From Thermococcus aggregans (GTDB lineage: Archaea; Methanobacteriota_B; Thermococci; Thermococcales; Thermococcaceae), in the NCBI RefSeq assembly GCF_024022995.1, contig NZ_CP099582.1, forward strand, positions 496,001 to 560,000: a stretch of DNA of 64,000 nucleotides, read 5' to 3'. The position numbers were made by a program, and so were the translations under genes. The notes under the pieces are model-generated. The model had not been told where the DNA came from, ran no database searches, and worked only from the letters and a program-made list of their open reading frames with translations. Each line of letters starts with the position of its first letter. Position 1 is the stretch's first letter. Shown in pieces: positions 1-64,000 of the stretch.

Positions 1-1
1 A

Positions 2-1087
2 ATTGAAAACGGAAATTTGAGAGCCACCTCGGATAAAAAAGAGATAGCGGGTAAAGATGTCTACATAATATGTGTCCAGACTCCCCTGAAAGAAGATAAA
101 ACTCCGGATTTAAGTTATCTTGAAAACGCCGTCAGAACGACTGCTGAATCCATGAAGAAAGGCTCTCTCGTGATCATAGAGAGTACTGTTCCCCCCATGA
201 CGACCCTAAGAATGGCAAAGCTTATAGAAGACATAACCGGGTTTAAGGCTGGAGAGGACTTTTACATGGTTCATGCTCCCGAAAGGGTCATGCCGAGAAG
301 GATATTCAAGGAGCTCGTTTATAATTCCAGAATACTTGGAGGAATAAACGAAGAAAGCGCCGAACTAGCTGAACTTTTGTACAGAACCTTTGTAAAAGGT
401 CAGATTTTCAAGACGAACTCTACCACAAGTGAAATGGTAAAGCTCATGGAGAACACCTTCAGAGATGTGAACATTGCTCTGGCAAACGAGTTCGCATTTT
501 TAGCTCACCAATATGGAATTGATGTTTTCGAGGCTATTGAGCTCGCTAATACCCATCCGAGAGTTAAAATACACATGCCGGGAATTGGTGTTGGCGGTCA
601 TTGCTTGCCAAAAGACTCCTATTTGCTTCTCAGTTCTGCAAAAGAAGATTTTGGATTGATAAAGAAAGCAAGAGAAATCAATGAAGACATGCCTCTCTTT
701 GCAAAGGATCTTCTTATAGATGCCCTGAAAACAATTAACCTTCCTGTAGAAGAAGCGATTGTAGTGGTTTTGGGACTGGCATACAAGGGTTATTCAGACG
801 ATACAAGGAATTCACCAGCCCTTAAGTTTATTGAAGAGATAAAAGATATCGTTATGGAAGTGAGAACTTACGACCCCTATGTAAAGGGAACGCATGAGAA
901 CCTTGAAGATGCCCTAAAGGGAGCAGACGCCGTTGTGATAGCGACTGATCATCCAGAATTTAAGACTCTGGACTGGCAGGCACTGGGAAGGCTTATGAGG
1001 AACAAAATTCTTATAGACGGGAGACATGTTGTGAAGAATCCTCCGAAAGGGTTTGTATTTAAGGGAATCGGGAGGGGCGAGTATTGA
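2..1087 (+). CDS. wecC: UDP-N-acetyl-D-mannosamine dehydrogenase (5' end cut off)
   Basis: NAD-dependent four-electron oxidation of UDP-ManNAc to UDP-ManNAcA, a precursor for surface glycans. The reading frame is open from base 2, so the gene starts left of the window; about 60-80 residues of the N-terminal Rossmann fold are missing compared with the usual ~420. Visible family marks are VYIICVQTPL, the STVPP segment, the catalytic loop GIGVGGHCLPKDSY and the C-terminal UDP-binding domain with LGLAYKGYSDDTRNSPAL. The TGA stop overlaps the start of the epimerase gene, so the two are translationally coupled. A GDP-mannose or UDP-glucose dehydrogenase is less likely because of the epimerase partner. 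Confidence 0.9.
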   Translation: MENGNLRATSDKKEIAGKDVYIICVQTPLKEDKTPDLSYLENAVRTTAESMKKGSLVIIESTVPPMTTLRMAKLIEDITGFKAGEDFYMVHAPERVMPRRIFKELVYNSRILGGINEESAELAELLYRTFVKGQIFKTNSTTSEMVKLMENTFRDVNIALANEFAFLAHQYGIDVFEAIELANTHPRVKIHMPGIGVGGHCLPKDSYLLLSSAKEDFGLIKKAREINEDMPLFAKDLLIDALKTINLPVEEAIVVVLGLAYKGYSDDTRNSPALKFIEEIKDIVMEVRTYDPYVKGTHENLEDALKGADAVVIATDHPEFKTLDWQALGRLMRNKILIDGRHVVKNPPKGFVFKGIGRGEY

Positions 1088-2217
1088 GGCCGGCGTTTGT
1101 CTTCGGTACAAGACCAGAGATAATAAAACTTGCACCGGTGATAAGGGCATTCGAAAGAAGGGGTATTGAGCCCCTAATGATCCACACGGGACAGCACTAT
1201 GATTACGAAATGAGCAAGATTTTTTTGGAAGAGCTGGAGCTCCACAAAATTGACTACCATCTTGAAGTGGGCTCTGGAACCCAGGCATATCAAACGGGAA
1301 TGGCGATGATAAAGATAGAGGAGGTTCTCATGAAAGAGAAGCCGGATGTTACATTAGTTCAAGGGGACACCAACACAGTCTTAGCTGGTGCCTTGGCGAG
1401 TGTCAAGCTTAAAATTCCTGTTGCCCACGTTGAAGCCGGTCTTAGGAGCTTTGATAGGACAATGCCGGAAGAAATAAATAGAATCTTAGCAGATCATGCA
1501 AGTGAAGTCCTTTTTGCCCCAACTGAGGATGCAAAGAAAAACCTTGAGAGGGAAGGAATAATTGAAGGGGTGTATGTCGTTGGAAATACAATAGTTGATT
1601 CCGTTCTCCAGAATTCAGAAATAGCCGAAAAGAAAAGCAGGATTCTGGAAAAGTTGGGGTTAAAGCCAAAAGAATATGCTCTTTTGACTGCTCATAGAGC
1701 TGAAAACACTGATAGTGAAGAGAACCTCAAAAAACTCGTGGAAATAATAACTTCCTTGCCGATAACTGTAGTGTATCCGGTACACCCAAGAACGGAAAAG
1801 AGGCTAAAAGCCTCAGGCTTATGGGAAAAGCTGAAAGCGAAGGAACACGTGATTCTCACAAAACCCCTTGGCTATCTTGACTTTTTGAAGCTGCAGAAAA
1901 ACGCTAAAATTGTTTTAACTGACTCAGGTGGAATTCAAGAAGAGAGCATAATCCTTAACGTCCCGTGCTTGACTCTACGCTACAACACGGAAAGACCGGA
2001 GACAATAAAAGCTGGAGGGAACGTTTTAGTTGGCCTTGAGAAAGACAGAGTTCTCCACTACGTAGAGAAGCTCTTGAACGATGAAGAATTCTACAGAAGG
2101 ATGGCAAATGCTAAGAACCCCTTTGGGGATGGAAAAGCGGGAGAAAGAATTGCCGAGATTCTTTTGGATCTTTATGAGAAGGGGAAATTGAGAGTGAAAA
2201 GTTCGAGATTTATTTGA
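1084..2217 (+). CDS. wecB: UDP-N-acetylglucosamine 2-epimerase, non-hydrolysing
   Basis: Interconverts UDP-GlcNAc and UDP-ManNAc, supplying the dehydrogenase just upstream. The 377-residue product has the normal family length and shows GTRPEIIKLAPV at the N terminus, HTGQHYD, VQGDTNT, HVEAGLRSFDR, the LTAHRAEN segment and DSGGIQEE, all typical of the two-domain GT-B-like fold. The start is a TTG at 1084 that overlaps the wecC stop (ATTGA); the homology begins exactly there. The pair probably feeds N-glycan or S-layer glycan synthesis; further glycan genes would lie to the left. Confidence 0.93.
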   Translation: MRPAFVFGTRPEIIKLAPVIRAFERRGIEPLMIHTGQHYDYEMSKIFLEELELHKIDYHLEVGSGTQAYQTGMAMIKIEEVLMKEKPDVTLVQGDTNTVLAGALASVKLKIPVAHVEAGLRSFDRTMPEEINRILADHASEVLFAPTEDAKKNLEREGIIEGVYVVGNTIVDSVLQNSEIAEKKSRILEKLGLKPKEYALLTAHRAENTDSEENLKKLVEIITSLPITVVYPVHPRTEKRLKASGLWEKLKAKEHVILTKPLGYLDFLKLQKNAKIVLTDSGGIQEESIILNVPCLTLRYNTERPETIKAGGNVLVGLEKDRVLHYVEKLLNDEEFYRRMANAKNPFGDGKAGERIAEILLDLYEKGKLRVKSSRFI

Positions 2218-2247
2218 ATGGTTAAAAAATAAACAAAATAAAAAAGG

Positions 2248-4428
2248 CTATGTCTTTACGAGTACCAGAACTTCCAGCCCTGGAACTGTTATCTCTTTCT
2301 CAAATATTTTCTCTCCTTCTGGCCATATCTGCTTCCATTTGCCTGGAGGAAGGGGAATAGATGTGTCTTTGGGGACGTTGTTTGCAATTACAAGAACCTC
2401 GTCATCATGTCCCCTGAAAAATGCTAGGACGCCTTCTTTTGAGGTGTAGAACTTTATTTTGCTGCTTGTTAACGCCGGAACGCTTTTTCTTAAATCTGCG
2501 AGGCTCTTGTAATGGTTTAACACATCTTCATTCACGGTATCCCATTGTATTGGGTATCTATGGGAGTCAAAGTGTTCTTTGTCCCCTAGGAGGCCTCTTT
2601 CATCTCCTTGGAAAGTTACGGGCATGCCTGGAAGAGTGTATAAGAGCGTTGAAAGAAGTTTTAGTCTCTGAATTGCTTCTGGCTTTGGTGTGTCTCCTAA
2701 ATTGCCACCTCCTAAATCTGTAAGGACTCTTGAAGTGTCATGGGAGCTTACCAGATTAAAACCCATGGCAATGACGTTTTCTCCGTAGCTTGCGTAGTAT
2801 CTGCCCAAAAGCTCCAGCGTTCTTTCTCCATTCCAGTCTCCCCTTGCGTAAGCAAGGAGTATATCTCTTCCGAGAGCGTAGTTCATGAGGGAGTCGAACA
2901 TGTTTCCCTGCACCCATCTCGGAGAAAGCTCCCATATTTCGCCCACTATGTATGCATCGGGGTGCTTTTCCTTGATGGCTTTCCTTAGCTCGGAGAAAAA
3001 TTCCTCGGCGTTTATGAGCTCTTGTGGCGCATCTATCCTAATGCCGTCAAAGCCAAAGTCAAGCCAGTGCAGTGCGGCACCTATTAAATATTCCTTGACC
3101 TCTGGATTGGCTGTGTTGAGCTTGGGCAAACTTCCGAGTCCCCACCACCCAAGATATGCTTTTCCATCTCCCAACTTAAATGGCCATCTCTGCACAAAGT
3201 ACCAGTTCCAGTAAGGGCTTTTCTTTCCTCTTGATGCCACATCCAGAAACGCCCAATGTCCAATTCCGCTGTGGTTGGGGACAAAGTCAAAGATAATTCT
3301 TATACCTCTCTTATGAGCTTCTTCAATGAGAATCTTTAGGTCTTCTTCGCTTCCAAACTGTGGATCGAGGCGGTAATGGTCGTATACATCGTAACCGTGA
3401 GCGCTTCCAGCTAGAAATATCGGGTTTAGGTAGATAACAGTAACCCCAAGTTCTTGAAGGTAATCCAGCTTTTCGAGTATCCCTTTTATATCTCCTCCAA
3501 AGTACTGGTGACAGCAGTGAAGTGGGCTTATTGGGTCGCTCCAATTTGATAGAATGGGCCTTTCATTTATAAGCTCATTAAACCAAAACTCATCGGTTTG
3601 GAGAGCTAATGCATCATTGCTTGGATCACCGTTATTAAAGCGATCCGGAAATATCTGGTAGCCTATTCCTTTGCTCACCCACTCCACTTGGGGGAACCTG
3701 TTTATCCCATCAAAGGTGAAGAATGGATTTTTGGAGGTATTAAGGACGAGAACCTCTCCATTGTTTGTTGTGAGTTTGAAGTAGTATTCTATGGGGCTTA
3801 CCTCTTGAATCTCCACTCTCCAGACTTCTCCAGACCCCCACCATAGCTGACGCTCCATTTTGTATTCTCCATTGGAAGCCACGAGAAATGCCGATTGTAT
3901 CTGGTTGGGTTGTACCTTGAACCTAATTACCGTTCTATTATCGGCAATCGATAGATAAGCGGGGTTCTTAGGGTCGTGTTCTATTATCAGGCCTTGTTCC
4001 CCTTTTACGATTTTAACGGCGTTTTTTCCGCCAAATCCGTCATCTACGTAAGCATCTGCTGTGGGATCAACTGCTGACATATCTTTTATCCATTCGCCAT
4101 CTACAAAGAATTTGTATTCGTATCTGCCGGGATTTAAGCATACTGTCCTTACCCATGTTCCATTCTCATTTTTCATGGGCAGTTCTCCCCAGTCGTTAAA
4201 GCTTCCTCGCAGACTCACAGAAGTAACGTTTTCTTCTGGTTGGTATCTGAACGTGACGGGCACTTTACCTGGTGGACACATATTTTGGCTTTTTTCGTTT
4301 ATGTAGATGGGGGGATAGTTTCCTGAGGGAAGTTTTAGCTCTTGGGTTGTGGGTGATTGAAGGCATCCTGATGCTATTATATTTAACATGAACATTAGCA
4401 AAAGAAGAGCCCCAAAGCGCCGTCTCAT
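2248..4428 (-). CDS. Pullulan hydrolase / amylase, GH13 lipoprotein
   Basis: Extracellular enzyme predicted to cut alpha-1,4 and perhaps alpha-1,6 bonds of starch and pullulan. An N-terminal signal with lipobox IIASGC (Cys22) implies lipid anchoring outside the membrane. Residues ~50-140 form a CBM48/20-like E-set domain (SLRGSFNDWGE, GRYEYKFFVDG). The GH13 barrel has DFVPNH, GFDGIRIDAP (nucleophile Asp466), VGEIWE (acid/base Glu497) and SSHDTSR (Asp564). From memory, the sequence closely resembles the T. kodakarensis type III pullulan hydrolase TK-PUL. The gene is monocistronic with a TGM operator right at its start. The exact product spectrum cannot be read from the sequence. Confidence 0.9.
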   Translation of the reverse strand: MRRRFGALLLLMFMLNIIASGCLQSPTTQELKLPSGNYPPIYINEKSQNMCPPGKVPVTFRYQPEENVTSVSLRGSFNDWGELPMKNENGTWVRTVCLNPGRYEYKFFVDGEWIKDMSAVDPTADAYVDDGFGGKNAVKIVKGEQGLIIEHDPKNPAYLSIADNRTVIRFKVQPNQIQSAFLVASNGEYKMERQLWWGSGEVWRVEIQEVSPIEYYFKLTTNNGEVLVLNTSKNPFFTFDGINRFPQVEWVSKGIGYQIFPDRFNNGDPSNDALALQTDEFWFNELINERPILSNWSDPISPLHCCHQYFGGDIKGILEKLDYLQELGVTVIYLNPIFLAGSAHGYDVYDHYRLDPQFGSEEDLKILIEEAHKRGIRIIFDFVPNHSGIGHWAFLDVASRGKKSPYWNWYFVQRWPFKLGDGKAYLGWWGLGSLPKLNTANPEVKEYLIGAALHWLDFGFDGIRIDAPQELINAEEFFSELRKAIKEKHPDAYIVGEIWELSPRWVQGNMFDSLMNYALGRDILLAYARGDWNGERTLELLGRYYASYGENVIAMGFNLVSSHDTSRVLTDLGGGNLGDTPKPEAIQRLKLLSTLLYTLPGMPVTFQGDERGLLGDKEHFDSHRYPIQWDTVNEDVLNHYKSLADLRKSVPALTSSKIKFYTSKEGVLAFFRGHDDEVLVIANNVPKDTSIPLPPGKWKQIWPEGEKIFEKEITVPGLEVLVLVKT

Positions 4429-4433
4429 TTAAG

Positions 4434-4450
4434 TATCACCGAAAGTGATA
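4434..4450 (-). promoter_or_regulatory. TGM operator (TrmBL1/Tgr site) at pullulanase promoter
   Basis: TATCAC-CGAAA-GTGATA is a perfect match to the Thermococcales glycolytic motif TATCACN5GTGATA. It lies 5 bp upstream of the ATG; a TATA-like TTAATATAC sits about 15-20 bp further upstream on the minus strand (4463-4471), so the motif covers the expected start of transcription. Known rule: a TGM downstream of TATA represses until maltodextrins are present. The GGTGAT of one arm is also the likely ribosome binding site. Confidence 0.85.
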
Positions 4451-4475
4451 TCATTGGTGATGTATATTAAGTTTT

Positions 4476-5732
4476 CTAAACTGGAGTTCCAACGTAAATC
4501 CCGTGCCTTGTTCTCACAATCTTTACCTTGATTTCGTCTCCAACTTTTGCATTCGTGTTTATAATCTCTATCAACCTATTTCTCGCAGTTCCCAGCATTT
4601 CTCCCTCAATTCTTCCGGGGAGGATAACCTTTACTTTGACAACTTCTCCAACGTGGAACTGCAGAGGGATGAACCTCCTTCTGTGCATTCCAAAGTGTTC
4701 TGGCCTTAGAACAAGAGGCCTCATCCCAGTTTTTTCTTCTAAAGCTCTAAGCCATGCGTAAAATTCTTTAAACGATAGGAACTTTACCGTGGGACGTCTG
4801 CCAAACTTGTAGGGGACATAATTCTGGAAACCCAAAGCGGGCCATCTTTTTCCGGCACCAATTTTCCGGACGAATTCTATAAATGCTTCTGCCTCATTGT
4901 CGTTTATTCCGAAGATTATTACCGGGGCCAAAAGAACATCAATCCCGGCATTTATAAGCGCCTCTGCCATCTCCAAAACGTGGTTAAGGTCGTAGTCCTT
5001 CATTCCCATTAGCATTTTTGCTTTTTCGGGATCAAGGGAATGAATTGAGAGGTTCACCCTATCCAGCCCTGCCTCTGCTAGCTCCTCAACAAGCTTGTCG
5101 TTTAGCAGTGCTCCATTGCTCTGCAGTGAAATTACGCTGACGTTTGGGTTTTCCCTAAGCCCTTGAACCAGCTCCACAATAAATGGATATAGTAGTGGTT
5201 CTCCTTGTCCATCTAAATGTGCCTCAAGCCCTTTGCCTTTAAATCTGGCAACTTCATCAAACCATTTTAGCAGGTAGTCAACATCAACAACGTAATCGAG
5301 AAGTCGGGTTCTTGAATAGGGCCCTTCATCAACAGAGCAGAAAATACATGAGAGGTTGCACCCTGTTGATCCTCTAACTTGGATTAAATTTGTACCCCTA
5401 TCTATTAGCCCGAACCCGTTGTAGCCTAAGAGGGGCACTTCCATTCCTTCGTGGATGTACAGCACTTTTCTTCTTGTGTACCTGTTTTTCAAAAATTCTC
5501 CGAGGTGGCTCTGAATTAAAAAAGCAATAAATTTCTCAATCTCTTCGTTTTCTGTGTTTACAACAAGGTATCCATTTTCAACACTAATTTCGGGTTTAAT
5601 TTTGAATTTCCTTCTAATTGCCTTTTCAAGAAGGGATTTTTCAAAATCAGCATAAAGAGTGTTTCTCCAAACCAGTCTTATGTTAGTGTCCACTTCTTCG
5701 AAATAGGAATTTGGGAACTTTATTCTCATCAT
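4476..5732 (-). CDS. Radical SAM protein with C-terminal TRAM domain (COG2100-like)
   Basis: Radical SAM enzyme of unknown reaction. The CxxxCxxC cluster motif is Cys125, Cys129 and Cys132 (STGCNLSCIFC), followed by a barrel with DGQGEPLLYP and SLQSNGALL. The last ~60 residues (VGEVVKVKVILPGRIEGEMLG...) look like a TRAM beta-barrel, which in MiaB and TrmA-type enzymes binds RNA; this suggests an RNA substrate, but that is inference. Start ATGATG follows an AGGGGG ribosome site. It is monocistronic and divergent from the ACT-domain regulator. Length 418 is normal for this archaeal family. Confidence 0.8.
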   Translation of the reverse strand: MMRIKFPNSYFEEVDTNIRLVWRNTLYADFEKSLLEKAIRRKFKIKPEISVENGYLVVNTENEEIEKFIAFLIQSHLGEFLKNRYTRRKVLYIHEGMEVPLLGYNGFGLIDRGTNLIQVRGSTGCNLSCIFCSVDEGPYSRTRLLDYVVDVDYLLKWFDEVARFKGKGLEAHLDGQGEPLLYPFIVELVQGLRENPNVSVISLQSNGALLNDKLVEELAEAGLDRVNLSIHSLDPEKAKMLMGMKDYDLNHVLEMAEALINAGIDVLLAPVIIFGINDNEAEAFIEFVRKIGAGKRWPALGFQNYVPYKFGRRPTVKFLSFKEFYAWLRALEEKTGMRPLVLRPEHFGMHRRRFIPLQFHVGEVVKVKVILPGRIEGEMLGTARNRLIEIINTNAKVGDEIKVKIVRTRHGIYVGTPV

Positions 5733-5882
5733 GTTCCCCCTTAAGGGTGGGGTCTTTTAAAATTTTAGCAAAGCTTATAAAACATAATAGAACACAGTTC
5801 CGCATGGAAACATTTTAATACTTTATGCGATATATAGTCTAATGATGGACTACTGTGGACAAATGTGGGAGAGGTGAGGGAA

Positions 5883-6383
5883 ATGTGGGGCAAACTTGAG
5901 CACTACTTTGACGAGTATCCAGTGAGAAAGCAAATAGCAAAACTGTTATTGAAATATGGCCTCAAGGTTTCAGATGACATGAAAATCAAATGCGGTGAGA
6001 TAGAGGTTCCATATACCAAAATAGCCAAAGCTCTTGATGTAGATAGAAGAGTCGTCAAAGAGACCGTTGCCATGATACTAAAAATCCCTGAACTTAGAGA
6101 GATATACACAAACCTTGAGCCAACAGTGCACATGAAGTATGTCGGAAGGCACGTCGGTTATGGAGTCATAGAAATAGAACCAGAGCCAAGGGCTATAGGA
6201 ATACTGGCAAAAGTTGCATCGAAGATTGCAGAAAGGGGAATAAACATTGTACAGGTCGTTGCAGAGGATCCCGAGCTTTATCCTGAGGCCACTTTAACAA
6301 TAATCACCGAGAAGCCGATTCCTGGCGATCTAATAAACGAACTCTCAAAGCTTGAAGGTGTTAAGCGTATTTCTATTTACTGA
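5883..6383 (+). CDS. ACT-domain regulator of amino acid metabolism (COG2150-like)
   Basis: Probable amino-acid-responsive regulator. The N-terminal half (residues ~1-75) looks like a helix-turn-helix (VRKQIAKLLLKYGLKVSDDMKI, YTKIAKALDVDRRVVKETV); the C-terminal half from ~85 is an ACT fold (GYGVIEIEPEPRAIGILAKVASKIAERGINIVQVVAED). The ATG at 5883 was chosen over the in-frame GTG at 5865 because GAGGTGA lies just before it, giving 166 residues. A TATA-like CTTTATG/ATATATAG stretch lies 40-60 bp upstream. Target genes are unknown. Confidence 0.75.
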   Translation: MWGKLEHYFDEYPVRKQIAKLLLKYGLKVSDDMKIKCGEIEVPYTKIAKALDVDRRVVKETVAMILKIPELREIYTNLEPTVHMKYVGRHVGYGVIEIEPEPRAIGILAKVASKIAERGINIVQVVAEDPELYPEATLTIITEKPIPGDLINELSKLEGVKRISIY

Positions 6384-6540
6384 TTACTGAGCTTCTTTTC
6401 AACTTTTTTATATTGACGTTGGTTACATGGTTGAAATATCGGCTTGGTACTATAGTTAATTTTTGCTTTTGATTCTTCGCAACTTTAGTCCAGAAACTTT
6501 TCTTTTTGTCAAATTTGAAAAAACGAAGTTCTATTTCTTT

Positions 6541-6613
6541 AACCATTGGTTGTTAACCTCTTGGCATCTCAATAAGGTTTATAAATATTGATTTCGCAAT
6601 AATAGTTAGAAAC
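6541..6613 (+). promoter_or_regulatory. mbx promoter with two SurR-type boxes
   Basis: TATA box TTTATAAAT at 6578-6586. GTTn3AAC occurs twice: GTTGTTAAC at 6549-6557 upstream of TATA and GTTAGAAAC at 6605-6613 at the expected transcription start. The first is preceded by AAC-N5 (6541-6548), so on the minus strand it fits the longer GTTn3AACn5GTT form. SurR is the redox-sensing regulator of the hydrogen/sulfur switch in Pyrococcus and represses mbx without sulfur; the site over the start fits repression. The rest of the 275-bp gap (6384-6540) holds nothing I recognise. Confidence 0.8.
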
Positions 6614-6658
6614 ATTAGGTGTAAAAAATTTCAACCTTGACTTGTGGAGGGTTGTTAA

Positions 6659-7165
6659 ATGGGAGAAGCAAGCAGGATAAGCCGATATATTTACACCGTT
6701 TTGACATTGTTTGTTATTTGGTTGTTTCTAACGAGCAGTTTTGATCCCCAAGAAGTTGCAATTGGAGCAATATTCGCACTAATCGTTGGCGCGCTGACTT
6801 ATGAGGTTTTCACGGAGAGGGGCTTAGGGAATCTTAGCCCGAAGAGAGTGCTTTATTTCATAGCGTACATACCTTACTTCCTTTGGGCAATGATAAAGGC
6901 AAATCTAGACGTTGCGTACCGTGTTCTGCATCCAAAAAGACCCATTAACCCAGGAATTGTTGAATGCAAAACAGTTCTCACAAATAACGTTGGAAAACTG
7001 GCTCTTGCCAATTCAATAACTTTGACTCCAGGTACAATTACCCTTGACGTTAAAGGAAATCGCTACTTCATCCACTGGATTGATGTGAAGGACGAAAGTG
7101 TAGAAGGTGCGTCTGAGAAAATAACTAAGCCTTTTGAAAAATTCCTGAAGGTGATCTTCGAATGA
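6659..7165 (+). CDS. mbxA: Mbx/Mbs subunit A (MrpE/MnhE-like)
   Basis: First gene of the membrane-bound sulfur-reducing complex (Mbx, now often Mbs). It is a small membrane protein of the MrpE family: two N-terminal membrane segments (IYTVLTLFVIWLFLTSSF, AIGAIFALIVGALTY), a third around residues 60-80, then a soluble tail with the family motif TPGTITLDV. In the complex it belongs to the sodium/proton antiporter half. The ATG at 6659 follows a GGAGGG ribosome site; the stop overlaps mbxB as ATGA. Confidence 0.88.
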   Translation: MGEASRISRYIYTVLTLFVIWLFLTSSFDPQEVAIGAIFALIVGALTYEVFTERGLGNLSPKRVLYFIAYIPYFLWAMIKANLDVAYRVLHPKRPINPGIVECKTVLTNNVGKLALANSITLTPGTITLDVKGNRYFIHWIDVKDESVEGASEKITKPFEKFLKVIFE

Positions 7166-7410
7166 TAGCGGTTTATCTATTCCTAATTGCCGCTGCCGTT
7201 GTTTTGAGCATGTACAGGTTCTTCAGAGGGCCAACTACAGCAGATAGAATCGTAGCAGTAGACATAATGACGACCTTAACCACCGGCTTGATGGTGCTGT
7301 TTGCCCTCTACTACAAGAGAGCAATATTCCTTGATGTAGCGCTGGTTTATGCCGTGCTCGCTTTTGTCGGAGTTGTAGCTTTTGCCAGATACATGGAGGG
7401 AGGTTTATGA
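7162..7410 (+). CDS. mbxB: Mbx/Mbs subunit B (MrpF/MnhF-like)
   Basis: An 82-residue protein with three predicted membrane helices, as in MrpF (ion translocation module). The RGPTTADRIVAVDIMTTLTTGL loop is the MrpF signature. The ATG overlaps the mbxA stop and its own stop overlaps mbxC (ATGA at both ends), so translation is tightly coupled. Confidence 0.88.
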   Translation: MIAVYLFLIAAAVVLSMYRFFRGPTTADRIVAVDIMTTLTTGLMVLFALYYKRAIFLDVALVYAVLAFVGVVAFARYMEGGL

Positions 7411-7820
7411 GCATTGCATCACTAATCGGCCAGGTTCTTGTACTCATTGGAGCTTTCTTCTATGTGGTATCTGCGCTGGGTTTAATTAGAATGCCAGATG
7501 TATACAACAGAATGCAAACTGCAACAAAAAGTGCAACTCTGGGTTCTCTGGGTGTGATCATAGGCGCTGGAATATGGGCTATTGGAGAGGTGGGAAGCTA
7601 CTCTTGGATTCCAAAGACACTGGTAATTGCCATATTCCTGCTCCTCACTAATCCAATATCCGCACATGCACTAATTAGGGCTGCTTACAGGAGCGGAGTG
7701 CCCTTATGGGAAGGCAGCGTCGTTGATAAGTACAAGGAGGCAGAAAAGTCTCTGGAGCGAGTAGAGGGGATAAAAGGGAATTTAGAAGAGGCTTTGGAGG
7801 AGGGTGAAAAGGATGAATGA
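7407..7820 (+). CDS. mbxC: Mbx/Mbs subunit C (MrpG/MnhG-like)
   Basis: MrpG-type antiporter subunit. Three N-terminal helices contain the family stretch LGLIRMPDVYNRMQTATKSATLG and TNPISAHALIRAAYRSG. The C-terminal ~35 residues are charged and coil-like (KYKEAEKSLERVEGIKGNLEEALEEGEKDE), so they probably lie in the cytoplasm. It overlaps mbxB by 4 bp and mbxD by 8 bp. Confidence 0.87.
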   Translation: MSIASLIGQVLVLIGAFFYVVSALGLIRMPDVYNRMQTATKSATLGSLGVIIGAGIWAIGEVGSYSWIPKTLVIAIFLLLTNPISAHALIRAAYRSGVPLWEGSVVDKYKEAEKSLERVEGIKGNLEEALEEGEKDE

Positions 7821-8088
7821 TTGGGTCGCGATTTTCATAACCGCTCTCATGGTAATCTCCGCAATCTTCGCAGTTGAATGGAGGGATCTCCTAGCGGCAG
7901 TCATTGGAATGGCTGCAGTGAGTCTTTTTGCCTCGATAGCGTTCTTCTTCCTCCAAGCACCCGATGTGGCTATGGTAGAGGCGGCAATAGGTGCTGCATT
8001 GAGCGCTGCCGTGTTTATATTTGCAATAAAGAGGACTGAGAGGTACGAGAGCGAAGAAGAAGGCACAGGATGGTGGGCGAGATGGTAA
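7813..8088 (+). CDS. mbxD: Mbx/Mbs subunit D (DUF4040, MrpA C-terminal-like)
   Basis: A 91-residue membrane protein matching the part of MrpA that is a separate gene (mbhD/mbxD) in Thermococcales. Helices cover nearly all of it, with the family stretch FLQAPDVAMVEAAIGAALSAAVFIFA. The ATG at 7813 is preferred over the in-frame GTG at 7804 because GGAGGGTGA lies before it; it then overlaps the mbxC stop by 8 bp. Confidence 0.85.
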   Translation: MNDWVAIFITALMVISAIFAVEWRDLLAAVIGMAAVSLFASIAFFFLQAPDVAMVEAAIGAALSAAVFIFAIKRTERYESEEEGTGWWARW

Positions 8089-8792
8089 AGCGAATCCTTG
8101 CCATAGTCTTTATCCTAATAATCGGTTTCTGGATGGCAAAAGCACTTGATCAGATTCCATTTGGACAGGACAGGATGCTCGTGGGCAAGTACTACCTTGA
8201 GCATGTTACTGAAGACACAGGTGCCATAAACGCTGTAACCGCTGTGGTCGTTAACTACAGAGGTTTTGACACTCTAGGAGAAGTTACCGTGCTCTTTATA
8301 GCCTCTACCGGCGTTGCGGCACTTCTATGGAGGAAGAAGAGAAAGAGGACTGCCAAAACAGAAGGAAGCATTGTCCTAACGACAGGTGCGAGGCTTCTTT
8401 TGCCGTTTATAATGCTCTTCGGAGCTTACATATTCATCCATGGGCACTTAACCCCGGGCGGAGGATTCCCCGGTGGAGCAACAATCGCAACAGCGTTCTT
8501 GTTCTTTTACTTGGCCTTCACGGTCTACGAGATAGACCACAAGATCTTTGAGCCCCTTGAGGGTTTTGCGGGACTTGGCTATGTGACAGTTGGCCTTATA
8601 GGTTTGGCAATAGGTGGATACTTCCTCTTTGACTGGATATGGCAAACATGGGGAATCGGAAGAGAAAACGTGGGAAGGCTTCTGAGTGCAGGATTCATAC
8701 CCATAATTTACACCCTGATTGGGATCAAGGTCGGCACCGAGCTCACGGGAATTGTTGACAACATGATTAAAGAGCCCGAGGAGGGAGGGTAA
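8082..8792 (+). CDS. mbxF: Mbx/Mbs MbhE+MbhF-type fused subunit (MrpA end plus MrpB-like)
   Basis: The N-terminal ~80 residues (FGQDRMLVGKYYLEHVTEDTGAINAVTAVVVNYRGFDTLGEVTVLFIASTGV) match MbhE, the end of MrpA; after a basic linker (RKKRKRTAKTEG) an MrpB domain follows (LLLPFIMLFGAYIFIHGHLTPGGGFPGG). In Mbh these are two genes, whereas Mbx operons carry a single one. ATG 8082 was chosen over 8070 because GGTGG lies 5 nt upstream; 236 residues. It overlaps mbxD by 7 bp. Naming differs between authors (MbxF or MbsE). Confidence 0.83.
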   Translation: MVKRILAIVFILIIGFWMAKALDQIPFGQDRMLVGKYYLEHVTEDTGAINAVTAVVVNYRGFDTLGEVTVLFIASTGVAALLWRKKRKRTAKTEGSIVLTTGARLLLPFIMLFGAYIFIHGHLTPGGGFPGGATIATAFLFFYLAFTVYEIDHKIFEPLEGFAGLGYVTVGLIGLAIGGYFLFDWIWQTWGIGRENVGRLLSAGFIPIIYTLIGIKVGTELTGIVDNMIKEPEEGG

Positions 8793-9133
8793 TGAACCCG
8801 TACTACTTTGCTTCAATCGCTTTAATCCTTATTGGGCTTTATGCCGTACTAACAAAAAGGAACGTCCTCAAGATACTGGTTGGTCTCAGCATAATGGAGA
8901 CGGGAGTTAACTTACTGCTCATCAGCGTTGGTTATGTGAGCGGCAGAAGTGCGCCCATACTTAGCGAGGGGATAACTCCGGATAGGGCAGTTGACCCAAT
9001 TCCTCAGGCGTTGGTGCTTACAGCTATTGTTATTGGCGTTGCAACAACTGCAATGGCCTTAAGCGTTGTTATAAACCTCTATGAGAGGTACAAAACCCTT
9101 AACGTAGAAGAGATAAGGAGGTTGAGGGGATGA
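8792..9133 (+). CDS. mbxG: Mbx/Mbs subunit G (MrpC/NuoK-like)
   Basis: A 113-residue protein with three membrane helices, of the MrpC/NuoK family. Marks are KRNVLKILVGLSIMETGVNLLLISVG in helices 1-2 and DPIPQALVLTAIVIGVATTAMALSVVINLYERY at the third helix. It links the antiporter-like subunits in the membrane arm. The start overlaps the end of mbxF by one base (TAATG) and its stop overlaps mbxH (GATGA). Confidence 0.88.
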   Translation: MNPYYFASIALILIGLYAVLTKRNVLKILVGLSIMETGVNLLLISVGYVSGRSAPILSEGITPDRAVDPIPQALVLTAIVIGVATTAMALSVVINLYERYKTLNVEEIRRLRG

Positions 9134-10614
9134 GTCAGTACGCTTCACTCCTCATCGCGTTACCGTTGTTTGGTGCATTCTTCATCCCAATACTCAAGAG
9201 AACAAGCAAGAATGCAGTAATGCCTTTCTTGGTCTTGGTAACATTAATCCAGACTGGAATCGCGGCGTGGGTATTTAATGAAGTTTACACAACTGGGAAG
9301 CCCATAATAGTCCTAGCTGGCGGATTTAAGCCACCAGTGGGAATCAACCTATACATCGGACACTTTGCGGCGCTGTTTGTCCTGGTTATCGCACTTGCCA
9401 GCTTTCTAATGGCGGTCTTTAGTCTTAGAGCAGTTAGCATTGAACCAAAGGACAAATATGCAATGCTGTTTCTCCTTCTAATGCTCGGTGCAACCGGCAT
9501 GATTTCCACTGGAGACATCTTCAACCTCTTCGTCTTTATGGAGATTACCGCAATTAGTGCTTACGCATTGACTGCCTACAACAAAACCGGAGAGGCAAGC
9601 GAAGCGGCACTCAAATACATTGTCCTTGGAGGAATTGGCTCAAGCTTTTTCCTTGTTGGTGTGGCCTTGATCTACGGAAGCCTTGGAACACTCAACATGG
9701 CTCACATCGCAGAGCTGGCACATTTAGTTAATCCAACCGTTGCAAAAGCTGGGTTGGCTTTGCTTATCTTTGGACTGGCAGTTGAAGCAGAGCAGTTCCC
9801 ACTTAACGCTTGGGCGCCCGATGCATATCAAGAAGCCCCTCATCCGGTAACGGCAATGTTTTCCGCCTTCGTGGTTAAGGCATCTCTCTATGCCATGGGC
9901 AGAGTGATTTACATTTTAAGTGCTGTTGAAGGATGGGACTCAATCCTAAGGCTGCTGATAATTTTGGGAACTCTTACCGTTATAATAGGCGAGATGAGCG
10001 CTTTAAGACAGAGCAACGTTAAGAGGATGTTTGCTTATTCCAGCATAGCTCAGGTAGGACTGATTGCCGTGGGTTTAGCCCTTGGAACTCAAGCCGGCTT
10101 AAGTGCAAGCGTATTCCACATGTTCAACCACGCAATAGTTAAAGCTCTCATGTTCTTGGCAGTTGGCTACGTTGCATTAGAGCTTGGAGGAGCAGAGATT
10201 AGCAAATTTGAGGGCTTGGGAAAGAAGATGCCAATTACCGCGTTTGCCATAACCGTAGGTGCAGTAAGCATCATAGGAATTCCGCTCTTCAACGTCTTCT
10301 GGAGCAAAGTGCAGCTTATTCTGGCAGCGTTAAACGCTCAGTACACTTGGGTGGTAGCGTTGATCCTAGGCGCAAGTCTCGTGGAGGCTACCTATTACAT
10401 AAGGCTGATACATGCAATGTGGTTCAAAGGAGAGGGAGAAAAGGTGAAAGAGAGCAACGTGCTCGCACTGGTGATGCTCTTACTGGTTGCTTTGATAATA
10501 GTCATCGGAATCTATCCAGAACCCTTCTGGAATGCTATGCAAAAGGCTGGAAGCGACATCTTTGACGTTGCCCAATACGTTAAGAACGTTCCTCTACTGG
10601 GGGTGAACCCATGA
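9130..10614 (+). CDS. mbxH: Mbx/Mbs subunit H (MrpD/NuoN-like antiporter)
   Basis: Antiporter-like subunit of 494 residues, with about 14 predicted helices. Conserved features are the charged helix GDIFNLFVFMEITAISAYALTAYN with its membrane Glu, the AEQFPLNAWAPDAYQEAPHPVTAMFSAFVVKAS block, and KRMFAYSSIAQVG. It is expected to carry Na+ or H+ during turnover of the complex. It overlaps both neighbours by 4 bp. Confidence 0.9.
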   Translation: MSQYASLLIALPLFGAFFIPILKRTSKNAVMPFLVLVTLIQTGIAAWVFNEVYTTGKPIIVLAGGFKPPVGINLYIGHFAALFVLVIALASFLMAVFSLRAVSIEPKDKYAMLFLLLMLGATGMISTGDIFNLFVFMEITAISAYALTAYNKTGEASEAALKYIVLGGIGSSFFLVGVALIYGSLGTLNMAHIAELAHLVNPTVAKAGLALLIFGLAVEAEQFPLNAWAPDAYQEAPHPVTAMFSAFVVKASLYAMGRVIYILSAVEGWDSILRLLIILGTLTVIIGEMSALRQSNVKRMFAYSSIAQVGLIAVGLALGTQAGLSASVFHMFNHAIVKALMFLAVGYVALELGGAEISKFEGLGKKMPITAFAITVGAVSIIGIPLFNVFWSKVQLILAALNAQYTWVVALILGASLVEATYYIRLIHAMWFKGEGEKVKESNVLALVMLLLVALIIVIGIYPEPFWNAMQKAGSDIFDVAQYVKNVPLLGVNP

Positions 10615-12464
10615 ACGAATTAGCATTAATTGTGTTTACTCCTCTAATAGCCGGCGCATTTGCATGGCTTATTGATGTTAAGGGAATCAGAGAGATCGTT
10701 GGCGTTTTGGGTGCCGCAGTGCCACTTGGATACACCGCTTTGCTCTACCAAAAAACGGGTGAGGGCCTTAGCTTTGTCCTCAACCTGGGAGTCTTCAAGC
10801 TAACCTTTGCCCTGAACACGTTAAATTGGTTCTTCCTCGGAATAGGAGCTTTGGTGGGATTTGCAGCAATTTTGGCGTTAGTATCTACAGGTAGAGACAG
10901 CTACGAGTGGCTGTTTGCGTTAATGAGCCTCAGCGGCGTACTTGGTGTTTTCCTTGCAAACGACTTAATGGCGTTCTTTATCTTCTGGGAGATAATGACA
11001 TTTGCGAGCTTCATGATGGTTCTACACTACAACAAGGCAGCGTCGCTCAAGTACTTCCTGCTGAGCGTCTTTGGAGCCTATGCAATGCTTATCGCACTGG
11101 GAATTATTTACGCAAAACTTGGTACCTTTGACTTTGCCCAGATACAGCAGGCGATGTACAAGGAAGCCTATGCGACAGCTTTCGGAGCCGATACCCTTTT
11201 CAGCAAGGGTGAAAGTGCTCTCATATACCTGCTCTTCCTCATAGCGTTTGGAGTTAAAGCCGGAATGTTCCCTCTACACGTATGGGCACCAGATGCATAT
11301 TCAGAAACCAATCAGAGCTATGCCGCAATGTTCAGCGGAGTTCTAAGCAAGGCTGGAGTTTATGGTTTCGTACTGCTGTACATCCTTATGGGCACTAGAT
11401 TAGCAATTGAATTTGGAGGATTTAGAAGCACAACAAAATTCGGCTACATAATAGCGTTCCTTGGAGGCCTAACGATAATTGTGGGTGGTCTCTTAGCGGC
11501 TCTCCAAGAAGATATAAGAAAGCTCTTTGCTTACTCAAGTATAAGCCAGCTTGGCTACATCTTAGTGGGTATAGGAGTGGGAACGGCTTTAAGCATGCAA
11601 GCCGCTCTCTTCCACGCATTAAGCCACGCACTTTTCAAGGGGTTGTTCTTTCTCATAGTTGCCACGATAGTCTACAGGACGGACAAGACAACCTTCGCCG
11701 ATATGGGAGGCTTGGCGGAAAAGATGCCCTTCACCTTCGCAATGGCCTTCGTGGCAATCCTCAGCTTAGCGGGAATACCACCATTGGTTGGCTTCGCTAG
11801 CAAGTGGGTTCTCTTTGAAGCGGTCATAAGCCAGAACCTCCCGATACTTGGAGGTATGGTGTTCTTCGGAAGCGCCATAGGTTTTGTCTACCTCATTAGG
11901 TTCACCTACGCAGTATGGTTCGGACAGAGGCCGAGTGAGCTAGAGAACACAAAGGATGCCCCACTGCCAATGGCGACAGCAATGGCAATTTTGGCACTGT
12001 TTAACGTCGTCTTGGGCATAGCTCCAGGATTAGTCGCTAGGGAGCTTAACAAGATATTTGGAAAGGAAGTTATCGGCGGAAACCTCTTTGTGCTTGACTT
12101 AGGCTTTGGAAGGTACAACGCGCTGGCAATACTCATCTACCTCGTAGTGGGCATTGTAATAGCCGGAATAATCTACTTTATGGGTGCAAAGGTCAGAAAA
12201 GTGCCTGTTACAGACACTTACCAGTCGGGTAACCCTGTTACAATGGAGTACAACTTAACGATAAGGAGGAACTTCTTCCTGCCACTTAAAGAGACCCTCG
12301 CCTTCTGGCTCAGAATAAGCTTCGACAAGCTCTATCAAGACATAGGAGCTTGGGTCGAGGATTTAGCAGAAGTTTTGAGAAACTACGTCTACAATGGGAA
12401 TGTTCAGAGCTACGCGTGGTATCTGGCAGTAGTCTTACTAATCCTTGCATTATGGGGGGTGTGA
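10611..12464 (+). CDS. mbxH': Mbx/Mbs subunit H' (second antiporter-like, NuoL-type)
   Basis: Second antiporter-like subunit, 617 residues; having H and H' together marks Mbx rather than Mbh. The core resembles MrpD/NuoL (NDLMAFFIFWEIMTFASFMMVLHYNK, GMFPLHVWAPDAYSETNQSYAAMFSGVLSKAG, KLFAYSSISQLG). About 130 extra C-terminal residues end in a final helix (YLAVVLLILALWGV), which may correspond to the long lateral helix of NuoL-type subunits. It overlaps mbxH by 4 bp, with 3 bp before mbxM. Confidence 0.9.
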   Translation: MNELALIVFTPLIAGAFAWLIDVKGIREIVGVLGAAVPLGYTALLYQKTGEGLSFVLNLGVFKLTFALNTLNWFFLGIGALVGFAAILALVSTGRDSYEWLFALMSLSGVLGVFLANDLMAFFIFWEIMTFASFMMVLHYNKAASLKYFLLSVFGAYAMLIALGIIYAKLGTFDFAQIQQAMYKEAYATAFGADTLFSKGESALIYLLFLIAFGVKAGMFPLHVWAPDAYSETNQSYAAMFSGVLSKAGVYGFVLLYILMGTRLAIEFGGFRSTTKFGYIIAFLGGLTIIVGGLLAALQEDIRKLFAYSSISQLGYILVGIGVGTALSMQAALFHALSHALFKGLFFLIVATIVYRTDKTTFADMGGLAEKMPFTFAMAFVAILSLAGIPPLVGFASKWVLFEAVISQNLPILGGMVFFGSAIGFVYLIRFTYAVWFGQRPSELENTKDAPLPMATAMAILALFNVVLGIAPGLVARELNKIFGKEVIGGNLFVLDLGFGRYNALAILIYLVVGIVIAGIIYFMGAKVRKVPVTDTYQSGNPVTMEYNLTIRRNFFLPLKETLAFWLRISFDKLYQDIGAWVEDLAEVLRNYVYNGNVQSYAWYLAVVLLILALWGV

Positions 12465-12467
12465 AGA

Positions 12468-13397
12468 ATGATTGAGACTGCTTTGAAGGCTTTCCTAATT
12501 TTAATTTATGCAACCTTCGTGGGCTTCATGTTCATGGGAATAATCAGAATAGTCACGGCAAGAATTCACAGGAGGGTTGGACCTCCGGTTTACCAGCCCA
12601 TCCTCGATACCATAAAGCTCCTTTCAAAGAAGAGCAACATAACCCACGGTTTAATTTATGACTTTGGAGTAATCTACGCCCTAGGAGCGACTATACTGGC
12701 CCTTGTGTTCATTCCTCTCGGAAGTATCAGTGTGCTCAGAGCTTACGGTGATCTCGTCCTCATCACCTTCCTCCTTGAGATACCAATGCTCGGCATGATG
12801 TTTGCCGCAATGAGCTCTGGAAATCCTTACGCGGGCATAGGTGCCCAGCGTGCACTGCTCACAATGCTCGCCATTCAAGTGCCCCTTGGCTTCGCCATAG
12901 TTGCTTTGGCTGAATTTTACGGAACCTTCAGCACCTATGAGATAGTCATGGCACAGCAGACGATGGGATGGAGCATATTCCATCTACCGCTGCTCTTAGC
13001 GGCGATAGCCTACGATATTGTCCTGCAGGCAATGTTTGGAAAGGAGCCCTTTGACATAATGATTGCTCCGGGTGAAATTTCTTTGGGACCAATGGTCGAG
13101 TTCGGCGGCAAGCACATGGGAATACTCCAGATACAGCACGCCATAGCCCTCTTCGCGGAGACCTTGTTCTTCAGCAACATCTTCCTAGGCGGAGCAGCAG
13201 TTACGGCATTTGCAAGTCCAATATTAAACACACTGGCAAGCTTAGTGATACTCCTAATCAAGCAGATAGCAGTGCTCCTCGTGGCCACCTTTATGGCTGC
13301 AATATTCCCAAGGTTCACAATAGACCAGGCGGCGAAGTTCTACTGGAAGTGGCCAACAATAATAGCCGCTCTCGGAGCGATATTAGCAAGTTTGTGA
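12468..13397 (+). CDS. mbxM: Mbx/Mbs subunit M (NuoH-like)
   Basis: Membrane anchor connecting the electron-transfer arm to the ion pump, homologous to NuoH of complex I. It is 309 residues with about 8 helices; the typical cytoplasmic loops are RIHRRVGPPVYQPILDTIKLLSKKS and GKEPFDIMIAPGEISLGPMVEFGGKHMG. In Mbh operons the M gene comes after L; here it sits before J, as in mbx. The ATG at 12468 follows GGGGGTG. Confidence 0.9.
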   Translation: MIETALKAFLILIYATFVGFMFMGIIRIVTARIHRRVGPPVYQPILDTIKLLSKKSNITHGLIYDFGVIYALGATILALVFIPLGSISVLRAYGDLVLITFLLEIPMLGMMFAAMSSGNPYAGIGAQRALLTMLAIQVPLGFAIVALAEFYGTFSTYEIVMAQQTMGWSIFHLPLLLAAIAYDIVLQAMFGKEPFDIMIAPGEISLGPMVEFGGKHMGILQIQHAIALFAETLFFSNIFLGGAAVTAFASPILNTLASLVILLIKQIAVLLVATFMAAIFPRFTIDQAAKFYWKWPTIIAALGAILASL

Positions 13398-13407
13398 GGT
13401 GAAAAAG

Positions 13408-13995
13408 ATGGTGGACTGGAGATTGTATGAACCGCTCATCAACTTTGCGAGAAAAAGGAGCATGTGGATTGTTTCGTTCTGTACTGGGTGCGGCGGTATA
13501 GAGATGCCGCCGCTGGCAACAGCTCGCTATGACTTCGAGCGCTTCGGTATAATGCCTAACCCAGCAGCTAGAATGGCTGATCTCTTCCTTATTACCGGTT
13601 ACGTTACCCCAAAGACGCTCAAGAGAATTATCATAACCTACGAGATGCAGCCTGATCCGAAGTACGTACTTGCCCACGGCTCTTGTCCGTTAAACGGTGG
13701 AATTTATTGGGACGGTTACAATGCTATCAAACACCTCGACAAGTACATACCGGTTGATGTAGCCATAGCCGGTTGCATGCCGAGACCTGAAGCCGTCATG
13801 GATGGGATAAAGAAGATGATGGAGCTCATTGAAACAGGAAAAGCGGATGGATGGAAGCGCTACAAGGAAAACTACGAATACTACAAGAAGAACCAAGACG
13901 AGCTCTTTGGCGAGGGCTGGAGAGAAAAAACCGCAAGAAGATGGATTCCATGGTTAATGGATAAAAGGAAAGAAATCGGGGGAGGAGAAGAATGA
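13408..13995 (+). CDS. mbxJ: Mbx/Mbs subunit J (NuoB-like, proximal Fe-S cluster)
   Basis: Small electron-transfer subunit holding the 4Fe-4S cluster nearest the active site. Cysteines are Cys25 and Cys28 (FCTGCGG), Cys93 (HGSCPLNGG) and Cys123 (AGCMPRPEAV), the pattern of NuoB and small hydrogenase subunits. The start is set at ATG 13408 because GAGGTGA precedes it; an in-frame GTG at 13399 is possible. The C-terminal tail is charged (KRKEIGGGEE). The stop overlaps mbxK (ATGA). Confidence 0.9.
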   Translation: MVDWRLYEPLINFARKRSMWIVSFCTGCGGIEMPPLATARYDFERFGIMPNPAARMADLFLITGYVTPKTLKRIIITYEMQPDPKYVLAHGSCPLNGGIYWDGYNAIKHLDKYIPVDVAIAGCMPRPEAVMDGIKKMMELIETGKADGWKRYKENYEYYKKNQDELFGEGWREKTARRWIPWLMDKRKEIGGGEE

Positions 13996-14519
13996 GCCTC
14001 GAAAAAGAGCAAAAAATTGTAGATACAATCCTTCAAAAGGCACCATACGCGGAGGGAAAGGTTAGAAGGGAGAGAAGAATAGAGTTTCACATTCCTCCTG
14101 ATAGAATACGGGATTTTCTGGTCTTACTCAAGGAAAACAACTTTGAATCAATGATGCAGATAACGGCAGTTGACTGGTTAAAAGATGGCGAGATAGAGCT
14201 CATTTACCAGATGTGGAGCTACACTCACGGTGTCCATGCGTTTGTAAAGACGAGAATCCCGAGGGACGTTGATAAAGCCAAAGTGGCGAGCGTTAGGGAC
14301 ATTTATCCAGTTGCCGAAACCTATGAGCGAGATGTCCACGAGTTCTATAAAGTGACGTTTGAAGGCAACGATAAGCTTGAAATGCCGTGGATTCTTGAGG
14401 ATGAGGATAGGGAAGCGGGTGTTTCTCACAGAAAAGACTTCGATATGCTTGGATACGTGAAGAGGAAGTACAAACTGCTTGATAGGTTTGAGGAAGATAA
14501 AGAAAACTATGTAATCTGA
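13992..14519 (+). CDS. mbxK: Mbx/Mbs subunit K (NuoC-like)
   Basis: Structural subunit of 175 residues, homologous to NuoC (30-kDa subunit). Family stretches are MQITAVDWLKDGEIELIYQMWSY, TRIPRD, VRDIYPVAETYERDVHEFYKVTFEGN and MPWILEDEDREAGVSHRKDFDM; the ERDVHEF block is the NuoC signature. It overlaps mbxJ by 4 bp and lies 9 bp before mbxL. Confidence 0.9.
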   Translation: MSLEKEQKIVDTILQKAPYAEGKVRRERRIEFHIPPDRIRDFLVLLKENNFESMMQITAVDWLKDGEIELIYQMWSYTHGVHAFVKTRIPRDVDKAKVASVRDIYPVAETYERDVHEFYKVTFEGNDKLEMPWILEDEDREAGVSHRKDFDMLGYVKRKYKLLDRFEEDKENYVI

Positions 14520-14528
14520 GGTGAGAAA

Positions 14529-15704
14529 ATGGTTTCACAACAAGAGTTGATTAGGGAAGCGAGAGAGAATGGTATGGAGTTACTGCCTCTTGAGAAGGAC
14601 ACTTACGAGTTATTCTTTGGACCCCAACACATGGCTACCGAAAACTACAGCTTAATCCTCAAAATGGACGGTCATAGGGTCGTCAAGGCCATAGCAAACC
14701 CCGGCTTCCTCCACAGAGGTTTTGAAAAACTAGCCGAGTACAGGCCTTGGTACACAAACATAGCACTCCTCTTGAGAGTATGTGTTCCAGAGCCGGATGT
14801 ACCGGAGGCAGTATACTCAATGGCCGTTGACGAGCTTATGGGCTGGGAAGTTCCAGAGAGAGCTCAATGGATCAGAACGACCGTTCTTGAAATGGCAAGG
14901 GTTAGTGCCTATTTATTCTGGACGATGGGAATTGCATTCAAGCTGGGAGTTTACACCGCTGGACAGTGGGCTGCTGCGTATAGAGAAAGGTTCATGGCAC
15001 TCTTTGAGCAGCTTACTGGAGCGAGAGTTTACCACATCTACACGATCCCCGGAGGAGTTAGAAGGGACATACCCGGAGACAAGTGGTTAAGGCAGCTTAA
15101 AGACACTGTGGAGTACCTAAAAGACAAGCTTAAAGACTTCGACAACATCCTCTTCGAAAATTACATTGCCCACAGGAGGCTTGAGGGAATTGGAGTTATG
15201 GACAAGAAGTTTGCCTTGGAAGAAGGTGTAACAGGACCAAACCTCAGGGCAACTGGAGTTAAAGCAGATGTCAGAAAACTTGATCCGTACCTCCTTTATC
15301 CGGAGCTTGACTTTGAGGTACCAGTGCTTAAAGAGGGAGACGCATTGGCGAGAGTCCTCGTAAGAAGATTTGAGCTTGAGCAGGATCTCTACATTCTTGA
15401 GCAGCTCCTCGAAATGGGGCCGCCAAGTGGGCCCTACAAGGTTGACCATCCCGGCCTTAAAGCTCTTCCGAGGTTCAAAGTGTCGGCAGGAGATGCATAC
15501 GCCCACGTAGAGTCAAGCAAGGGTGACTTTGGAGCTTACGTTGTAAGCGACGGAGGCAACAAGCCCTACAGGCTTCAGCTAAGAGGTCCAAGCATAGCCC
15601 ATGGAGTTAGAGTGATAGAGCAGCTTTTAGTGGGAGCAAGGATAGCAGATGTGCCCGTGATCTTGGTGAGCCTTGATAACTGCCCACCGGATATAGACAG
15701 GTGA
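14529..15704 (+). CDS. mbxL: Mbx/Mbs catalytic subunit L (NuoD-like, lacks NiFe ligand set)
   Basis: Large subunit related to NuoD and to the NiFe-hydrogenase large subunit. In hydrogenases two CxxC motifs bind Ni-Fe. Here each motif keeps only its first cysteine: Cys85 in RVCVPEPDV (C-V-P-E) and Cys385 in DNCPPDIDR (C-P-P-D). This is the expected state for the sulfane-sulfur-reducing complex, which has no NiFe site, and argues against hydrogen evolution. Length 391 is normal. ATG 14529 follows GAGGTGA; the stop overlaps the alternative GTG start of mbxN. Confidence 0.9.
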   Translation: MVSQQELIREARENGMELLPLEKDTYELFFGPQHMATENYSLILKMDGHRVVKAIANPGFLHRGFEKLAEYRPWYTNIALLLRVCVPEPDVPEAVYSMAVDELMGWEVPERAQWIRTTVLEMARVSAYLFWTMGIAFKLGVYTAGQWAAAYRERFMALFEQLTGARVYHIYTIPGGVRRDIPGDKWLRQLKDTVEYLKDKLKDFDNILFENYIAHRRLEGIGVMDKKFALEEGVTGPNLRATGVKADVRKLDPYLLYPELDFEVPVLKEGDALARVLVRRFELEQDLYILEQLLEMGPPSGPYKVDHPGLKALPRFKVSAGDAYAHVESSKGDFGAYVVSDGGNKPYRLQLRGPSIAHGVRVIEQLLVGARIADVPVILVSLDNCPPDIDR

Positions 15705-15709
15705 TAAAA

Positions 15710-16327
15710 ATGGAGAGCGCAAAAGGGATTGAATTTAAAGTTGCCCCCGAAGAGAAGGTTAAAAAGAGACCTTCATTCCTTAAGCCCTGGCTTGGGCTCA
15801 AGTATCTCTTCAAAAAGCCTATTACCATTAAAATCCCCTATGAGCAAACCCAAATAGCAGAGAAGTATAGAGGATTCCACACGCTCGACTGGAAAAAGTG
15901 TATAGGCTGTAATATGTGCGGGCAAATATGTCCCGCAAGGGCTATAGAGATGACGTGGATTGAGGGAGAAAAAAGAGCACATCCAAAGATAGACTACGGA
16001 AGGTGCACATTCTGCCAGTTCTGTGTCGATGTATGTCCTACTGGAGCATTAGGCCATGTTGAGCACTACATATTAACCACAGAGTGGAAAGAGGAGGAGC
16101 TTCAGCTCTTTGACTGGGTTCCACTGCCAGAGGAAAAGGTAAGGAAGTTCAAGGACTACAGGCATCCTTTGGCAAAAATAGAGTACCTTGAAGACGGCAA
16201 AGTGAGATACACCCTGAGAGATGGTGAGGTAGTGGAGTTCAGGATTCTTGGCTATGGCCTTAAGCCACCGACAAAACCCAAAGCACAGGAGAAGAAAGAG
16301 CCTGAGGAAGAAAAGAAGGCTGAATAG
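15710..16327 (+). CDS. mbxN: Mbx/Mbs subunit N (NuoI-like, two 4Fe-4S clusters)
   Basis: Polyferredoxin-like subunit, probably the entry point for electrons from ferredoxin. Two CxxCxxCxxxCP motifs are complete: Cys64/67/70/74 (CIGCNMCGQICP) and Cys99/102/105/109 (CTFCQFCVDVCP). The C-terminal tail is low-complexity Lys/Glu/Pro (KPPTKPKAQEKKEPEEEKKAE). The ATG at 15710 (AGGTGATAAAAATG) was chosen over GTG 15701. Last gene of the operon; a T-rich stretch follows at 16328-16340. Confidence 0.9.
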   Translation: MESAKGIEFKVAPEEKVKKRPSFLKPWLGLKYLFKKPITIKIPYEQTQIAEKYRGFHTLDWKKCIGCNMCGQICPARAIEMTWIEGEKRAHPKIDYGRCTFCQFCVDVCPTGALGHVEHYILTTEWKEEELQLFDWVPLPEEKVRKFKDYRHPLAKIEYLEDGKVRYTLRDGEVVEFRILGYGLKPPTKPKAQEKKEPEEEKKAE

Positions 16328-16388
16328 CCTTTTTAATCTTTTCACAAATTCTATAAATCTCCGCTCTTATTTCTTTTTGGTGGAAAAA

Positions 16389-17132
16389 GTGAAAGTCGAA
16401 GCTCTCAAAACCATTCTCAAAGAACTCGGCATTGAATGCGCTAGGATTATTGAGGAGAAAGTTGATCTGCAGTTTTCAGCTTTGGAGAACCTCCACAAAA
16501 ACCTTAATGACGATGAACTTTTCCTCAAGCTCGTGATAGCGAACTCAATTGTGAGCTATCAGCTTTCGGGGAAAGGGGAAAACTGGTGGTGGGAGTTTTC
16601 AAGGTATTTTTCAAAAAATCCTCCGACGGGGAGCATTGTAAGGGCTTATTCCGACTTCCTGCCAGCGTCAAAAAATAATAAGCGGTTAATCCAGCCGAAA
16701 TTGAATCGTCTTAAAAAGCTGGAGCCTTTTCTGAATTCATTAACGATTGAAGATTTAAGAAATTACTACCATAACATGCTGAAGTTTAGGGATCATTTGG
16801 CTAAAGCCATGAACGCAAAGAAAGATGCAAAAACAATCGTTTTTGCCGTTAAAATGTTTGGCTATGCAGCTAGAATAGCTTTTGGGGAGTTCCTTCCCTA
16901 CCCGATGGAGATTGACATTCCGAGAGACTTTAGAATTGAAAAGTACACGAAAAGGTTCACAGAGGGAAATCCTATAGCCTTCTGGAGGGAAGTTGCAAAG
17001 GAAGTTAAAATCCCTCCGTTGCATATAGATTCGATTCTCTGGCCAGTTCTTGGGGGAGATAAGAGAGTCATGGAGAGGTTGAAAAAACACTGCGAAAAGT
17101 ACGAACTGGTTTTGGAGTTTGTATCCCTTTAA
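16389..17132 (+). CDS. 8-oxoguanine DNA glycosylase/AP lyase, archaeal AGOG type
   Basis: Base-excision repair enzyme that removes 8-oxoguanine. Domain: AGOG variant of the helix-hairpin-helix glycosylases; by the spacing known for the Pyrobaculum enzyme, the catalytic pair is Lys148 (DAKTIVFAVKMFGYA) and Asp180 (IPRDFRIEKY). The start is taken as GTG 16389 after GGTGG, giving 247 residues; the longer open frame from 16248 overlaps mbxN and its extra 47 residues are basic, low-complexity and unlike the family. A GTG at 16380 is a possible alternative. Its place next to oxidative-stress genes fits its role. Confidence 0.85.
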   Translation: MKVEALKTILKELGIECARIIEEKVDLQFSALENLHKNLNDDELFLKLVIANSIVSYQLSGKGENWWWEFSRYFSKNPPTGSIVRAYSDFLPASKNNKRLIQPKLNRLKKLEPFLNSLTIEDLRNYYHNMLKFRDHLAKAMNAKKDAKTIVFAVKMFGYAARIAFGEFLPYPMEIDIPRDFRIEKYTKRFTEGNPIAFWREVAKEVKIPPLHIDSILWPVLGGDKRVMERLKKHCEKYELVLEFVSL

Positions 17133-17220
17133 TCTGTTCCCTTTTCGAAGTTAGTAATGGAAAGTTGTTAAAATCAAAAACTGATTAGGGATTACGAATT
17201 TTGTTAGGCGAACCAAAAAA

Positions 17221-17228
17221 TTTATATG
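17221..17228 (+). promoter_or_regulatory. TATA box of peroxiredoxin gene
   Basis: TTTATATG within an A-rich run, about 50 bp before the ATG at 17279, which leaves a leader of ~25-30 nt holding GAGGTGAT. Upstream GTTAGGCGAAC (17203-17213) has spacing 5 and so is not a SurR box. Confidence 0.55.
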
Positions 17229-17278
17229 TCCGAACCTATATAGTTTGTAATAGAAAACGGTATATGAGGTGATGGGAA

Positions 17279-17929
17279 ATGGTAGCTATTGGAGAAAAGT
17301 TCCCAGAGGTTGAGGTTAAGACTACCCACGGAGTAATAAAGCTCCCAGACTACTTCGCTGAGAAGGGCAAGTGGTTCCTTCTTTTCAGCCACCCAGCGGA
17401 CTTTACTCCGGTTTGTACAACTGAGTTCTACGCTATGCAGAAGAGGGTAGATAAGTTCAGAGAACTTGGTGTTGAGCCTATAGGGTTGAGTGTTGACCAG
17501 GTGTTCAGCCACATTAAATGGATGGAGTGGATAAAGGAAAACTTAAGCGAAGAGATAACCTTCCCAGTCATAGCAGATGACCGCGGTGAGCTTGCTGAGA
17601 AGCTCGGCATGATTCCAAGCGGTGCAACAACCACAGCAAGGGCTGTGTTTGTAGTTGATGATAAGGGCGTAATAAGGGCGATAGTTTATTATCCTGCCGA
17701 AGTTGGCAGAGACTGGGACGAGATACTCCGCCTTGTGAAAGCCCTCAAGATTAGCACCGAGAAAGGCGTGGCTTTGCCACACAAGTGGCCTAACAACGAG
17801 CTCATTGATGACAAGGTTATTGTTCCACCTGCAAGCACCGTTGACCGAGTTAAGGAGCGCGAAGAAGCAAAAGCGAAGGGCGAAATTGAGTGCTACGACT
17901 GGTGGTTCTGTTACAAGAAGCTCGAGTGA
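17279..17929 (+). CDS. Peroxiredoxin (Prx6-type with C-terminal cysteine pair)
   Basis: Thiol peroxidase reducing H2O2 and organic peroxides. The peroxidatic Cys46 sits in [13 protein letters not shown]; the C terminus carries Cys205 and Cys211 in ECYDWWFC, matching the archaeal decameric peroxiredoxins of Aeropyrum and Pyrococcus in both number and spacing. Length 216 is normal for that group. It has its own promoter and a GAGGTGATGGGAA ribosome site. A T-run follows the stop. Confidence 0.93.
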
Positions 17930-17952
17930 TTTTTCAATCTTTTTTCTATTTT
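17930..17952 (+). terminator. T-rich terminator after peroxiredoxin
   Basis: Several oligo-T runs (TTTTT, TTTTTT, TTTT) occur within 23 bp of the stop codon, as is usual for intrinsic termination by archaeal RNA polymerase. Confidence 0.5.
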
Positions 17953-18047
17953 CGTGGGGCAAGCTGAGGAAAAAATGGAAAATTATATAAACCTTTTTGG
18001 AGATTAAAATTGACTTACATAGCTTTTTGAGGTTTGAGGTGGGAAAG

Positions 18048-18496
18048 TTGAAAATTGGTGAAAAAGCCCCCGATTTTGTGTTAAAAGACCAAGATGGGGA
18101 AGAGTTTAGGCTTTCAGATTTCGGGGGAAGAAAGTACTTCTTTCTTTCCATCCACTGGCATGGACGAGCGTTTGCGAAAAACAGATGAAAGCCCTTGAAG
18201 AAAACTATGAGAAATTCGAAAATTTGAACGTTGTTCCGGTCGGTATAAGCGTTGATGCAATTCCAAGCAAAAAAGCTTGGGCAGAGCACATGGGACTTAA
18301 GAAACTCAGAATCTTAAGCGACTTTTGGCCGCATGGGGAAGTTGCAAGGTTATACGGCATTTTTAGAGAAAAAGAGGGCCTTTCGGAGAGGGCAAACATA
18401 TTGATGGATGAAGAGGGGAAAATAATCTTCTTCAAAGTGTACCCAATAAGGGAGCTCCCGAATCTTGAGGAGATATTTGAGTTTTTGCAGAGGTGA
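18048..18496 (+). pseudogene. Second peroxiredoxin (Bcp-like), broken by a one-base frameshift
   Basis: The first part reads from TTG 18048 (after GAGGTGGG) as [25 protein letters not shown]; the rest reads in another frame. Near 18120-18128 one base is missing: in the second frame the bases 18131-18187 give [19 protein letters not shown], the expected active-site region with Cys in TSVCEK. Restoring one base gives 149 residues, the normal length. As it stands, frame 1 ends at 18188 and lacks the catalytic Cys, while the downstream frame from ATG 18185 encodes only the C-terminal 103 residues. It may be a true pseudogene, a sequencing error at TTTCGGGGGAA, or, less likely, programmed slippage. 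Confidence 0.85.
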
Positions 18497-18500
18497 AAAC

Positions 18501-18510
18501 CTTTTATATC
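18501..18510 (+). promoter_or_regulatory. TATA box of flavodiiron protein gene
   Basis: CTTTTATATC lies about 45 bp upstream of the ATG at 18550, leaving a short leader with GGTGAT. Confidence 0.5.
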
Positions 18511-18549
18511 TTTGATTTCTAAATTTTAAACCAGTACGGGTGATGTTAA

Positions 18550-19776
18550 ATGCCAAAGGTTTGGATTGAAAAACTTCTTGACGAGCCCGAGCTCTATCTT
18601 TTGAGAATTGACGACGATCAGGTGAAGTACTTCGAGGCCACTTGGGACATACCGGAAGGGATAACATACAACGCCTATCTCATGAAGTCGGACAATGTCG
18701 TTGTTCTTTTCGATGCATGGAAGAAAGACTACGCCGATAAGTTCCTTGAAGCTCTATCCAGCATAGTTGACCCAAAAGATATAACTCACATAATTGTCCA
18801 CCACACGGAACCAGATCACAGCGGAGCTCTGCCAAAAGTTCTCGAAGCGAATGGATATAAGGCCAAGATTATTGGTACTGCTTTTGCAAAGAGGCTTTTG
18901 GAGTCTCTTCACGGCATCAAAGAGAACGTTCGTGCGGTAAAAGATGGAGAGGAGCTGAAGATAGGGAACAGGACGCTGAAGTTTATTGCACTTCCGTGGC
19001 TTCACTGGCCGGATACGATGATAACCTATTTGGTCGAGGATAAGATAATCTTTTCATGTGATGCTTGGGGTGGGTACTCAATTCCAGAGAGAGTAGATGA
19101 CAGTGATGAAGGCGTTGTTGAAAGATATTTGCCCCATGTTACCAAGTATATAGTGACTGTTATCGGCCATTATCGCAAATACTTGCTGGAGAATGCCGAA
19201 AAGATAAAGAATCTCGGCATAGTTGATGATGTTAAGATGATTCTTCCCGGACATGGCCTGATATGGCACAAAAATCCCCAAAAGATTTTGCAGCACTATG
19301 CAAACGTTGGATTAGGGGCTTCAAAGAAAGGCAAGATTTTGGTAATCTATGACTCGATGTACGGTTTTGTCGAAAGAAGCGTCGAAATAGCGGTTGATGA
19401 ACTGAAAAAGCTGGGCTTCGAGCCGGTAGTTTATAGGTTTACTGACAAAGAAGCTCTAGCAGTGAGCGATATCCTCGGAGATGTTCCAGATAGTGAAGCG
19501 CTCATTATAGGGGCTTCAACCTATGAAGCAAACGTCCACCCGCGCATAAGACACACTCTTTATGAGCTCCTCGACAAGGCCAACTATGAGAAGCCAGTGC
19601 TTGTCTTGGGAACATTTGGATGGGCAGGAGTGGCTGGAAGAGAAATAGAAGCCCTCCTCAAGAAATCGAAGTTTGATCATGTGGGTACCATAGAGGTAAA
19701 GGGCAGAACTACGGATGAAGATGAAGCAAAAATTAGGGAAGAAGTCAGAGAACTTGCGAAAAGACTCGGAAGGTGA
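18550..19776 (+). CDS. Flavodiiron protein (FprA-type oxygen reductase)
   Basis: Cytosolic enzyme reducing O2 (or NO) with electrons from rubredoxin. A metallo-beta-lactamase-like diiron domain fills residues 1-~255 with ligands His85, Glu87, Asp89 and His90 (HTEPDH), the Asp of SCDAWGG and the His of LPGHGLIW; a flavodoxin domain follows from ~260 (VIYDSMYGFVERS, GASTYEANVHPRI). The length of 408 is typical, with no rubredoxin domain fused. The partner rubredoxin and its reductase are encoded downstream. Confidence 0.9.
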   Translation: MPKVWIEKLLDEPELYLLRIDDDQVKYFEATWDIPEGITYNAYLMKSDNVVVLFDAWKKDYADKFLEALSSIVDPKDITHIIVHHTEPDHSGALPKVLEANGYKAKIIGTAFAKRLLESLHGIKENVRAVKDGEELKIGNRTLKFIALPWLHWPDTMITYLVEDKIIFSCDAWGGYSIPERVDDSDEGVVERYLPHVTKYIVTVIGHYRKYLLENAEKIKNLGIVDDVKMILPGHGLIWHKNPQKILQHYANVGLGASKKGKILVIYDSMYGFVERSVEIAVDELKKLGFEPVVYRFTDKEALAVSDILGDVPDSEALIIGASTYEANVHPRIRHTLYELLDKANYEKPVLVLGTFGWAGVAGREIEALLKKSKFDHVGTIEVKGRTTDEDEAKIREEVRELAKRLGR

Positions 19777-19832
19777 CTTTTTCATACCTTTCTAGTTTTT
19801 AATCCTTTATGGAGCCAAGGCTGGAGATGCTT

Positions 19833-20924
19833 ATGAGAACTGTTATAATTGGAAACGGGCCTGGAGGAGTAGAATTAGCCAATCAGCTTTCCGGGGAACA
19901 CGAGGTAACGATAATTGAGCGTGAGAACGTTCCTCATTACAGCAAACCAATGTTGAGCCGTTACATAGCAGGATTTGTTGAGAAGGAAAAGCTCTTTCCA
20001 TACTCTCTCGACTGGTACGAAAATAAGGGAATAGTCCTGAATCTAGGAATAAAAGCTAAGGTGATAGATAGGGCCAGAAAAAGGCTGATAACAAGCGATG
20101 ACGAGATTCCTTACGATGTCTTAATCATAGCTACCGGAGCTAGGCCAAGGGAACCTACCTTTGAGGGCAAGGAGTTCGTACAAACTCTCAGAACCCTCCA
20201 AGATGCTGAAAGAATCAAGGAGCAAATAGAAAAATATGGAGATGCCTTAATACTCGGCGGTGGATTTATAGGACTTGAGCTTGCGGGAAATCTTGCGAAA
20301 GCAGGCCATAGAGTGAGGCTTGTTCACAGAGGGAGCAATCTCCTTGGGCTTGATGAGGAGCTGACAAGGGTTATAATAGAAAAGCTCGAATGCGATGGAG
20401 TGGAATTTTATCTCAACGCAAATGCTCTTAAAGCAGATGAAAACGGAGTTTTTACAGATAGGGGATACGTAGAAGGCGAAGTCAAGGTATGTGCTCTTGG
20501 AGTTATTCCCAACAATGAAATAGCAGTTAAAAGTGGCATTCACACTGGAAGGGGTATACTGATCGATGACCATTTTAGGACTTCGGCTGAAAACGTGTAT
20601 GCTATTGGAGACTGTGCCGAATATAATGGGATAATTGGAGGTACTGCAAAAGCTGCTATGGAACATGCAAGGGTTCTTGCCAATAATCTAAGGGGCAAAG
20701 AGGACAGGTACGATTTTGAATTCTGCTCTACGGTTTTCAAATTTGGTGACTTTCCAATTGCGCTAATAGGGAAAACAAAAGGTAAAGGAGAATGGCTCGA
20801 TGAGAAAACAAGAGTTTTCCTCGAAGGAGAGAAAGTCGTTGGGGTTGTTGTTATTGGAGACGTAAGAAAGGCAATGATGCTGGAGAGAAAGATAAAAGCT
20901 GAGGTTAGGATAAATGAGCTGTAG
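19833..20924 (+). CDS. nror: NAD(P)H:rubredoxin oxidoreductase
   Basis: FAD enzyme passing electrons from NAD(P)H to rubredoxin, hence to superoxide reductase, rubrerythrin and the flavodiiron protein. It has an FAD-binding [10 protein letters not shown] at the N terminus, an NAD-binding [14 protein letters not shown] near 150 and the second FAD motif [11 protein letters not shown]. From memory it aligns throughout with P. furiosus NROR, whose N terminus corresponds to the Met at 19833; a GGAG site lies 6 nt before it. An ATG at 19809 would add eight residues but sits almost on the T-rich promoter stretch. Confidence 0.9.
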
Positions 20925-20962
20925 TGTTCTCATTTCGTTTTATAAATATCGGGGAGAAAGCC

Positions 20963-20972
20963 TTTTATATTT
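20963..20972 (+). promoter_or_regulatory. TATA box of rubrerythrin gene
   Basis: TTTTATATTT; the expected transcription start (~20992) lies on or after the in-frame ATG at 20991, which supports the ATG at 21012 as the real start. Confidence 0.5.
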
Positions 20973-21011
20973 CGCTATCGAAAATTAATAATGCTATTTC
21001 GGGTGATAGAT

Positions 21012-21527
21012 ATGGTAGTCGAAAGGAAAATGACGAAAAAGTTTCTTGAAGATGCATACGCAGGAGAAAGCCAAGCACATATGAAATATATGATTTTTGC
21101 AGAAGTTGCTGAAAAAGAAGGATTCCCGAATATTGCGAAGCTTTTTAGGGCTATAGCCTTTGCCGAGCTTATTCACGCGAAAAACCACTATCGGGCTTTG
21201 GGCAATGTTAAAGATACCCCAAACAACCTTCAAGCGGCGATAGACGGTGAGACGTTTGAAGTAGAAGAAATGTATTCTGCTTACAAAGCTGTTGCTGAGC
21301 TTCAAGGTGAGAAGGAGGCAATTAGGAGCATTCATTATGCCTTAGAGGCTGAAAAGATTCATGCAGAGCTCTACAAAAAGGCAAAGGAGCTTGCGGAACA
21401 GAAAAAGGATATGGAAATAAAAAAGGTTTACATCTGCCCAGTTTGTGGCTACACAGCAGTTGATGAAGCCCCAGAGAAATGTCCAGTTTGTGGTGTTCCA
21501 AGAGAAAAGTTCGTGGTGTTTGAGTAA
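21012..21527 (+). CDS. Rubrerythrin
   Basis: Hydrogen peroxide reductase of 171 residues. The N-terminal ferritin-like diiron domain shows [14 protein letters not shown] and [10 protein letters not shown]; the C-terminal rubredoxin-like domain has [20 protein letters not shown]. The start ATG 21012 follows GGGTGATAG. It gets electrons from rubredoxin and NROR; with superoxide reductase next door it removes the peroxide that enzyme makes. Confidence 0.93.
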
Positions 21528-21582
21528 TTCTTTCGTTTTTTGCTCTATTTGGTTTGGTAACAATATTAGGATGTGTGGAAAT

Positions 21583-21747
21583 ATGGCGAAGTGGAAGTGT
21601 ACAGTTTGTGGATACATCTACGATGAAGAAGCTGGAGACCCAGATAACGGAATAGAGCCCGGAACAAAGTTTAAGGAGCTCCCGGATGATTGGGTATGCC
21701 CGCTCTGTGGAGCATCAAAAGACATGTTTGAGAAGATAAAGGATTGA
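21583..21747 (+). CDS. rub: Rubredoxin
   Basis: Electron carrier of 54 residues with an Fe(Cys)4 site: CTVCGY near the N terminus and CPLCGA near the C terminus, with the usual [18 protein letters not shown] body. The start ATG 21583 follows GTGTGGAAAT; the longer open frame overlapping rubrerythrin has no rubredoxin-like sequence. It lies 55 bp after rubrerythrin and 10 bp before superoxide reductase, so it is probably co-transcribed with the latter. Confidence 0.95.
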
Positions 21748-21757
21748 GGTGATTGAT

Positions 21758-22105
21758 ATGATTAGCGGAACTATAAAAAGCGGGGACTGGAAGGGAGAAA
21801 AGCACGTCCCCGTTATAGAGTGCGAGAAGGAGGGTGACCTCGTTAAAGTCGAGGTCAGCGTCGGCAAGGAGGTACCACACCCGAACACTCCGGAGCACCA
21901 TATAGCGTGGCTTGAGCTCTACTTCCACCCTGAGGGGGAAAACTTCCCAATTCTTGTTGGTAGAGTGGAGTTCGCCAACCACACCGACCCGCTCACTGAG
22001 CCAAGAGCTGTCTTCTTCTTCAAGACCGCTAAGAAGGGCAAACTCTATGCCTTGAGCTACTGCAACATTCATGGCCTCTGGGAGAACGAGGTAGAGCTTG
22101 AGTAA
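21758..22105 (+). CDS. sor: Superoxide reductase (neelaredoxin type)
   Basis: Reduces superoxide to peroxide without making O2, using rubredoxin electrons. The 115-residue protein carries all iron ligands: Glu14 and His16 (KGEKHVP), His41 and His47 (PHPNTPEHH), Cys102 and His105 (YCNIHG). It is slightly shorter than the 124-residue P. furiosus enzyme, lacking part of a loop before TEPRAVFFF. Start ATG 21758 follows GAGGTGATTGAT. Confidence 0.95.
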   Translation: MISGTIKSGDWKGEKHVPVIECEKEGDLVKVEVSVGKEVPHPNTPEHHIAWLELYFHPEGENFPILVGRVEFANHTDPLTEPRAVFFFKTAKKGKLYALSYCNIHGLWENEVELE

Positions 22106-22305
22106 TTTCCGTTATAATCTTCTTTCTCTTCTGTTGCTTTCTACAGTTAATTTTTGAATGTACGTTGGCCTGTGAGACCGTTTTTCAAATTTTATCTTGA
22201 TTTTTAAACTGCCGAAAACCTTAATAATTTTTGCTTTTCTATTTTACGCCCACCAACGAAAGGCTTAATAATTAGGAAAACCTAACTCAACAAGGAGGTG
22301 TGAGA

Positions 22306-23640
22306 ATGACTGAAAAGTTTGACAAAATATATGACTACTATGTGGATAAGAGCTACGAGCCTAACAAAAAGAGAGACATAATAGCTGTTTTTAGGATTAC
22401 TCCTGCTGAGGGATACACAATTGAGCAAGCGGCAGGGGGAGTTGCCGCGGAGAGCTCAACTGGAACCTGGACAACTCTTTATCTATGGTATGAAGAGGAA
22501 AGGTGGGCCGACCTCTCAGCTAAAGCCTACGATTTCCACGACATGGGTGACGGTAGCTGGATAGTAAAGATAGCTTACCCGTTCCATGCCTTTGAGGAGG
22601 CCAATTTACCGGGACTTCTTGCTAGCATAGCCGGAAACGTCTTCGGAATGAAGCGCGTCAAGGGACTTAGGCTTGAAGACCTTTACTTCCCTGAGAAGCT
22701 CATTAGAGAGTTCAATGGCCCTGCTTTTGGTATAGAAGGAGTAAGGAAGATGCTTGAAATCAAAGACAGGCCAATCTATGGTGTTGTTCCTAAGCCCAAG
22801 GTTGGCTACTCTCCAGAGGAGTTTGAGAAGCTTGCTTATGAGCTCCTTACCGCTGGAGCAGATTACATAAAAGACGACGAAAACATGACGAGCCCGTGGT
22901 ACAACCGCTTCGAAGAGAGAGCCGAGATAATGGCAAAAATAATTGACAAGGTCGAGAACGAGACTGGCGAGAAGAAGACATGGTTTGCCAACATAACTGC
23001 AGACATAAGGGAAATGGAAACGAGGCTCGAAATATTGGCAGATCTTGGACTAAAACATGCAATGGTTGACGTCGTTGTAACCGGCTGGGGTGCTTTGGAG
23101 TATATAAGGGACTTGGCCGCAGATTATGGCCTCGCTATCCATGGACACAGGGCAATGCACGCTGCTTTCACAAGAAACAAGTACCACGGCATCTCAATGT
23201 TTGTTTTGGCAAAGCTCTACAGGCTTATAGGTATCGACCAGCTCCACGTTGGAACAGCTGGTGCAGGAAAGCTTGAGGGAGGAAAGTGGGATGTCATCCA
23301 AAACGCAAGAATCTTGAGGGAGAAGCACTACAAGCCAGATGAAAACGACGTCTTCCACCTTGAGCAGAAGTTCTATCACATAACTCCAGCCTTCCCAGTT
23401 AGCTCGGGTGGATTGCACCCTGGCAATATCCAGCCAGTCATAGAGGCTCTTGGAACCGATATAGTCCTCCAGCTTGGTGGTGGAACTCTTGGACACCCAG
23501 ATGGGCCAGCTGCAGGTGCAAAAGCTGTGAGGCAGGCAATAGATGCAATAATGCAGGGAATCTCACTAGACGAGTATGCAAAGACTCACAGGGAGCTTGC
23601 GAGAGCCTTAGAGAAGTGGGGACACATTACACCTGTTTGA
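22306..23640 (+). CDS. rbcL: Type III ribulose-1,5-bisphosphate carboxylase
   Basis: Archaeal RuBisCO in the AMP (nucleoside) degradation route, converting RuBP and CO2 to two 3-phosphoglycerates. Length 444 equals the T. kodakarensis enzyme. The catalytic Lys163 (GVVPKPKVGYSP) and the carbamylated Lys189 of ADYIKDDEN are present, as are HGHRAMHAAFTR and the phosphate-binding SSGGLHPG and LGGGTLGHPDG. ATG 22306 follows AAGGAGGTGTGAGA. No partner genes (AMP phosphorylase, R15P isomerase) are nearby, as is usual in Thermococcales. Confidence 0.96.
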   Translation: MTEKFDKIYDYYVDKSYEPNKKRDIIAVFRITPAEGYTIEQAAGGVAAESSTGTWTTLYLWYEEERWADLSAKAYDFHDMGDGSWIVKIAYPFHAFEEANLPGLLASIAGNVFGMKRVKGLRLEDLYFPEKLIREFNGPAFGIEGVRKMLEIKDRPIYGVVPKPKVGYSPEEFEKLAYELLTAGADYIKDDENMTSPWYNRFEERAEIMAKIIDKVENETGEKKTWFANITADIREMETRLEILADLGLKHAMVDVVVTGWGALEYIRDLAADYGLAIHGHRAMHAAFTRNKYHGISMFVLAKLYRLIGIDQLHVGTAGAGKLEGGKWDVIQNARILREKHYKPDENDVFHLEQKFYHITPAFPVSSGGLHPGNIQPVIEALGTDIVLQLGGGTLGHPDGPAAGAKAVRQAIDAIMQGISLDEYAKTHRELARALEKWGHITPV

Positions 23641-23699
23641 TTTTTCTCTCCACAATTTTTATATATCTCCGCTTGGTAGTTTATTAGGGTGACCTAATT

Positions 23700-24509
23700 G
23701 TGTTGGAGAACTTCATCACATCTATTAGTGATTACCTTTTAGTTCTCTCCAAAGGGAACATTATGATGGTAGCTTTTTATGCTGGCTTTTTTGTGGCTCT
23801 AATGACGACTCTTGGCTCTCTGCTTGCGGTATTCTCTAATAAGATGCCCTATTGGGGCGTGGACTTTAGCTTATCCTTTGCTGCGGGTGTTATGATTGTT
23901 GCAAGCTTTGCGAGCCTTATATTGCCGGGAATTGAATATTCTGGGCGTTTCTTATCCGTAGGAATAGGGATTTTGCTTGGTGTAGCCCTCATATATGCCA
24001 TTGATAAATTTGTACCCCACGAGCATCTGGTTAGAGGATACGAGGGACCAGAAGAGCTAAGGGATAAGCTTAGAGTTGTCTGGTTAATAGTTCTGGCAGT
24101 CATAATACACAATCTCCCCGAAGGCCTGGCTGTTGGAACTTCCCTTGTCTTTGATATCAAAACCGGTCTTGTAACGGCGATAGCTATAGGAATACAGGAC
24201 TTCCCTGAAGGGGTCGTCGTTTCCTTGCCGCTCGCCGCACTCCAAAGGAAGAAACTTCGCCCCATACTTATGGGCGCTTTAAGCGGAGTTGCGGAGTGGG
24301 TTATGGTTCTTGTGGGGGCGTTCTTCTTCTCCATATTCCATGGCTTACTGCCTTACGGCCTTGGACTGGCTGGAGGTGCCATGCTCTACGTGACAGTAAA
24401 GGAAATGATTCCAGAAATATACAAAAACGAAAAGAACGAGCTCATTGTAACTGCAGGTTTCTTTCTGGGCTTTTATGTGATGCTCTTCCTCGACTCGATG
24501 CTCGGATAG
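23700..24509 (+). CDS. ZIP-family divalent metal permease
   Basis: Membrane transporter for Zn2+ or Fe2+, 269 residues and about 8 helices. Family signatures are the metal-binding helices IVLAVIIHNLPEGLAVGTSLVFD and GIQDFPEGVVVSLPLAALQRKKLRP. GTG start after GGTGACC. It opens a run of metal-handling genes, but the convergent ferritin-like gene shows it is its own transcription unit. Confidence 0.85.
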   Translation: MLENFITSISDYLLVLSKGNIMMVAFYAGFFVALMTTLGSLLAVFSNKMPYWGVDFSLSFAAGVMIVASFASLILPGIEYSGRFLSVGIGILLGVALIYAIDKFVPHEHLVRGYEGPEELRDKLRVVWLIVLAVIIHNLPEGLAVGTSLVFDIKTGLVTAIAIGIQDFPEGVVVSLPLAALQRKKLRPILMGALSGVAEWVMVLVGAFFFSIFHGLLPYGLGLAGGAMLYVTVKEMIPEIYKNEKNELIVTAGFFLGFYVMLFLDSMLG

Positions 24510-24522
24510 CAAAAAGAAAATT

Positions 24523-24825
24523 TCAGAGTTCGACCTTTATTCCTGTCTCTTCTTCAACTTCTTCAAAGCCCTCCTTCATGTACTTTGTGAGCTCCTTATC
24601 GACCTCAAAGAGGGCCGCCAGAAACTCTCCAAAGTGCTCTTTCTCCTCGTTGGCAACATCGTAAAAGATGTGCTTTATTCTCTCGTCCTCTATAACTTCA
24701 GCCAGTTGCTCATAGAAGTTTATCGCATCGAGTTCAGCTTCAATCGCCCAGCGGAGGGCCTGAGCTATTTCCCTCTTTGAGAGGGGCCTATCTTTTGGAA
24801 GTTCAAACGGATATTTCGCTAACAT
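24523..24825 (-). CDS. Encapsulated-ferritin-like (EncFtn) iron protein, free-standing
   Basis: A 100-residue two-helix ferritin-like protein. It resembles the EncFtn domain that in Pyrococcus is fused to the encapsulin shell: AIEAELDAINFYEQLAEVIED and ANEEKEHFGEFLAAL supply Glu31, Glu61 and His64, and the FEEVEEETGI tail fits as well. Here the gene ends at 24523 with no shell domain fused and no shell gene following, since the next gene is convergent. It may oxidise iron on its own, or load a shell encoded elsewhere. Ribosome site GGTGG. Confidence 0.75.
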   Translation of the reverse strand: MLAKYPFELPKDRPLSKREIAQALRWAIEAELDAINFYEQLAEVIEDERIKHIFYDVANEEKEHFGEFLAALFEVDKELTKYMKEGFEEVEEETGIKVEL

Positions 24826-24937
24826 GGTACCACCATAAATACTACTCCAATCCGGATGTTAATAACCTTTTCACCTTGAAGACTTTAAGACGAATTAGTC
24901 TCTTTGGAGTTTGAGTTTGACCTTGGTATAGGTATTT

Positions 24938-25414
24938 TCAGTTAACCTCAAGACTGAAATCTTGGTAGTCCATCCATATCCCTGTTTTCATCACAGAGTC
25001 ATATTGGGCCTTGAGTAACTCGTAGTGGCTCTTTTCTACCTTTGCCAGCTCCTCAAAGATTTTTCTGAGGTTTTCATCTTCCGCTTCTTCTGTTGCTTTT
25101 TCATAAAACTCCCATGTGAGCTTTTCTTGCTCCATTCCCAATTCCACGGCTTTAACTTCACTTATCTCGCCTTCATATTTTGGAGTAAGTTTTTCTAAAA
25201 GCTCTTTGTTGACCTGTGGAGCTTCCGGTTTTTGTAGAAGTTTTTCCACGAGCTTCTTTTCAAAAACGTCCCAGTGTTCTGCTTCTTCTCTGGCCAAAAA
25301 GAGGAACATACTCTTTGCCCTTTCATCCTTTGCCTTTTTGGCCATCTCAATGTAAAACCTGAGCTCTGCTTTTTCAACTTCCAAAGCCAGTGCAAGTGCA
25401 TTAACTTCCTTCAT
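24938..25414 (-). CDS. Ferritin-like diiron protein (rubrerythrin domain, no rubredoxin part)
   Basis: Four-helix ferritin-like protein of 158 residues. Metal-ligand motifs occur in pairs: EVEKAELRFYIEMA with AREEAEHWDVF, and GMEQEKLTWEFYEKA with AKVEKSHYELL. There is no C-terminal rubredoxin centre. Role unknown; iron storage, peroxide reduction or sensing are all possible. It is the second of three ferritin-like genes within 4 kb. The start ATG lies next to a TATA-like TATAAT. Confidence 0.75.
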   Translation of the reverse strand: MKEVNALALALEVEKAELRFYIEMAKKAKDERAKSMFLFLAREEAEHWDVFEKKLVEKLLQKPEAPQVNKELLEKLTPKYEGEISEVKAVELGMEQEKLTWEFYEKATEEAEDENLRKIFEELAKVEKSHYELLKAQYDSVMKTGIWMDYQDFSLEVN

Positions 25415-25523
25415 ATAATCCCCGTTTAAATTTGGTTTTCCAAAAATATTAACTTTTTGATCTCTTCGAACACTTCCCGTAACCCTTTTTAGGAAAATGG
25501 GGTTTTATATTCCGTGATGTGCC

Positions 25524-26063
25524 ATGGAAATTGTAAAAGTTGAGAATCCCCCTTCCTTGAAAGAAGAGCTTCTTAGATTCGTCTTCAAGGTATATCAGGG
25601 AACTAATGGTGCCTATCCAGCGCTGGAGTGGGTAGAGAATAAACCATCAACGGACGATTTTGAGGGATTTAAAAGGGTTTATGAGCCTTTCCTTGAGTTC
25701 AGGCTAATTAAGGAATTCGACGAGCTTTATGTCCTTAGAAACGAGGATGAAGAAATAATCGGAACCGTAGCACTGGTCTACAACCTCGAAGGCAAGGAAG
25801 CATGGTGGGTGCCTGAAAAGATTAAAAACGAAAAGACGGGCCTCATTGAGTTTTTCATGGTTGATCCAGCTTATAGGGGCAAAGGCTACGGTTCAATGCT
25901 CTTGGAGTTTGCCATTCGGCGCCTTAAGGAGCTCGGAAAGGAGCCGTATGTAATAACCTTCCCTGAGCTTGAGGCATATCCCTACTACCTTAGAAAGGGA
26001 TTTATCAAGGTAATGGACTACAAGGAATTTGTGGTGTTAAAGAAAAGTAGTAAAAATTGGTAA
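25524..26063 (+). CDS. GNAT-family N-acetyltransferase
   Basis: Acetyl-CoA-dependent acetyltransferase of unknown substrate, 179 residues. The acetyl-CoA loop FFMVDPAYRGKGYGSMLLEFAIRRLKELG and the C-terminal YYLRKGF motif are clear. It stands alone between two iron-related genes; neither neighbour explains its substrate. Confidence 0.8.
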   Translation: MEIVKVENPPSLKEELLRFVFKVYQGTNGAYPALEWVENKPSTDDFEGFKRVYEPFLEFRLIKEFDELYVLRNEDEEIIGTVALVYNLEGKEAWWVPEKIKNEKTGLIEFFMVDPAYRGKGYGSMLLEFAIRRLKELGKEPYVITFPELEAYPYYLRKGFIKVMDYKEFVVLKKSSKNW

Positions 26064-26160
26064 ATTCTTATCTCATTCGAAGAGACGTTGCTACTTCTTG
26101 TGGGTAACTTCCGTTTGCTTTATTAACCTTTGAGTTTTTTACATTCTTTGGTGAGTGAGA

Positions 26161-27249
26161 ATGGAAGATATGCTGAAATTAGCGGGTCAATTTTACGAGG
26201 ATGAATACAAGGACTTCGTTCTTTATGGGTATCTGAGCAGGATTGAAAGAGACCTCAAACTGAGGGATGAATTTTTGAGGTTATCACATATCGAATCTAA
26301 TCATGCGAAGTTCTGGTATGATTTTTTGACTAAAAGGGGTAAAAAGCCGAAAAAAGTAAAAATAGGTAGGCTAAGCTTCTTTTTCGTGAAAGTGCTTAGA
26401 AAGCTTTTAGGGCCGGGAACCGTTGTATCTTTACTCGAAATGGGAGAAAACTCGGCGATTCAGAAGTATTTTAACTTTTTAACAAAATACAAGCTTAGCA
26501 ATGAAGAGAAAGAAAAGATTTCGAGAATAATTCTTGATGAGCTTGAACATGAGCGCTTTTTCTATGAAAGCAAGAGGCGCTTCCACGTGGAAAACATAAG
26601 GGACTTTGTTCTCGGAATGAATGATGGTCTTGTAGAGCTCTTGGGAGCTGTTACTGGGCTTTCAGCAGTTTACGTTCATAATCCAAAGATAGTGGGGATT
26701 AGTGGATTGATAGTTGGAGTAGCAGGGGCGCTTTCTATGGGAATAGGTGCTTTTATCTCTGTTAGATCCCAAAGACAGGTAAAGGAAAGCGTAAAACAAA
26801 GAATGGAGGTACTTTTTAGAGTCTCTCCGGAGAGGGCGAAGGAAGAGCTTATTGACAGGCTCTTGGAAAGCGGTATGCCGGAGGATGTTGCAAGAGAAGT
26901 TGCAGAAAAGCTTTCTTCCAATGAAAATGCAATGATAAGTCTTCTTGTGCAAGAAGAAAATGAGAATGAACTTCGTTCGGCTCTCTATACTGGTCTGGCT
27001 TATTTAATGGGAATAATATTTCCCGTATTGCCATATTTCATTGCTTCCTCTTCACTGGTGGCGTTACCTTTCTCGATCCTTCTAGCTGGAACTGCTCTGG
27101 CAGTAGTTGCGAGTGTCATCTCAATACTTTCGGGAATATCAATAAGAAAGAAAGTCCTTGAAATGACTTCCACTGGACTTGGAGCGGCTTTCCTAAGCTA
27201 TCTTTTCGGAAGGTTAATAGAGAGTCTCTTCCATATATCAGCTCTCTAA
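26161..27249 (+). CDS. Rubrerythrin-VIT1/CCC1 fusion, iron/manganese membrane transporter
   Basis: N-terminal ferritin-like domain (residues ~1-130; ESNHAKFWYDF and DELEHERFFYES carry ExxH ligands) fused to a VIT1/CCC1 membrane domain (~140-362; FVLGMNDGLVELLGAVTGLSAVY, GIGAFISVRSQRQVKES). It resembles the bacterial MbfA-type iron exporters. Start ATG 26161 follows GGTGAGTGAG. Its 3' end overlaps the convergent ABC ATPase gene by 12 bp. Direction of transport (export is likely) is inferred from the family. Confidence 0.82.
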   Translation: MEDMLKLAGQFYEDEYKDFVLYGYLSRIERDLKLRDEFLRLSHIESNHAKFWYDFLTKRGKKPKKVKIGRLSFFFVKVLRKLLGPGTVVSLLEMGENSAIQKYFNFLTKYKLSNEEKEKISRIILDELEHERFFYESKRRFHVENIRDFVLGMNDGLVELLGAVTGLSAVYVHNPKIVGISGLIVGVAGALSMGIGAFISVRSQRQVKESVKQRMEVLFRVSPERAKEELIDRLLESGMPEDVAREVAEKLSSNENAMISLLVQEENENELRSALYTGLAYLMGIIFPVLPYFIASSSLVALPFSILLAGTALAVVASVISILSGISIRKKVLEMTSTGLGAAFLSYLFGRLIESLFHISAL

Positions 27250-27993
27250 GTCCAGAATCACAACAGGGGCGCCCTGGACTTCCGCGATAACGCTCCGGAC
27301 TCCATAGACTTCCTCAAAAAGTTCCGGAGTAAGGACGTCTCTGCCGCCGTCTTTTATTATCTTGCCACCCTTCATAAAGACAAACCTATCTGCGAAGCGC
27401 AGTGCCAGGTTGACGTCGTGCATTATAATCACAGCCGTTTTACCTGAGTCTGCGAACTCTCTCGCTATTTTCATCACTTCTACCTGGCTCCTCAGGTCAA
27501 GGTTGTTGGTTGGCTCGTCCATTAAAAGTATCTCGGGTTCCTGTGCGAGCGCCCTGGCTATGTTTACCTTCTGCAGTTCTCCTCCGCTGAGCCTGTTTAA
27601 GGGCTTCATAGCTAGGTGATCAATTTTCAGCATTTTTAAAGTGGCTTTAACGGCCTCAATGTCCTTTTTTGAAGGCCTCAACCCCATATAGGGCCTCCTG
27701 CCCAGGAGCACAGTGTCAAATACCCTCATGAAGCCAGGGACAATGGCCTGCGGCACGTAACCTATGATCTTCGCGAGTTCTTCGCGAGAGTACTCGTTTA
27801 TGGGCTTTCCAAAAACCTCTACCCTCTTGCACTTGAAAACTCCGGCGAGGCACTTCATGAGGGTGCTCTTTCCGGCGCCGTTTGGCCCCAGTATCGCCAC
27901 CAGCTCCCCCCTCTCCACCTCCAGGGAGACGTTGTGCAGTATCTGTGAGCCGTTATAGCCAAAGTTCAGGTTTTTAACCTTCAGAACCTTCAT
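27238..27993 (-). CDS. ABC transporter ATP-binding protein, iron-chelate/cobalamin type
   Basis: ATPase of a FecBCD/BtuFCD-type importer, 251 residues. Walker A GPNGAGKST, Q-loop YVPQ, signature LSGGELQKVNIARALAQEPEILLMDEPTNNLD (with Walker B) and the switch HDVNLA are all intact. The start overlaps the permease stop by 4 bp. The gene is GC-richer than its left-hand neighbours, as is the rest of the operon. Confidence 0.88.
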   Translation of the reverse strand: MKVLKVKNLNFGYNGSQILHNVSLEVERGELVAILGPNGAGKSTLMKCLAGVFKCKRVEVFGKPINEYSREELAKIIGYVPQAIVPGFMRVFDTVLLGRRPYMGLRPSKKDIEAVKATLKMLKIDHLAMKPLNRLSGGELQKVNIARALAQEPEILLMDEPTNNLDLRSQVEVMKIAREFADSGKTAVIIMHDVNLALRFADRFVFMKGGKIIKDGGRDVLTPELFEEVYGVRSVIAEVQGAPVVILDLES

Positions 27994-29024
27994 TCTCCTC
28001 CCTCCATGCGCACCAGCAGGTAGATGAACATCGGAGCCCCTAGAAACGACGTCACGACGCCAACCGGCAGGACCGTCGGTGAAAAGAGAAGCCTCGCAAC
28101 TGTGTCCGCGGTAAGGAGCAGGAGGGCACCCATCAAGGCGGAGAGGGGCATTAGAAACCTGTAGTCGCCACCAAAGAGCAGCCTGACTGCGTGGGGCGCC
28201 ACAAGTCCCACAAAACCAATAACCCCAACAAAGGAGACACTCACGGCCGTCAAAAACGTCGCCAGAAACGTCGAAATTATCCTCGTCCTCTCAACCTCGA
28301 CGCCGACGGATTTTGCGACCTCGTCCCCAAGGGCCGAGGCGTTCAGATCCCACCTTTTCATAACAAAGTAAGCAAAAACCACCGCAAAGCTTGCCCCGAG
28401 GATGAGGTCTTCCCTCCAAGTCGCCCTTCCGAGGTCTCCAAAGCTCCAGTAGACCATCGCGGCGAGCTGGAGCTCGTCTGCAAAGTACTGCACGAGGGTG
28501 GTTAAGGCCGTGAAAAGTGAGCTCATCGCGATTCCGGAGAGGATTATTGCTTCAGGGCTCAGTCCCTTCAGCCCCGCCAGGAGCAGGATAGTAGTTGCGA
28601 CGCTCATTGCCCCGAGGAACGCGAACAGCACAACCGCATAGGGGTTGTCCACGACGATTCTCCCGGAGCTCTCGGAATAGCCTGCCCCGAGCAGGATGGC
28701 AATCGAGGCCCCGAACATAGCCCCGTGGGAGACTCCCATCGTGAACGGGCTCGCGAGGGGGTTCCTAAGAAATCCCTGCATAACGGCTCCGGAGATTGCT
28801 AGCGAGGCACCCACGAGGATTCCGGCAAGCACCCTTGGGAGGCGGATGTTCCAGATTACTATGTGGGCCCTGTCGTCGCCTCTACCTGCCAGTGCCCGGA
28901 AGACCTCTTCCATCGAAAGGGAATAACCGCCGTGGGAGATAGAGAACACGCTAACCAAAAATATAAGGATTAGGAGAGAGATTCCCACTGCAATCCTAGT
29001 TGCAACGTACCGTTCGTACTCCAT
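27990..29024 (-). CDS. FecCD/BtuC-type ABC permease
   Basis: Permease for a metal chelate or corrinoid, 344 residues with about 10 helices. Family marks are the early IWNIRLPRVLAGILVGASLAISGAVMQGFLRNPLASPFTMGVS block and FVGLVAPHAVRLLFGGDYRFLMPLSALMGA near the C terminus. It lies 6 bp after the binding-protein gene and overlaps the ATPase gene. Confidence 0.88.
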   Translation of the reverse strand: MEYERYVATRIAVGISLLILIFLVSVFSISHGGYSLSMEEVFRALAGRGDDRAHIVIWNIRLPRVLAGILVGASLAISGAVMQGFLRNPLASPFTMGVSHGAMFGASIAILLGAGYSESSGRIVVDNPYAVVLFAFLGAMSVATTILLLAGLKGLSPEAIILSGIAMSSLFTALTTLVQYFADELQLAAMVYWSFGDLGRATWREDLILGASFAVVFAYFVMKRWDLNASALGDEVAKSVGVEVERTRIISTFLATFLTAVSVSFVGVIGFVGLVAPHAVRLLFGGDYRFLMPLSALMGALLLLTADTVARLLFSPTVLPVGVVTSFLGAPMFIYLLVRMEGGE

Positions 29025-29030
29025 ACCGCA

Positions 29031-30134
29031 TCACGGCGAAGTCGGCAGTGAGTTTTCCGCTTCTTCAGTGGAGAGGTCTATCTCTTTAAACCCGCCAAAC
29101 TGCTCGGCGAGTTCTTCGTAGACGGGCCTGCCTACGAGGAACTCGTATATCTCGTTTGCCTTCTGAACCGGGTCAACGTCCTCAAAACGCTCCGGGTAGA
29201 GAACCTTCCCGATGAAGTACGCGTCTGCCATCGCCGTGCCGATGTTTGTGGAGTAGTAGTTGTACGGCAGGACTCCGTAAACGTTGCCGTTCCTCACGGC
29301 CTTCAGGGACTCGTAGAACCCGGGGTTCTTCCTGTAGTCGTCGAGCACTAGCTTCAGCCCGCCCTCGTCAATGAAGATGTAATCCGGGTCCCACTCCAGG
29401 AGCTTCTCTTTGTCTATGAATTTGTGACCCTCCCCAAGCTCGTCGGCGACGTTTTTCGCGTGGAGCACGACGAACGGGGGATACTTCGCCTTTGTGCTCT
29501 CTATCCCGTGGGCTCCCCTGTAGCCTAGTCCTCCAACGTAGACGCTTGGGCTCTCGGCATTTTCCGTCCTCTTGAGGAGGTCCTCCTGAGCCGACCTTAT
29601 GAAGTTGATAACCTCCCGCGCCCGGGCTTCCTTTTTCAAAATCTTTCCGGCCAGCTCAAGGGACTCAAAGAGCTTTTCGTCCTCGAAGCTCGTCAGCTCC
29701 CCATAGCTGAGCACCACGACTGGAATTCCGGTTTTCTCCTGTATGTCCTGGGCAGTCTTGGCATCCACGTAAGTCATGAAGATGACGTCGGGTTTGAGCT
29801 CTATCAGCGCCTCAAGGTCGGGGAGCTTTCCAGGCCCGCCGGGGCCAATGCTTGGAAGCTCCTTGAGCTCGGGGTGGGCTATAATGTAGGGTCTGCCCCC
29901 CGAATGTTGCTTTTCAAAGTCCTCAACCCCCACCACCATGTCCGTTGCGTTTAGGTACACGATAATCCTCAGGGCGCCGGGGCCGGCCGCTACCACCCTC
30001 TCGACGTTTTCTGGAACGGCCACTTCCCTGCCGGCGAGGTCTTTCACGACCATCGTAGCTTTCTCCGTGGTCTGACCCTGCAGACAGCCGGACACGAGGA
30101 CAAGTAAGACCACGAGCGAGAGGACTTTCTTCAT
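29031..30134 (-). CDS. Substrate-binding lipoprotein of iron-chelate-type ABC importer
   Basis: Class III periplasmic-type binding protein, 367 residues. Lipobox LVSGC at residues 13-17 anchors it outside the membrane. The fold marks are [27 protein letters not shown], the [27 protein letters not shown] lobe and a C-terminal lobe with [13 protein letters not shown]. The ligand cannot be told: iron chelate, haem, corrinoid or oxyanion are all possible. Its start overlaps trmO by 4 bp. Confidence 0.87.
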
Positions 30135-30574
30135 TTTCGGTCCACCTCCTCAAACCATCCAATTCTCGCGTTCTCCACGCAGTCCATAGCGGGAGAATAC
30201 GGCTTGATGTCAATAACGGGAGTCCCATCCACGGCGTCGAGCCACTTCACAACCAGCTTCCTACCTTTCCGTTCCAGTAGCTCCACAACGGCGAATCCTA
30301 TCGGGTTCGGCCTGTGGGGAGAGCGGGTCGCAAAAACCCCGTGCTCCCTGCCGTCGTGCGGCGGGACGGCGGTTAAAACGTCCCTTTTGGCCCGGTCAAG
30401 CCAGTACAGAACTATCAGGTGCGTGCAGGTTTCTATGTCTTTTAATCCCTCCTCGAACTCGGGAAAGACCTCCACTATGAATATTTCCCCCGAGAGCCTC
30501 CCCTGTCTGGGACACTCCGAAGGACTCTTGTAGGGAGACCGTATCACTCCAATCGGCCTGAGGTTAAGCTCCAC
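30131..30574 (-). CDS. trmO: TsaA/TrmO-family protein (tRNA m6t6A37 methyltransferase-like)
   Basis: A 147-residue protein of the UPF0066 fold. E. coli TrmO methylates t6A37 in tRNA-Thr using SAM. Marks are [54 protein letters not shown] and [14 protein letters not shown]. It sits inside a metal-uptake operon, overlapping FmdE by 11 bp and the binding protein by 4 bp; stand-alone archaeal members may have another role. GTG start. Confidence 0.8.
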
Positions 30575-31265
30575 TGCCAGACCCTCCTACTTTAACGATC
30601 CCCCTTCCAATTACCGCGTGGTACGCTTCCCCGGCACACCTGTAGCAGAGGGGCTCTCTATCGATGTAGACGATTCTCCTCGACATTGTCAGTTCCCCGC
30701 ACTTCGAGCACCGGATGCTCTCAAAAATAGGGGCCAGCTCAATTGGGGGAACCTTAACCCGCTCTATTTTGAACTCCTCTCTAGGTAAGTGGAGCATGGT
30801 CTTTGCAAGTCTCTCCCAGAGCTCCCTTAGACGCTTTTTCTCCTCCGGGGTTCCCTTCCTCTCTCGTATGACCTTTTTGAAGAGCTCCATTGCCCCCGAC
30901 GGATAGTATTTCTCAAGCCTCTCGGCATCGATATACACCCTGACCCCTTCCCATGTCGAGCGCCTGACGAGGGTCAGCGCGGTCTTGCCAAGGTCTAAGT
31001 AAATCAGGGAGTTGTTGCCGAGCGTGCACCCCGTGGCGACCTGGACGCCGTCGGTGAAGCAGCTGTTTACTTCAACGATCGCCAAAGTGCTCTCGTCCAC
31101 GCTACCAGAATGGTCGAGCCGCCCTACTCCAAGTTCCTCCATCGCTATGAGTGAAGCTCGTATTCCAAGGGCCAGGTAGGGGCATATGTGCCCGTGAAAC
31201 TCCCTCGCGTATTCGAGTATCTCCTCCACTTTACCCTCCTTGACGAGTCGGTTAAGGGTGAGCAT
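30564..31265 (-). CDS. FmdE/FwdE-family protein with C-terminal zinc ribbon
   Basis: The FmdE domain (residues 1-~150) has FHGHICPYLALGIRA (His24, His26, Cys28) and VNSCFTDGVQVATGCTLGNNS; the C terminus carries CSKCGELTMSRR...CYRCAG, a zinc ribbon. FmdE proteins accompany molybdenum/tungsten enzymes and metal transporters, with unknown chemistry. The start is Met 31265 (GGTGATACTATG) rather than the upstream in-frame codon, giving 233 residues. First gene of the GC-rich operon FmdE-TrmO-FecBCD type. Confidence 0.82.
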   Translation of the reverse strand: MLTLNRLVKEGKVEEILEYAREFHGHICPYLALGIRASLIAMEELGVGRLDHSGSVDESTLAIVEVNSCFTDGVQVATGCTLGNNSLIYLDLGKTALTLVRRSTWEGVRVYIDAERLEKYYPSGAMELFKKVIRERKGTPEEKKRLRELWERLAKTMLHLPREEFKIERVKVPPIELAPIFESIRCSKCGELTMSRRIVYIDREPLCYRCAGEAYHAVIGRGIVKVGGSGSGA

Positions 31266-31285
31266 AGTATCACCAATTCCAAAAA

Positions 31286-31337
31286 TGATAACACGTTTTA
31301 AACGCTTTCTAAATATTGGTGTTATCAACCAAAGGTT
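31286..31337 (-). promoter_or_regulatory. Promoter of FmdE-TrmO-ABC operon with inverted repeat and SurR-type boxes
   Basis: A 9-bp inverted repeat TGATAACAC (31286-31294) / GTGTTATCA (31319-31327) brackets a TATA-like TTTAAAA. Two GTTn3AAC boxes overlap it: GTTTTAAAC (31295-31303, on TATA) and GTTATCAAC (31321-31329), the latter extending to GTTATCAACCAAAGGTT (31321-31337), which fits GTTn3AACn5GTT. The gene starts ~20 bp downstream of the inner arm. Confidence 0.6.
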
Positions 31338-31501
31338 ACTGTTGTCCAAGAGAGATTAAAGAAAATAGCGTATAAATGGGACATCGAGCTTCTTCCCTTT
31401 TAGAAACGAATTTTGAGTAAATAGCCTTATAAAATGATTGAATAACAGCAAGAGTTTTCTTTTGTACTACCTAACCCAAAAATCATGCGATCATAGTAAA
31501 A

Positions 31502-31510
31502 TTTATAAAT
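31502..31510 (+). promoter_or_regulatory. TATA box of tRNA-Trp gene
   Basis: TTTATAAAT preceded by AAA, about 30 bp before the first base of the mature tRNA, the usual archaeal spacing. Confidence 0.65.
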
Positions 31511-31535
31511 CGGTGTTGGCTTTAGTGTTATTGAC

Positions 31536-31675
31536 GGGGGCGTGGTGTAGCCTGGTCCATCATCGCGGGCTCCAGAGGTGTGAAGACGAGCGGGTTTGCT
31601 GATTGGGGATGAGCCTTTGGAGCTCTGACCCGGAGAAACCCGCGGACCGGGGTTCAAATCCCCGCGCCCCCACCA
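31536..31675 (+). tRNA. tRNA-Trp (CCA anticodon) with intron, CCA end encoded
   Basis: The acceptor stem GGGGGCG pairs with CGCCCCC, followed by A and an encoded CCA (31673-31675). The anticodon stem GCGGG (31565-31569) pairs with CCCGC (31639-31643); the loop reads CT-CCA-G, so the anticodon is CCA at 31572-31574. An intron of about 62 nt (31576-31637) follows position 37. T arm CGGGG-TTCAAAT-CCCCG is regular. The tRNA body matches the archaeal tryptophan tRNA pattern. Confidence 0.93.
31576..31637 (+). ncRNA. tRNA-Trp intron containing a C/D-box guide RNA
   Basis: The intron holds box-like elements in order: GTGAAGA (C, slightly off), CTGA (D'), GGATGAG (C') and CTGA (D). In euryarchaea this intron guides 2'-O-methylation of positions 34 and 39 of its own pre-tRNA. 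The boundaries are placed by the anticodon-stem pairing and could shift by 1-2 nt. Confidence 0.7.
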
Positions 31676-31799
31676 TTTCCTTCTAGCAGAATTGACGGTT
31701 CTTGAAAAATACAAACACAAAAAATAAAAAAGTTCTACAGGCTCATTTCTTGCTACTTCATCATAAAATCAGAAAGGAGAACGTCAATCATCGCCTTGT

Positions 31800-32252
31800 T
31801 TAAATTTCTTCTTTCACGGTAACAAACGAAACCATGGTTACGGTTTGTCCAACGCCCTTTATCTCCCTAAGCTTGTCAATAACGACTTTTCCAATGTCCT
31901 CAGCCGAAGGAGCCCTGGCCTTTATAAGGAGATCCCATTCTCCTGCGATTATGTGAACCTCATAAACTTCTTCAATCTGGGCAATCCGCTTAGCGACTTC
32001 TCTCTGTGTGAGTCCCGAATCGGGTTCATACCTAGCAAGAATAAATGCCGTAGTTCCTAGGTTGAGCTTTTTGTAGTTGGGCTTAATGGTAAATTTCTCT
32101 ATTATACCCTCGTTTACAAGCTTCTTTATCCTGTAATGGACAGTTGTCCTTGGAATTCCTATCTTTTTGCTTAAGCTGGCTATGTTTTCCCTTGAGTTCT
32201 CCTTAAGCTCTTTTAGCAGTTTTAAATCAATTGTATCCAATACCTCGCTCAT
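31800..32252 (-). CDS. Lrp/AsnC-family transcriptional regulator
   Basis: Two-domain regulator of 150 residues: N-terminal winged helix (TIDLKLLKELKENSRENIASLSKKIGIPRTTVHYRIKKLVNEGIIEKF) and C-terminal RAM/ligand domain (EVHIIAGEWDLLIKARAPSAEDIGKVV). No ligand or targets can be read from context; upstream lies the divergently unrelated ITPase gene on the same strand, 54 bp away. Confidence 0.88.
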   Translation of the reverse strand: MSEVLDTIDLKLLKELKENSRENIASLSKKIGIPRTTVHYRIKKLVNEGIIEKFTIKPNYKKLNLGTTAFILARYEPDSGLTQREVAKRIAQIEEVYEVHIIAGEWDLLIKARAPSAEDIGKVVIDKLREIKGVGQTVTMVSFVTVKEEI

Positions 32253-32306
32253 ACAGATCCCCTATTGTTGTCAAATTTTCAATAAGATATCAACCTTTAT
32301 TGTCAT

Positions 32307-32867
32307 TCAATCCTTTTTAAGATTTTCTTTTAGCCATTGTGCAAACTCCTTAAGGGCGAGTCCCCTATGGGAAATTTTGTTTTTTTCTTCTGTTTTCATT
32401 TCTGCGAACGTTTTACTGTAGCCCTCGGGCATGAATATTGGATCAAACCCGAACCCTTTATTGCCGCGTTTCTCATTGGTTATTTTTCCGTGTACAACCC
32501 CCGTAAACATGTGAAGCTCTCCATCATAGTAACCTATTACGCTTTTGAAGTACGCTCTCCTGTCGTTGGCCCCTTCCATGAGCTTGAGAATTCCTTCGTT
32601 TCCAAGGGTTTTGTAAACATAAGCAGAATAAACCCCGGGAAATCCTTTCAGGCTCTCAATAAAAAGGCCAGAATCGTCTATAAAAAAGGGCTCGTCTATA
32701 CGCTCCTTTAACCAGTTTATCCCAAAGGTTACGACTTCTTCCAGAGTGTTTGCCTGTATTTCGGGATATTCTATGTTTTTTTGGACGATTTCTACACCCA
32801 GAGGGGAGAGATACTTCTTGACCTCTTCTACTTTGCCTTTGTTAGAAGTTACAAACACTAGCCGCAT
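32307..32867 (-). CDS. rdgB: XTP/dITP pyrophosphatase (Ham1/RdgB)
   Basis: House-cleaning enzyme hydrolysing ITP, dITP and XTP to monophosphates. It has the N-terminal [16 protein letters not shown] nucleotide loop, the metal-binding [24 protein letters not shown], and the [20 protein letters not shown] and [11 protein letters not shown] segments. Length 186 is normal. Confidence 0.92.
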
Positions 32868-32909
32868 TGTTTTTCACCCAAACAAATAAAAATGCAAAGA
32901 TTAAAAATG

Positions 32910-33398
32910 TTAGTCTATAGTGTAACCAATTTTTTCAACAAGCTCTCTTCTCTCTTTCTTCTGCTCGTCGGTCTCGATTCTAATTGCAGCTTTTCCGTCC
33001 ACTATTCCCAAAACAGATCTTCCGAGCTCTGTTTCAGCAACTATAACCTGCATGGGGTTTTCGCTTGCCCCATACACCATAGCGACTGCGGGGTGGTTTT
33101 TGACTGTATTGAGCACGTTTATTGGGAATGCCTCTCTCATAAGTATAACAAACACGTGACCTGCTCCAATTTTCAAGGCGTTTTTTGCAGCCAATTCCTC
33201 GAGTTCTTTGTCGTTTCCTGTGTATCTTGTTAGCTGAGGCTTTGCTTCGTTCATGGCAATACCAAATTTTATTCCGGGGACTGTTGTGAGAAGAGCTCTA
33301 GCTAGGTCATCAACTGTGAAAATTGAGAAGTTCCCTTGACCGATGATGCACTCTACTCCCTCGGGCTTCTCTACATCTACAACTTCTATTTTGACCAT
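32910..33398 (-). CDS. Adenosine-specific kinase family protein (PF04008-like)
   Basis: A 162-residue protein of the archaeal/thermophile family named adenosine-specific kinase from structural work. Marks are GQGNFSIFTVDDLARALLTTVPGIKFGIAMNEAKPQLTRYTGND and GHVFVILMREAFPINVLNTVKNHPAVAMVYGASENP. ATG 33398 follows GGTGGTGGAA, so the longer start at 33407 was not used. It lies just after the SPASM-domain gene, probably in one unit. Biochemical proof of function in this lineage is unknown to me. Confidence 0.75.
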   Translation of the reverse strand: MVKIEVVDVEKPEGVECIIGQGNFSIFTVDDLARALLTTVPGIKFGIAMNEAKPQLTRYTGNDKELEELAAKNALKIGAGHVFVILMREAFPINVLNTVKNHPAVAMVYGASENPMQVIVAETELGRSVLGIVDGKAAIRIETDEQKKERRELVEKIGYTID

Positions 33399-33410
33399 TT
33401 CCACCACCTT

Positions 33411-34373
33411 TCATAATTTTAATTTTCTATCCATAAAACTTTTTTGGACATTATACCCTAGAGGGTGATCCAGCGGACAGTATTCCACTCCCATTATGTC
33501 ACCGGAGGCATAATATTCCAGTGCCCTGCAGTCATGACATGTAGAGTTGAATGGACAGAGTTTGCAGCCTTCTATGTCTTTCTTCGTTAATTTCCAGAAT
33601 CTTTTCAATCTACGTTTTCGGAGTATCTGTCTTAGGCTTAATTCTTTGGCGTTTCCCACTATGAACTTCCGCAAAAGAGGACAAGGAAGAGCGAAGCCGT
33701 CCCTTGTTATAGCCAAAGTCCCGCATAGACATGGATGAAATTTGGTATGGGCCTTAAACGCTCTCTTTGCTTTCATTAAATCGAAATCCACTCTTTTTAG
33801 TGAACCGGGAAAGAGTACATCGATGTAAATTTTGCAGGGAAGTGCAAGATTCTCAAGGTTTTCAATTTCACTCCCTTTAATCATAAGAAGCACGGCATAA
33901 GCATCTTCAATGTTTTGAAGCTTTTTCATGTTTTTACTGGAATACCTTGCCTCTACAATGGGTTTTACATTGGAAGGAAGATTCACTCTATCGAAGTCTT
34001 CAAGTCTCACGACGGGATAAATATTTTCAATTGGAAGCATAGCGGAGAAGCAAGAAATTTCCTCTAGAAGAGATAGGTCATCGTAGTTTGTCAAATAAAG
34101 ATCTTTACCACAAATTAGTGAGAATTCTCTTACTATTTCCTTCATACGTTTGATTTCCATAGGACTATCTCGGAGAACAAACTTGTTGTTGCCAATACAC
34201 CCTATTGATCTTGGTATCCCCTCTACCTCTGAAAATTCTCCTTTTCCCGACCCCAGCTGGAGTATAAGCCTTTCAAGCTTTCCAGTATGTTCGTTCTTTA
34301 CCCATGGTGGTTTGGCAAAAGTGATGATGGGTTGAGCCATATTAAAAATCCCATCATTACTATTTGCTCTCAT
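33411..34373 (-). CDS. SPASM-domain protein lacking the radical SAM cluster motif
   Basis: A 320-residue protein whose C-terminal ~110 residues look like a SPASM Fe-S domain: FHPCLCGTLAITRDGFALPCPLLRK and GCKLCPFNSTCHDCRALEYYASGD...YCPLD. The N-terminal ~200 residues resemble a barrel, but where CxxxCxxC would be expected there is only one Cys (GIPRSIGCIGNNK). It therefore cannot bind the usual SAM cluster. The start follows GGTGGTTAG. Function unknown; it might be a scaffold or peptide-binding relative of radical SAM maturases. Confidence 0.6.
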   Translation of the reverse strand: MRANSNDGIFNMAQPIITFAKPPWVKNEHTGKLERLILQLGSGKGEFSEVEGIPRSIGCIGNNKFVLRDSPMEIKRMKEIVREFSLICGKDLYLTNYDDLSLLEEISCFSAMLPIENIYPVVRLEDFDRVNLPSNVKPIVEARYSSKNMKKLQNIEDAYAVLLMIKGSEIENLENLALPCKIYIDVLFPGSLKRVDFDLMKAKRAFKAHTKFHPCLCGTLAITRDGFALPCPLLRKFIVGNAKELSLRQILRKRRLKRFWKLTKKDIEGCKLCPFNSTCHDCRALEYYASGDIMGVEYCPLDHPLGYNVQKSFMDRKLKL

Positions 34374-34468
34374 CTAACCACCGCTATTCACACGATAAGA
34401 AGACTTTATTAATTTTACCATAATGCATAGTTATCTAAATTACAGCAAATAGCAGTTAAAAAGAAACC

Positions 34469-34912
34469 TTAATGTGTCTTTTTGCTCGGTATTACCCTTT
34501 CTCCTTCAATCCAGAATTCGCCTTCATCCGTTACTTCTTTCTTCCAGATGGGAACTCTCTTTTTTACCTCATCTACAGCCCATATGCAAGCTTCAAATGC
34601 TTCTTTTCTGTGTTTTCCAGCGGTAACTATAAGAATTGTGTTCTCGCCAACTCCAAGCTCTCCGTAGCGGTGCCATATAACCATGTCCAGTATGGGGAAT
34701 TTTTTCAACGCTTCTTCTCTAATTTTTTTCATCTCTTCTACCGCCATTTCTTCATAGGCCTCATAAATGAGCTTTTTAACCCTTCTGTCGTGGCTCTCCT
34801 CTCTAACTTTTCCGAGGAATATTGCAATTCCTCCACTTTTTGGAGATGAAACTAACTCAATTGCCTCATTAATGTCAAAGTCTTCGGGTTTTTTAAACAG
34901 CTTAATCTTCAA
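34469..34912 (-). CDS. moaE: Molybdopterin synthase catalytic subunit MoaE
   Basis: Inserts sulfur from MoaD thiocarboxylate into precursor Z for the tungsten/molybdenum cofactor. A 147-residue protein with GGIAIFLGKVREESHDRRVKKLIYEAYEEMA, IWHRYGELGVGENTILI, AGKHRKEAFEACIWAVDEVKKRVPIWKKE (catalytic Lys region) and the C-terminal W-containing segment. It overlaps moeB by 11 bp. Thermococcales need the cofactor for tungsten aldehyde oxidoreductases. Confidence 0.93.
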   Translation of the reverse strand: MKIKLFKKPEDFDINEAIELVSSPKSGGIAIFLGKVREESHDRRVKKLIYEAYEEMAVEEMKKIREEALKKFPILDMVIWHRYGELGVGENTILIVTAGKHRKEAFEACIWAVDEVKKRVPIWKKEVTDEGEFWIEGERVIPSKKTH

Positions 34913-35600
34913 GCTCTATCACCTCAAAGGAATTGTGCATCAAATCAACGATAAGCAGCTTATTTGCCAACACTTCTCCTTTACCGGTCAACAGCTTTAT
35001 GACTTCCGCCGTTTGTATTGTGCCAATAACTCCAGCTGTTGCCCCCACAATCGGAAAGTTCTCTTTCTTCTTCGGCGGGGCAGGAAAGATTTCTCTAAGG
35101 CTTTTTGTTTTTCCCGGAATTATAGTGGTTACCTGTCCATAAAAGCTCTCAACGGCTCCGTGAACTAAGGGAATACCCTTCTCGTGGGCAAATTCATCTA
35201 GCAAGTACCTCGTCTCGAAGTTGTCCAAGCAGTCAACTATAACGTCAACGTCTTTGAGAACATCTCTTATGTTTTCCCTTGTGAGCTTTCCTACAAAGGT
35301 ATCTATCTTGATGTCTGAATTAAAGCGCTCAAGCTTCCATTTTGCGGATATTGGCTTCGGGTTTTTGCCTACGTCCTCTTCCCAATGGAGAATCTGCCTG
35401 TTTAAATTACTTAACTCTGGGAGTTGTTCATCTATAAGCAAGAGATTTACCCCTGCAGCGGCTAAATAATACGCTACCGGGCTTCCTAAGCCGCCAACAC
35501 CCACCACTGCCACTTTGCTTCTTTTGAGCTTTTCTTGCCCCTCAATACCAAAAATTCTAATCTGCCTATCATATCTTTCCAGCTCTCTTTCCGTTAACAT
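34902..35600 (-). CDS. moeB: MoeB/ThiF-type adenylyltransferase for MoaD
   Basis: Activates the C terminus of MoaD by adenylation. Nucleotide motif VVGVGGLGSPVAYYLAAAGV, the Arg/Asn-rich ELSNLNRQILHWEEDVGKNP and the DCLDNFETRYLLDEFA block are present. The zinc-ribbon cysteines of E. coli MoeB are absent, common in archaea. The second Met (35600) was chosen because GGTGG lies 6 nt before it; the ATG at 35606 leaves no spacing. The first codons overlap the moaD stop region. Confidence 0.88.
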   Translation of the reverse strand: MLTERELERYDRQIRIFGIEGQEKLKRSKVAVVGVGGLGSPVAYYLAAAGVNLLLIDEQLPELSNLNRQILHWEEDVGKNPKPISAKWKLERFNSDIKIDTFVGKLTRENIRDVLKDVDVIVDCLDNFETRYLLDEFAHEKGIPLVHGAVESFYGQVTTIIPGKTKSLREIFPAPPKKKENFPIVGATAGVIGTIQTAEVIKLLTGKGEVLANKLLIVDLMHNSFEVIELED

Positions 35601-35602
35601 TG

Positions 35603-35872
35603 TCATCCACCACTTGTTGGAGGGAATAGTGCTACAACGTCTCCATCTTTCAATTCTTCGTCAAAAGAGGCATATCTGCCGTTTCTTGACATGTTTACAT
35701 CTGCATTGTCGTCGTAGTCTTCACCAAAAACTTCATTTTTAAACTCTGGATGGAGCTCCCTTATCTTTTTAATGAGGTCTCTTATCTTGCTCCCCTCTGG
35801 AAGCTCGATTTCCTCCTCTCCTGTTCCAGCAAGCTCCCTAAAGCGAGCAAAATATCTCACTTTTACTCTCAT
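35603..35872 (-). CDS. moaD: Molybdopterin synthase small subunit MoaD
   Basis: Ubiquitin-fold sulfur carrier of 89 residues ending in the required Gly-Gly (VALFPPTSGG). The body RVKVRYFARFRELAGTGEEEIELPEGSKIRDLIKKI is typical. The start at Met 35872 follows GGTGAGAAA; the longer in-frame start adds five residues without support. First gene of the moaD-moeB-moaE unit. Confidence 0.93.
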   Translation of the reverse strand: MRVKVRYFARFRELAGTGEEEIELPEGSKIRDLIKKIRELHPEFKNEVFGEDYDDNADVNMSRNGRYASFDEELKDGDVVALFPPTSGG

Positions 35873-35927
35873 TTTCTCACCAGTCAAAAATTACTCGGTG
35901 CATCTTATAAAATGTTTGTTAATAAGC

Positions 35928-36434
35928 TCACCAAGGAACGCTTTTCCACTTTAGCTTATATGCGAGAACATTTGCTCCCCAATGGATAAATGGAGTTACA
36001 ACTAAAAGGAACAATACTTGTCCCGTTGTGATGGTTTTTATTGGATACGCTAAAATCAGTGCAGAAATCAAAAAGCCCCACTGATCAAGACCGACTGCTG
36101 GATAGCCTCTCTCCATGCCTATTCTTCTCTTGACAAAACTTCCTATGAGATCTCCAAGAAGAGCCCCAAGGGAGAGTGCAAAGCTTAGCTTTAAGGCAAC
36201 TGAGAACGAGCCGTAAAAATCTGGTTTGATTTGATACTGGATGATCCCTATTAGAATTCCGGTAAATAAGCCCCCGAAAAATCCCCTCCAAGTTTTTCCA
36301 TCCCCAAGAATTCTCCTTCCGTCAATAAACTTCTTTCCAAAGTCCATTGGAGTTTTGCCCTTGAAGATTACTGGAGAGGCGTTTGCAAAATATGCTGGGA
36401 GGATGTACCATAAGGCTTCAGCTAGCTCATTCAT
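35928..36434 (-). CDS. carS: CDP-archaeol synthase
   Basis: Makes CDP-archaeol from CTP and digeranylgeranylglyceryl phosphate in membrane lipid synthesis. An integral membrane protein of 168 residues with about five helices. Family marks are FANASPVIFKG, PMDFGKKFIDGRRILGDGKTWRGFFGGLFTGILIG, LGDLIGSFVKRRIGMERGYPAVGLDQWGFL. No other lipid gene adjoins. Confidence 0.92.
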   Translation of the reverse strand: MNELAEALWYILPAYFANASPVIFKGKTPMDFGKKFIDGRRILGDGKTWRGFFGGLFTGILIGIIQYQIKPDFYGSFSVALKLSFALSLGALLGDLIGSFVKRRIGMERGYPAVGLDQWGFLISALILAYPIKTITTGQVLFLLVVTPFIHWGANVLAYKLKWKSVPW

Positions 36435-36467
36435 TTAACCACCGCCTTAATTAATCTAAGCTTGTTT

Positions 36468-37004
36468 TTAAGGGTTTTTACTGTTTAGCTTTTTCTCAAG
36501 GCACTCTAAGAGCGCTTGTAGGATCTCTTCATCTTCATGTTTCAAAAAGATGTTTATAATTTTCTCTGCAATAGCGTTTCTTCTGAGAGCAAATTCTATT
36601 CTCTGTCTAATTTTTTTTGCCTCTTCGCTTTCGTCGTTCTCTATCTCCTTTAACGCTCTCAAAAGGTTTTCCCGAGTTTGCCTTATGTCTTCCTCTATTT
36701 TCTTATAATACGCTTCTTTTCTCCATTCTCGAATGTTCTTTATTGCGGTATAGTATGCTTTTTTGTCTCCTGGTTTTTTGATCCTTTTTACCAAGCCGAC
36801 ATTTTCCAGTAGCTTGAGAGCCGTACTTACATGAGAAAGAGAGTATCCCGTCCTCTCGGCAATTTCTCCCAGGCTTAGGGGCTCATCTTCAAAGAAGAGC
36901 AGGCCGTAGATATACCCATAAAGCTCACTTAATCCAAATCTCCTTGCAGTATTTGCGAAGTGCTCCATCATGATCTTTTTGGCATTTTCCACGCTCAATT
37001 TCAT
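36468..37004 (-). CDS. GbsR/MarR-type winged-helix transcriptional regulator
   Basis: A 178-residue regulator. The winged helix lies at residues ~20-85 (LYGYIYGLLFFEDEPLSLGEIAERTGYSLSHVSTALKLLENVGLVKRIKKPGDKKAYY); the rest is helical, as in GbsR relatives, and probably dimerises. Its start overlaps the RAM-domain gene by 4 bp, so the two are one operon behind the palindrome at 37268. It is the best candidate to bind that palindrome and its twin before the RND exporter (41970). Confidence 0.8.
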   Translation of the reverse strand: MKLSVENAKKIMMEHFANTARRFGLSELYGYIYGLLFFEDEPLSLGEIAERTGYSLSHVSTALKLLENVGLVKRIKKPGDKKAYYTAIKNIREWRKEAYYKKIEEDIRQTRENLLRALKEIENDESEEAKKIRQRIEFALRRNAIAEKIINIFLKHEDEEILQALLECLEKKLNSKNP

Positions 37005-37228
37005 CCCTCCTCAGCAATAAGCGTCTCAGTACGTAATATGCCTCCCTTCCTTAAAAGCTCATTTTTAATGTTTGAGAGTTCTTTTAAATCTCTGACTTCG
37101 AGTTTAGCGAGTATATCATAATCTCCATAGAGTCGATGTACTTCGAGAGTCTGAGGAAGACCTTCTAAAAACTCCAGGATCTCGAAATCATATCTTGAGT
37201 TAGTCACCAGGATCATGAAAACTTTCAT
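37001..37228 (-). CDS. Stand-alone Lrp/AsnC ligand-binding (RAM) domain protein
   Basis: A 75-residue protein of the C-terminal Lrp type without a DNA-binding domain: KVFMILVTNSRYDFEILEFLEGLPQTLEVHRLYGDYDILAKLEVRDLKELSNIKNELLRKGG. The start at Met 37228 follows GGGGGCACT; the longer frame runs through the promoter and operator and was rejected. It may sense a small molecule for the regulator encoded directly downstream; this is inference from the operon. Confidence 0.82.
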   Translation of the reverse strand: MKVFMILVTNSRYDFEILEFLEGLPQTLEVHRLYGDYDILAKLEVRDLKELSNIKNELLRKGGILRTETLIAEEG

Positions 37229-37267
37229 AGTGCCCCCTGGGTTTGTCTTGGAATGTCCAACATATAA

Positions 37268-37291
37268 AACTTTCGGAAATTTCCGAAAGTT
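37268..37291 (-). promoter_or_regulatory. Perfect 24-bp palindromic operator of the RAM-GbsR operon
   Basis: The core CTTTCGGAAATTTCCGAAAG (37270-37289) is flanked symmetrically by AA and TT. A TATA-like TTTTATAT lies immediately downstream on the minus strand (37262-37269), so the palindrome covers the BRE position, ~40 bp before the RAM gene start. The same arms occur at 41970-41989. Confidence 0.8.
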
Positions 37292-37370
37292 GTGGAATCC
37301 CAGTGATTCCATCTTTACGTGCCATTTGATAAAACTGATTAAAGATGTTAAAGTAGTAGCCCCCGCAGGC

Positions 37371-38981
37371 TTAAATGATTGGTTTGGATGATTTATTTTC
37401 AAGTTTTTGTGTTCTATTCTGATTTATGGCTTCGTGGAATATTTTCAGATACGTGGATAAATGCTTGGTGTATACTTCTTCGAGGATTTTGATTGTATAC
37501 TCATCGAGTTTCTTTGCTGAGTTTAGAATCTTTCTTTGAACTAAAAAGCTCTCCACGGGGAGCTTTAAGAAATTCTTTATGTAATGCGGGAGCCTACGGA
37601 TGACGTATCTCTTACCTGTGCTCAGGATTGGTTTTGAATACTTTTCGGACTTTCCTCTGATACCGTGAAGCCACTTTTTGAAGTAAAACATGTACGTCTT
37701 CTCCCGGCTCTCAAAGTAGAGCCTCCAGAGTTTTTCTTTTGTCCGCATTACTGGGTGCAGAACGTCGTATAAATCCCAGTCAAAGGTTAGAATTAGTCTA
37801 TCCTTAAGCGCTCTGTAAAAGGAATCACTGCCTGGTAGAGGGGTGTATATGGAGATTTGAACCGCGTCAAGCCCGTGGTCACCAAGCATCTGGACGAACT
37901 TATAAGTTGCTTTTCTATCCTCCCTAGACTCATAGGGTGCCCCGATTATAACCCCGCCGTAAGTGACTATTCCCTGTTCGCTGAGTAGTTGGATGGCTCT
38001 GAAGGTATCGTTTTTTCTCAACCCCTTTCTCATGGCCTTCAAAACCTCTTCGCTACCGGATTCAATGCCCATAAAAGCCACTTTGACTCCAGCTTCTGCA
38101 AGCTTCTCTGCAAGTTCTGGGTGTTTTGCGATTATATCCGCCCTTATTTGAATTATGTAGTTTATGTCGTTAAGTCCTTCTTCTATTATAGAATCGAGAA
38201 GCTTAATTCTCTCTTCATATTTGTAGGGAACAACAAAATTGTCATCAACAAAAAACACCCAGTTGTATCCGAGGCTCTTCACGAATTTTAACTCTTCCAC
38301 AACACGCTCGTTGCTCTTAAACCTCCACGCATGCCCCCACATGGCGGAGGCACTGCAGAACTCACAGTTGTAGGGGCATCCCCTGGAGGTTTCTATTGAC
38401 GCAATCCTCGCGTTTTCTCCCACAATTGTTGCCTTATACGCATTTGGATCAAGTAAATCGTAAGCCGGCATCGGCAGGTTATCAAGATTGAGGATGGGTC
38501 CGCGATAAGAAACGTTAACTTTCTCACCATCTCTGTATGCTATACCCCTAACGTTGCTAACATCCCTCCCTTCTTTCAGCGCCACAACGAGCTCCCTAAA
38601 CGTGCTTTCTCCTTCTCCGACGACAACAACGTCGACTCTCTCTCTCAACACAAGGGGGTAAGTGAACGTTGCGTGGTGCCCACCAAAAACGACAAGGGAT
38701 TCAACTCCTCTCTCCCTCATTTTTCTGACAATCCTCAGAGAGGGATTTACGTATGTGGACGCTATGGTTGTGAAACCTACAACGTCGGGGTTGAAGGCCT
38801 CTATTTCTTTCAGAGTCTCCTCCTCACTGAGATTTTTCGCTTCCGCGTCGATTATCTTTACCTCTGCGATGTCTCTAACGGCTCCAGCTAAGGATGCAAG
38901 GCCCAACGGGGGAGCAATGTACCCATAAGCTGAGGCGTATCCGCTTTCTCCGGGGTTTGTCCTAACAAGTGCAACTCTCAT
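37371..38981 (-). CDS. B12-binding-domain radical SAM protein (COG1032-like)
   Basis: A 536-residue protein: N-terminal cobalamin-binding-like Rossmann domain (~1-150; PPLGLASLAGAVRD, NPDVVGFTTIASTY, GGHHATFTYPL, VGEGE), then a radical SAM barrel with Cys202/206/209 (SRGCPYNCEFCSAS). About 120 C-terminal residues are basic with no recognised domain (ends KLENKSSKPII). The usual DxHxxG cobalamin ligand is not seen. Substrate unknown. Its start overlaps the tautomerase-like gene by 4 bp. Confidence 0.8.
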   Translation of the reverse strand: MRVALVRTNPGESGYASAYGYIAPPLGLASLAGAVRDIAEVKIIDAEAKNLSEEETLKEIEAFNPDVVGFTTIASTYVNPSLRIVRKMRERGVESLVVFGGHHATFTYPLVLRERVDVVVVGEGESTFRELVVALKEGRDVSNVRGIAYRDGEKVNVSYRGPILNLDNLPMPAYDLLDPNAYKATIVGENARIASIETSRGCPYNCEFCSASAMWGHAWRFKSNERVVEELKFVKSLGYNWVFFVDDNFVVPYKYEERIKLLDSIIEEGLNDINYIIQIRADIIAKHPELAEKLAEAGVKVAFMGIESGSEEVLKAMRKGLRKNDTFRAIQLLSEQGIVTYGGVIIGAPYESREDRKATYKFVQMLGDHGLDAVQISIYTPLPGSDSFYRALKDRLILTFDWDLYDVLHPVMRTKEKLWRLYFESREKTYMFYFKKWLHGIRGKSEKYSKPILSTGKRYVIRRLPHYIKNFLKLPVESFLVQRKILNSAKKLDEYTIKILEEVYTKHLSTYLKIFHEAINQNRTQKLENKSSKPII

Positions 38982-39181
38982 TTTTCTCCCCTCATTGTTT
39001 TTCGTTTTCTGTCCAGTAGAAGCTCCCCATTAATACCCACGTTCTCGGGTGGGTTCTCCTTTATAAGAACAGTTATGTGTTCTATCCCGTAAACCTCTGA
39101 TGCTACCTCAGTAAGTCTTTTTACGAGCTTCCTTTTCTTCTCAACACTAATTGGTGGGCCTTCAACAAGTATGGTCGGCAT
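38978..39181 (-). CDS. 4-oxalocrotonate tautomerase-family small protein
   Basis: A 67-residue protein starting Met-Pro, so the catalytic N-terminal proline is available after Met removal (PTILVEGPPISVEKKRKLVKRLTEVASEVYGIEHITVLIKENPPENVGINGELLL). The fold and length match the tautomerase family. It is coupled to the radical SAM gene by a 4-bp overlap; substrate unknown. Confidence 0.82.
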   Translation of the reverse strand: MPTILVEGPPISVEKKRKLVKRLTEVASEVYGIEHITVLIKENPPENVGINGELLLDRKRKTMRGEK

Positions 39182-39471
39182 TTTACCACCTCACTCGAAA
39201 ATGGGTTGAAGTATAATCCACTCCTTGCTTACGCAGGGGGCTTTATGGGGAGTTTGCCCCTTACAGGCCGGTTCACACACTACCTCACTCCTTATCCTCC
39301 GCGATTACTTTACACCAGTCCTTGCGGGCTGTCCAGCTATTTGTCTGTTATATAAGGTAAGGTCATTATATTCTGTATTCTCAGAGGATTTAAACCTTGC
39401 TAATTTATTCCCCTTGTGTATCCCCTTTCGGAAGGGGACTTCTCGCCTGGTGAGTTGAAGGAGGAATGGTA
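39182..39471. other. 290-bp gap without a convincing gene; hairpin near its right end
   Basis: No coding sequence convinces me here; the short open frames are low-quality. CCCCTTTCGGAAGGGG at 39422-39437 forms a 6-bp stem with a short loop. The part 39229-39340 is GC-richer and looks structured, and includes GGGGGC and TGGGGAGTTTGCCCCTT. It might be an RNA gene or the decayed end of an insertion element; I could not identify either. Confidence 0.35.
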
Positions 39472-39882
39472 TCACAGGAGAGCAGAGAGGAGTTTCATTA
39501 GCCCCAGCTTATCTTTAATTTCGACGTTATTCATTCCAAGAATGCCGGGATTTGCTTTAAAGCCCATTATCACAACATCCCTACCCCGATATTTGATGAT
39601 GAGTGTTTTTCTCTCTTCGCTTAGCTCTTCTCCAACCTCTGCTATGAGTCTCATGACGTCCGGGATGCTTTTTACAGTCTTTGTGATGTCACTCTTCATA
39701 CTCTCCTTCAGTGCCTTTGCAAGCTTGGTTATCTCCTCCGGGCTTGATATATCCGCAATTACCTCATCTCTGCTTATTGTAATAAAATTGTCTCCAACCT
39801 TTATCTCAAGTGAACCCTCTGCTATTAAGCTCTGAAGCCTGGAAAGCATTTCTACAAGGGTTTTCGCATTCACCACTCTCAC
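39472..39882 (-). CDS. Conserved-looking hypothetical protein
   Basis: A 136-residue, soluble, alpha/beta protein with no family I recognise. Features are an N-terminal helix (NAKTLVEMLSRLQSLIAEG), a beta-rich stretch (SLEIKVGDNFITISRDEVIADI), a helical middle and a hydrophobic strand pair (RKTLIIKYRGRDVVIMGFKANPGIL). It lies 25 bp after the next small gene and probably shares its transcript. Confidence 0.65.
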   Translation of the reverse strand: MRVVNAKTLVEMLSRLQSLIAEGSLEIKVGDNFITISRDEVIADISSPEEITKLAKALKESMKSDITKTVKSIPDVMRLIAEVGEELSEERKTLIIKYRGRDVVIMGFKANPGILGMNNVEIKDKLGLMKLLSALL

Positions 39883-39907
39883 CCTAAAAAATAAAATAAG
39901 GGAGAAA

Positions 39908-40222
39908 TCATTCCTTCTTCAGTGGAGCAAATTTTATTGTAACCTCTCCATCCAAGGTCAGCTTGTCAAACTTGATGTGAAGCTCTGTTTCACTGCCTTT
40001 GACCGTTTCAATAATTTTCTCCATGTCCACTTTTGGAAGCAGCTTTTCCTTTGCCTCTACAATGGAGGTTATGACCTCCTCTATTTTGGGTTTTGGAATT
40101 TCTGGCACATGCTTCTTTAACTCCTCAAGTGTCTCAACGGCTTTCTCCAGCTTCTCGAGTGTTGCTTTATCTACGGCAATTCTTACTTCTCCTTCTTCTT
40201 TCTCAATCTCCACCTTCGGCAT
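39908..40222 (-). CDS. Small acidic/lysine-rich hypothetical protein
   Basis: A 104-residue protein: short strand, a Lys/Glu helix (DKATLEKLEKAVETLEELKKHVPEIPKPKIEEVI), and a C-terminal beta segment (TELHIKFDKLTLDGEVTIKFAPLKKE). Start Met 40222 was chosen over 40231 from the GGGGTGTTGGC spacing. It directly follows the radical SAM gene (18 bp) and may be co-expressed. Function unknown. Confidence 0.65.
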   Translation of the reverse strand: MPKVEIEKEEGEVRIAVDKATLEKLEKAVETLEELKKHVPEIPKPKIEEVITSIVEAKEKLLPKVDMEKIIETVKGSETELHIKFDKLTLDGEVTIKFAPLKKE

Positions 40223-40240
40223 AGCCAACACCCCCTTTTT

Positions 40241-41851
40241 CTAATACGCTTCAATTAACGATGGAACTGAGTGCCACTTGTGTTCATCAACATCGATTTT
40301 AACCTCCAACGGCTCAAGCCTTTTGTCTGGATTAAATCCGTGCTTGATTCCCCACTTTCTTAGGTGTTCAACGACTAAACGCGCTCCAACCCTTGCTAAT
40401 GGGTAGAATGGAAGCAAGAACGGATTGCCCCGCATAACCATCGGTAGGCCCTTAACCACTTCCCTATAGAGGTGCCTCCAAGCATGGTAGAGATGCAGGA
40501 AGCGGCCTTCGGTCATCATCTCCTCAACGTTGAAGAACTCCTTATCTTTAAGCAGGCCCATAGGGATAAATGCCAATGGTGTTACTGTGAAGTGTGCCCT
40601 GTTGCCAAGCTTCTCTTCGAGCTCTTTTTCCATCGTTATTATAAGCTGAGCAGTCATTATCTCGTCTTCCTCAGTCTCTCCAGGGAGACCCAAGATAGTT
40701 GTGTAAGCTGGGAACCAGTAGTTTTTGTTGAAGACATAAGTGCCATTCAGCACAACCCAAGGCCATTCCTCAGGAGAGAAGGGCTTCATTTTATTCGCCA
40801 TGTACATTCCAATTAAAGCTGGCGAAGCGGTCTCAAGGCCTACCTGGATTCCAATCCAATGTCTCTCGTTCGCTCCCACAATTCTTGATATCTTCTCGAT
40901 CATCCCTGGGTTTGCCAAGGCTCCAGCTACAGCCCCGTGGGTCGGGTTTACGTTACGTGTGTGCCTCCTGGCCATCTCGAACAACTCAACTACTGCTTCG
41001 GCGTTTGGATAGAAGTTCTTTTTGTCCTCGACTTTGTAGAGGAAGATGTCCTCACTGTGGAGCCATGCGTGGTCTATGCCCGCTTTTATATTAAGTCTTA
41101 TCTCTTCTTCAATTTTCTCGAGAGGAATGTACCGGGCTACTCTTAAGTTGGGCTCGCAGAAGCGGCACCCTCTTCCACAGCCACGCATCACTTCTACGAT
41201 GCCTTTATACGAAGGTGCCACTATGGTCGGAATTTCCTCGACTTTTGGCCAGCTTTTAATGTGTATCGTTTCATCGGCATTGCCACTCTCTATGTCTCTA
41301 AAGATTTCCCCAACAACATGTTCAGCTTCTCCGATAACCACGTGGTCAATTTTGAGCTTTTCTCGTTCCTTTCGTTTAAAGTCAATCTGCCAGGATCCCG
41401 GGCCTCCAACGACGAGCTTAAACTTGTAGCCTTTTCTCTCCCTGACCCTGTTGATTCTCTCAACGAGTTCCTTGAACTTGACGCTCGTGTAGTTCGTCCA
41501 TTTTCCTCCGTTTGTAAACATCATACTTACCGGGCCCAGACCCATAGGATCCATCTCGTAAAGTGCTACAATTGTTGTTTTTTCATCTATAAACTGCTCT
41601 ATCTTCCTTGGATGAGCGACTACAACTTCCTCCCTTTTGAATCCCTGAGCGAGCAGCGCGGCTTCAATTTTCCTCAGTCCATAGGGCGCCATAGTTAGGA
41701 CTCCGTTGTTGTCTGGAACCTGGGAATCAAGAATTCTAAAAACCCAGCTTGGCAGCTTATCGACGGGAGCACAACCTAAGAAATCCAATAAGGGGACATC
41801 GTGATACGTGCTTGTCAATGTTTCATCAGTGCTCAGCACTATCCTTGTCAT
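40241..41851 (-). CDS. Radical SAM protein, COG1032-like
   Basis: A 536-residue enzyme. The N-terminal ~200 residues resemble a B12-binding domain (RKIEAALLAQGFKREEVVVAHP, FKLVVGGPGSWQID, VVIGEAEHVVGEIF); the cluster is Cys225/229/232 (MRGCGRGCRFCEPN). The distal part has TILGLPGETEEDE, as in elongator- and MiaB-type barrels. Start Met 41851 follows GGAGGTGATAACA. Substrate unknown; the two small genes downstream may be partners. Confidence 0.78.
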   Translation of the reverse strand: MTRIVLSTDETLTSTYHDVPLLDFLGCAPVDKLPSWVFRILDSQVPDNNGVLTMAPYGLRKIEAALLAQGFKREEVVVAHPRKIEQFIDEKTTIVALYEMDPMGLGPVSMMFTNGGKWTNYTSVKFKELVERINRVRERKGYKFKLVVGGPGSWQIDFKRKEREKLKIDHVVIGEAEHVVGEIFRDIESGNADETIHIKSWPKVEEIPTIVAPSYKGIVEVMRGCGRGCRFCEPNLRVARYIPLEKIEEEIRLNIKAGIDHAWLHSEDIFLYKVEDKKNFYPNAEAVVELFEMARRHTRNVNPTHGAVAGALANPGMIEKISRIVGANERHWIGIQVGLETASPALIGMYMANKMKPFSPEEWPWVVLNGTYVFNKNYWFPAYTTILGLPGETEEDEIMTAQLIITMEKELEEKLGNRAHFTVTPLAFIPMGLLKDKEFFNVEEMMTEGRFLHLYHAWRHLYREVVKGLPMVMRGNPFLLPFYPLARVGARLVVEHLRKWGIKHGFNPDKRLEPLEVKIDVDEHKWHSVPSLIEAY

Positions 41852-41969
41852 TGTTATCACCTCCATATACACCTTCATACATATGTAAAAAAAATTGCAT
41901 ATTTAAGTTTATTGGTTTGCCGGTTTTGAAGAAGTTCTCACAAAGCTTTTAAATGCAGATCATCTAAAT

Positions 41970-41989
41970 CTTTCGGAAAGTTCCGAAAG
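41970..41989 (+). promoter_or_regulatory. Palindromic operator of the RND exporter operon
   Basis: CTTTCGGAAAGTTCCGAAAG has 9-bp arms with centre AG. The arms are identical to those of the palindrome at 37268-37291 (centre AT). A TATA-like CTTTTAAATG lies at 41946-41955, so the operator covers the expected transcription start; GAGGTGA and ATG 42005 follow. This placement suits repression. Confidence 0.8.
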
Positions 41990-42004
41990 TTCAGAGGTGA
42001 GAGG

Positions 42005-44251
42005 ATGCTCAAAAGGCTTGCGAGAATAATAGTAGAATACAGAGGAGCATTTTCCCTGGTAGCCTTGTTCTTGTTAGTTCTCTCTGTTTATGGAATACAG
42101 ATGCTGGAATTTGAAAGCGATCTTACTAAACAGCTTCCTCAAGACTTGCCCGCCGTTAAGGACTACTTAACACTCCAAAACGAATTTCAAAGCGGCGATT
42201 CTGTCCTCATAATAGTTAAAGTGACATCTATTGAGGAGGGGGGAGTTTACGACATCCGAGACCCCGAAGTAATAAGGGCAATATATGAGCTTGAGGAACG
42301 TTTGAGGGAACATGAGTATGTAACGGACACAATGAGCATTGCTGATATTTTTGTTCAAATCCTCGGCAGATTGCCTGAGAACGAAGAGGAAGTTAGGTTC
42401 GTTTTAAATACTCTCCCCCCAGAGGCATTGCAAGGGTTAATGAGCTCCGACTACAGGACAACTCTTGTAATAGCCACTTTAACATCTTCATCTGGTTCTC
42501 AAGCTGTGCAGAGGATTTATGAGGACATTAAGAGAGATATAAGCGAAGTAAGCTTTCCAAAAAACGTGGAGGTTATTCAGACCGGGAGTATTGGAATCGC
42601 GTATAGAATCCTGGCGATGATCAAAAGCGATTTAAATAGAACAATGACAATTGCGTTTATATTAGTGGCTTTCTTGTTAATCTACTTTTACAAATCGGTT
42701 TTTAGGGCAATGCTCCCTCTGATACCTCTGGTATTTGGTGTAACAATGACCCTTGGTTTCATGGGGCTTCTCGGGATCCCGATGGATATGGTAACGACAG
42801 TGGTTGGGGCTATGATAGTTGGTATGGGAATTGATTATGGCGTTCATATAACTAACCGGTATTTTGAAGAAAGAAAGAGAGGGAGACCAATTGAAGAAGC
42901 AGCGGAAGAGGCTGTAGCGGAGACTGGAAAGGCATTACTAGGAGCCGCTCTAACAACTATAGCCGGATTTTCTGCGTTGGCTCTTTCCATTTTACCTGCT
43001 CTTAGGAGGTTGAGCTTTGTCTTAATAATGGGTCTCAGCTTGGCGGCGATAAATGCTGTTGTGATAACCCCTTCCCTTATAATGCTCTATGAGGATATTC
43101 TAAAGAAAATTAAAGGAAAACACGAAATACCTGAGATAAGGGCACACTCCGGTTTCATTGCTAAATCCTTTAACACCCTTGGAAGGCTCATCAAGAGGCA
43201 TCCAAAAACAACACTGTTTGTTGTGTCATTAGTGACCCTTGTGTTTCTTTATGGATTGACTCAGGTAACAACCGAAGTTAGGCTTGAGAAAATGATTCCC
43301 GAAGGCATACCCGAAATTGAGGCAATGAAGGACGTTAGATATGAGTTTGGAGGTCAAGATGAAGTGGACTTAGTTGTGAGAGCGGATGACGTAAGAGATC
43401 CGAATGTGGTTAGAGCTATTTATCGCTTTGAGCAGGAGATACTCGCCGATTCCTATTACAACAACGTCTTTGAGGCCAACAGCATAGCGGATGTGGTTGT
43501 CAGGAAATATGGTTACATCCCCCAAGACAAGGAAAAAATAAACGAAGCCATAAAAGAAGGGGGAGCTCCTGTAAACGATGACTACTCAATGACTCTAATC
43601 CAGTTAAAGGGGAACTTTGGTGGGGTTAGGCCAGATGAGTTTAGAGCTATCATGCGCTACTTTGAAGAGCAGGCAAAGAACGCGGATTTTCCACCTGGAG
43701 TTGAAGTAAAACCCGCCGGAGAGTCCTACCTAAACTATGTCTTAGGTAACCTCATAGACCAGGAGTTAAACAAGATATCAACCTATGGTAGCATTCTTGT
43801 CGTGCTGGTCGTCATAGTGCTCTTTAGACGGCCATTAGTTTCGATTGCAATGATACTACCAATGTTCCTTGGAGCCCTTTGGACCGTTGGCTATATGGGG
43901 CTTGCTGGAATACCCTTTAACCAAACCCTAGCCGGTGTTATCTCAATGATAGTCGGTCTTGGAGTGGACTATGGAATGCACCTCACCCACAGGTTTTTGG
44001 AGGAGCTTGAAGAGGGCAATCCCTATCCCATAATATCAGCCCTTGAAGGCGTTGGTCCTGGGATCTTGGTAGGAGCATTAACAACGGCCGGAGGATTTTT
44101 GGCCTTGCTTAGCGGGGAGCTCTCTGCAATACATGACTTTGGAAAAACCTTGGCAATTGGAATCTTTGCTTCAATGTTTGCGGCCTTTACTGTGACACCG
44201 GCCTTACTTCAACTGTTTTATGGAAAAAAGATAAGGGGTGAAGAGAAATGA
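42005..44251 (+). CDS. RND-superfamily exporter (MMPL/HpnN-like)
   Basis: Membrane exporter of 748 residues in two homologous halves, each with one helix, a ~170-residue external domain and five to six helices. Typical RND stretches repeat: VGAMIVGMGIDYGVHITNRYFEERKRG and ISMIVGLGVDYGMHLTHRFLEELEEG, with GAALTTIAGFSALALS and GALTTAGGFLALLS. Substrate unknown; relatives move lipids or hydrophobic compounds. The stop overlaps the next gene (ATGA), so both act together. Confidence 0.87.
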   Translation: MLKRLARIIVEYRGAFSLVALFLLVLSVYGIQMLEFESDLTKQLPQDLPAVKDYLTLQNEFQSGDSVLIIVKVTSIEEGGVYDIRDPEVIRAIYELEERLREHEYVTDTMSIADIFVQILGRLPENEEEVRFVLNTLPPEALQGLMSSDYRTTLVIATLTSSSGSQAVQRIYEDIKRDISEVSFPKNVEVIQTGSIGIAYRILAMIKSDLNRTMTIAFILVAFLLIYFYKSVFRAMLPLIPLVFGVTMTLGFMGLLGIPMDMVTTVVGAMIVGMGIDYGVHITNRYFEERKRGRPIEEAAEEAVAETGKALLGAALTTIAGFSALALSILPALRRLSFVLIMGLSLAAINAVVITPSLIMLYEDILKKIKGKHEIPEIRAHSGFIAKSFNTLGRLIKRHPKTTLFVVSLVTLVFLYGLTQVTTEVRLEKMIPEGIPEIEAMKDVRYEFGGQDEVDLVVRADDVRDPNVVRAIYRFEQEILADSYYNNVFEANSIADVVVRKYGYIPQDKEKINEAIKEGGAPVNDDYSMTLIQLKGNFGGVRPDEFRAIMRYFEEQAKNADFPPGVEVKPAGESYLNYVLGNLIDQELNKISTYGSILVVLVVIVLFRRPLVSIAMILPMFLGALWTVGYMGLAGIPFNQTLAGVISMIVGLGVDYGMHLTHRFLEELEEGNPYPIISALEGVGPGILVGALTTAGGFLALLSGELSAIHDFGKTLAIGIFASMFAAFTVTPALLQLFYGKKIRGEEK

Positions 44252-46935
44252 GGAAACCCTTTGGATTTATACTGGGACTATTGCTAATCATGAGTAGCGT
44301 TAATCTTGCTGTAGCAGAAGAAGAACTCCTCTTTGAGGGCTACCTTAACAAGGGAGACTCAATACTTGTGGGTCCGCTTGTAGTTGTCCTTCAAGATGTC
44401 CAGAAAGACTATGAAGAGAACGAATACAAAGCCATGATTTTGATCCTTAGGGATAACAAAGTACTGAACATGAACTACACTTCGGTTAAAGTTCCCAATC
44501 CAGAAAAAATACAAAAGCTTCTCACAAACGTCACCTTTCTCTATGCAATGGCAAAGACACTTGGCTATAACACAGCAAATCCCATAGAGCTTGCTCAATT
44601 CTATCTCTGGCTCAACAGCGCATCTCAAAAAGAGATTTTAGATGCAGTGTTCAAAACCGTTGAGGAACATCCAGAGCTGGGAATATCTAAAGAAGACTTG
44701 TTGATGACGATTACTTACCCAAACATTGAACTCGTAGGGGAAAATGAGACCATAGAAGTGGAAGTTGATGGGGAAAAGGTTACTATTACGGCACTTCAGA
44801 TTTACCCAAATGGTGCAAAAATAAGTATAAGTGGCCCCTCCGAGTGGAAGGCTTCTATGATACCGGCATACCTCCGGGCATGGGCCGAAACACCAAAAAA
44901 GGTGAGACCTGGTGATGAGATCACTATTAAAGTCCATATAAAGAATGAAGGGGCTTTAAAGGCAAAGTTTATCACAGTAGTTGTGTCTCCGACACCTGTA
45001 TCTTTTGTACCTTCTAGCGGGGGAGCAGAAGCAATAGCTCAGATTGCATCTCAAAGTGGAGTAGTTCAGAGCGTTCTTCTGCCCGTGGATAGTGCCGTGA
45101 AATACATAGAATATTTGGATGGAAAAGAAGAAAAAGTTGTTGAATTCAGGTTCAAGGTAAATGAAAACATTGATCCGGGGATTTACCCCCTCTATATTTC
45201 GCTTGCATATTATGTCCAGACAGGAGAGAAGTTGCAAATGCTGCAGGGCTTTGATTATTTCTCTGTAAGTGTAATTCGCGAAGGTGAGGCAACTTTTGAA
45301 ATAGAGAATGTTGAAAAACCGGAAGTAGTTCATCCCGGGGAAGACTTTGAGATAACCGTTGATCTTCGGAATGTTGGTTTAGAACCTGCAAAGGAAATAC
45401 TTGTTGATCTCTCACCTTCCTTGGAATTCCAGAAGGGAGCAATACTAATTGACAATGCAACAAAACAGCACTTCACTTACACCATAAATACTAACAGAGT
45501 TATGAGATACACGTTCAGGCTCCACGTAAGTGAAGACGCATCCACAGGAAGCTATCCGCTGAGGTTAAAGGTCTCATACTACAGCGGCGATTCAAAGGAT
45601 CAAAGAGAGCAGACGTTTGACTTCTCAATTCAGGTAGTGAGAAGGAACCAGGCATTTGTTGAAATTGAGAGTGTTGAGATGGATCCAAAGGCAATAGAGC
45701 CTGGGGACGAATTCGTGCTCAGGGTAAAAGTGAAGAACGTTGGGGATGAAACGGCAAAAGCATTTTCCTTTAGGATAGAGCCGAGTGAAGTCAATGCGCC
45801 TGGAGAAGTCACGAAAGTTGACCTCTCTGCTCTCCAGAACCTCCCCGTCCAAGGAAGCCAAAGCCTTAGTGAAAACCTCCAGCTTGTCTTAAACCAGCTA
45901 ATGGAACAGCTTGCTAGAGAAAACATTAATGCTTTTCTGCCTATCGGAGAAGACAACACAAAATACCTATCTAAATTAGGTCCGGGTGAAGAGAGAGTTC
46001 TTGAGTTCCATCTAAAGGCAAGCGAAAGACTTGAGAACGGAGTTTATCCATTAAAAGTTTCGCTGGAATACTTGAGCACACCAAACGATGATAAGCTAAC
46101 AGACGAGAGACTAATCGGTGTGCCAGTTCTTGGAAGGGAGCACATAATCATTTCAAAGGTTTCAACGTCTCCAAGCAGGGTTTTGTCTGGAACGAACAAC
46201 GTAGAGATAAACTTTGAGATAGAGAACATCGGCACTGGAAGTGCTCGCTATGTGATTCTAAAGCCCATGCCAGAAGACCCCTTCGAGCTAAGCGAAACAA
46301 GTGAACAAATAATAAACATAGGGACTCTACGGCAGGGTGATTCTGCAAAGGCAACATTCAAAGTAAACGTCAAAGAGGATGCAAGAGGGGGGACCTACGA
46401 AATTCCGGTAAAAATAGAATACAAAGATGCCTCGGGCAACACTAAGGAGGACATAATTAAGATACCAATAATCGTAAACGAGAAACCAAAAATAACCGTT
46501 GAAAAAGTAAGTTTTGACAAAACGCCCATGCAGGGCGAAGAAGTGCTCGTGCACATAAAGGTCAAAAACATCGGTGGAGAGCAGGCTGAAAACGTGATAA
46601 TAGAAGGTGTCGTAAAAGCTGACCAGCCGTTCACACTCTCAAAAAGATCGGACTACATTGGAACCCTCGATCCAGGCCAGGAAGGAGAAGGCGTCTTGGA
46701 GCTAAGCATTGCAAACGATGCTATTCCCAAAGATTACACCATTCAGGTAAGGATTAGAGCAGTTGGTGATAAGGAAAGCGGAGACGACAACGTATACATC
46801 TTTGAAGAGTCAATTACGATCCCGGTTAAAGAAAATACAAAGACAAAAAGCAGCTTGAGAACTTTTGGCGTCATAGTGGGAATTTTGGCTTTGGTAGTAA
46901 TCTTGTGGACATACCGGAAAGGTAAAAAGAAATGA
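44248..46935 (+). CDS. Large extracellular CARDB/NEW3-repeat protein (COG1361-like)
   Basis: An 895-residue envelope protein with an N-terminal signal peptide (FGFILGLLLIMSSVNLAVAEE) and a C-terminal helix plus basic tail (TFGVIVGILALVVILWTYRKGKKK). Four or so immunoglobulin-like repeats share the pattern VxPGDExxxxVxxKNxGxxxAKxxxV (e.g. KVRPGDEITIKVHIKNEGALKAKF, QGEEVLVHIKVKNIGGEQAEN). It is anchored outside the cell and coupled to the RND exporter, probably forming an envelope extension of it. The N-terminal ~200 residues are of unknown type. Confidence 0.8.
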   Translation: MRKPFGFILGLLLIMSSVNLAVAEEELLFEGYLNKGDSILVGPLVVVLQDVQKDYEENEYKAMILILRDNKVLNMNYTSVKVPNPEKIQKLLTNVTFLYAMAKTLGYNTANPIELAQFYLWLNSASQKEILDAVFKTVEEHPELGISKEDLLMTITYPNIELVGENETIEVEVDGEKVTITALQIYPNGAKISISGPSEWKASMIPAYLRAWAETPKKVRPGDEITIKVHIKNEGALKAKFITVVVSPTPVSFVPSSGGAEAIAQIASQSGVVQSVLLPVDSAVKYIEYLDGKEEKVVEFRFKVNENIDPGIYPLYISLAYYVQTGEKLQMLQGFDYFSVSVIREGEATFEIENVEKPEVVHPGEDFEITVDLRNVGLEPAKEILVDLSPSLEFQKGAILIDNATKQHFTYTINTNRVMRYTFRLHVSEDASTGSYPLRLKVSYYSGDSKDQREQTFDFSIQVVRRNQAFVEIESVEMDPKAIEPGDEFVLRVKVKNVGDETAKAFSFRIEPSEVNAPGEVTKVDLSALQNLPVQGSQSLSENLQLVLNQLMEQLARENINAFLPIGEDNTKYLSKLGPGEERVLEFHLKASERLENGVYPLKVSLEYLSTPNDDKLTDERLIGVPVLGREHIIISKVSTSPSRVLSGTNNVEINFEIENIGTGSARYVILKPMPEDPFELSETSEQIINIGTLRQGDSAKATFKVNVKEDARGGTYEIPVKIEYKDASGNTKEDIIKIPIIVNEKPKITVEKVSFDKTPMQGEEVLVHIKVKNIGGEQAENVIIEGVVKADQPFTLSKRSDYIGTLDPGQEGEGVLELSIANDAIPKDYTIQVRIRAVGDKESGDDNVYIFEESITIPVKENTKTKSSLRTFGVIVGILALVVILWTYRKGKKK

Positions 46936-46982
46936 CAAATCCTTTTAAGCCTTTAATTCTTTCAATTTTTTAGGTGAGAGCT

Positions 46983-47870
46983 GTGGGAATAGGCAAGGTT
47001 CTTGGAGTGATAGGACTTGTAATTTTTCTTTGGGCGGCTTACTTGGGGTATGCACTGCTTACGCTAACTCCTCAAGTAAAGGCTGGATGGGGATACGTGG
47101 ATGAGAACACGATAGAGCTTGATACAACAGTGTATTTCGGTAAGCCCCTTCCAGTTTCCATAAACATTGAGGAAGCGGATTTATACTGGGCTGGGATAGA
47201 AGTAGGTACGGTAAAAGACCTAAAGGTTGGATTTTTAAAGGACAGTGCGAGGGGAGTGCTTGTTCTTAAAAACCAAGAAATTGTTGAAGCTCTAAAGGAA
47301 CATATAAAAAATGGAGAACAGAGCAACCTTGAGATACGAGTAAGAGGATCAATATTTGGAATCCCGATTATACGGGGAAGCTTCTCAAAATCGCTACAGA
47401 CAGATTTGCTCTCCTACATCAGCAACACAACAATAGAAAGCTCCGGAGACTTAATAAAAACGCCAGCAATCGAAGGAATGCCCTCCAAGTGGGGAAAAGT
47501 TGATGAAACCGGAATTGAGATTTTGAGCGATGTAAAGCTCTACAATCCAAATCCCTTTTCCCTGCCTCTTTTTGGAATCAAGTACAACATAGAGGCCAAT
47601 GGATACCAAGTAGCTCAAGGGGAACTCATTGAGAATGTTGTAATTCCAGCTAATGGTAGAGCTACGGCAAAAATAAGGACAATAGTCGACACGAACATTC
47701 TCCCCAAGGTAATCGCGGAGCATATAAAGAGGGGAGAACGGAGTGAACTATCCTTAAAGCTCGTCTTGGCTGTGAAAGTGCTCAACCGCGAAATAGAAAT
47801 GCCGCTTCCAGAGATAAAGAAAACCGTTGAGACAAACATAGTCGAGCAGTTGAACTTAGCCCTTAGATGA
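46983..47870 (+). CDS. LEA14/WHy-type membrane-anchored protein
   Basis: A 295-residue protein with one N-terminal helix (VLGVIGLVIFLWAAYLGYALLTL) and two LEA type-2/WHy-like beta domains (e.g. VDETGIEILSDVKLYNPNPFSLPLFGIKYNIEANGYQVAQGEL). Start GTG 46983 follows AGGTGAGAGCT. It lies 47 bp after the envelope protein, with CCTTTTAAG between, so it may have its own promoter. The role may be in binding lipids or hydrophobic ligands; unproven. Confidence 0.75.
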   Translation: MGIGKVLGVIGLVIFLWAAYLGYALLTLTPQVKAGWGYVDENTIELDTTVYFGKPLPVSINIEEADLYWAGIEVGTVKDLKVGFLKDSARGVLVLKNQEIVEALKEHIKNGEQSNLEIRVRGSIFGIPIIRGSFSKSLQTDLLSYISNTTIESSGDLIKTPAIEGMPSKWGKVDETGIEILSDVKLYNPNPFSLPLFGIKYNIEANGYQVAQGELIENVVIPANGRATAKIRTIVDTNILPKVIAEHIKRGERSELSLKLVLAVKVLNREIEMPLPEIKKTVETNIVEQLNLALR

Positions 47871-47918
47871 CCTAAAGCTTTAAATTTTCTCTTCTATCTT
47901 TCCTTAGAGGTGAAGAGT

Positions 47919-48431
47919 ATGAAACTGATTGAAATTCACAATCATTTAAACAGAATCTGGAGCGAGATTTTTAGGCTGAATGAAGTGTTGAGAGAAAAGC
48001 TTAGACCTCTAGGCTTTAAAGTAGAGCCTGTAGAGGAAGTCTTCAATGCTTATATTTTCCTTGAGGGTGAATGGAGAGAGATGGTCTATCCCCATCCAGC
48101 TTTTGAGATAAAGCCTCAGGGAGAAGTTGGAGCGACGATTCAGAGCTTTTACTTTGTGTTTGCTATCCCCAAGGAGAAAATAACCAGAGACTTTGTCTTT
48201 GAGTTCCTCAAGAAATTCCTGCAAAGCTATATTTATGGAACAGAGAACTTTTTGGAGGACATATACAATCACAATTCTCCTAGAAACCCCGAGGAAGTTT
48301 ACAGAGAAATAGAAAAAAGCCAAGAAGAGGTCTTCCAGTTCGAAGTTGAGGCCAAAGATAGTGAAGAACTTGAAAACAAGCTCTTTGAATTTATAGAGCT
48401 GGCGAAAAAGTATAAAGTCCTTGATCTATAG
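47919..48431 (+). CDS. Hypothetical protein, Thermococcales type
   Basis: A 170-residue soluble alpha/beta protein of a family I cannot name with certainty (possibly DUF3201). Features are a long N-terminal helix (HNHLNRIWSEIFRLNEVLREKLRPLG), a central beta sheet (YIFLEGEWREMVYPHPAFEIKPQGEVGATIQSFYFVFAIP) and C-terminal helices. Start ATG 47919 follows GAGGTGAAGAGT. It lies 8 bp before the methyltransferase gene, so the two are co-transcribed. Confidence 0.65.
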   Translation: MKLIEIHNHLNRIWSEIFRLNEVLREKLRPLGFKVEPVEEVFNAYIFLEGEWREMVYPHPAFEIKPQGEVGATIQSFYFVFAIPKEKITRDFVFEFLKKFLQSYIYGTENFLEDIYNHNSPRNPEEVYREIEKSQEEVFQFEVEAKDSEELENKLFEFIELAKKYKVLDL

Positions 48432-48439
48432 GTGGTTCC

Positions 48440-49591
48440 ATGTACAAGGAAGCGTTTCCAGAAGAGCTGCAAAAATACTACTACAACCTTTTTGGGGCAG
48501 AAGCTGAGGAGATAATGAAAAAGCTGAGAGAGCCGGTAGAGAAGTACTACATACGGGTCAACACGCTTAAAATAAGCAGAGAGAAGCTCATGGAGGAGCT
48601 TAGAAAAGAAGGGCTGAAGCCAAAGAGGAGTCCTTACCTTGAAGAGGGAATATACTTTGAGAGGGAAGGGCCGAATTTTCCCGACGATTACGAGCCCAAC
48701 TTACCGAGGGTAGTTGCAAATAAATTTGCAGCCGAGAGTGTTTACCAAGGGGCACACCTTTACGCTCCGGGTGTTCTAAAGGCAGATAAGGGAATAAAGG
48801 AAGGAGATGAAGTTCAGATCAGAGACCCGCGGGGGCTTCTTGTTGGTATAGGGATTGCGAGGATGAGTGCCAAGGAAATGATAATTTCTACGCGGGGAAT
48901 AGCGGTTGAAGTAACCCTTCCAAAATTCAAGCTGCCGAGCTTAAATGAATTAAAAGCCTATGAGAAGGGCTATTTCTATGCACAAAGTCTTCCTTCTATG
49001 CTCGTTGCCCATATTTTGGAACCAAAGGAAGAGGACCTCATAGTTGACATGGCAGCTGCCCCCGGAGGAAAAACTTCCCACATAGCTCAGCTCCTTGAAA
49101 ACAGGGGGGAGATAATAGCAATAGACAAATCGAAAAATCGGCTTGCCAAAATGGAGAAAGAGCTTAAGAGGCTTGGCGTGAAAAACGTCAAGCTTGTCCA
49201 CATGGATTCAAGAAATCTGCCAGACCTTGGAATTAAGGCAGACAAAATCCTCTTGGATGCCCCATGTACAGCGTTAGGGGTACGACCGAAGCTCTGGGAG
49301 ACGAAAACGCCAAAGGACATTGAGGCAACGGCAAGGTACCAGAGACATTTCATAAATGCCGCAATAAAGAGCCTCAAAAAGGGCGGAGTGCTTGTTTATT
49401 CTACATGTACTCTAAGCTATGAGGAAAATGAAGGAAACGTGCTGTACATGATAAAGAAAGGTCTAAAACTTGAAGAGCAGAAAATCTTTATAGGCTCACC
49501 TGGGTTGGGAATAGGTGAAGTGCAGCGCTTCTATCCCCACAAGCATCTTACCCAAGGCTTCTTTATTGCAAAACTAAGGAAGGTGAGCTGA
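48440..49591 (+). CDS. NSUN6-like m5C tRNA methyltransferase with PUA domain
   Basis: SAM-dependent RNA cytosine-C5 methyltransferase, 383 residues. After an N-terminal segment, a PUA domain spans ~90-170 (VYQGAHLYAPGVLKADKGIKEGDEVQIRDPRGLLVGIGIARM), followed by the catalytic domain: VDMAAAPGGKTSHIAQL (SAM), LLDAPCTALG and YSTCTLSYEENEG (the two cysteines). The domain order matches archaeal NSUN6 homologues, which modify tRNA C72. The stop overlaps the next start. Confidence 0.87.
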   Translation: MYKEAFPEELQKYYYNLFGAEAEEIMKKLREPVEKYYIRVNTLKISREKLMEELRKEGLKPKRSPYLEEGIYFEREGPNFPDDYEPNLPRVVANKFAAESVYQGAHLYAPGVLKADKGIKEGDEVQIRDPRGLLVGIGIARMSAKEMIISTRGIAVEVTLPKFKLPSLNELKAYEKGYFYAQSLPSMLVAHILEPKEEDLIVDMAAAPGGKTSHIAQLLENRGEIIAIDKSKNRLAKMEKELKRLGVKNVKLVHMDSRNLPDLGIKADKILLDAPCTALGVRPKLWETKTPKDIEATARYQRHFINAAIKSLKKGGVLVYSTCTLSYEENEGNVLYMIKKGLKLEEQKIFIGSPGLGIGEVQRFYPHKHLTQGFFIAKLRKVS

Positions 49592-50604
49592 TGAAAAAAA
49601 GAGACTCCCTCCTAATCTTTGTAGGGATTGTAGTTATAGCGCTGCTCATATGGTGGGCTGGAATAAAGGAAACGTTAAACCTTTTGAAAGAAGTTAAATT
49701 GGAATATCTTCTTCTGGCACTGCTTATGCAAATTCTTGCAACCCTTGCATGGGCTTTTAGGTGGAGAATATTCCTAAAGAGGGCTGGAGTGAAAGTTCAA
49801 GTAAAAGACATTGTAATGGCCACTATAGTGGGAATATTTGCAAACAACCTAACTCCCGGCGCCAGGGCAGGTGGAGAGCCAGCTAGGATGTACCTAATAA
49901 CCAAGAAGTCAAGCAGTGGTTATGGGCAGGTGTTTGCAACTATAATGGCCGATAGGATTTTGGACGTCATTCCGGTTCTGCTTTTTACCCTTGTTGCCTT
50001 CAAGTACGCCCTCTCGTTAAAGGTAAAGCTTCTGCTGTCCGTTCTATCTATCTCAACTGTAGTGCTTCTTTTGATAGTGACTACAAGTCTTCTGGTTTCT
50101 TTGAACGAGGCCTTGGCTTTTAAAGTACTTAACAAAATAGCCAGCCTTGTAAGACGCATATTCCCGGAGAAGTTTGGAGGGATGGAAGAGACACTTGAAG
50201 ACAAGCTTAAAAAATCCATAATAGACTTTAGAAATACTTTTCTGGAACTTTCCAAAGATCCAATTGTGTTGGGCAAGACACTGTTCTATTCTTTAGCTCT
50301 CTGGACATTAATGCTTTTCAGAACGTACTTTGTCTTTGAGAGCATTGGATATCACCTTGAAATTCAAAAAATCCTGATGGTTCAGATGGCTGGTATTGCT
50401 CTTGGAATGATAAGCATCCTCCCCGGTGGTGTTGGAATAACAGAGGCAGTTAATTCAGCCCTCTATCTTAGTCTGAGAATTGATAAGAGCCTCGCCGTAA
50501 CTGCAACTATCTTAGATAGGTTTATATCTTTCTGGCTCCCAACAATTATTGGAGGGGGATTGAGCGTTTATCTTGGTGCAAAGCTAAGCAAAGGTAAGGT
50601 GTGA
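49591..50604 (+). CDS. UPF0104/AglD-like flippase-type membrane protein
   Basis: An integral membrane protein of 337 residues and about 8 helices, of the lysylphosphatidylglycerol-synthetase TM/UPF0104 family. Marks are [47 protein letters not shown] and [22 protein letters not shown]. Relatives are linked to glycolipid flipping; the substrate here is unknown. It overlaps the methyltransferase gene and lies 4 bp before the NAD kinase gene. Confidence 0.82.
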
Positions 50605-50608
50605 GAGC

Positions 50609-51442
50609 ATGAAGTTTGGAATCGCAGCCCGAAGGGATCGTGAGGAAGCCCTAAAGCTTGCTTATAGGGTATACGACTTTCTCAAAGTTAGCGGTTACGA
50701 GGTTTACGTTGATGAGGAAGCTCATGAGCACTTCCCCTATTTCTCTCTCGAAGATGTTATCCCCCTTGAGAAAATGGACGTTGATATGATGATAGCTATC
50801 GGGGGAGATGGAACGGTTCTAAGAGTGGAACATAAAACTCCCAAAGAAATTCCTATCTTGGCGATAAACATGGGTACTTTGGGCTTTTTAGCTGAAGTAG
50901 AGCCCGCTGAAACTTTTTTTGCTATTTCAAGGGTCTTAGAAGGGGATTATTTTATAGACGAAAGGATGAAGCTTAGGACTTTTGTAGAAGGGTTTGACAA
51001 CATACCCGATGCACTTAATGATGTGGCCATCTTGACCGGAATTCCCGGTAAGATAACCCACCTCAAATATTACATTGATGGGGAGCTTGCTGAGGAAATA
51101 AGGGCTGATGGGCTGATAATATCAACGCCTACTGGCTCAACTGCCTATGCCCTTTCTGCTGGGGGTCCTTTGGTTGACCCTCGCTTGCATGCCATCCTCT
51201 TAGTCCCCTTGGCTCCAGTTGCCCTTACGGCAAGACCTCTCGTTGTCCCTGACTCTTCGTCAATCGACATAGAAGTATTGACGGAAAGGGATATCGTTCT
51301 TACCGTTGATGGGCAGTTTTACACACAACTTCCTCCTCACTTGAAAATAAGGATTGAAAAGTCTCCAAGAAAAACAAAGTTTGTGAGGTTCTCAAAGAGG
51401 ATTTACCCCAGGTACACCCTGAAGATAAAGAAGAAGTTCTAG
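50609..51442 (+). CDS. nadK: NAD kinase
   Basis: Phosphorylates NAD to NADP (archaeal form, ATP or polyphosphate). The GGDGT motif is at residues 65-69; the second conserved loop is LNDVAILTG, followed by the Gly-rich [18 protein letters not shown]-type block (here [18 protein letters not shown]). Length 277 is normal. ATG 50609 after GGTGTGAGAGC. It ends 1 bp from the convergent kae1 gene. Confidence 0.93.
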
Positions 51443-51443
51443 A

Positions 51444-52427
<984 letters not shown>

Positions 52428-52464
52428 TTACTGAGGAGGATTTAAAAGCCTTGTCTTTTAATCT

Positions 52465-53839
52465 CTCTTAGTCTTTTTGAGGTCTTATTGGAACTGGCGT
52501 TAGTGCAAAAGCTTTCAATTCTTCTAAAGTCTTATTGGAACCAATCCATGTAAATGTACTTCTTAGTCCACGGATCGACCTTTCAATTCTTCTAAAGTCT
52601 TATTGGAACCCGCCCTTATGGTTTTATTGGGGGCTCCGCTGCGGGGTCTTTCAATTCTTCTAAAGTCTTATTGGAACCAAGGAGTTCAATGAGGAGACAA
52701 AAGAGTTCAAGAAACTTTCAATTCTTCTAAAGTCTTATTGGAACCGCTGATTTCTTCAAAGAAAAGCTTAGCTACATCTCAATCTTTCAATTCTTCTAAA
52801 GTCTTATTGGAACTTTGGAAAGGAGCCGCAAACATTCGATATAGTGAAGACTTTCAATTCTTCTAAAGTCTTATTGGAACAGCCCGTAATTATTCTGGCT
52901 GTCTGTATCCTCTGCCGCTTTCAATTCTTCTAAAGTCTTATTGGAACGTTTAATATCTACCTTTCCGTTGGAGAATCATTTCGATCTTTCAATTCTTCTA
53001 AAGTCTTATTGGAACATAACTTTCACTACTCCAAGAACGACCATAAATGCTGCTTTCAATTCTTCTAAAGTCTTATTGGAACCAGGCCCTGCTACAAAGA
53101 GATGGTAACGGAAGATACAGCTTTCAATTCTTCTAAAGTCTTATTGGAACTACTTCGTTGGCTGGGGGCAAAATCGGCATTATTCTTACTTTCAATTCTT
53201 CTAAAGTCTTATTGGAACTCCACCGATGTCGTTTAGATCAGCTGTTAAGTTGTATCCTTTCAATTCTTCTAAAGTCTTATTGGAACTCAAAATTACTAAC
53301 GGTGCTTATGGCGTGCTGGTGAGCTTTCAATTCTTCTAAAGTCTTATTGGAACGAGATGAAGAGGCACGAGGTAAAAGTTTTCTCACCAAACTTTCAATT
53401 CTTCTAAAGTCTTATTGGAACACGGTTTAAGTCAATAAGGACAACTCTGCTCGGGTCGACTTTCAATTCTTCTAAAGTCTTATTGGAACTTAAAGCTTTG
53501 TGGGCAATGACCCTCTTAGCGGTCCTACTTTCAATTCTTCTAAAGTCTTATTGGAACCCCAAAAAATTTTGAATAAAAAAATCAAAAGTTCCTTCCTTTC
53601 AATTCTTCTAAAGTCTTATTGGAACTTGCGTTTTACACTCTTGCTTGTTGAAACATCGTCCTCAATCTTTCAATTCTTCTAAAGTCTTATTGGAACTGGG
53701 AGTTAGCCGCCGAGGGTGTGAAAGCTGAGTATGAAATTATCCTTTCAATTCTTCTAAAGTCTTATTGGAACCCCACAGTGTCGAGCTTGCTTGCATAGAA
53801 CAACCCCAGCTTTCAATTCTTCTAAAGTCTTATTGGAAC
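52465..53839 (-). CRISPR. CRISPR array, 20 intact repeats plus one decayed repeat
   Basis: The 30-bp repeat reads CTTTCAATTCTT...GTCTTATTGGAAC on the plus strand; on the minus strand it starts GTTCCAATAAGAC and ends GAATTGAAAG, the usual Pyrococcus/Thermococcus crRNA orientation with ATTGAAAG tag. Intact repeats start at 52512, 52580, 52648, 52715, 52784, 52851, 52918, 52986, 53053, 53121, 53189, 53257, 53324, 53392, 53460, 53528, 53596, 53667, 53742 and 53810. Most of the 19 spacers are 37-39 bp; two near the leader are 41 and 45. The last repeat (52465-52494) matches at 22 of 30 positions and is followed by a 17-bp remnant. No cas gene is in the window. Confidence 0.97.
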
Positions 53840-54056
53840 AGGGGCGAATTTTCCTCCAAATCCCCTATAAAACCATTAGAGCGCTTGAACATTATAAGCC
53901 TTTCGACAAAGGGTCAATAAAAAAGCCCTCACAAGCTCCAAATTAAGACCGCAAGAAAGGACTTTTGTGCTCTAACCCGTGTGAAACTCTCCCAATTCTG
54001 CAATGCACAGCTCCATACACGAGATCTCCAAAGGGAAGACAGAGGGTTAAATTAAG
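53840..54056 (-). promoter_or_regulatory. CRISPR leader
   Basis: Non-coding stretch flanking the intact end of the array. On the minus strand it reads towards the first repeat and contains TATA-like GCTTATAATG (53888-53897) and TTTTATAG (53867-53874), followed by GGGGATTTGGAGGAAAATT just before the repeat. The position and the decay of the opposite end both mark this side as the leader; its outer limit is approximate. Confidence 0.7.
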
Positions 54057-54324
54057 AATTTCCTCCTAAAACCAAATTTGAGGAAGAAAGGTTCGATTTC
54101 TGCTGGGATAATATATAAAAGAAGCTTAGTATTGCCCCGTTCAAAATTCCGAAAAAATTTCGTTACAAAATTCAAAGGATATTGCGACTCTTTGTCAGAT
54201 AGTAACTTTTGGTTACTAAAGACTTCCAAACCAAGTTTAGAATCCAAAATTCAAAAAGAAGCCTTCAAAAACGATTAAAAGCAAAAAACAGAAACCTAAA
54301 CGTGATAATGGGGGCATTTATCCT
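54057..54324. other. Gap between CRISPR leader and flavin reductase gene
   Basis: AT-rich and apparently non-coding; the short frames here lack ribosome sites and family resemblance. The only pattern seen is an inverted repeat TAGTAAC-N5-GTTACTA at 54200-54218, without an adjacent gene start. Confidence 0.5.
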
Positions 54325-54852
<528 letters not shown>

Positions 54853-56199
54853 TTAATATCTTATACTACGCTCTTTAAAAGCCCTTCTTAAGCTGAGCCA
54901 GTAAAGGGCTTTGGCGGCTCTTTCAGGGGTTGGGAAATTCTTTATTCCGTGGGCATTTAAAACTCTCACACCTTCTCTCACGAGTTCTCCGGCCATAAAA
55001 TTGACAATTATGGGCTTGTTGCACTCGGCATCTATGATAGCCTTTGCAATCTCTTCGCTCGGAATGAATATTGGTGGAACGCAGATAACCAGCAAGGCAT
55101 CGACGTTTCTATCTCTGCAGACTACCTCTATAGCCTTCTTGTATCTCTCATAATCTGCATCCGCTATAAGGTCAATTGGATTTTTGATGGAACATTGAGG
55201 AGGCAGAAAACTTTTGAGATCTTCTGTTGTTTTGTCTTCAAGCCTTGCAATCTCTAGCCCCAACTTCTCGGCTTTGTCGGTTGCCAAAACTCCAGGACCG
55301 CCGGAGTTTGTTATTATGGCTATTCTCCCCCCTCCGCTTTCGTACATCTCGAAGGTTTTTGCCGCATCAAAAAGCTCTTCCATTTCCTCAACCTCTATGG
55401 CTCCAAACTGGGCAAAAACGCCTTTGTAGATCTCATAGCTGCCCGCCAAACTTCCGGTGTGGCTCTGAGCAGCTTTGCTCCCGCTTTTGCTTTTTCCTGC
55501 CTTGAGGACTATCACGGGTTTTTTAGCGGTGGCGTATCTCAAAGCTTCCACGAACTTTTTCCCGTCTTTTACACCTTCAATATACAAAGCTATCACTTTG
55601 GTGTTTTCATCGTCGGCAAAATACCTCAAAAAGTCGCTCTCCGTCAAATCGGCAGCATTGCCGTAAGAAACGAAAGCTGAAAATCCTATTCCTTCCTCAT
55701 TTCCCATAGCCAAAGCTGCACCGCCAAATGCTCCGCTCTGCGAGATCAGCGCTAAGCCTCCTTTCTTAACCCTAACTTCAAAGGAGCCGAAAAAGTCAGC
55801 ATGAACACCAAAAATCCCGGCACAGTTTGGCCCAATAATTCTTACTCCTTTTTCTCGGGCTTTTTCAACGAGTTCTCTCTCGAGTTCAACGTTACCGATC
55901 TCGCTAAACCCTGCGCTTATAACCACAGCTCCTTTAATTTTGTCTCCAATTTCCTCGATTAAGGACGGAACAAGCTTTGCGGGAATTGCTATTATGGCAA
56001 CGTCAACATTTTTCTCAAGCTTTTCTGCGATTTTAAGTTTCTTTCCCCCTACTTCAACTTCTCCCCCTTTAGGATTCACGGGAATAATCTCGCCCTTAAA
56101 GCCTCCTTCAACTATATTTCTCAGAATTTCGTATGCTATTGCTCCCCTCTTAAATGACCCAAATACCGCCACAGAGGCGGGATAAAAGAAGAAGTCCAT
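54853..56199 (-). CDS. Acetyl/acyl-CoA synthetase (ADP-forming), alpha subunit
   Basis: Converts an acyl-CoA plus ADP and Pi to acid, CoA and ATP, the main ATP-forming step of peptide and sugar fermentation. The 448-residue alpha chain has a CoA-binding domain (YPASVAVFGSFKRGAIAYEILRN; IIPVNPKGGEVEVGGKK), a ligase domain with SAGFSEIGN and SQSGAFGGA, and the phosphorylated His247 in QSHTGSLAGSYE. Thermococcales have several paralogues; the acyl specificity is not readable. The ATP-grasp beta subunit is not in the window. Confidence 0.85.
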   Translation of the reverse strand: MDFFFYPASVAVFGSFKRGAIAYEILRNIVEGGFKGEIIPVNPKGGEVEVGGKKLKIAEKLEKNVDVAIIAIPAKLVPSLIEEIGDKIKGAVVISAGFSEIGNVELERELVEKAREKGVRIIGPNCAGIFGVHADFFGSFEVRVKKGGLALISQSGAFGGAALAMGNEEGIGFSAFVSYGNAADLTESDFLRYFADDENTKVIALYIEGVKDGKKFVEALRYATAKKPVIVLKAGKSKSGSKAAQSHTGSLAGSYEIYKGVFAQFGAIEVEEMEELFDAAKTFEMYESGGGRIAIITNSGGPGVLATDKAEKLGLEIARLEDKTTEDLKSFLPPQCSIKNPIDLIADADYERYKKAIEVVCRDRNVDALLVICVPPIFIPSEEIAKAIIDAECNKPIIVNFMAGELVREGVRVLNAHGIKNFPTPERAAKALYWLSLRRAFKERSIRY

Positions 56200-56203
56200 T
56201 TGC

Positions 56204-57301
56204 TCACCTCCGTCTTGTCAAGAGTGGAAGTATTGCTATCAACAAGACAATTCCTGGCCCGCAGATGCCTTTCTTCTGCTCTACCACAATAGTTACAGTT
56301 TTACCGTCCGTTTTCTGCGACTTTATTTCCACAGTGGTTGGGGATTTAACACTTATCTTATCGAACTCGAACGGTAGGGTTATATTTGCAGTCCAAGTTT
56401 TCTTGGTGAGACTCTCTTTATAGTCAACTTTTGGCTTTGCCTCACCCCATACGAGTACTCTGCTGTCCTCAATTTTGGAGTTTATCTCTTGAATATCCAT
56501 AGTTTTGTTGAACTCTTCTCTAATTTTTATTTCATGGTAGCTTGTAGCGTTAATCCCTTCGAAAGTTGCGTTAAACTGGACAAGTCCGCTTAGGGGGTCA
56601 TAGTAAATCTGGATGCTCTTTGTAGTTTTTGCCAGAAATTCGTCGAAAGGAATGAACTTAGTAGTATTCTCTGTTGTCTTGTTCATAATGGCTTCATAGA
56701 CGGAGGAATCAAAGGTTATAACAACTATTGGAAGATAGTACCCGTTTTCCCATGAGGCGACATTATCTACAAGCTCCTTCGGTTTTGGAGCTAGATTGAT
56801 AATATAAGCGTCTTTTGGGAGAATTATTGTGAGCTTTCTCCAGCTGTATTCAAAAATCTTGTTTTTAAAGAAGAATTGCATTGGTCCATAAACTGAGCTC
56901 TGCAGTGTTTGGTTTTTCTCCACAAGGTAATTGTATATTTTAAAAGTTACAACTGCAGTCCAGTTTTTTCCCAAGTTTACGGGCCCTTCCTCTGGTACAA
57001 CAACCAAAGCTTCTTTAGATCGCTCTTCTACTTCTCTTTTGAAATTGCCATATATCAACGAGTAAACAAAGTCATGGAATTCCTTTTCTGCTCTTTGGGG
57101 ATTTGTCTGGGAGAGCTCCTCGAAATAGTCCAAATAAGACGGGTCTTTGAGCTGGGCGTTAATCTTAACGAATGCCGTCCCACTCGGATACACGGTCATA
57201 TAAATGTCTATGTTGAAGAGATGTTGATCCTCATAAGCGTAAACCTGAGAAAACGATGCCAGTAGCATAAACGTGATGATAATCCACGCACTTTTCCTCA
57301 T
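56204..57301 (-). CDS. Secreted CGP-CTERM protein of unknown function
   Basis: A 365-residue exported protein with a signal peptide (SAWIIITFMLLASFSQVYAYE) and, at the C terminus, the CGP-CTERM sorting signal: Cys347 in CGPGIVLLIAILPLLTRRR. The body is rich in beta strands and Asn-x-Ser/Thr sites. No catalytic domain is recognised. CGP-CTERM tails are typical of Thermococcales surface proteins and are thought to be processed at the Cys. The stop lies 4 bp before the acyl-CoA synthetase start. Confidence 0.8.
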   Translation of the reverse strand: MRKSAWIIITFMLLASFSQVYAYEDQHLFNIDIYMTVYPSGTAFVKINAQLKDPSYLDYFEELSQTNPQRAEKEFHDFVYSLIYGNFKREVEERSKEALVVVPEEGPVNLGKNWTAVVTFKIYNYLVEKNQTLQSSVYGPMQFFFKNKIFEYSWRKLTIILPKDAYIINLAPKPKELVDNVASWENGYYLPIVVITFDSSVYEAIMNKTTENTTKFIPFDEFLAKTTKSIQIYYDPLSGLVQFNATFEGINATSYHEIKIREEFNKTMDIQEINSKIEDSRVLVWGEAKPKVDYKESLTKKTWTANITLPFEFDKISVKSPTTVEIKSQKTDGKTVTIVVEQKKGICGPGIVLLIAILPLLTRRR

Positions 57302-57376
57302 GTTCCCACCTCCAAAACTTTTTCAATTAGCAAATACAAAAATTTATTGGTTCATTAATGGCAAAGCGTGATAGCG

Positions 57377-57847
57377 ATGAAGAAGTACAGAAAAGTCGTG
57401 GTTGGAGGTACGTTTGACAGGCTCCATTTAGGACATAAAGCTTTGCTTAGGAAGGCTTTTGAAGTTGGCAAGTACGTTTACATAGGTCTGACTTCTGATG
57501 AAATGATAAAGAACAAGCCATACGCCGAAAAAATTCTCCCCTATGAGATTAGATTAAGGGATTTGCTAAAGTTCTTTGAGGTTAACGGCTACAAAAACTA
57601 CAGGGTAATAAAGATACACAGTGCAATAGGGTTTGCAGACAGGATAAAGAGCTTAGACGCAATAGTTGTTAGCGAGGAAACATATAAAGGGGCTCTCTTG
57701 GTAAACAAGGCGAGGGAAGAAAAGGGGCTAAAACCCCTTGACATAGTTGTCATAAAGCTGATCAAAAGCAAACTTGGGGATAAAATAAGCTCTTCCTTAA
57801 TAAGGGCTGGTCTTATAGACCCTTTTGGAAATCCAAAGAGGTGGTAA
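57377..57847 (+). CDS. coaD: Phosphopantetheine adenylyltransferase, archaeal type
   Basis: Makes dephospho-CoA from 4'-phosphopantetheine and ATP. Nucleotidyltransferase motif GGTFDRLHLGHKALLRKA (HxGH) and C-terminal KISSSLIRAGLI are intact; 156 residues. Start Met 57377 follows GTGATAGC; the GTG at 57368 is part of that site. It lies 1 bp before the following oxidoreductase gene. Confidence 0.92.
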   Translation: MKKYRKVVVGGTFDRLHLGHKALLRKAFEVGKYVYIGLTSDEMIKNKPYAEKILPYEIRLRDLLKFFEVNGYKNYRVIKIHSAIGFADRIKSLDAIVVSEETYKGALLVNKAREEKGLKPLDIVVIKLIKSKLGDKISSSLIRAGLIDPFGNPKRW

Positions 57848-57848
57848 A

Positions 57849-59108
57849 ATGAGAGTGGTCACGATTGGAGCTGGACTTGGAGGGCTTTTAACAAGTGCCT
57901 TTTTAGCCAAAGCAGGTCATGAGGTAACGGTTCTGGAAAAAGCTCCTTTTGTAGGTGGTAGGTTTACAAACCTCAACTACAAAGGCTTTCAGCTGTCCAC
58001 TGGGGCTCTCCACATGGTTCCTCATGGAGAAAATGGTCCTTTGGCTCACCTTCTAAAGCTCCTGGGGGCTAATGTGGAGATAGTAAACTCAAATCCGAAG
58101 GGCAAGTTTTTCATGAATGGAAACCTCTACCATTACAGAGAGGGATGGGACTACTTGTCGCTTAAAGAAACGGCAAAGGCCATGAAGCTTCTCACAGAGA
58201 TAAAGGCCAACAAGCTTCCAAAAGGAGAAGAGGCAAACATGAACTCCTGGGAGTGGCTCAAAGAAAAAATCGGCGATAACGAGTTCGTTTATCTTTTCAT
58301 AAAGAGCTTTCTCGGGTGGGCGGTTAGCTTAACCCCGGAGGAAGTTCCGGCAATTGAGCTTGCCAAGGAAATAAAAGCCACTTTGAAGTGGGGCGGCCCC
58401 GGACTTATAAAGGGCGGATGTAAAGCCGTAAGCGAAGAGCTTGCGAGAATTGTAAAAGCAAACGGAGGAAAAATAATAACCGGAAAGAAAGCGATTGAAG
58501 TGGATGACGGCAAAGTGATGACATCAGATGGGGAGGAATATAGCTACGATGTATTAATCTCGAACATAGGAATAAAAGAAACGGTGGAGCTTTTTGGAAG
58601 GGATAAGTTTGATAGAGAGTATCTGAAAAAAGTGGATGCCCTAAAGCCTGCGGAAGGAATTAAAATTAACGTAGCCTTAAGGGGAAAGCCGAGAATAGGC
58701 AACACTGTTGTCTTTACCCTGGACACTCAAAGGATAAACGGATATAACGAGCCCTCCGCATTAACTCCAGAGCTCGCAAGGGAAGGATATACGCTTATCA
58801 TGACACATCAGGCTTTGAGGAGCAAAAACATAAAGAAGGAGCAAAAATTGGGATTGGAGGATCTTTCCTATCTCTTCCCAGATCTCGACAAAGATGGAGA
58901 AGTTCTGATGGTTCAGACGTATTTAGATGGGAACCCAGTCAACAGAGTAGCCTCTGGAATGCATCTTGACTTTCCGATGGAGAACGTTTACATAGTTGGG
59001 GACGCAAACAAGGGAGAAGGTGGCATAGAGGTTGAAGGAATAGCCTTGGGAGTCATGAAAACCCTCGAAAGCCTTGGCATTGGGCGGTTTAGTGAATGGT
59101 ACCTCTAA
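57849..59108 (+). CDS. Phytoene desaturase-like FAD/NAD(P) oxidoreductase (COG1233-like)
   Basis: A flavoprotein of 419 residues. FAD motif VVTIGAGLGGLLTSAFLAKAGHEVTVLEKAPFVGGRF at the N terminus and the C-terminal VYIVGDANKGEGGIEVEGIALGVMKTLESLG are typical of the phytoene desaturase/amine oxidase group. Thermococcus makes no carotenoids as far as known, so the substrate is open; an isoprenoid lipid role is possible. Start Met 57849 follows GAGGTGGTAAA. Co-transcribed with coaD. Confidence 0.8.
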   Translation: MRVVTIGAGLGGLLTSAFLAKAGHEVTVLEKAPFVGGRFTNLNYKGFQLSTGALHMVPHGENGPLAHLLKLLGANVEIVNSNPKGKFFMNGNLYHYREGWDYLSLKETAKAMKLLTEIKANKLPKGEEANMNSWEWLKEKIGDNEFVYLFIKSFLGWAVSLTPEEVPAIELAKEIKATLKWGGPGLIKGGCKAVSEELARIVKANGGKIITGKKAIEVDDGKVMTSDGEEYSYDVLISNIGIKETVELFGRDKFDREYLKKVDALKPAEGIKINVALRGKPRIGNTVVFTLDTQRINGYNEPSALTPELAREGYTLIMTHQALRSKNIKKEQKLGLEDLSYLFPDLDKDGEVLMVQTYLDGNPVNRVASGMHLDFPMENVYIVGDANKGEGGIEVEGIALGVMKTLESLGIGRFSEWYL

Positions 59109-59261
59109 TTAAAACAGCAAAGAAATCCCCTTAATATCTTTAAGTTTGCAATCTCTTTCACTTATTCTTCGAAGTTTTTTCTAAAAGGACTATTTTATGG
59201 CTAAGAAACCCTTTTAATTCGCTGGGGTCTAACTTTATACACCAGTGTTGGAGGGAGTAGC

Positions 59262-60209
59262 ATGAAGAAGAGGGTTGTCATAGCTTTGGGTGGGAACGCT
59301 ATTCTGCAGAGAGGGCAAAAGGGTACTTATGAGGAGCAAATGGAAAATGTGAGAAAGACTGCAAAACAGATTGCCGATATTATTCTTGATAACGAGTATG
59401 AAGTTGTCATTACTCACGGGAATGGGCCTCAAGTGGGGGCAATTTTGCTGCAGCAGGATGCTGGAGAGCACATGTACGGTATTCCAGCGCAACCCATGGA
59501 TGTTTGCGGTGCAATGAGTCAGGGTCAAATAGGGTATATGATCCAGCAGGCTTTAGTTAACGAATTAAGGAAGAGGGGCATAAACAAGCCGGTGGCGACG
59601 GTAATTACTCAGACTATTGTTGATAAAAACGATTCGGCGTTCCAGAACCCTTCAAAGCCTGTGGGCCCATTTTACGATGAAGAAACTGCCAAAAAGCTTG
59701 CCAAAGAAAAGGGATGGGTAGTTATAGAGGACGCCGGAAGGGGATGGAGGAGAGTAGTTCCAAGTCCAGACCCAAAGGGGCACGTTGAGGCTCCAATAAT
59801 TCAGGATTTGGTTAAAAAAGGCTTTATAGTCATAGCTTCTGGTGGCGGAGGAATTCCGGTTATTGAGGAGAATGGTGAATTTAAAGGAGTAGAGGCTGTA
59901 ATCGATAAGGACTTGGCTGGAGAAAAGCTTGCTGAGGAAGTTAACGCTGACATTCTTATGATTCTCACCGATGTTAATGGGGCTGCAATCAACTACGGCA
60001 AGCCAAATGAACAGTGGCTCCGAGAAGTTAAGGTTGATGAACTTAAGAAATACTACGAAGAGGGACACTTCAAAAAGGGTAGCATGGGGCCAAAGGTTCT
60101 CGCTGCCATAAGGTTTGTTGAATGGGGAGGAGAGAGAGCAATAATTGCCGCCTTGGACAAAGCTGTTGAAGCCTTAGAAGGAAAAACAGGCACTCAGGTT
60201 GTTAAGTGA
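59262..60209 (+). CDS. Carbamate kinase
   Basis: Catalyses carbamoyl phosphate plus ADP to carbamate and ATP, or the reverse; in Pyrococcus the enzyme makes carbamoyl phosphate. The 315-residue product has [27 protein letters not shown], the SGGGGIPVI loop, [16 protein letters not shown] and [18 protein letters not shown]. It has its own promoter (ACTTTATACA near 59230) and a GGAGGGAGTAGC ribosome site. Confidence 0.93.
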
Positions 60210-60232
60210 TTTTTATCTATTTTCTATTCTTT
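60210..60232 (+). terminator. T-rich terminator after carbamate kinase
   Basis: TTTTTAT, TTTT and TTCTTT runs directly follow the stop, with an independent gene starting ~90 bp later. Confidence 0.45.
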
Positions 60233-60322
60233 CGTTAGAACTCTCGTTCAATTTCGTTTGCCAAAAGGCTTAAAGACATTAATGTTGTAATATCTCTTTA
60301 GGAATATCGTGGAGGTGACTTC

Positions 60323-61165
60323 ATGGATCCATTAAGCGGATTCATAGGTTCGTTGATATGGTGGATATTGTTCTTCTATTTGCTCATGGGGCCCCAGATT
60401 CAGTACAGGCAACTGCAAATTGCTAGGGCGAAATTACTGGAGAAGATCGCGAGAAAAAGAAATTCCACTGTTATAACAATGATTCACAGGCAGGAGAGCA
60501 TCGGTTTCTTTGGGATCCCAGTGTACAAGTTTATAAGCATTGAAGATAGCGAAGAAGTGTTAAGGGCAATAAGGATGGCTCCAAAAGACAAGCCAATTGA
60601 CTTAATCATCCACACGCCGGGAGGATTAGTATTGGCAGCAACGCAGATAGCAAAAGCCTTGAAAGACCACCCGGCAGAGACGAGAGTAATAGTGCCGCAC
60701 TACGCAATGAGCGGTGGTACTTTGATAGCCTTGGCTGCGGATAAGATTATAATGGATCCTCATGCGGTTTTGGGTCCAATTGATCCCCAGCTAGGCCAAT
60801 ATCCTGCCCCGAGTATAATAAGAGCTGTTGAGCAAAAAGGTGCGGAGAAAGTTGACGATCAAACCCTTATTCTTGCCGATGTTGCAAAGAAAGCAATAAA
60901 CCAAGTTCGAGAGTTCGTTTACAACCTCCTTAAGGACAAGTATGGGGAGGAGAAGGCTAGGGAGTTAGCTCAGATACTCACTGAGGGAAGGTGGACTCAT
61001 GACTATCCAATCACCGTTGAGCATGCAAAAGAGCTTGGTCTTCACGTTGAAACGGAGGTTCCAGAGGAAGTCTATGCTCTTATGGAGCTCTATAAGCAAC
61101 CTATAAAGCAAAGAGGCACTGTGGAATTTATGCCTTACCCAGTAAAGCAACAGGGGAAAGATTAG
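60323..61165 (+). CDS. SDH-family Clp-fold membrane serine protease
   Basis: A 280-residue member of the SppA/ClpP-like group (PF01972 type). One N-terminal helix (FIGSLIWWILFFYLLMG) anchors it. The Clp fold has LIIHTPGGLVLAATQIAKAL, the catalytic Ser in HYAMSGGTLIALAADKIIMDPHAVLGPIDPQLGQ, and a Lys region (RAVEQKGAEKVDD). The SGGT motif is intact. Substrates unknown, probably membrane proteins or peptides. Confidence 0.85.
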   Translation: MDPLSGFIGSLIWWILFFYLLMGPQIQYRQLQIARAKLLEKIARKRNSTVITMIHRQESIGFFGIPVYKFISIEDSEEVLRAIRMAPKDKPIDLIIHTPGGLVLAATQIAKALKDHPAETRVIVPHYAMSGGTLIALAADKIIMDPHAVLGPIDPQLGQYPAPSIIRAVEQKGAEKVDDQTLILADVAKKAINQVREFVYNLLKDKYGEEKARELAQILTEGRWTHDYPITVEHAKELGLHVETEVPEEVYALMELYKQPIKQRGTVEFMPYPVKQQGKD

Positions 61166-61308
61166 ATAGGTGGATTTTTGTTTGTTCATTTCCTTTTTGA
61201 AAAGTTAAACGATAGTTCTTGGTTCTAAAGAATAATTTCACATCTCAGCCAAAAACTTTTTATTTAGTTTTTACATCCCTTTAGTGAGGCTCAAATCAGG
61301 GTGAGATT

Positions 61309-62250
61309 ATGATCAACTATTCTAAAATGAAGGAAGGGGAAGAGACCATGCAAGTGAAAGTAGACCCAGAGGAAATTAAGAGGATAAAAGCCGAAATAGA
61401 GGCTTTAGAAAGAGAGAAAAAAGAAATTCAAGAGAGATTGGAGCAGCTCCAGAAGGAGCTGAATGTTTGGATACAAAAAAGAGATGAGAAAAATAAGGAA
61501 GTAAAGCAGTTAAGAGAGAAAGCAAGAGAGTATAAAGCAAAAAGAGATGAAATCAACCAGCAGATCCAAGAACTTAAAAAGAACAGAGATGAGATAAATG
61601 CCAAACTTGATCTTCTCTACCAAGAAGCCATGGAGTACAGAACAAAGAGGAACGAGTACAGACAGCTGAGAAGACTAAAGATGCCGAAGGAAAAGATAGA
61701 GGAGAGAATCGAAAAGCTCGAATGGGAGCTGCAGACCAATCCCAACATAACCCCCGAGAGGGAAAAACAAATAGTTGATCAAATCCAGGTTTTAGCTACA
61801 GAGCTTGAAATTCTCCAGCAGGCTGAAAGGTTCCACAAAAAGCTAGAAGAAACAAGAAAGAAGATAGAGAGCCTGAAAAAAGCAAGAAGGGCAATAGGCT
61901 TGGAAATACAAAAGCTTGCAAACCAGAGCCAGCAGTTCCACGAGCAGATGTTGAAGGCTTACCAGCAGGCAGATGAAATTAAGAAAGAAGCCGATGAATA
62001 CCACCAAAAGGTGGTTGAGCTTAGAGAAAAGATTAGAGAAGTTAGAAGGGAGCTCAGGGAAGTAGAAAAGAAGATACTCGAATACGACCAGAAGCACAAG
62101 GAGTTAATAGCATACAAGCTTGTTGCAAAGATGAGAGCAAAGAAAGATGCCACCTTTGAAAGGGCAGTTGAGGCACTTGAAAAGTTCAAGCGCGGTGAAA
62201 AGCTTACTCTTGATGAGCTCTTACTGCTCCAGAGATATAATCTGGTGTGA
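61309..62250 (+). CDS. Coiled-coil protein (COG1340-like)
   Basis: A 313-residue protein that is almost wholly coiled coil: heptad-type Lys/Glu/Arg/Gln runs from ~15 to ~270 (EIEALEREKKEIQERLEQLQKEL, KAREYKAKRDEINQQIQELKKNRDE), with a short non-coiled insert at ~125-145 (RLKMPKEKIEERIEKLEWELQTNPNI) that may be a hairpin turn. Archaeal family of unknown function. ATG 61309 follows GGTGAGATT; Met at 61348 is an alternative. It lies 3 bp before arcS, so they are co-transcribed. Confidence 0.78.
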   Translation: MINYSKMKEGEETMQVKVDPEEIKRIKAEIEALEREKKEIQERLEQLQKELNVWIQKRDEKNKEVKQLREKAREYKAKRDEINQQIQELKKNRDEINAKLDLLYQEAMEYRTKRNEYRQLRRLKMPKEKIEERIEKLEWELQTNPNITPEREKQIVDQIQVLATELEILQQAERFHKKLEETRKKIESLKKARRAIGLEIQKLANQSQQFHEQMLKAYQQADEIKKEADEYHQKVVELREKIREVRRELREVEKKILEYDQKHKELIAYKLVAKMRAKKDATFERAVEALEKFKRGEKLTLDELLLLQRYNLV

Positions 62251-62253
62251 AGA

Positions 62254-63969
62254 ATGGAAATTATAAAACACGAGGGTCCGGGAAGGCTCGGGTTAGTTAG
62301 AATTAAGGAAAAAACCTTCAAAACACCTGCTTTAGCTGGAGTAGATTTTACCATTTCGCCGTTTAATTCTTACTTCTACCCCAAGGATTTCGGGGAATAC
62401 GACTTCAACCTCGCCCCTTCAATTCCTCTTAGCTTTTATACTCCGAGGGAAATAGTAGAGAAAGCACTGGATAAGTTGTATAGTGTTGATTATTCAAAAT
62501 TCAACGCCCTTTATGTGCCCGTCGTGAGAAATCTTGAATACGTTGATGAATTTTTGGAAAATGTCCTCTCCCAGTACTCTTTTGATGCCCTCTATATAGG
62601 AAATGCAAAAATCTTTGTGAAGGACTACCGCAGGTTCGTTCAGGCTATCAGGCTTATTAGGGAAAAAGACCCTAATTTGCTCCTCATCACTGACATCGAA
62701 CCGTTCTTTTATCCATTAGCCGTTTATCTCGGCATTGATGCTTTTGATACCCGTTCATTGAAGCTTTACGATTTCCACAAGAAGGGATTCACACAGTTTT
62801 CTCCTATACTATGGGATGAAAATGCAAATTCCCTTGAATTCGCCAAGGAAACTATAAGGCTCGTTAGGAAAGCCCTTGAAGAAGGAAAGCTCCGCTACCT
62901 TGTCGAGAACTTTTTCCATACTCAGGCTCACGCCGGAATCTTGAGGATAGCTGACAAGGAAAACTGGGACTACCTTGAAAAATACACACCCATACAAAAG
63001 GACACCATTTACTTCATAAGCGACGCCTCCCAGAACAGACCGGAAGTTGTGAGGTGGAGGCAGAGAGTTGTTGAGAGATTTAAGCCTCCTGAAAACATTG
63101 AAGCACTCTTGCTCTTCCCCTGCTCCGCTAAAAAGCCCTATTCTCACTCACGCTCCCATACCCTCTTCAGAAAAGCCCTAAAAGAAGCCCTTGGAAATGG
63201 AATTTACAAAATCCATGAGCTTATCCTTACCTCACCCTTTGGAGTCGTTCCGAGGGAATGGGAGTGGTTAGCCAAGTATGATATCGTCGTTACAGGCCAT
63301 TGGAGTGAGGAAGAGATAAACTCTGCAGCTGAACTTTTGGCAAAAGCCCTTGAGAAGTACCCTAAGGAAATTCCAGTGATAGCTCACTTGGATGAGGCTT
63401 ACGTAGAGGTTGCAAAAAGAGCCAGTGAGATCAGCGGGAGGGAGATAATATTCACCCCGGTTAAGGACGGCACAACGAGCAGGGAAAGCTTGGAAGGGCT
63501 TAAGAGGACGATAAAAGAGCTTGGCTTTGAAGTTGCTGCTGGAAAAGAAGATAGGACATACCGCTTCTACGAAAACATAAGGAAGGTTTTTGACTTCTAC
63601 TTTGGTTTGGGCGCTGGTGAAGCAGTTCTTCCCGATGATGCAAAGATCATAGGCTCCAAAATGCTCCGCATTCTCATAGACAACCAGCAGACTGGGACTT
63701 ATCAAGATGGCGTGATAAGCGTAACGCCCTTTGGTATGCAGCGCATTTACGAAGCAACTAGGAGCTACTACGTGAAGATTGACTTTGACCTTAGAGGAGA
63801 CGTCTTTGCTGTTGGAGTTAACGAGGCTGATGAGAAGATAAGACCTGATGACATAGTTGGTGTCGTAAGGGATGAAAAAGTCGTAGGTGTTGGAAAAGCC
63901 CTTCTAAGCGGAGAGGAAATGGTAAAAGCAAAGAGGGGAGTTGCGGTTAAAGTTAGAAAGAAGGCATGA
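62254..63969 (+). CDS. arcS: Archaeosine synthase ArcS (TgtA2)
   Basis: Converts preQ0 at tRNA position 15 towards archaeosine; in Thermococcus it adds lysine to preQ0, and the radical SAM partner RaSEA completes the reaction. The 571-residue chain has a TGT-like N-terminal region (LAGVDFTISPFNSYFYP), the ArcS-specific PCSAKKPYSHSRSH (residues 289-302) and a C-terminal PUA domain (~490-571; FGMQRIYEATRSYYVKIDFDLRGDVFAVGV). It lacks the zinc-binding cysteines of true TGT. The RaSEA gene is not in the window. Confidence 0.9.
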   Translation: MEIIKHEGPGRLGLVRIKEKTFKTPALAGVDFTISPFNSYFYPKDFGEYDFNLAPSIPLSFYTPREIVEKALDKLYSVDYSKFNALYVPVVRNLEYVDEFLENVLSQYSFDALYIGNAKIFVKDYRRFVQAIRLIREKDPNLLLITDIEPFFYPLAVYLGIDAFDTRSLKLYDFHKKGFTQFSPILWDENANSLEFAKETIRLVRKALEEGKLRYLVENFFHTQAHAGILRIADKENWDYLEKYTPIQKDTIYFISDASQNRPEVVRWRQRVVERFKPPENIEALLLFPCSAKKPYSHSRSHTLFRKALKEALGNGIYKIHELILTSPFGVVPREWEWLAKYDIVVTGHWSEEEINSAAELLAKALEKYPKEIPVIAHLDEAYVEVAKRASEISGREIIFTPVKDGTTSRESLEGLKRTIKELGFEVAAGKEDRTYRFYENIRKVFDFYFGLGAGEAVLPDDAKIIGSKMLRILIDNQQTGTYQDGVISVTPFGMQRIYEATRSYYVKIDFDLRGDVFAVGVNEADEKIRPDDIVGVVRDEKVVGVGKALLSGEEMVKAKRGVAVKVRKKA

Positions 63970-64000
63970 ATTTTTGGAACTTCCCTATATCCTCCTTGGC

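Follow-up and report, generated by a model that had tools for sequence, protein, structure and literature searches.

In Thermococcus aggregans, the palindrome TTTCGGAAN2TTCCGAAA stands both at the promoter of a RAM-GbsR operon and at that of an RND exporter. We consider it very probable that this palindrome is the operator of the GbsR/MarR-type regulator, and that GbsR represses both itself and the exporter until a ligand opens both promoters. The palindrome is kept in about half of the genomes of the family (49 of 94), where it does not occur without GbsR.

Proposed operators in the window and the genome

Within the window, the 64,000-nucleotide stretch of contig NZ_CP099582.1 analyzed here, TTTCGGAA-N2-TTCCGAAA was located at 37270-37289 and 41970-41989, each time without mismatches and at a promoter. 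A preliminary description of the same DNA had reported the motif, written as CTTTCGGAA-N2-TTCCGAAAG, at both promoters 4.7 kb apart, with the first copy inside a perfect 24-bp palindrome, and our search reproduced these sites exactly (Table 1). A pattern search of the whole genome (1,889,107 bases, ~1.89 Mb) with mismatches allowed, which that description had proposed, returned only these two copies at fewer than 3 mismatches. Two genome matches with 3 mismatches lie within long open frames, and among matches of this quality the reversed control pattern outnumbered the real palindrome. When the window was dinucleotide-shuffled 100 times, no shuffle contained two palindromes at ≤3 mismatches (mean 0.07 matches), in line with the earlier view that two such matches are very unlikely by chance. 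Because the palindrome is also conserved far beyond the window, chance does not account for it.

Operator 1 overlaps a consensus BRE at the regulator side; read on the minus strand it contains the consensus-like CGAAA of the VRAAA type. Operator 2 has perfect 9-bp arms (41970-41978 and 41981-41989). From the TATA spacing, transcription of RAM-GbsR is predicted to start near 37240 and that of the exporter at about 41976, in operator 2 and ~25 bp from the TATA centre. The first site had been placed at the BRE and the second over the expected start, and both placements agree with the TATA positions.

Table 1. Features of the locus, in window coordinates
Feature	Position	Strand	Remarks
CarS, CDP-archaeol synthase	35928..36434	-	33 nt 3' of GbsR; PF01864 E=1.3e-58; NF003114 above cut-off
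GbsR/MarR-type winged-helix regulator, 178 aa	36468..37004	-	proposed repressor; MarR_2 E=3.4e-8
Stand-alone RAM (Lrp/AsnC ligand-binding domain), 75 aa	37001..37228	-	PF01037 E=6.5e-12
TATA box TTTTATAT, RAM-GbsR promoter	37262..37269	-	abuts operator 1; same geometry in relatives
Operator 1, perfect 24-bp palindrome AACTTTCGGAAATTTCCGAAAGTT	37268..37291		RAM-GbsR promoter, contains its BRE; core 37270-37289
Radical-SAM cluster: rSAM_A, tautomerase-like, two small proteins, rSAM_B	37371..41860	-	separates both promoters in window lineage
TATA box TTTTAAAT, RND promoter	41947..41954	+	kept in 54 aligned promoters
Operator 2 TCTTTCGGAAAGTTCCGAAAGT	41969..41990		over predicted RND transcription start
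HAE3/MmpL-type RND exporter, 748 aa	42005..44251	+	TIGR00921 791.6 bits, cut-off 351.9; MMPL E=4.4e-60
NEW3/CARDB-repeat surface-type protein, RND partner	44248..46935	+	4-nt overlap with RND

Genes of the locus

The GbsR protein has a winged-helix MarR-type DNA-binding domain, with Pfam MarR_2 and MarR above cut-off, and its closest solved structure is that of MJ223 (1ku9), likewise an archaeal GbsR-like protein (E=1.7e-17 over 147 residues). Assignment as the choline regulator CudC (NF047500) was rejected, as the match reached 57 bits against an equivalog cut-off of 218 (E=2.1e-15); the protein is related to CudC and is not CudC. In the RAM protein, PF01037 spans residues 15-72 of 75 and the domain search gave no HTH match, i.e., no DNA-binding domain, as expected of a stand-alone RAM; the nearest solved chains are 2e1a/2cvi. 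The exporter matches TIGR00921 across residues 11-737 at more than twice the cut-off and hence belongs to the HAE3 type. Its pairing with NEW3 is retained in distant class members.

The carS gene lies directly 3' of gbsR in most genera, with a gap of mostly 32-60 nt, and is possibly co-transcribed with it. It does not adjoin GbsR in genus g3 or in the RND-less group. Co-regulation of carS is uncertain because the gbsR-carS gap in many Thermococcus holds its own TATA-like CTTTAAAAC.

Conservation across the family

We surveyed 94 genomes of the same family for the motif, GbsR and RND. The exact palindrome was found in 49 of them at 53 sites, one with a 1-base spacer, and without exception at RAM/GbsR or RND-exporter promoters. 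GbsR is present in all 49 genomes, whereas the exact motif is absent from all 34 GbsR-less genomes (Fisher p about 2e-16, which for phylogenetically related genomes overstates independence and stands for strong co-occurrence rather than a strict p-value). RND accompanies the exact motif in 44 of the 49, and 53 of the 54 RND genomes contain GbsR, the exception, G003, being a fragmentary assembly. Two GbsR matches of 32-34% identity, in G033 and G044, were not treated as orthologues.

The conservation is concentrated in the palindrome. Across 25 promoters chosen to be at least 30% different upstream, the 16 arm positions hold 1.95 of 2 bits each vs 0.19 bits at -60 to -31. When spacers of 0-5 bases were tried, all exact sites had 2 bases except one in G077, where the RAM-side operator (L097, 5' of RAM at 8954; G077:C1:1244896-1244912) reads TTTCGGAA-A-TTCCGAAA and has lost one spacer base. 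This site is a natural experiment on spacing.

Among the GbsR/RND loci retrieved, no site with ≤2 mismatches was found away from a RAM, GbsR or RND start. Six off-locus sites with 1 mismatch (G008, G017, G033, G044, G074) stood against about 32 matches that the reversed control gave in these genomes. We rejected them as regulon members, since they are no more frequent than the control and several lie inside long open frames.

The GbsR link was found only in this family: distant RND relatives of the same class have no GbsR neighbour, and several of them keep RND-NEW3. In the distant class members L165, L170, L171 and L172, two neighbouring genes of half length make up RND, with NEW3 next in line and no GbsR nearby. 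MJ1562/MJ1563 of Methanocaldococcus would probably be another GbsR-RND pair.

Divergent promoters on one palindrome

In the usual layout, GbsR (or RAM-GbsR) is divergent from RND-NEW3 with a single common palindrome between them, which throughout overlaps the RND start predicted from the TATA spacing as well as the BRE of the regulator gene. Toward RND, a TATA box (TTTTTAA) precedes the palindrome by about 19-25 bases, placing the expected start in the left arm; the aligned RND start lies 13-29 bases past the palindrome, although several alignments begin a few codons beyond the likely real start. Toward the regulator, the palindrome directly adjoins the TATA box (TTTTATAT or TTTTAAAT) and ends in CGAAA, which serves as the consensus-like BRE. 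A simple TATA pattern, written post hoc with the sequences already inspected, detected both boxes at 44 of the 47 shared sites (the other 3 being near misses), the regulator box alone at 12/12 regulator-only sites and the RND box alone at 7/7 RND-only sites. At the 47 sites of the family that divergent genes share, GbsR and RND have the arrangement of a local MarR-transporter unit, namely divergent or adjacent genes with a common operator.

Split promoters in the window lineage

In the window itself, 4.7 kb lie between the two promoters, and each has one palindrome. Here and in the close relatives G076, G077 and G078, a radical-SAM cluster, which is outside the common divergent layout, lies between the GbsR and RND genes; in G081 and G082, GbsR and RND fall on different contigs, beside radical-SAM genes. 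In this split lineage, each promoter carries a palindrome copy to itself and has lost the TATA box of the other direction. The unused direction decayed; the operator did not. The two sites of the window correspond to the one shared divergent promoter of most relatives.

Between the window and G052, a member of another genus, rSAM_A is 88% identical, the intergenic DNA upstream of RAM 87% and GbsR 70%, vs 75-84% for rSAM_A and about 80-83% for GbsR between the window and sister species. That the rSAM_A segment is closer to G052 than to sister species suggests that the rSAM_A/RAM-upstream segment was probably exchanged between lineages, and it perhaps brought the RAM-side operator along.

A second inverted repeat, TGGAATC-N5-GATTCCA, adjoins operator 1 at 37293-37311. 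Its arms recur, complete or almost complete, in another genus, where rSAM_A sequence precedes them (G021, G052, G036), and it could be an rSAM_A terminator or a second operator. Within the cluster, rSAM_A carries a B12-binding domain, rSAM_A and rSAM_B are unlike each other, and the two small proteins gave no Pfam or NCBIfam match. Parts of the cluster precede RAM-GbsR in other genomes where RND is absent.

GbsR as the candidate binding protein

In 37 loci, only 35-90 nt separate GbsR from the operator, leaving no room for RAM, which stands between operator and GbsR in 18 loci. RAM is frameshifted in the related genomes G078 (L107), G082 (L102) and G083 (L144), whose RAM-side operators have 2 mismatches, and is an unreadable spacer in G002 and G039; in all of these, GbsR and an operator with ≤2 mismatches persist. 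Five genomes, G024 among them, lack RND and yet keep RAM-GbsR with the exact operator, and no transporter was seen directly downstream among the output listed for them. Since these RND-less genomes keep the site with no obvious target but GbsR, autoregulation may serve some purpose in addition to exporter control. G086 has the full GbsR-operator-RND unit.

The operator therefore persists without RAM and without RND but not without GbsR. Moreover, like the operator, the recognition helix (GYSxSHVSxAxK) of GbsR and its wing (KKPGDKKAY) hardly vary. With RAM and RND dispensable and GbsR alone constant, GbsR is by elimination most likely the protein that binds the palindrome.

The preliminary description had also assigned inducer sensing to RAM, which would bind a small molecule and lift GbsR off the operator. 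In Lrp proteins the RAM domain binds amino acids, and where RAM sits between operator and GbsR it overlaps or closely adjoins GbsR in several genera. Against this role, RAM is missing from the 37 loci without room for it and is frameshifted or unreadable in genomes where GbsR and the operator remain, and it is far less conserved (33-62% identity) than GbsR. We regard the sensor role as unlikely. The other part of the earlier proposal, repression by GbsR of itself and the exporter, is well supported by co-occurrence and promoter geometry, from which we infer it. RAM is, on the comparative evidence, an accessory that is often lost, and it may still influence GbsR where it is retained, in 18 loci.

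GbsR could instead act in two ways, repressing the exporter from its start site and activating its own operon beside the BRE/TATA, as TFB-RF1 (PF1088) of Pyrococcus furiosus does. TFB-RF1 is an activator at weak BREs: by binding a palindrome immediately upstream of the BRE, it switches on the two-gene operon that encodes it and a transporter operon (PMC5937170). The regulator-side palindrome studied here likewise lies upstream of the TATA box. This palindrome, however, contains the BRE instead of preceding it, its CGAAA fits VRAAA whereas the TFB-RF1 targets have weak BREs, and the TFB-RF1 motif TCTGAANTTCAGA is different, so that we consider dual action improbable. It is much less probable still that another regulator binds the palindrome while GbsR only travels along, as no DNA-binding protein other than GbsR is predicted within the conserved block, and no other gene co-occurs with every exact site in the 94 genomes. 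Function as RNA, in a leader hairpin or terminator, is the least credible reading: the RND-side stretch folds well (z -3.9), but so would any palindrome, while the regulator-side palindrome is upstream of the TATA box and outside the transcript of that promoter, the predicted RND start falls inside the left arm, and no gene conserved across lineages ends at the palindrome. We rejected an RNA-hairpin role.

Proposed mechanism

Under repression by GbsR, a GbsR dimer would occupy both TTTCGGAA half-sites. On the exporter side it would cover the transcription start and block RNA polymerase, and at the regulator promoter it would cover the BRE and block TFB, resulting in autorepression. At a shared palindrome, one dimer would block both RNA polymerase at RND and TFB at gbsR. 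Binding of a ligand to GbsR would open both promoters, and the RND exporter would be made with its NEW3 partner. The ancestral state would be one palindrome serving both genes in a shared divergent promoter; in the window lineage, the radical-SAM cluster would have come in between, with each promoter keeping a palindrome copy.

The GbsR ligand would resemble the exporter cargo, probably being hydrophobic and perhaps an isoprenoid or lipid. The adjoining CDP-archaeol synthase and the HAE3/MmpL type of the exporter suggest that the inducer may be a lipid or isoprenoid. We offer only tentatively, as a rather doubtful extension, that GbsR senses a membrane-lipid/isoprenoid intermediate and couples the HAE3 exporter to archaeal lipid synthesis in a CrtR-like envelope circuit.

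For one of many uncharacterised Thermococcales regulators, the analysis provides a defined operator, a named target and a named candidate repressor. Face-to-face promoters on one palindrome, at the BRE on one side and the start site on the other, together with their natural splits, make a clean system for archaeal repression and operator evolution. The GbsR-RND link also points to a way of finding the cargo of HAE3 exporters in archaea.

Comparison with known systems

A literature search confined to open-access papers turned up neither this operator nor this circuit. MarR-type repressors beside MmpL/RND exporters are already known from bacteria (PMC5401885, PMC10112066). CrtR of Corynebacterium glutamicum is an autorepressing MarR protein released by GGPP and other prenyl diphosphates, and, similarly to the GbsR unit, its gene is divergent from an operon with an RND/MmpL-type exporter and isoprenoid genes (PMC5401885). 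It differs in being bacterial, in controlling a carotenoid operon and in its TTAA-containing site, whereas the GbsR neighbour, carS, belongs to archaeal lipid synthesis. MAB_2648c of Mycobacterium abscessus, assigned to the MarR family by its authors, is a local repressor adjacent to the MmpL-type RND exporter genes mmpS5/mmpL5, again like the GbsR unit but in a bacterial drug-resistance context (PMC10112066).

The nearest archaeal precedent in layout is TFB-RF1. It, too, controls the operon of two genes to which it belongs together with an operon for a multidrug-type transporter, through a short promoter palindrome conserved in Thermococcales (PMC5937170). TFB-RF1 differs in that it is an activator with an ABC transporter and unlinked targets, and its palindrome lies upstream of a weak BRE. 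The GbsR palindrome does not fit that regulon, as it covers both the RND start and a BRE of good quality.
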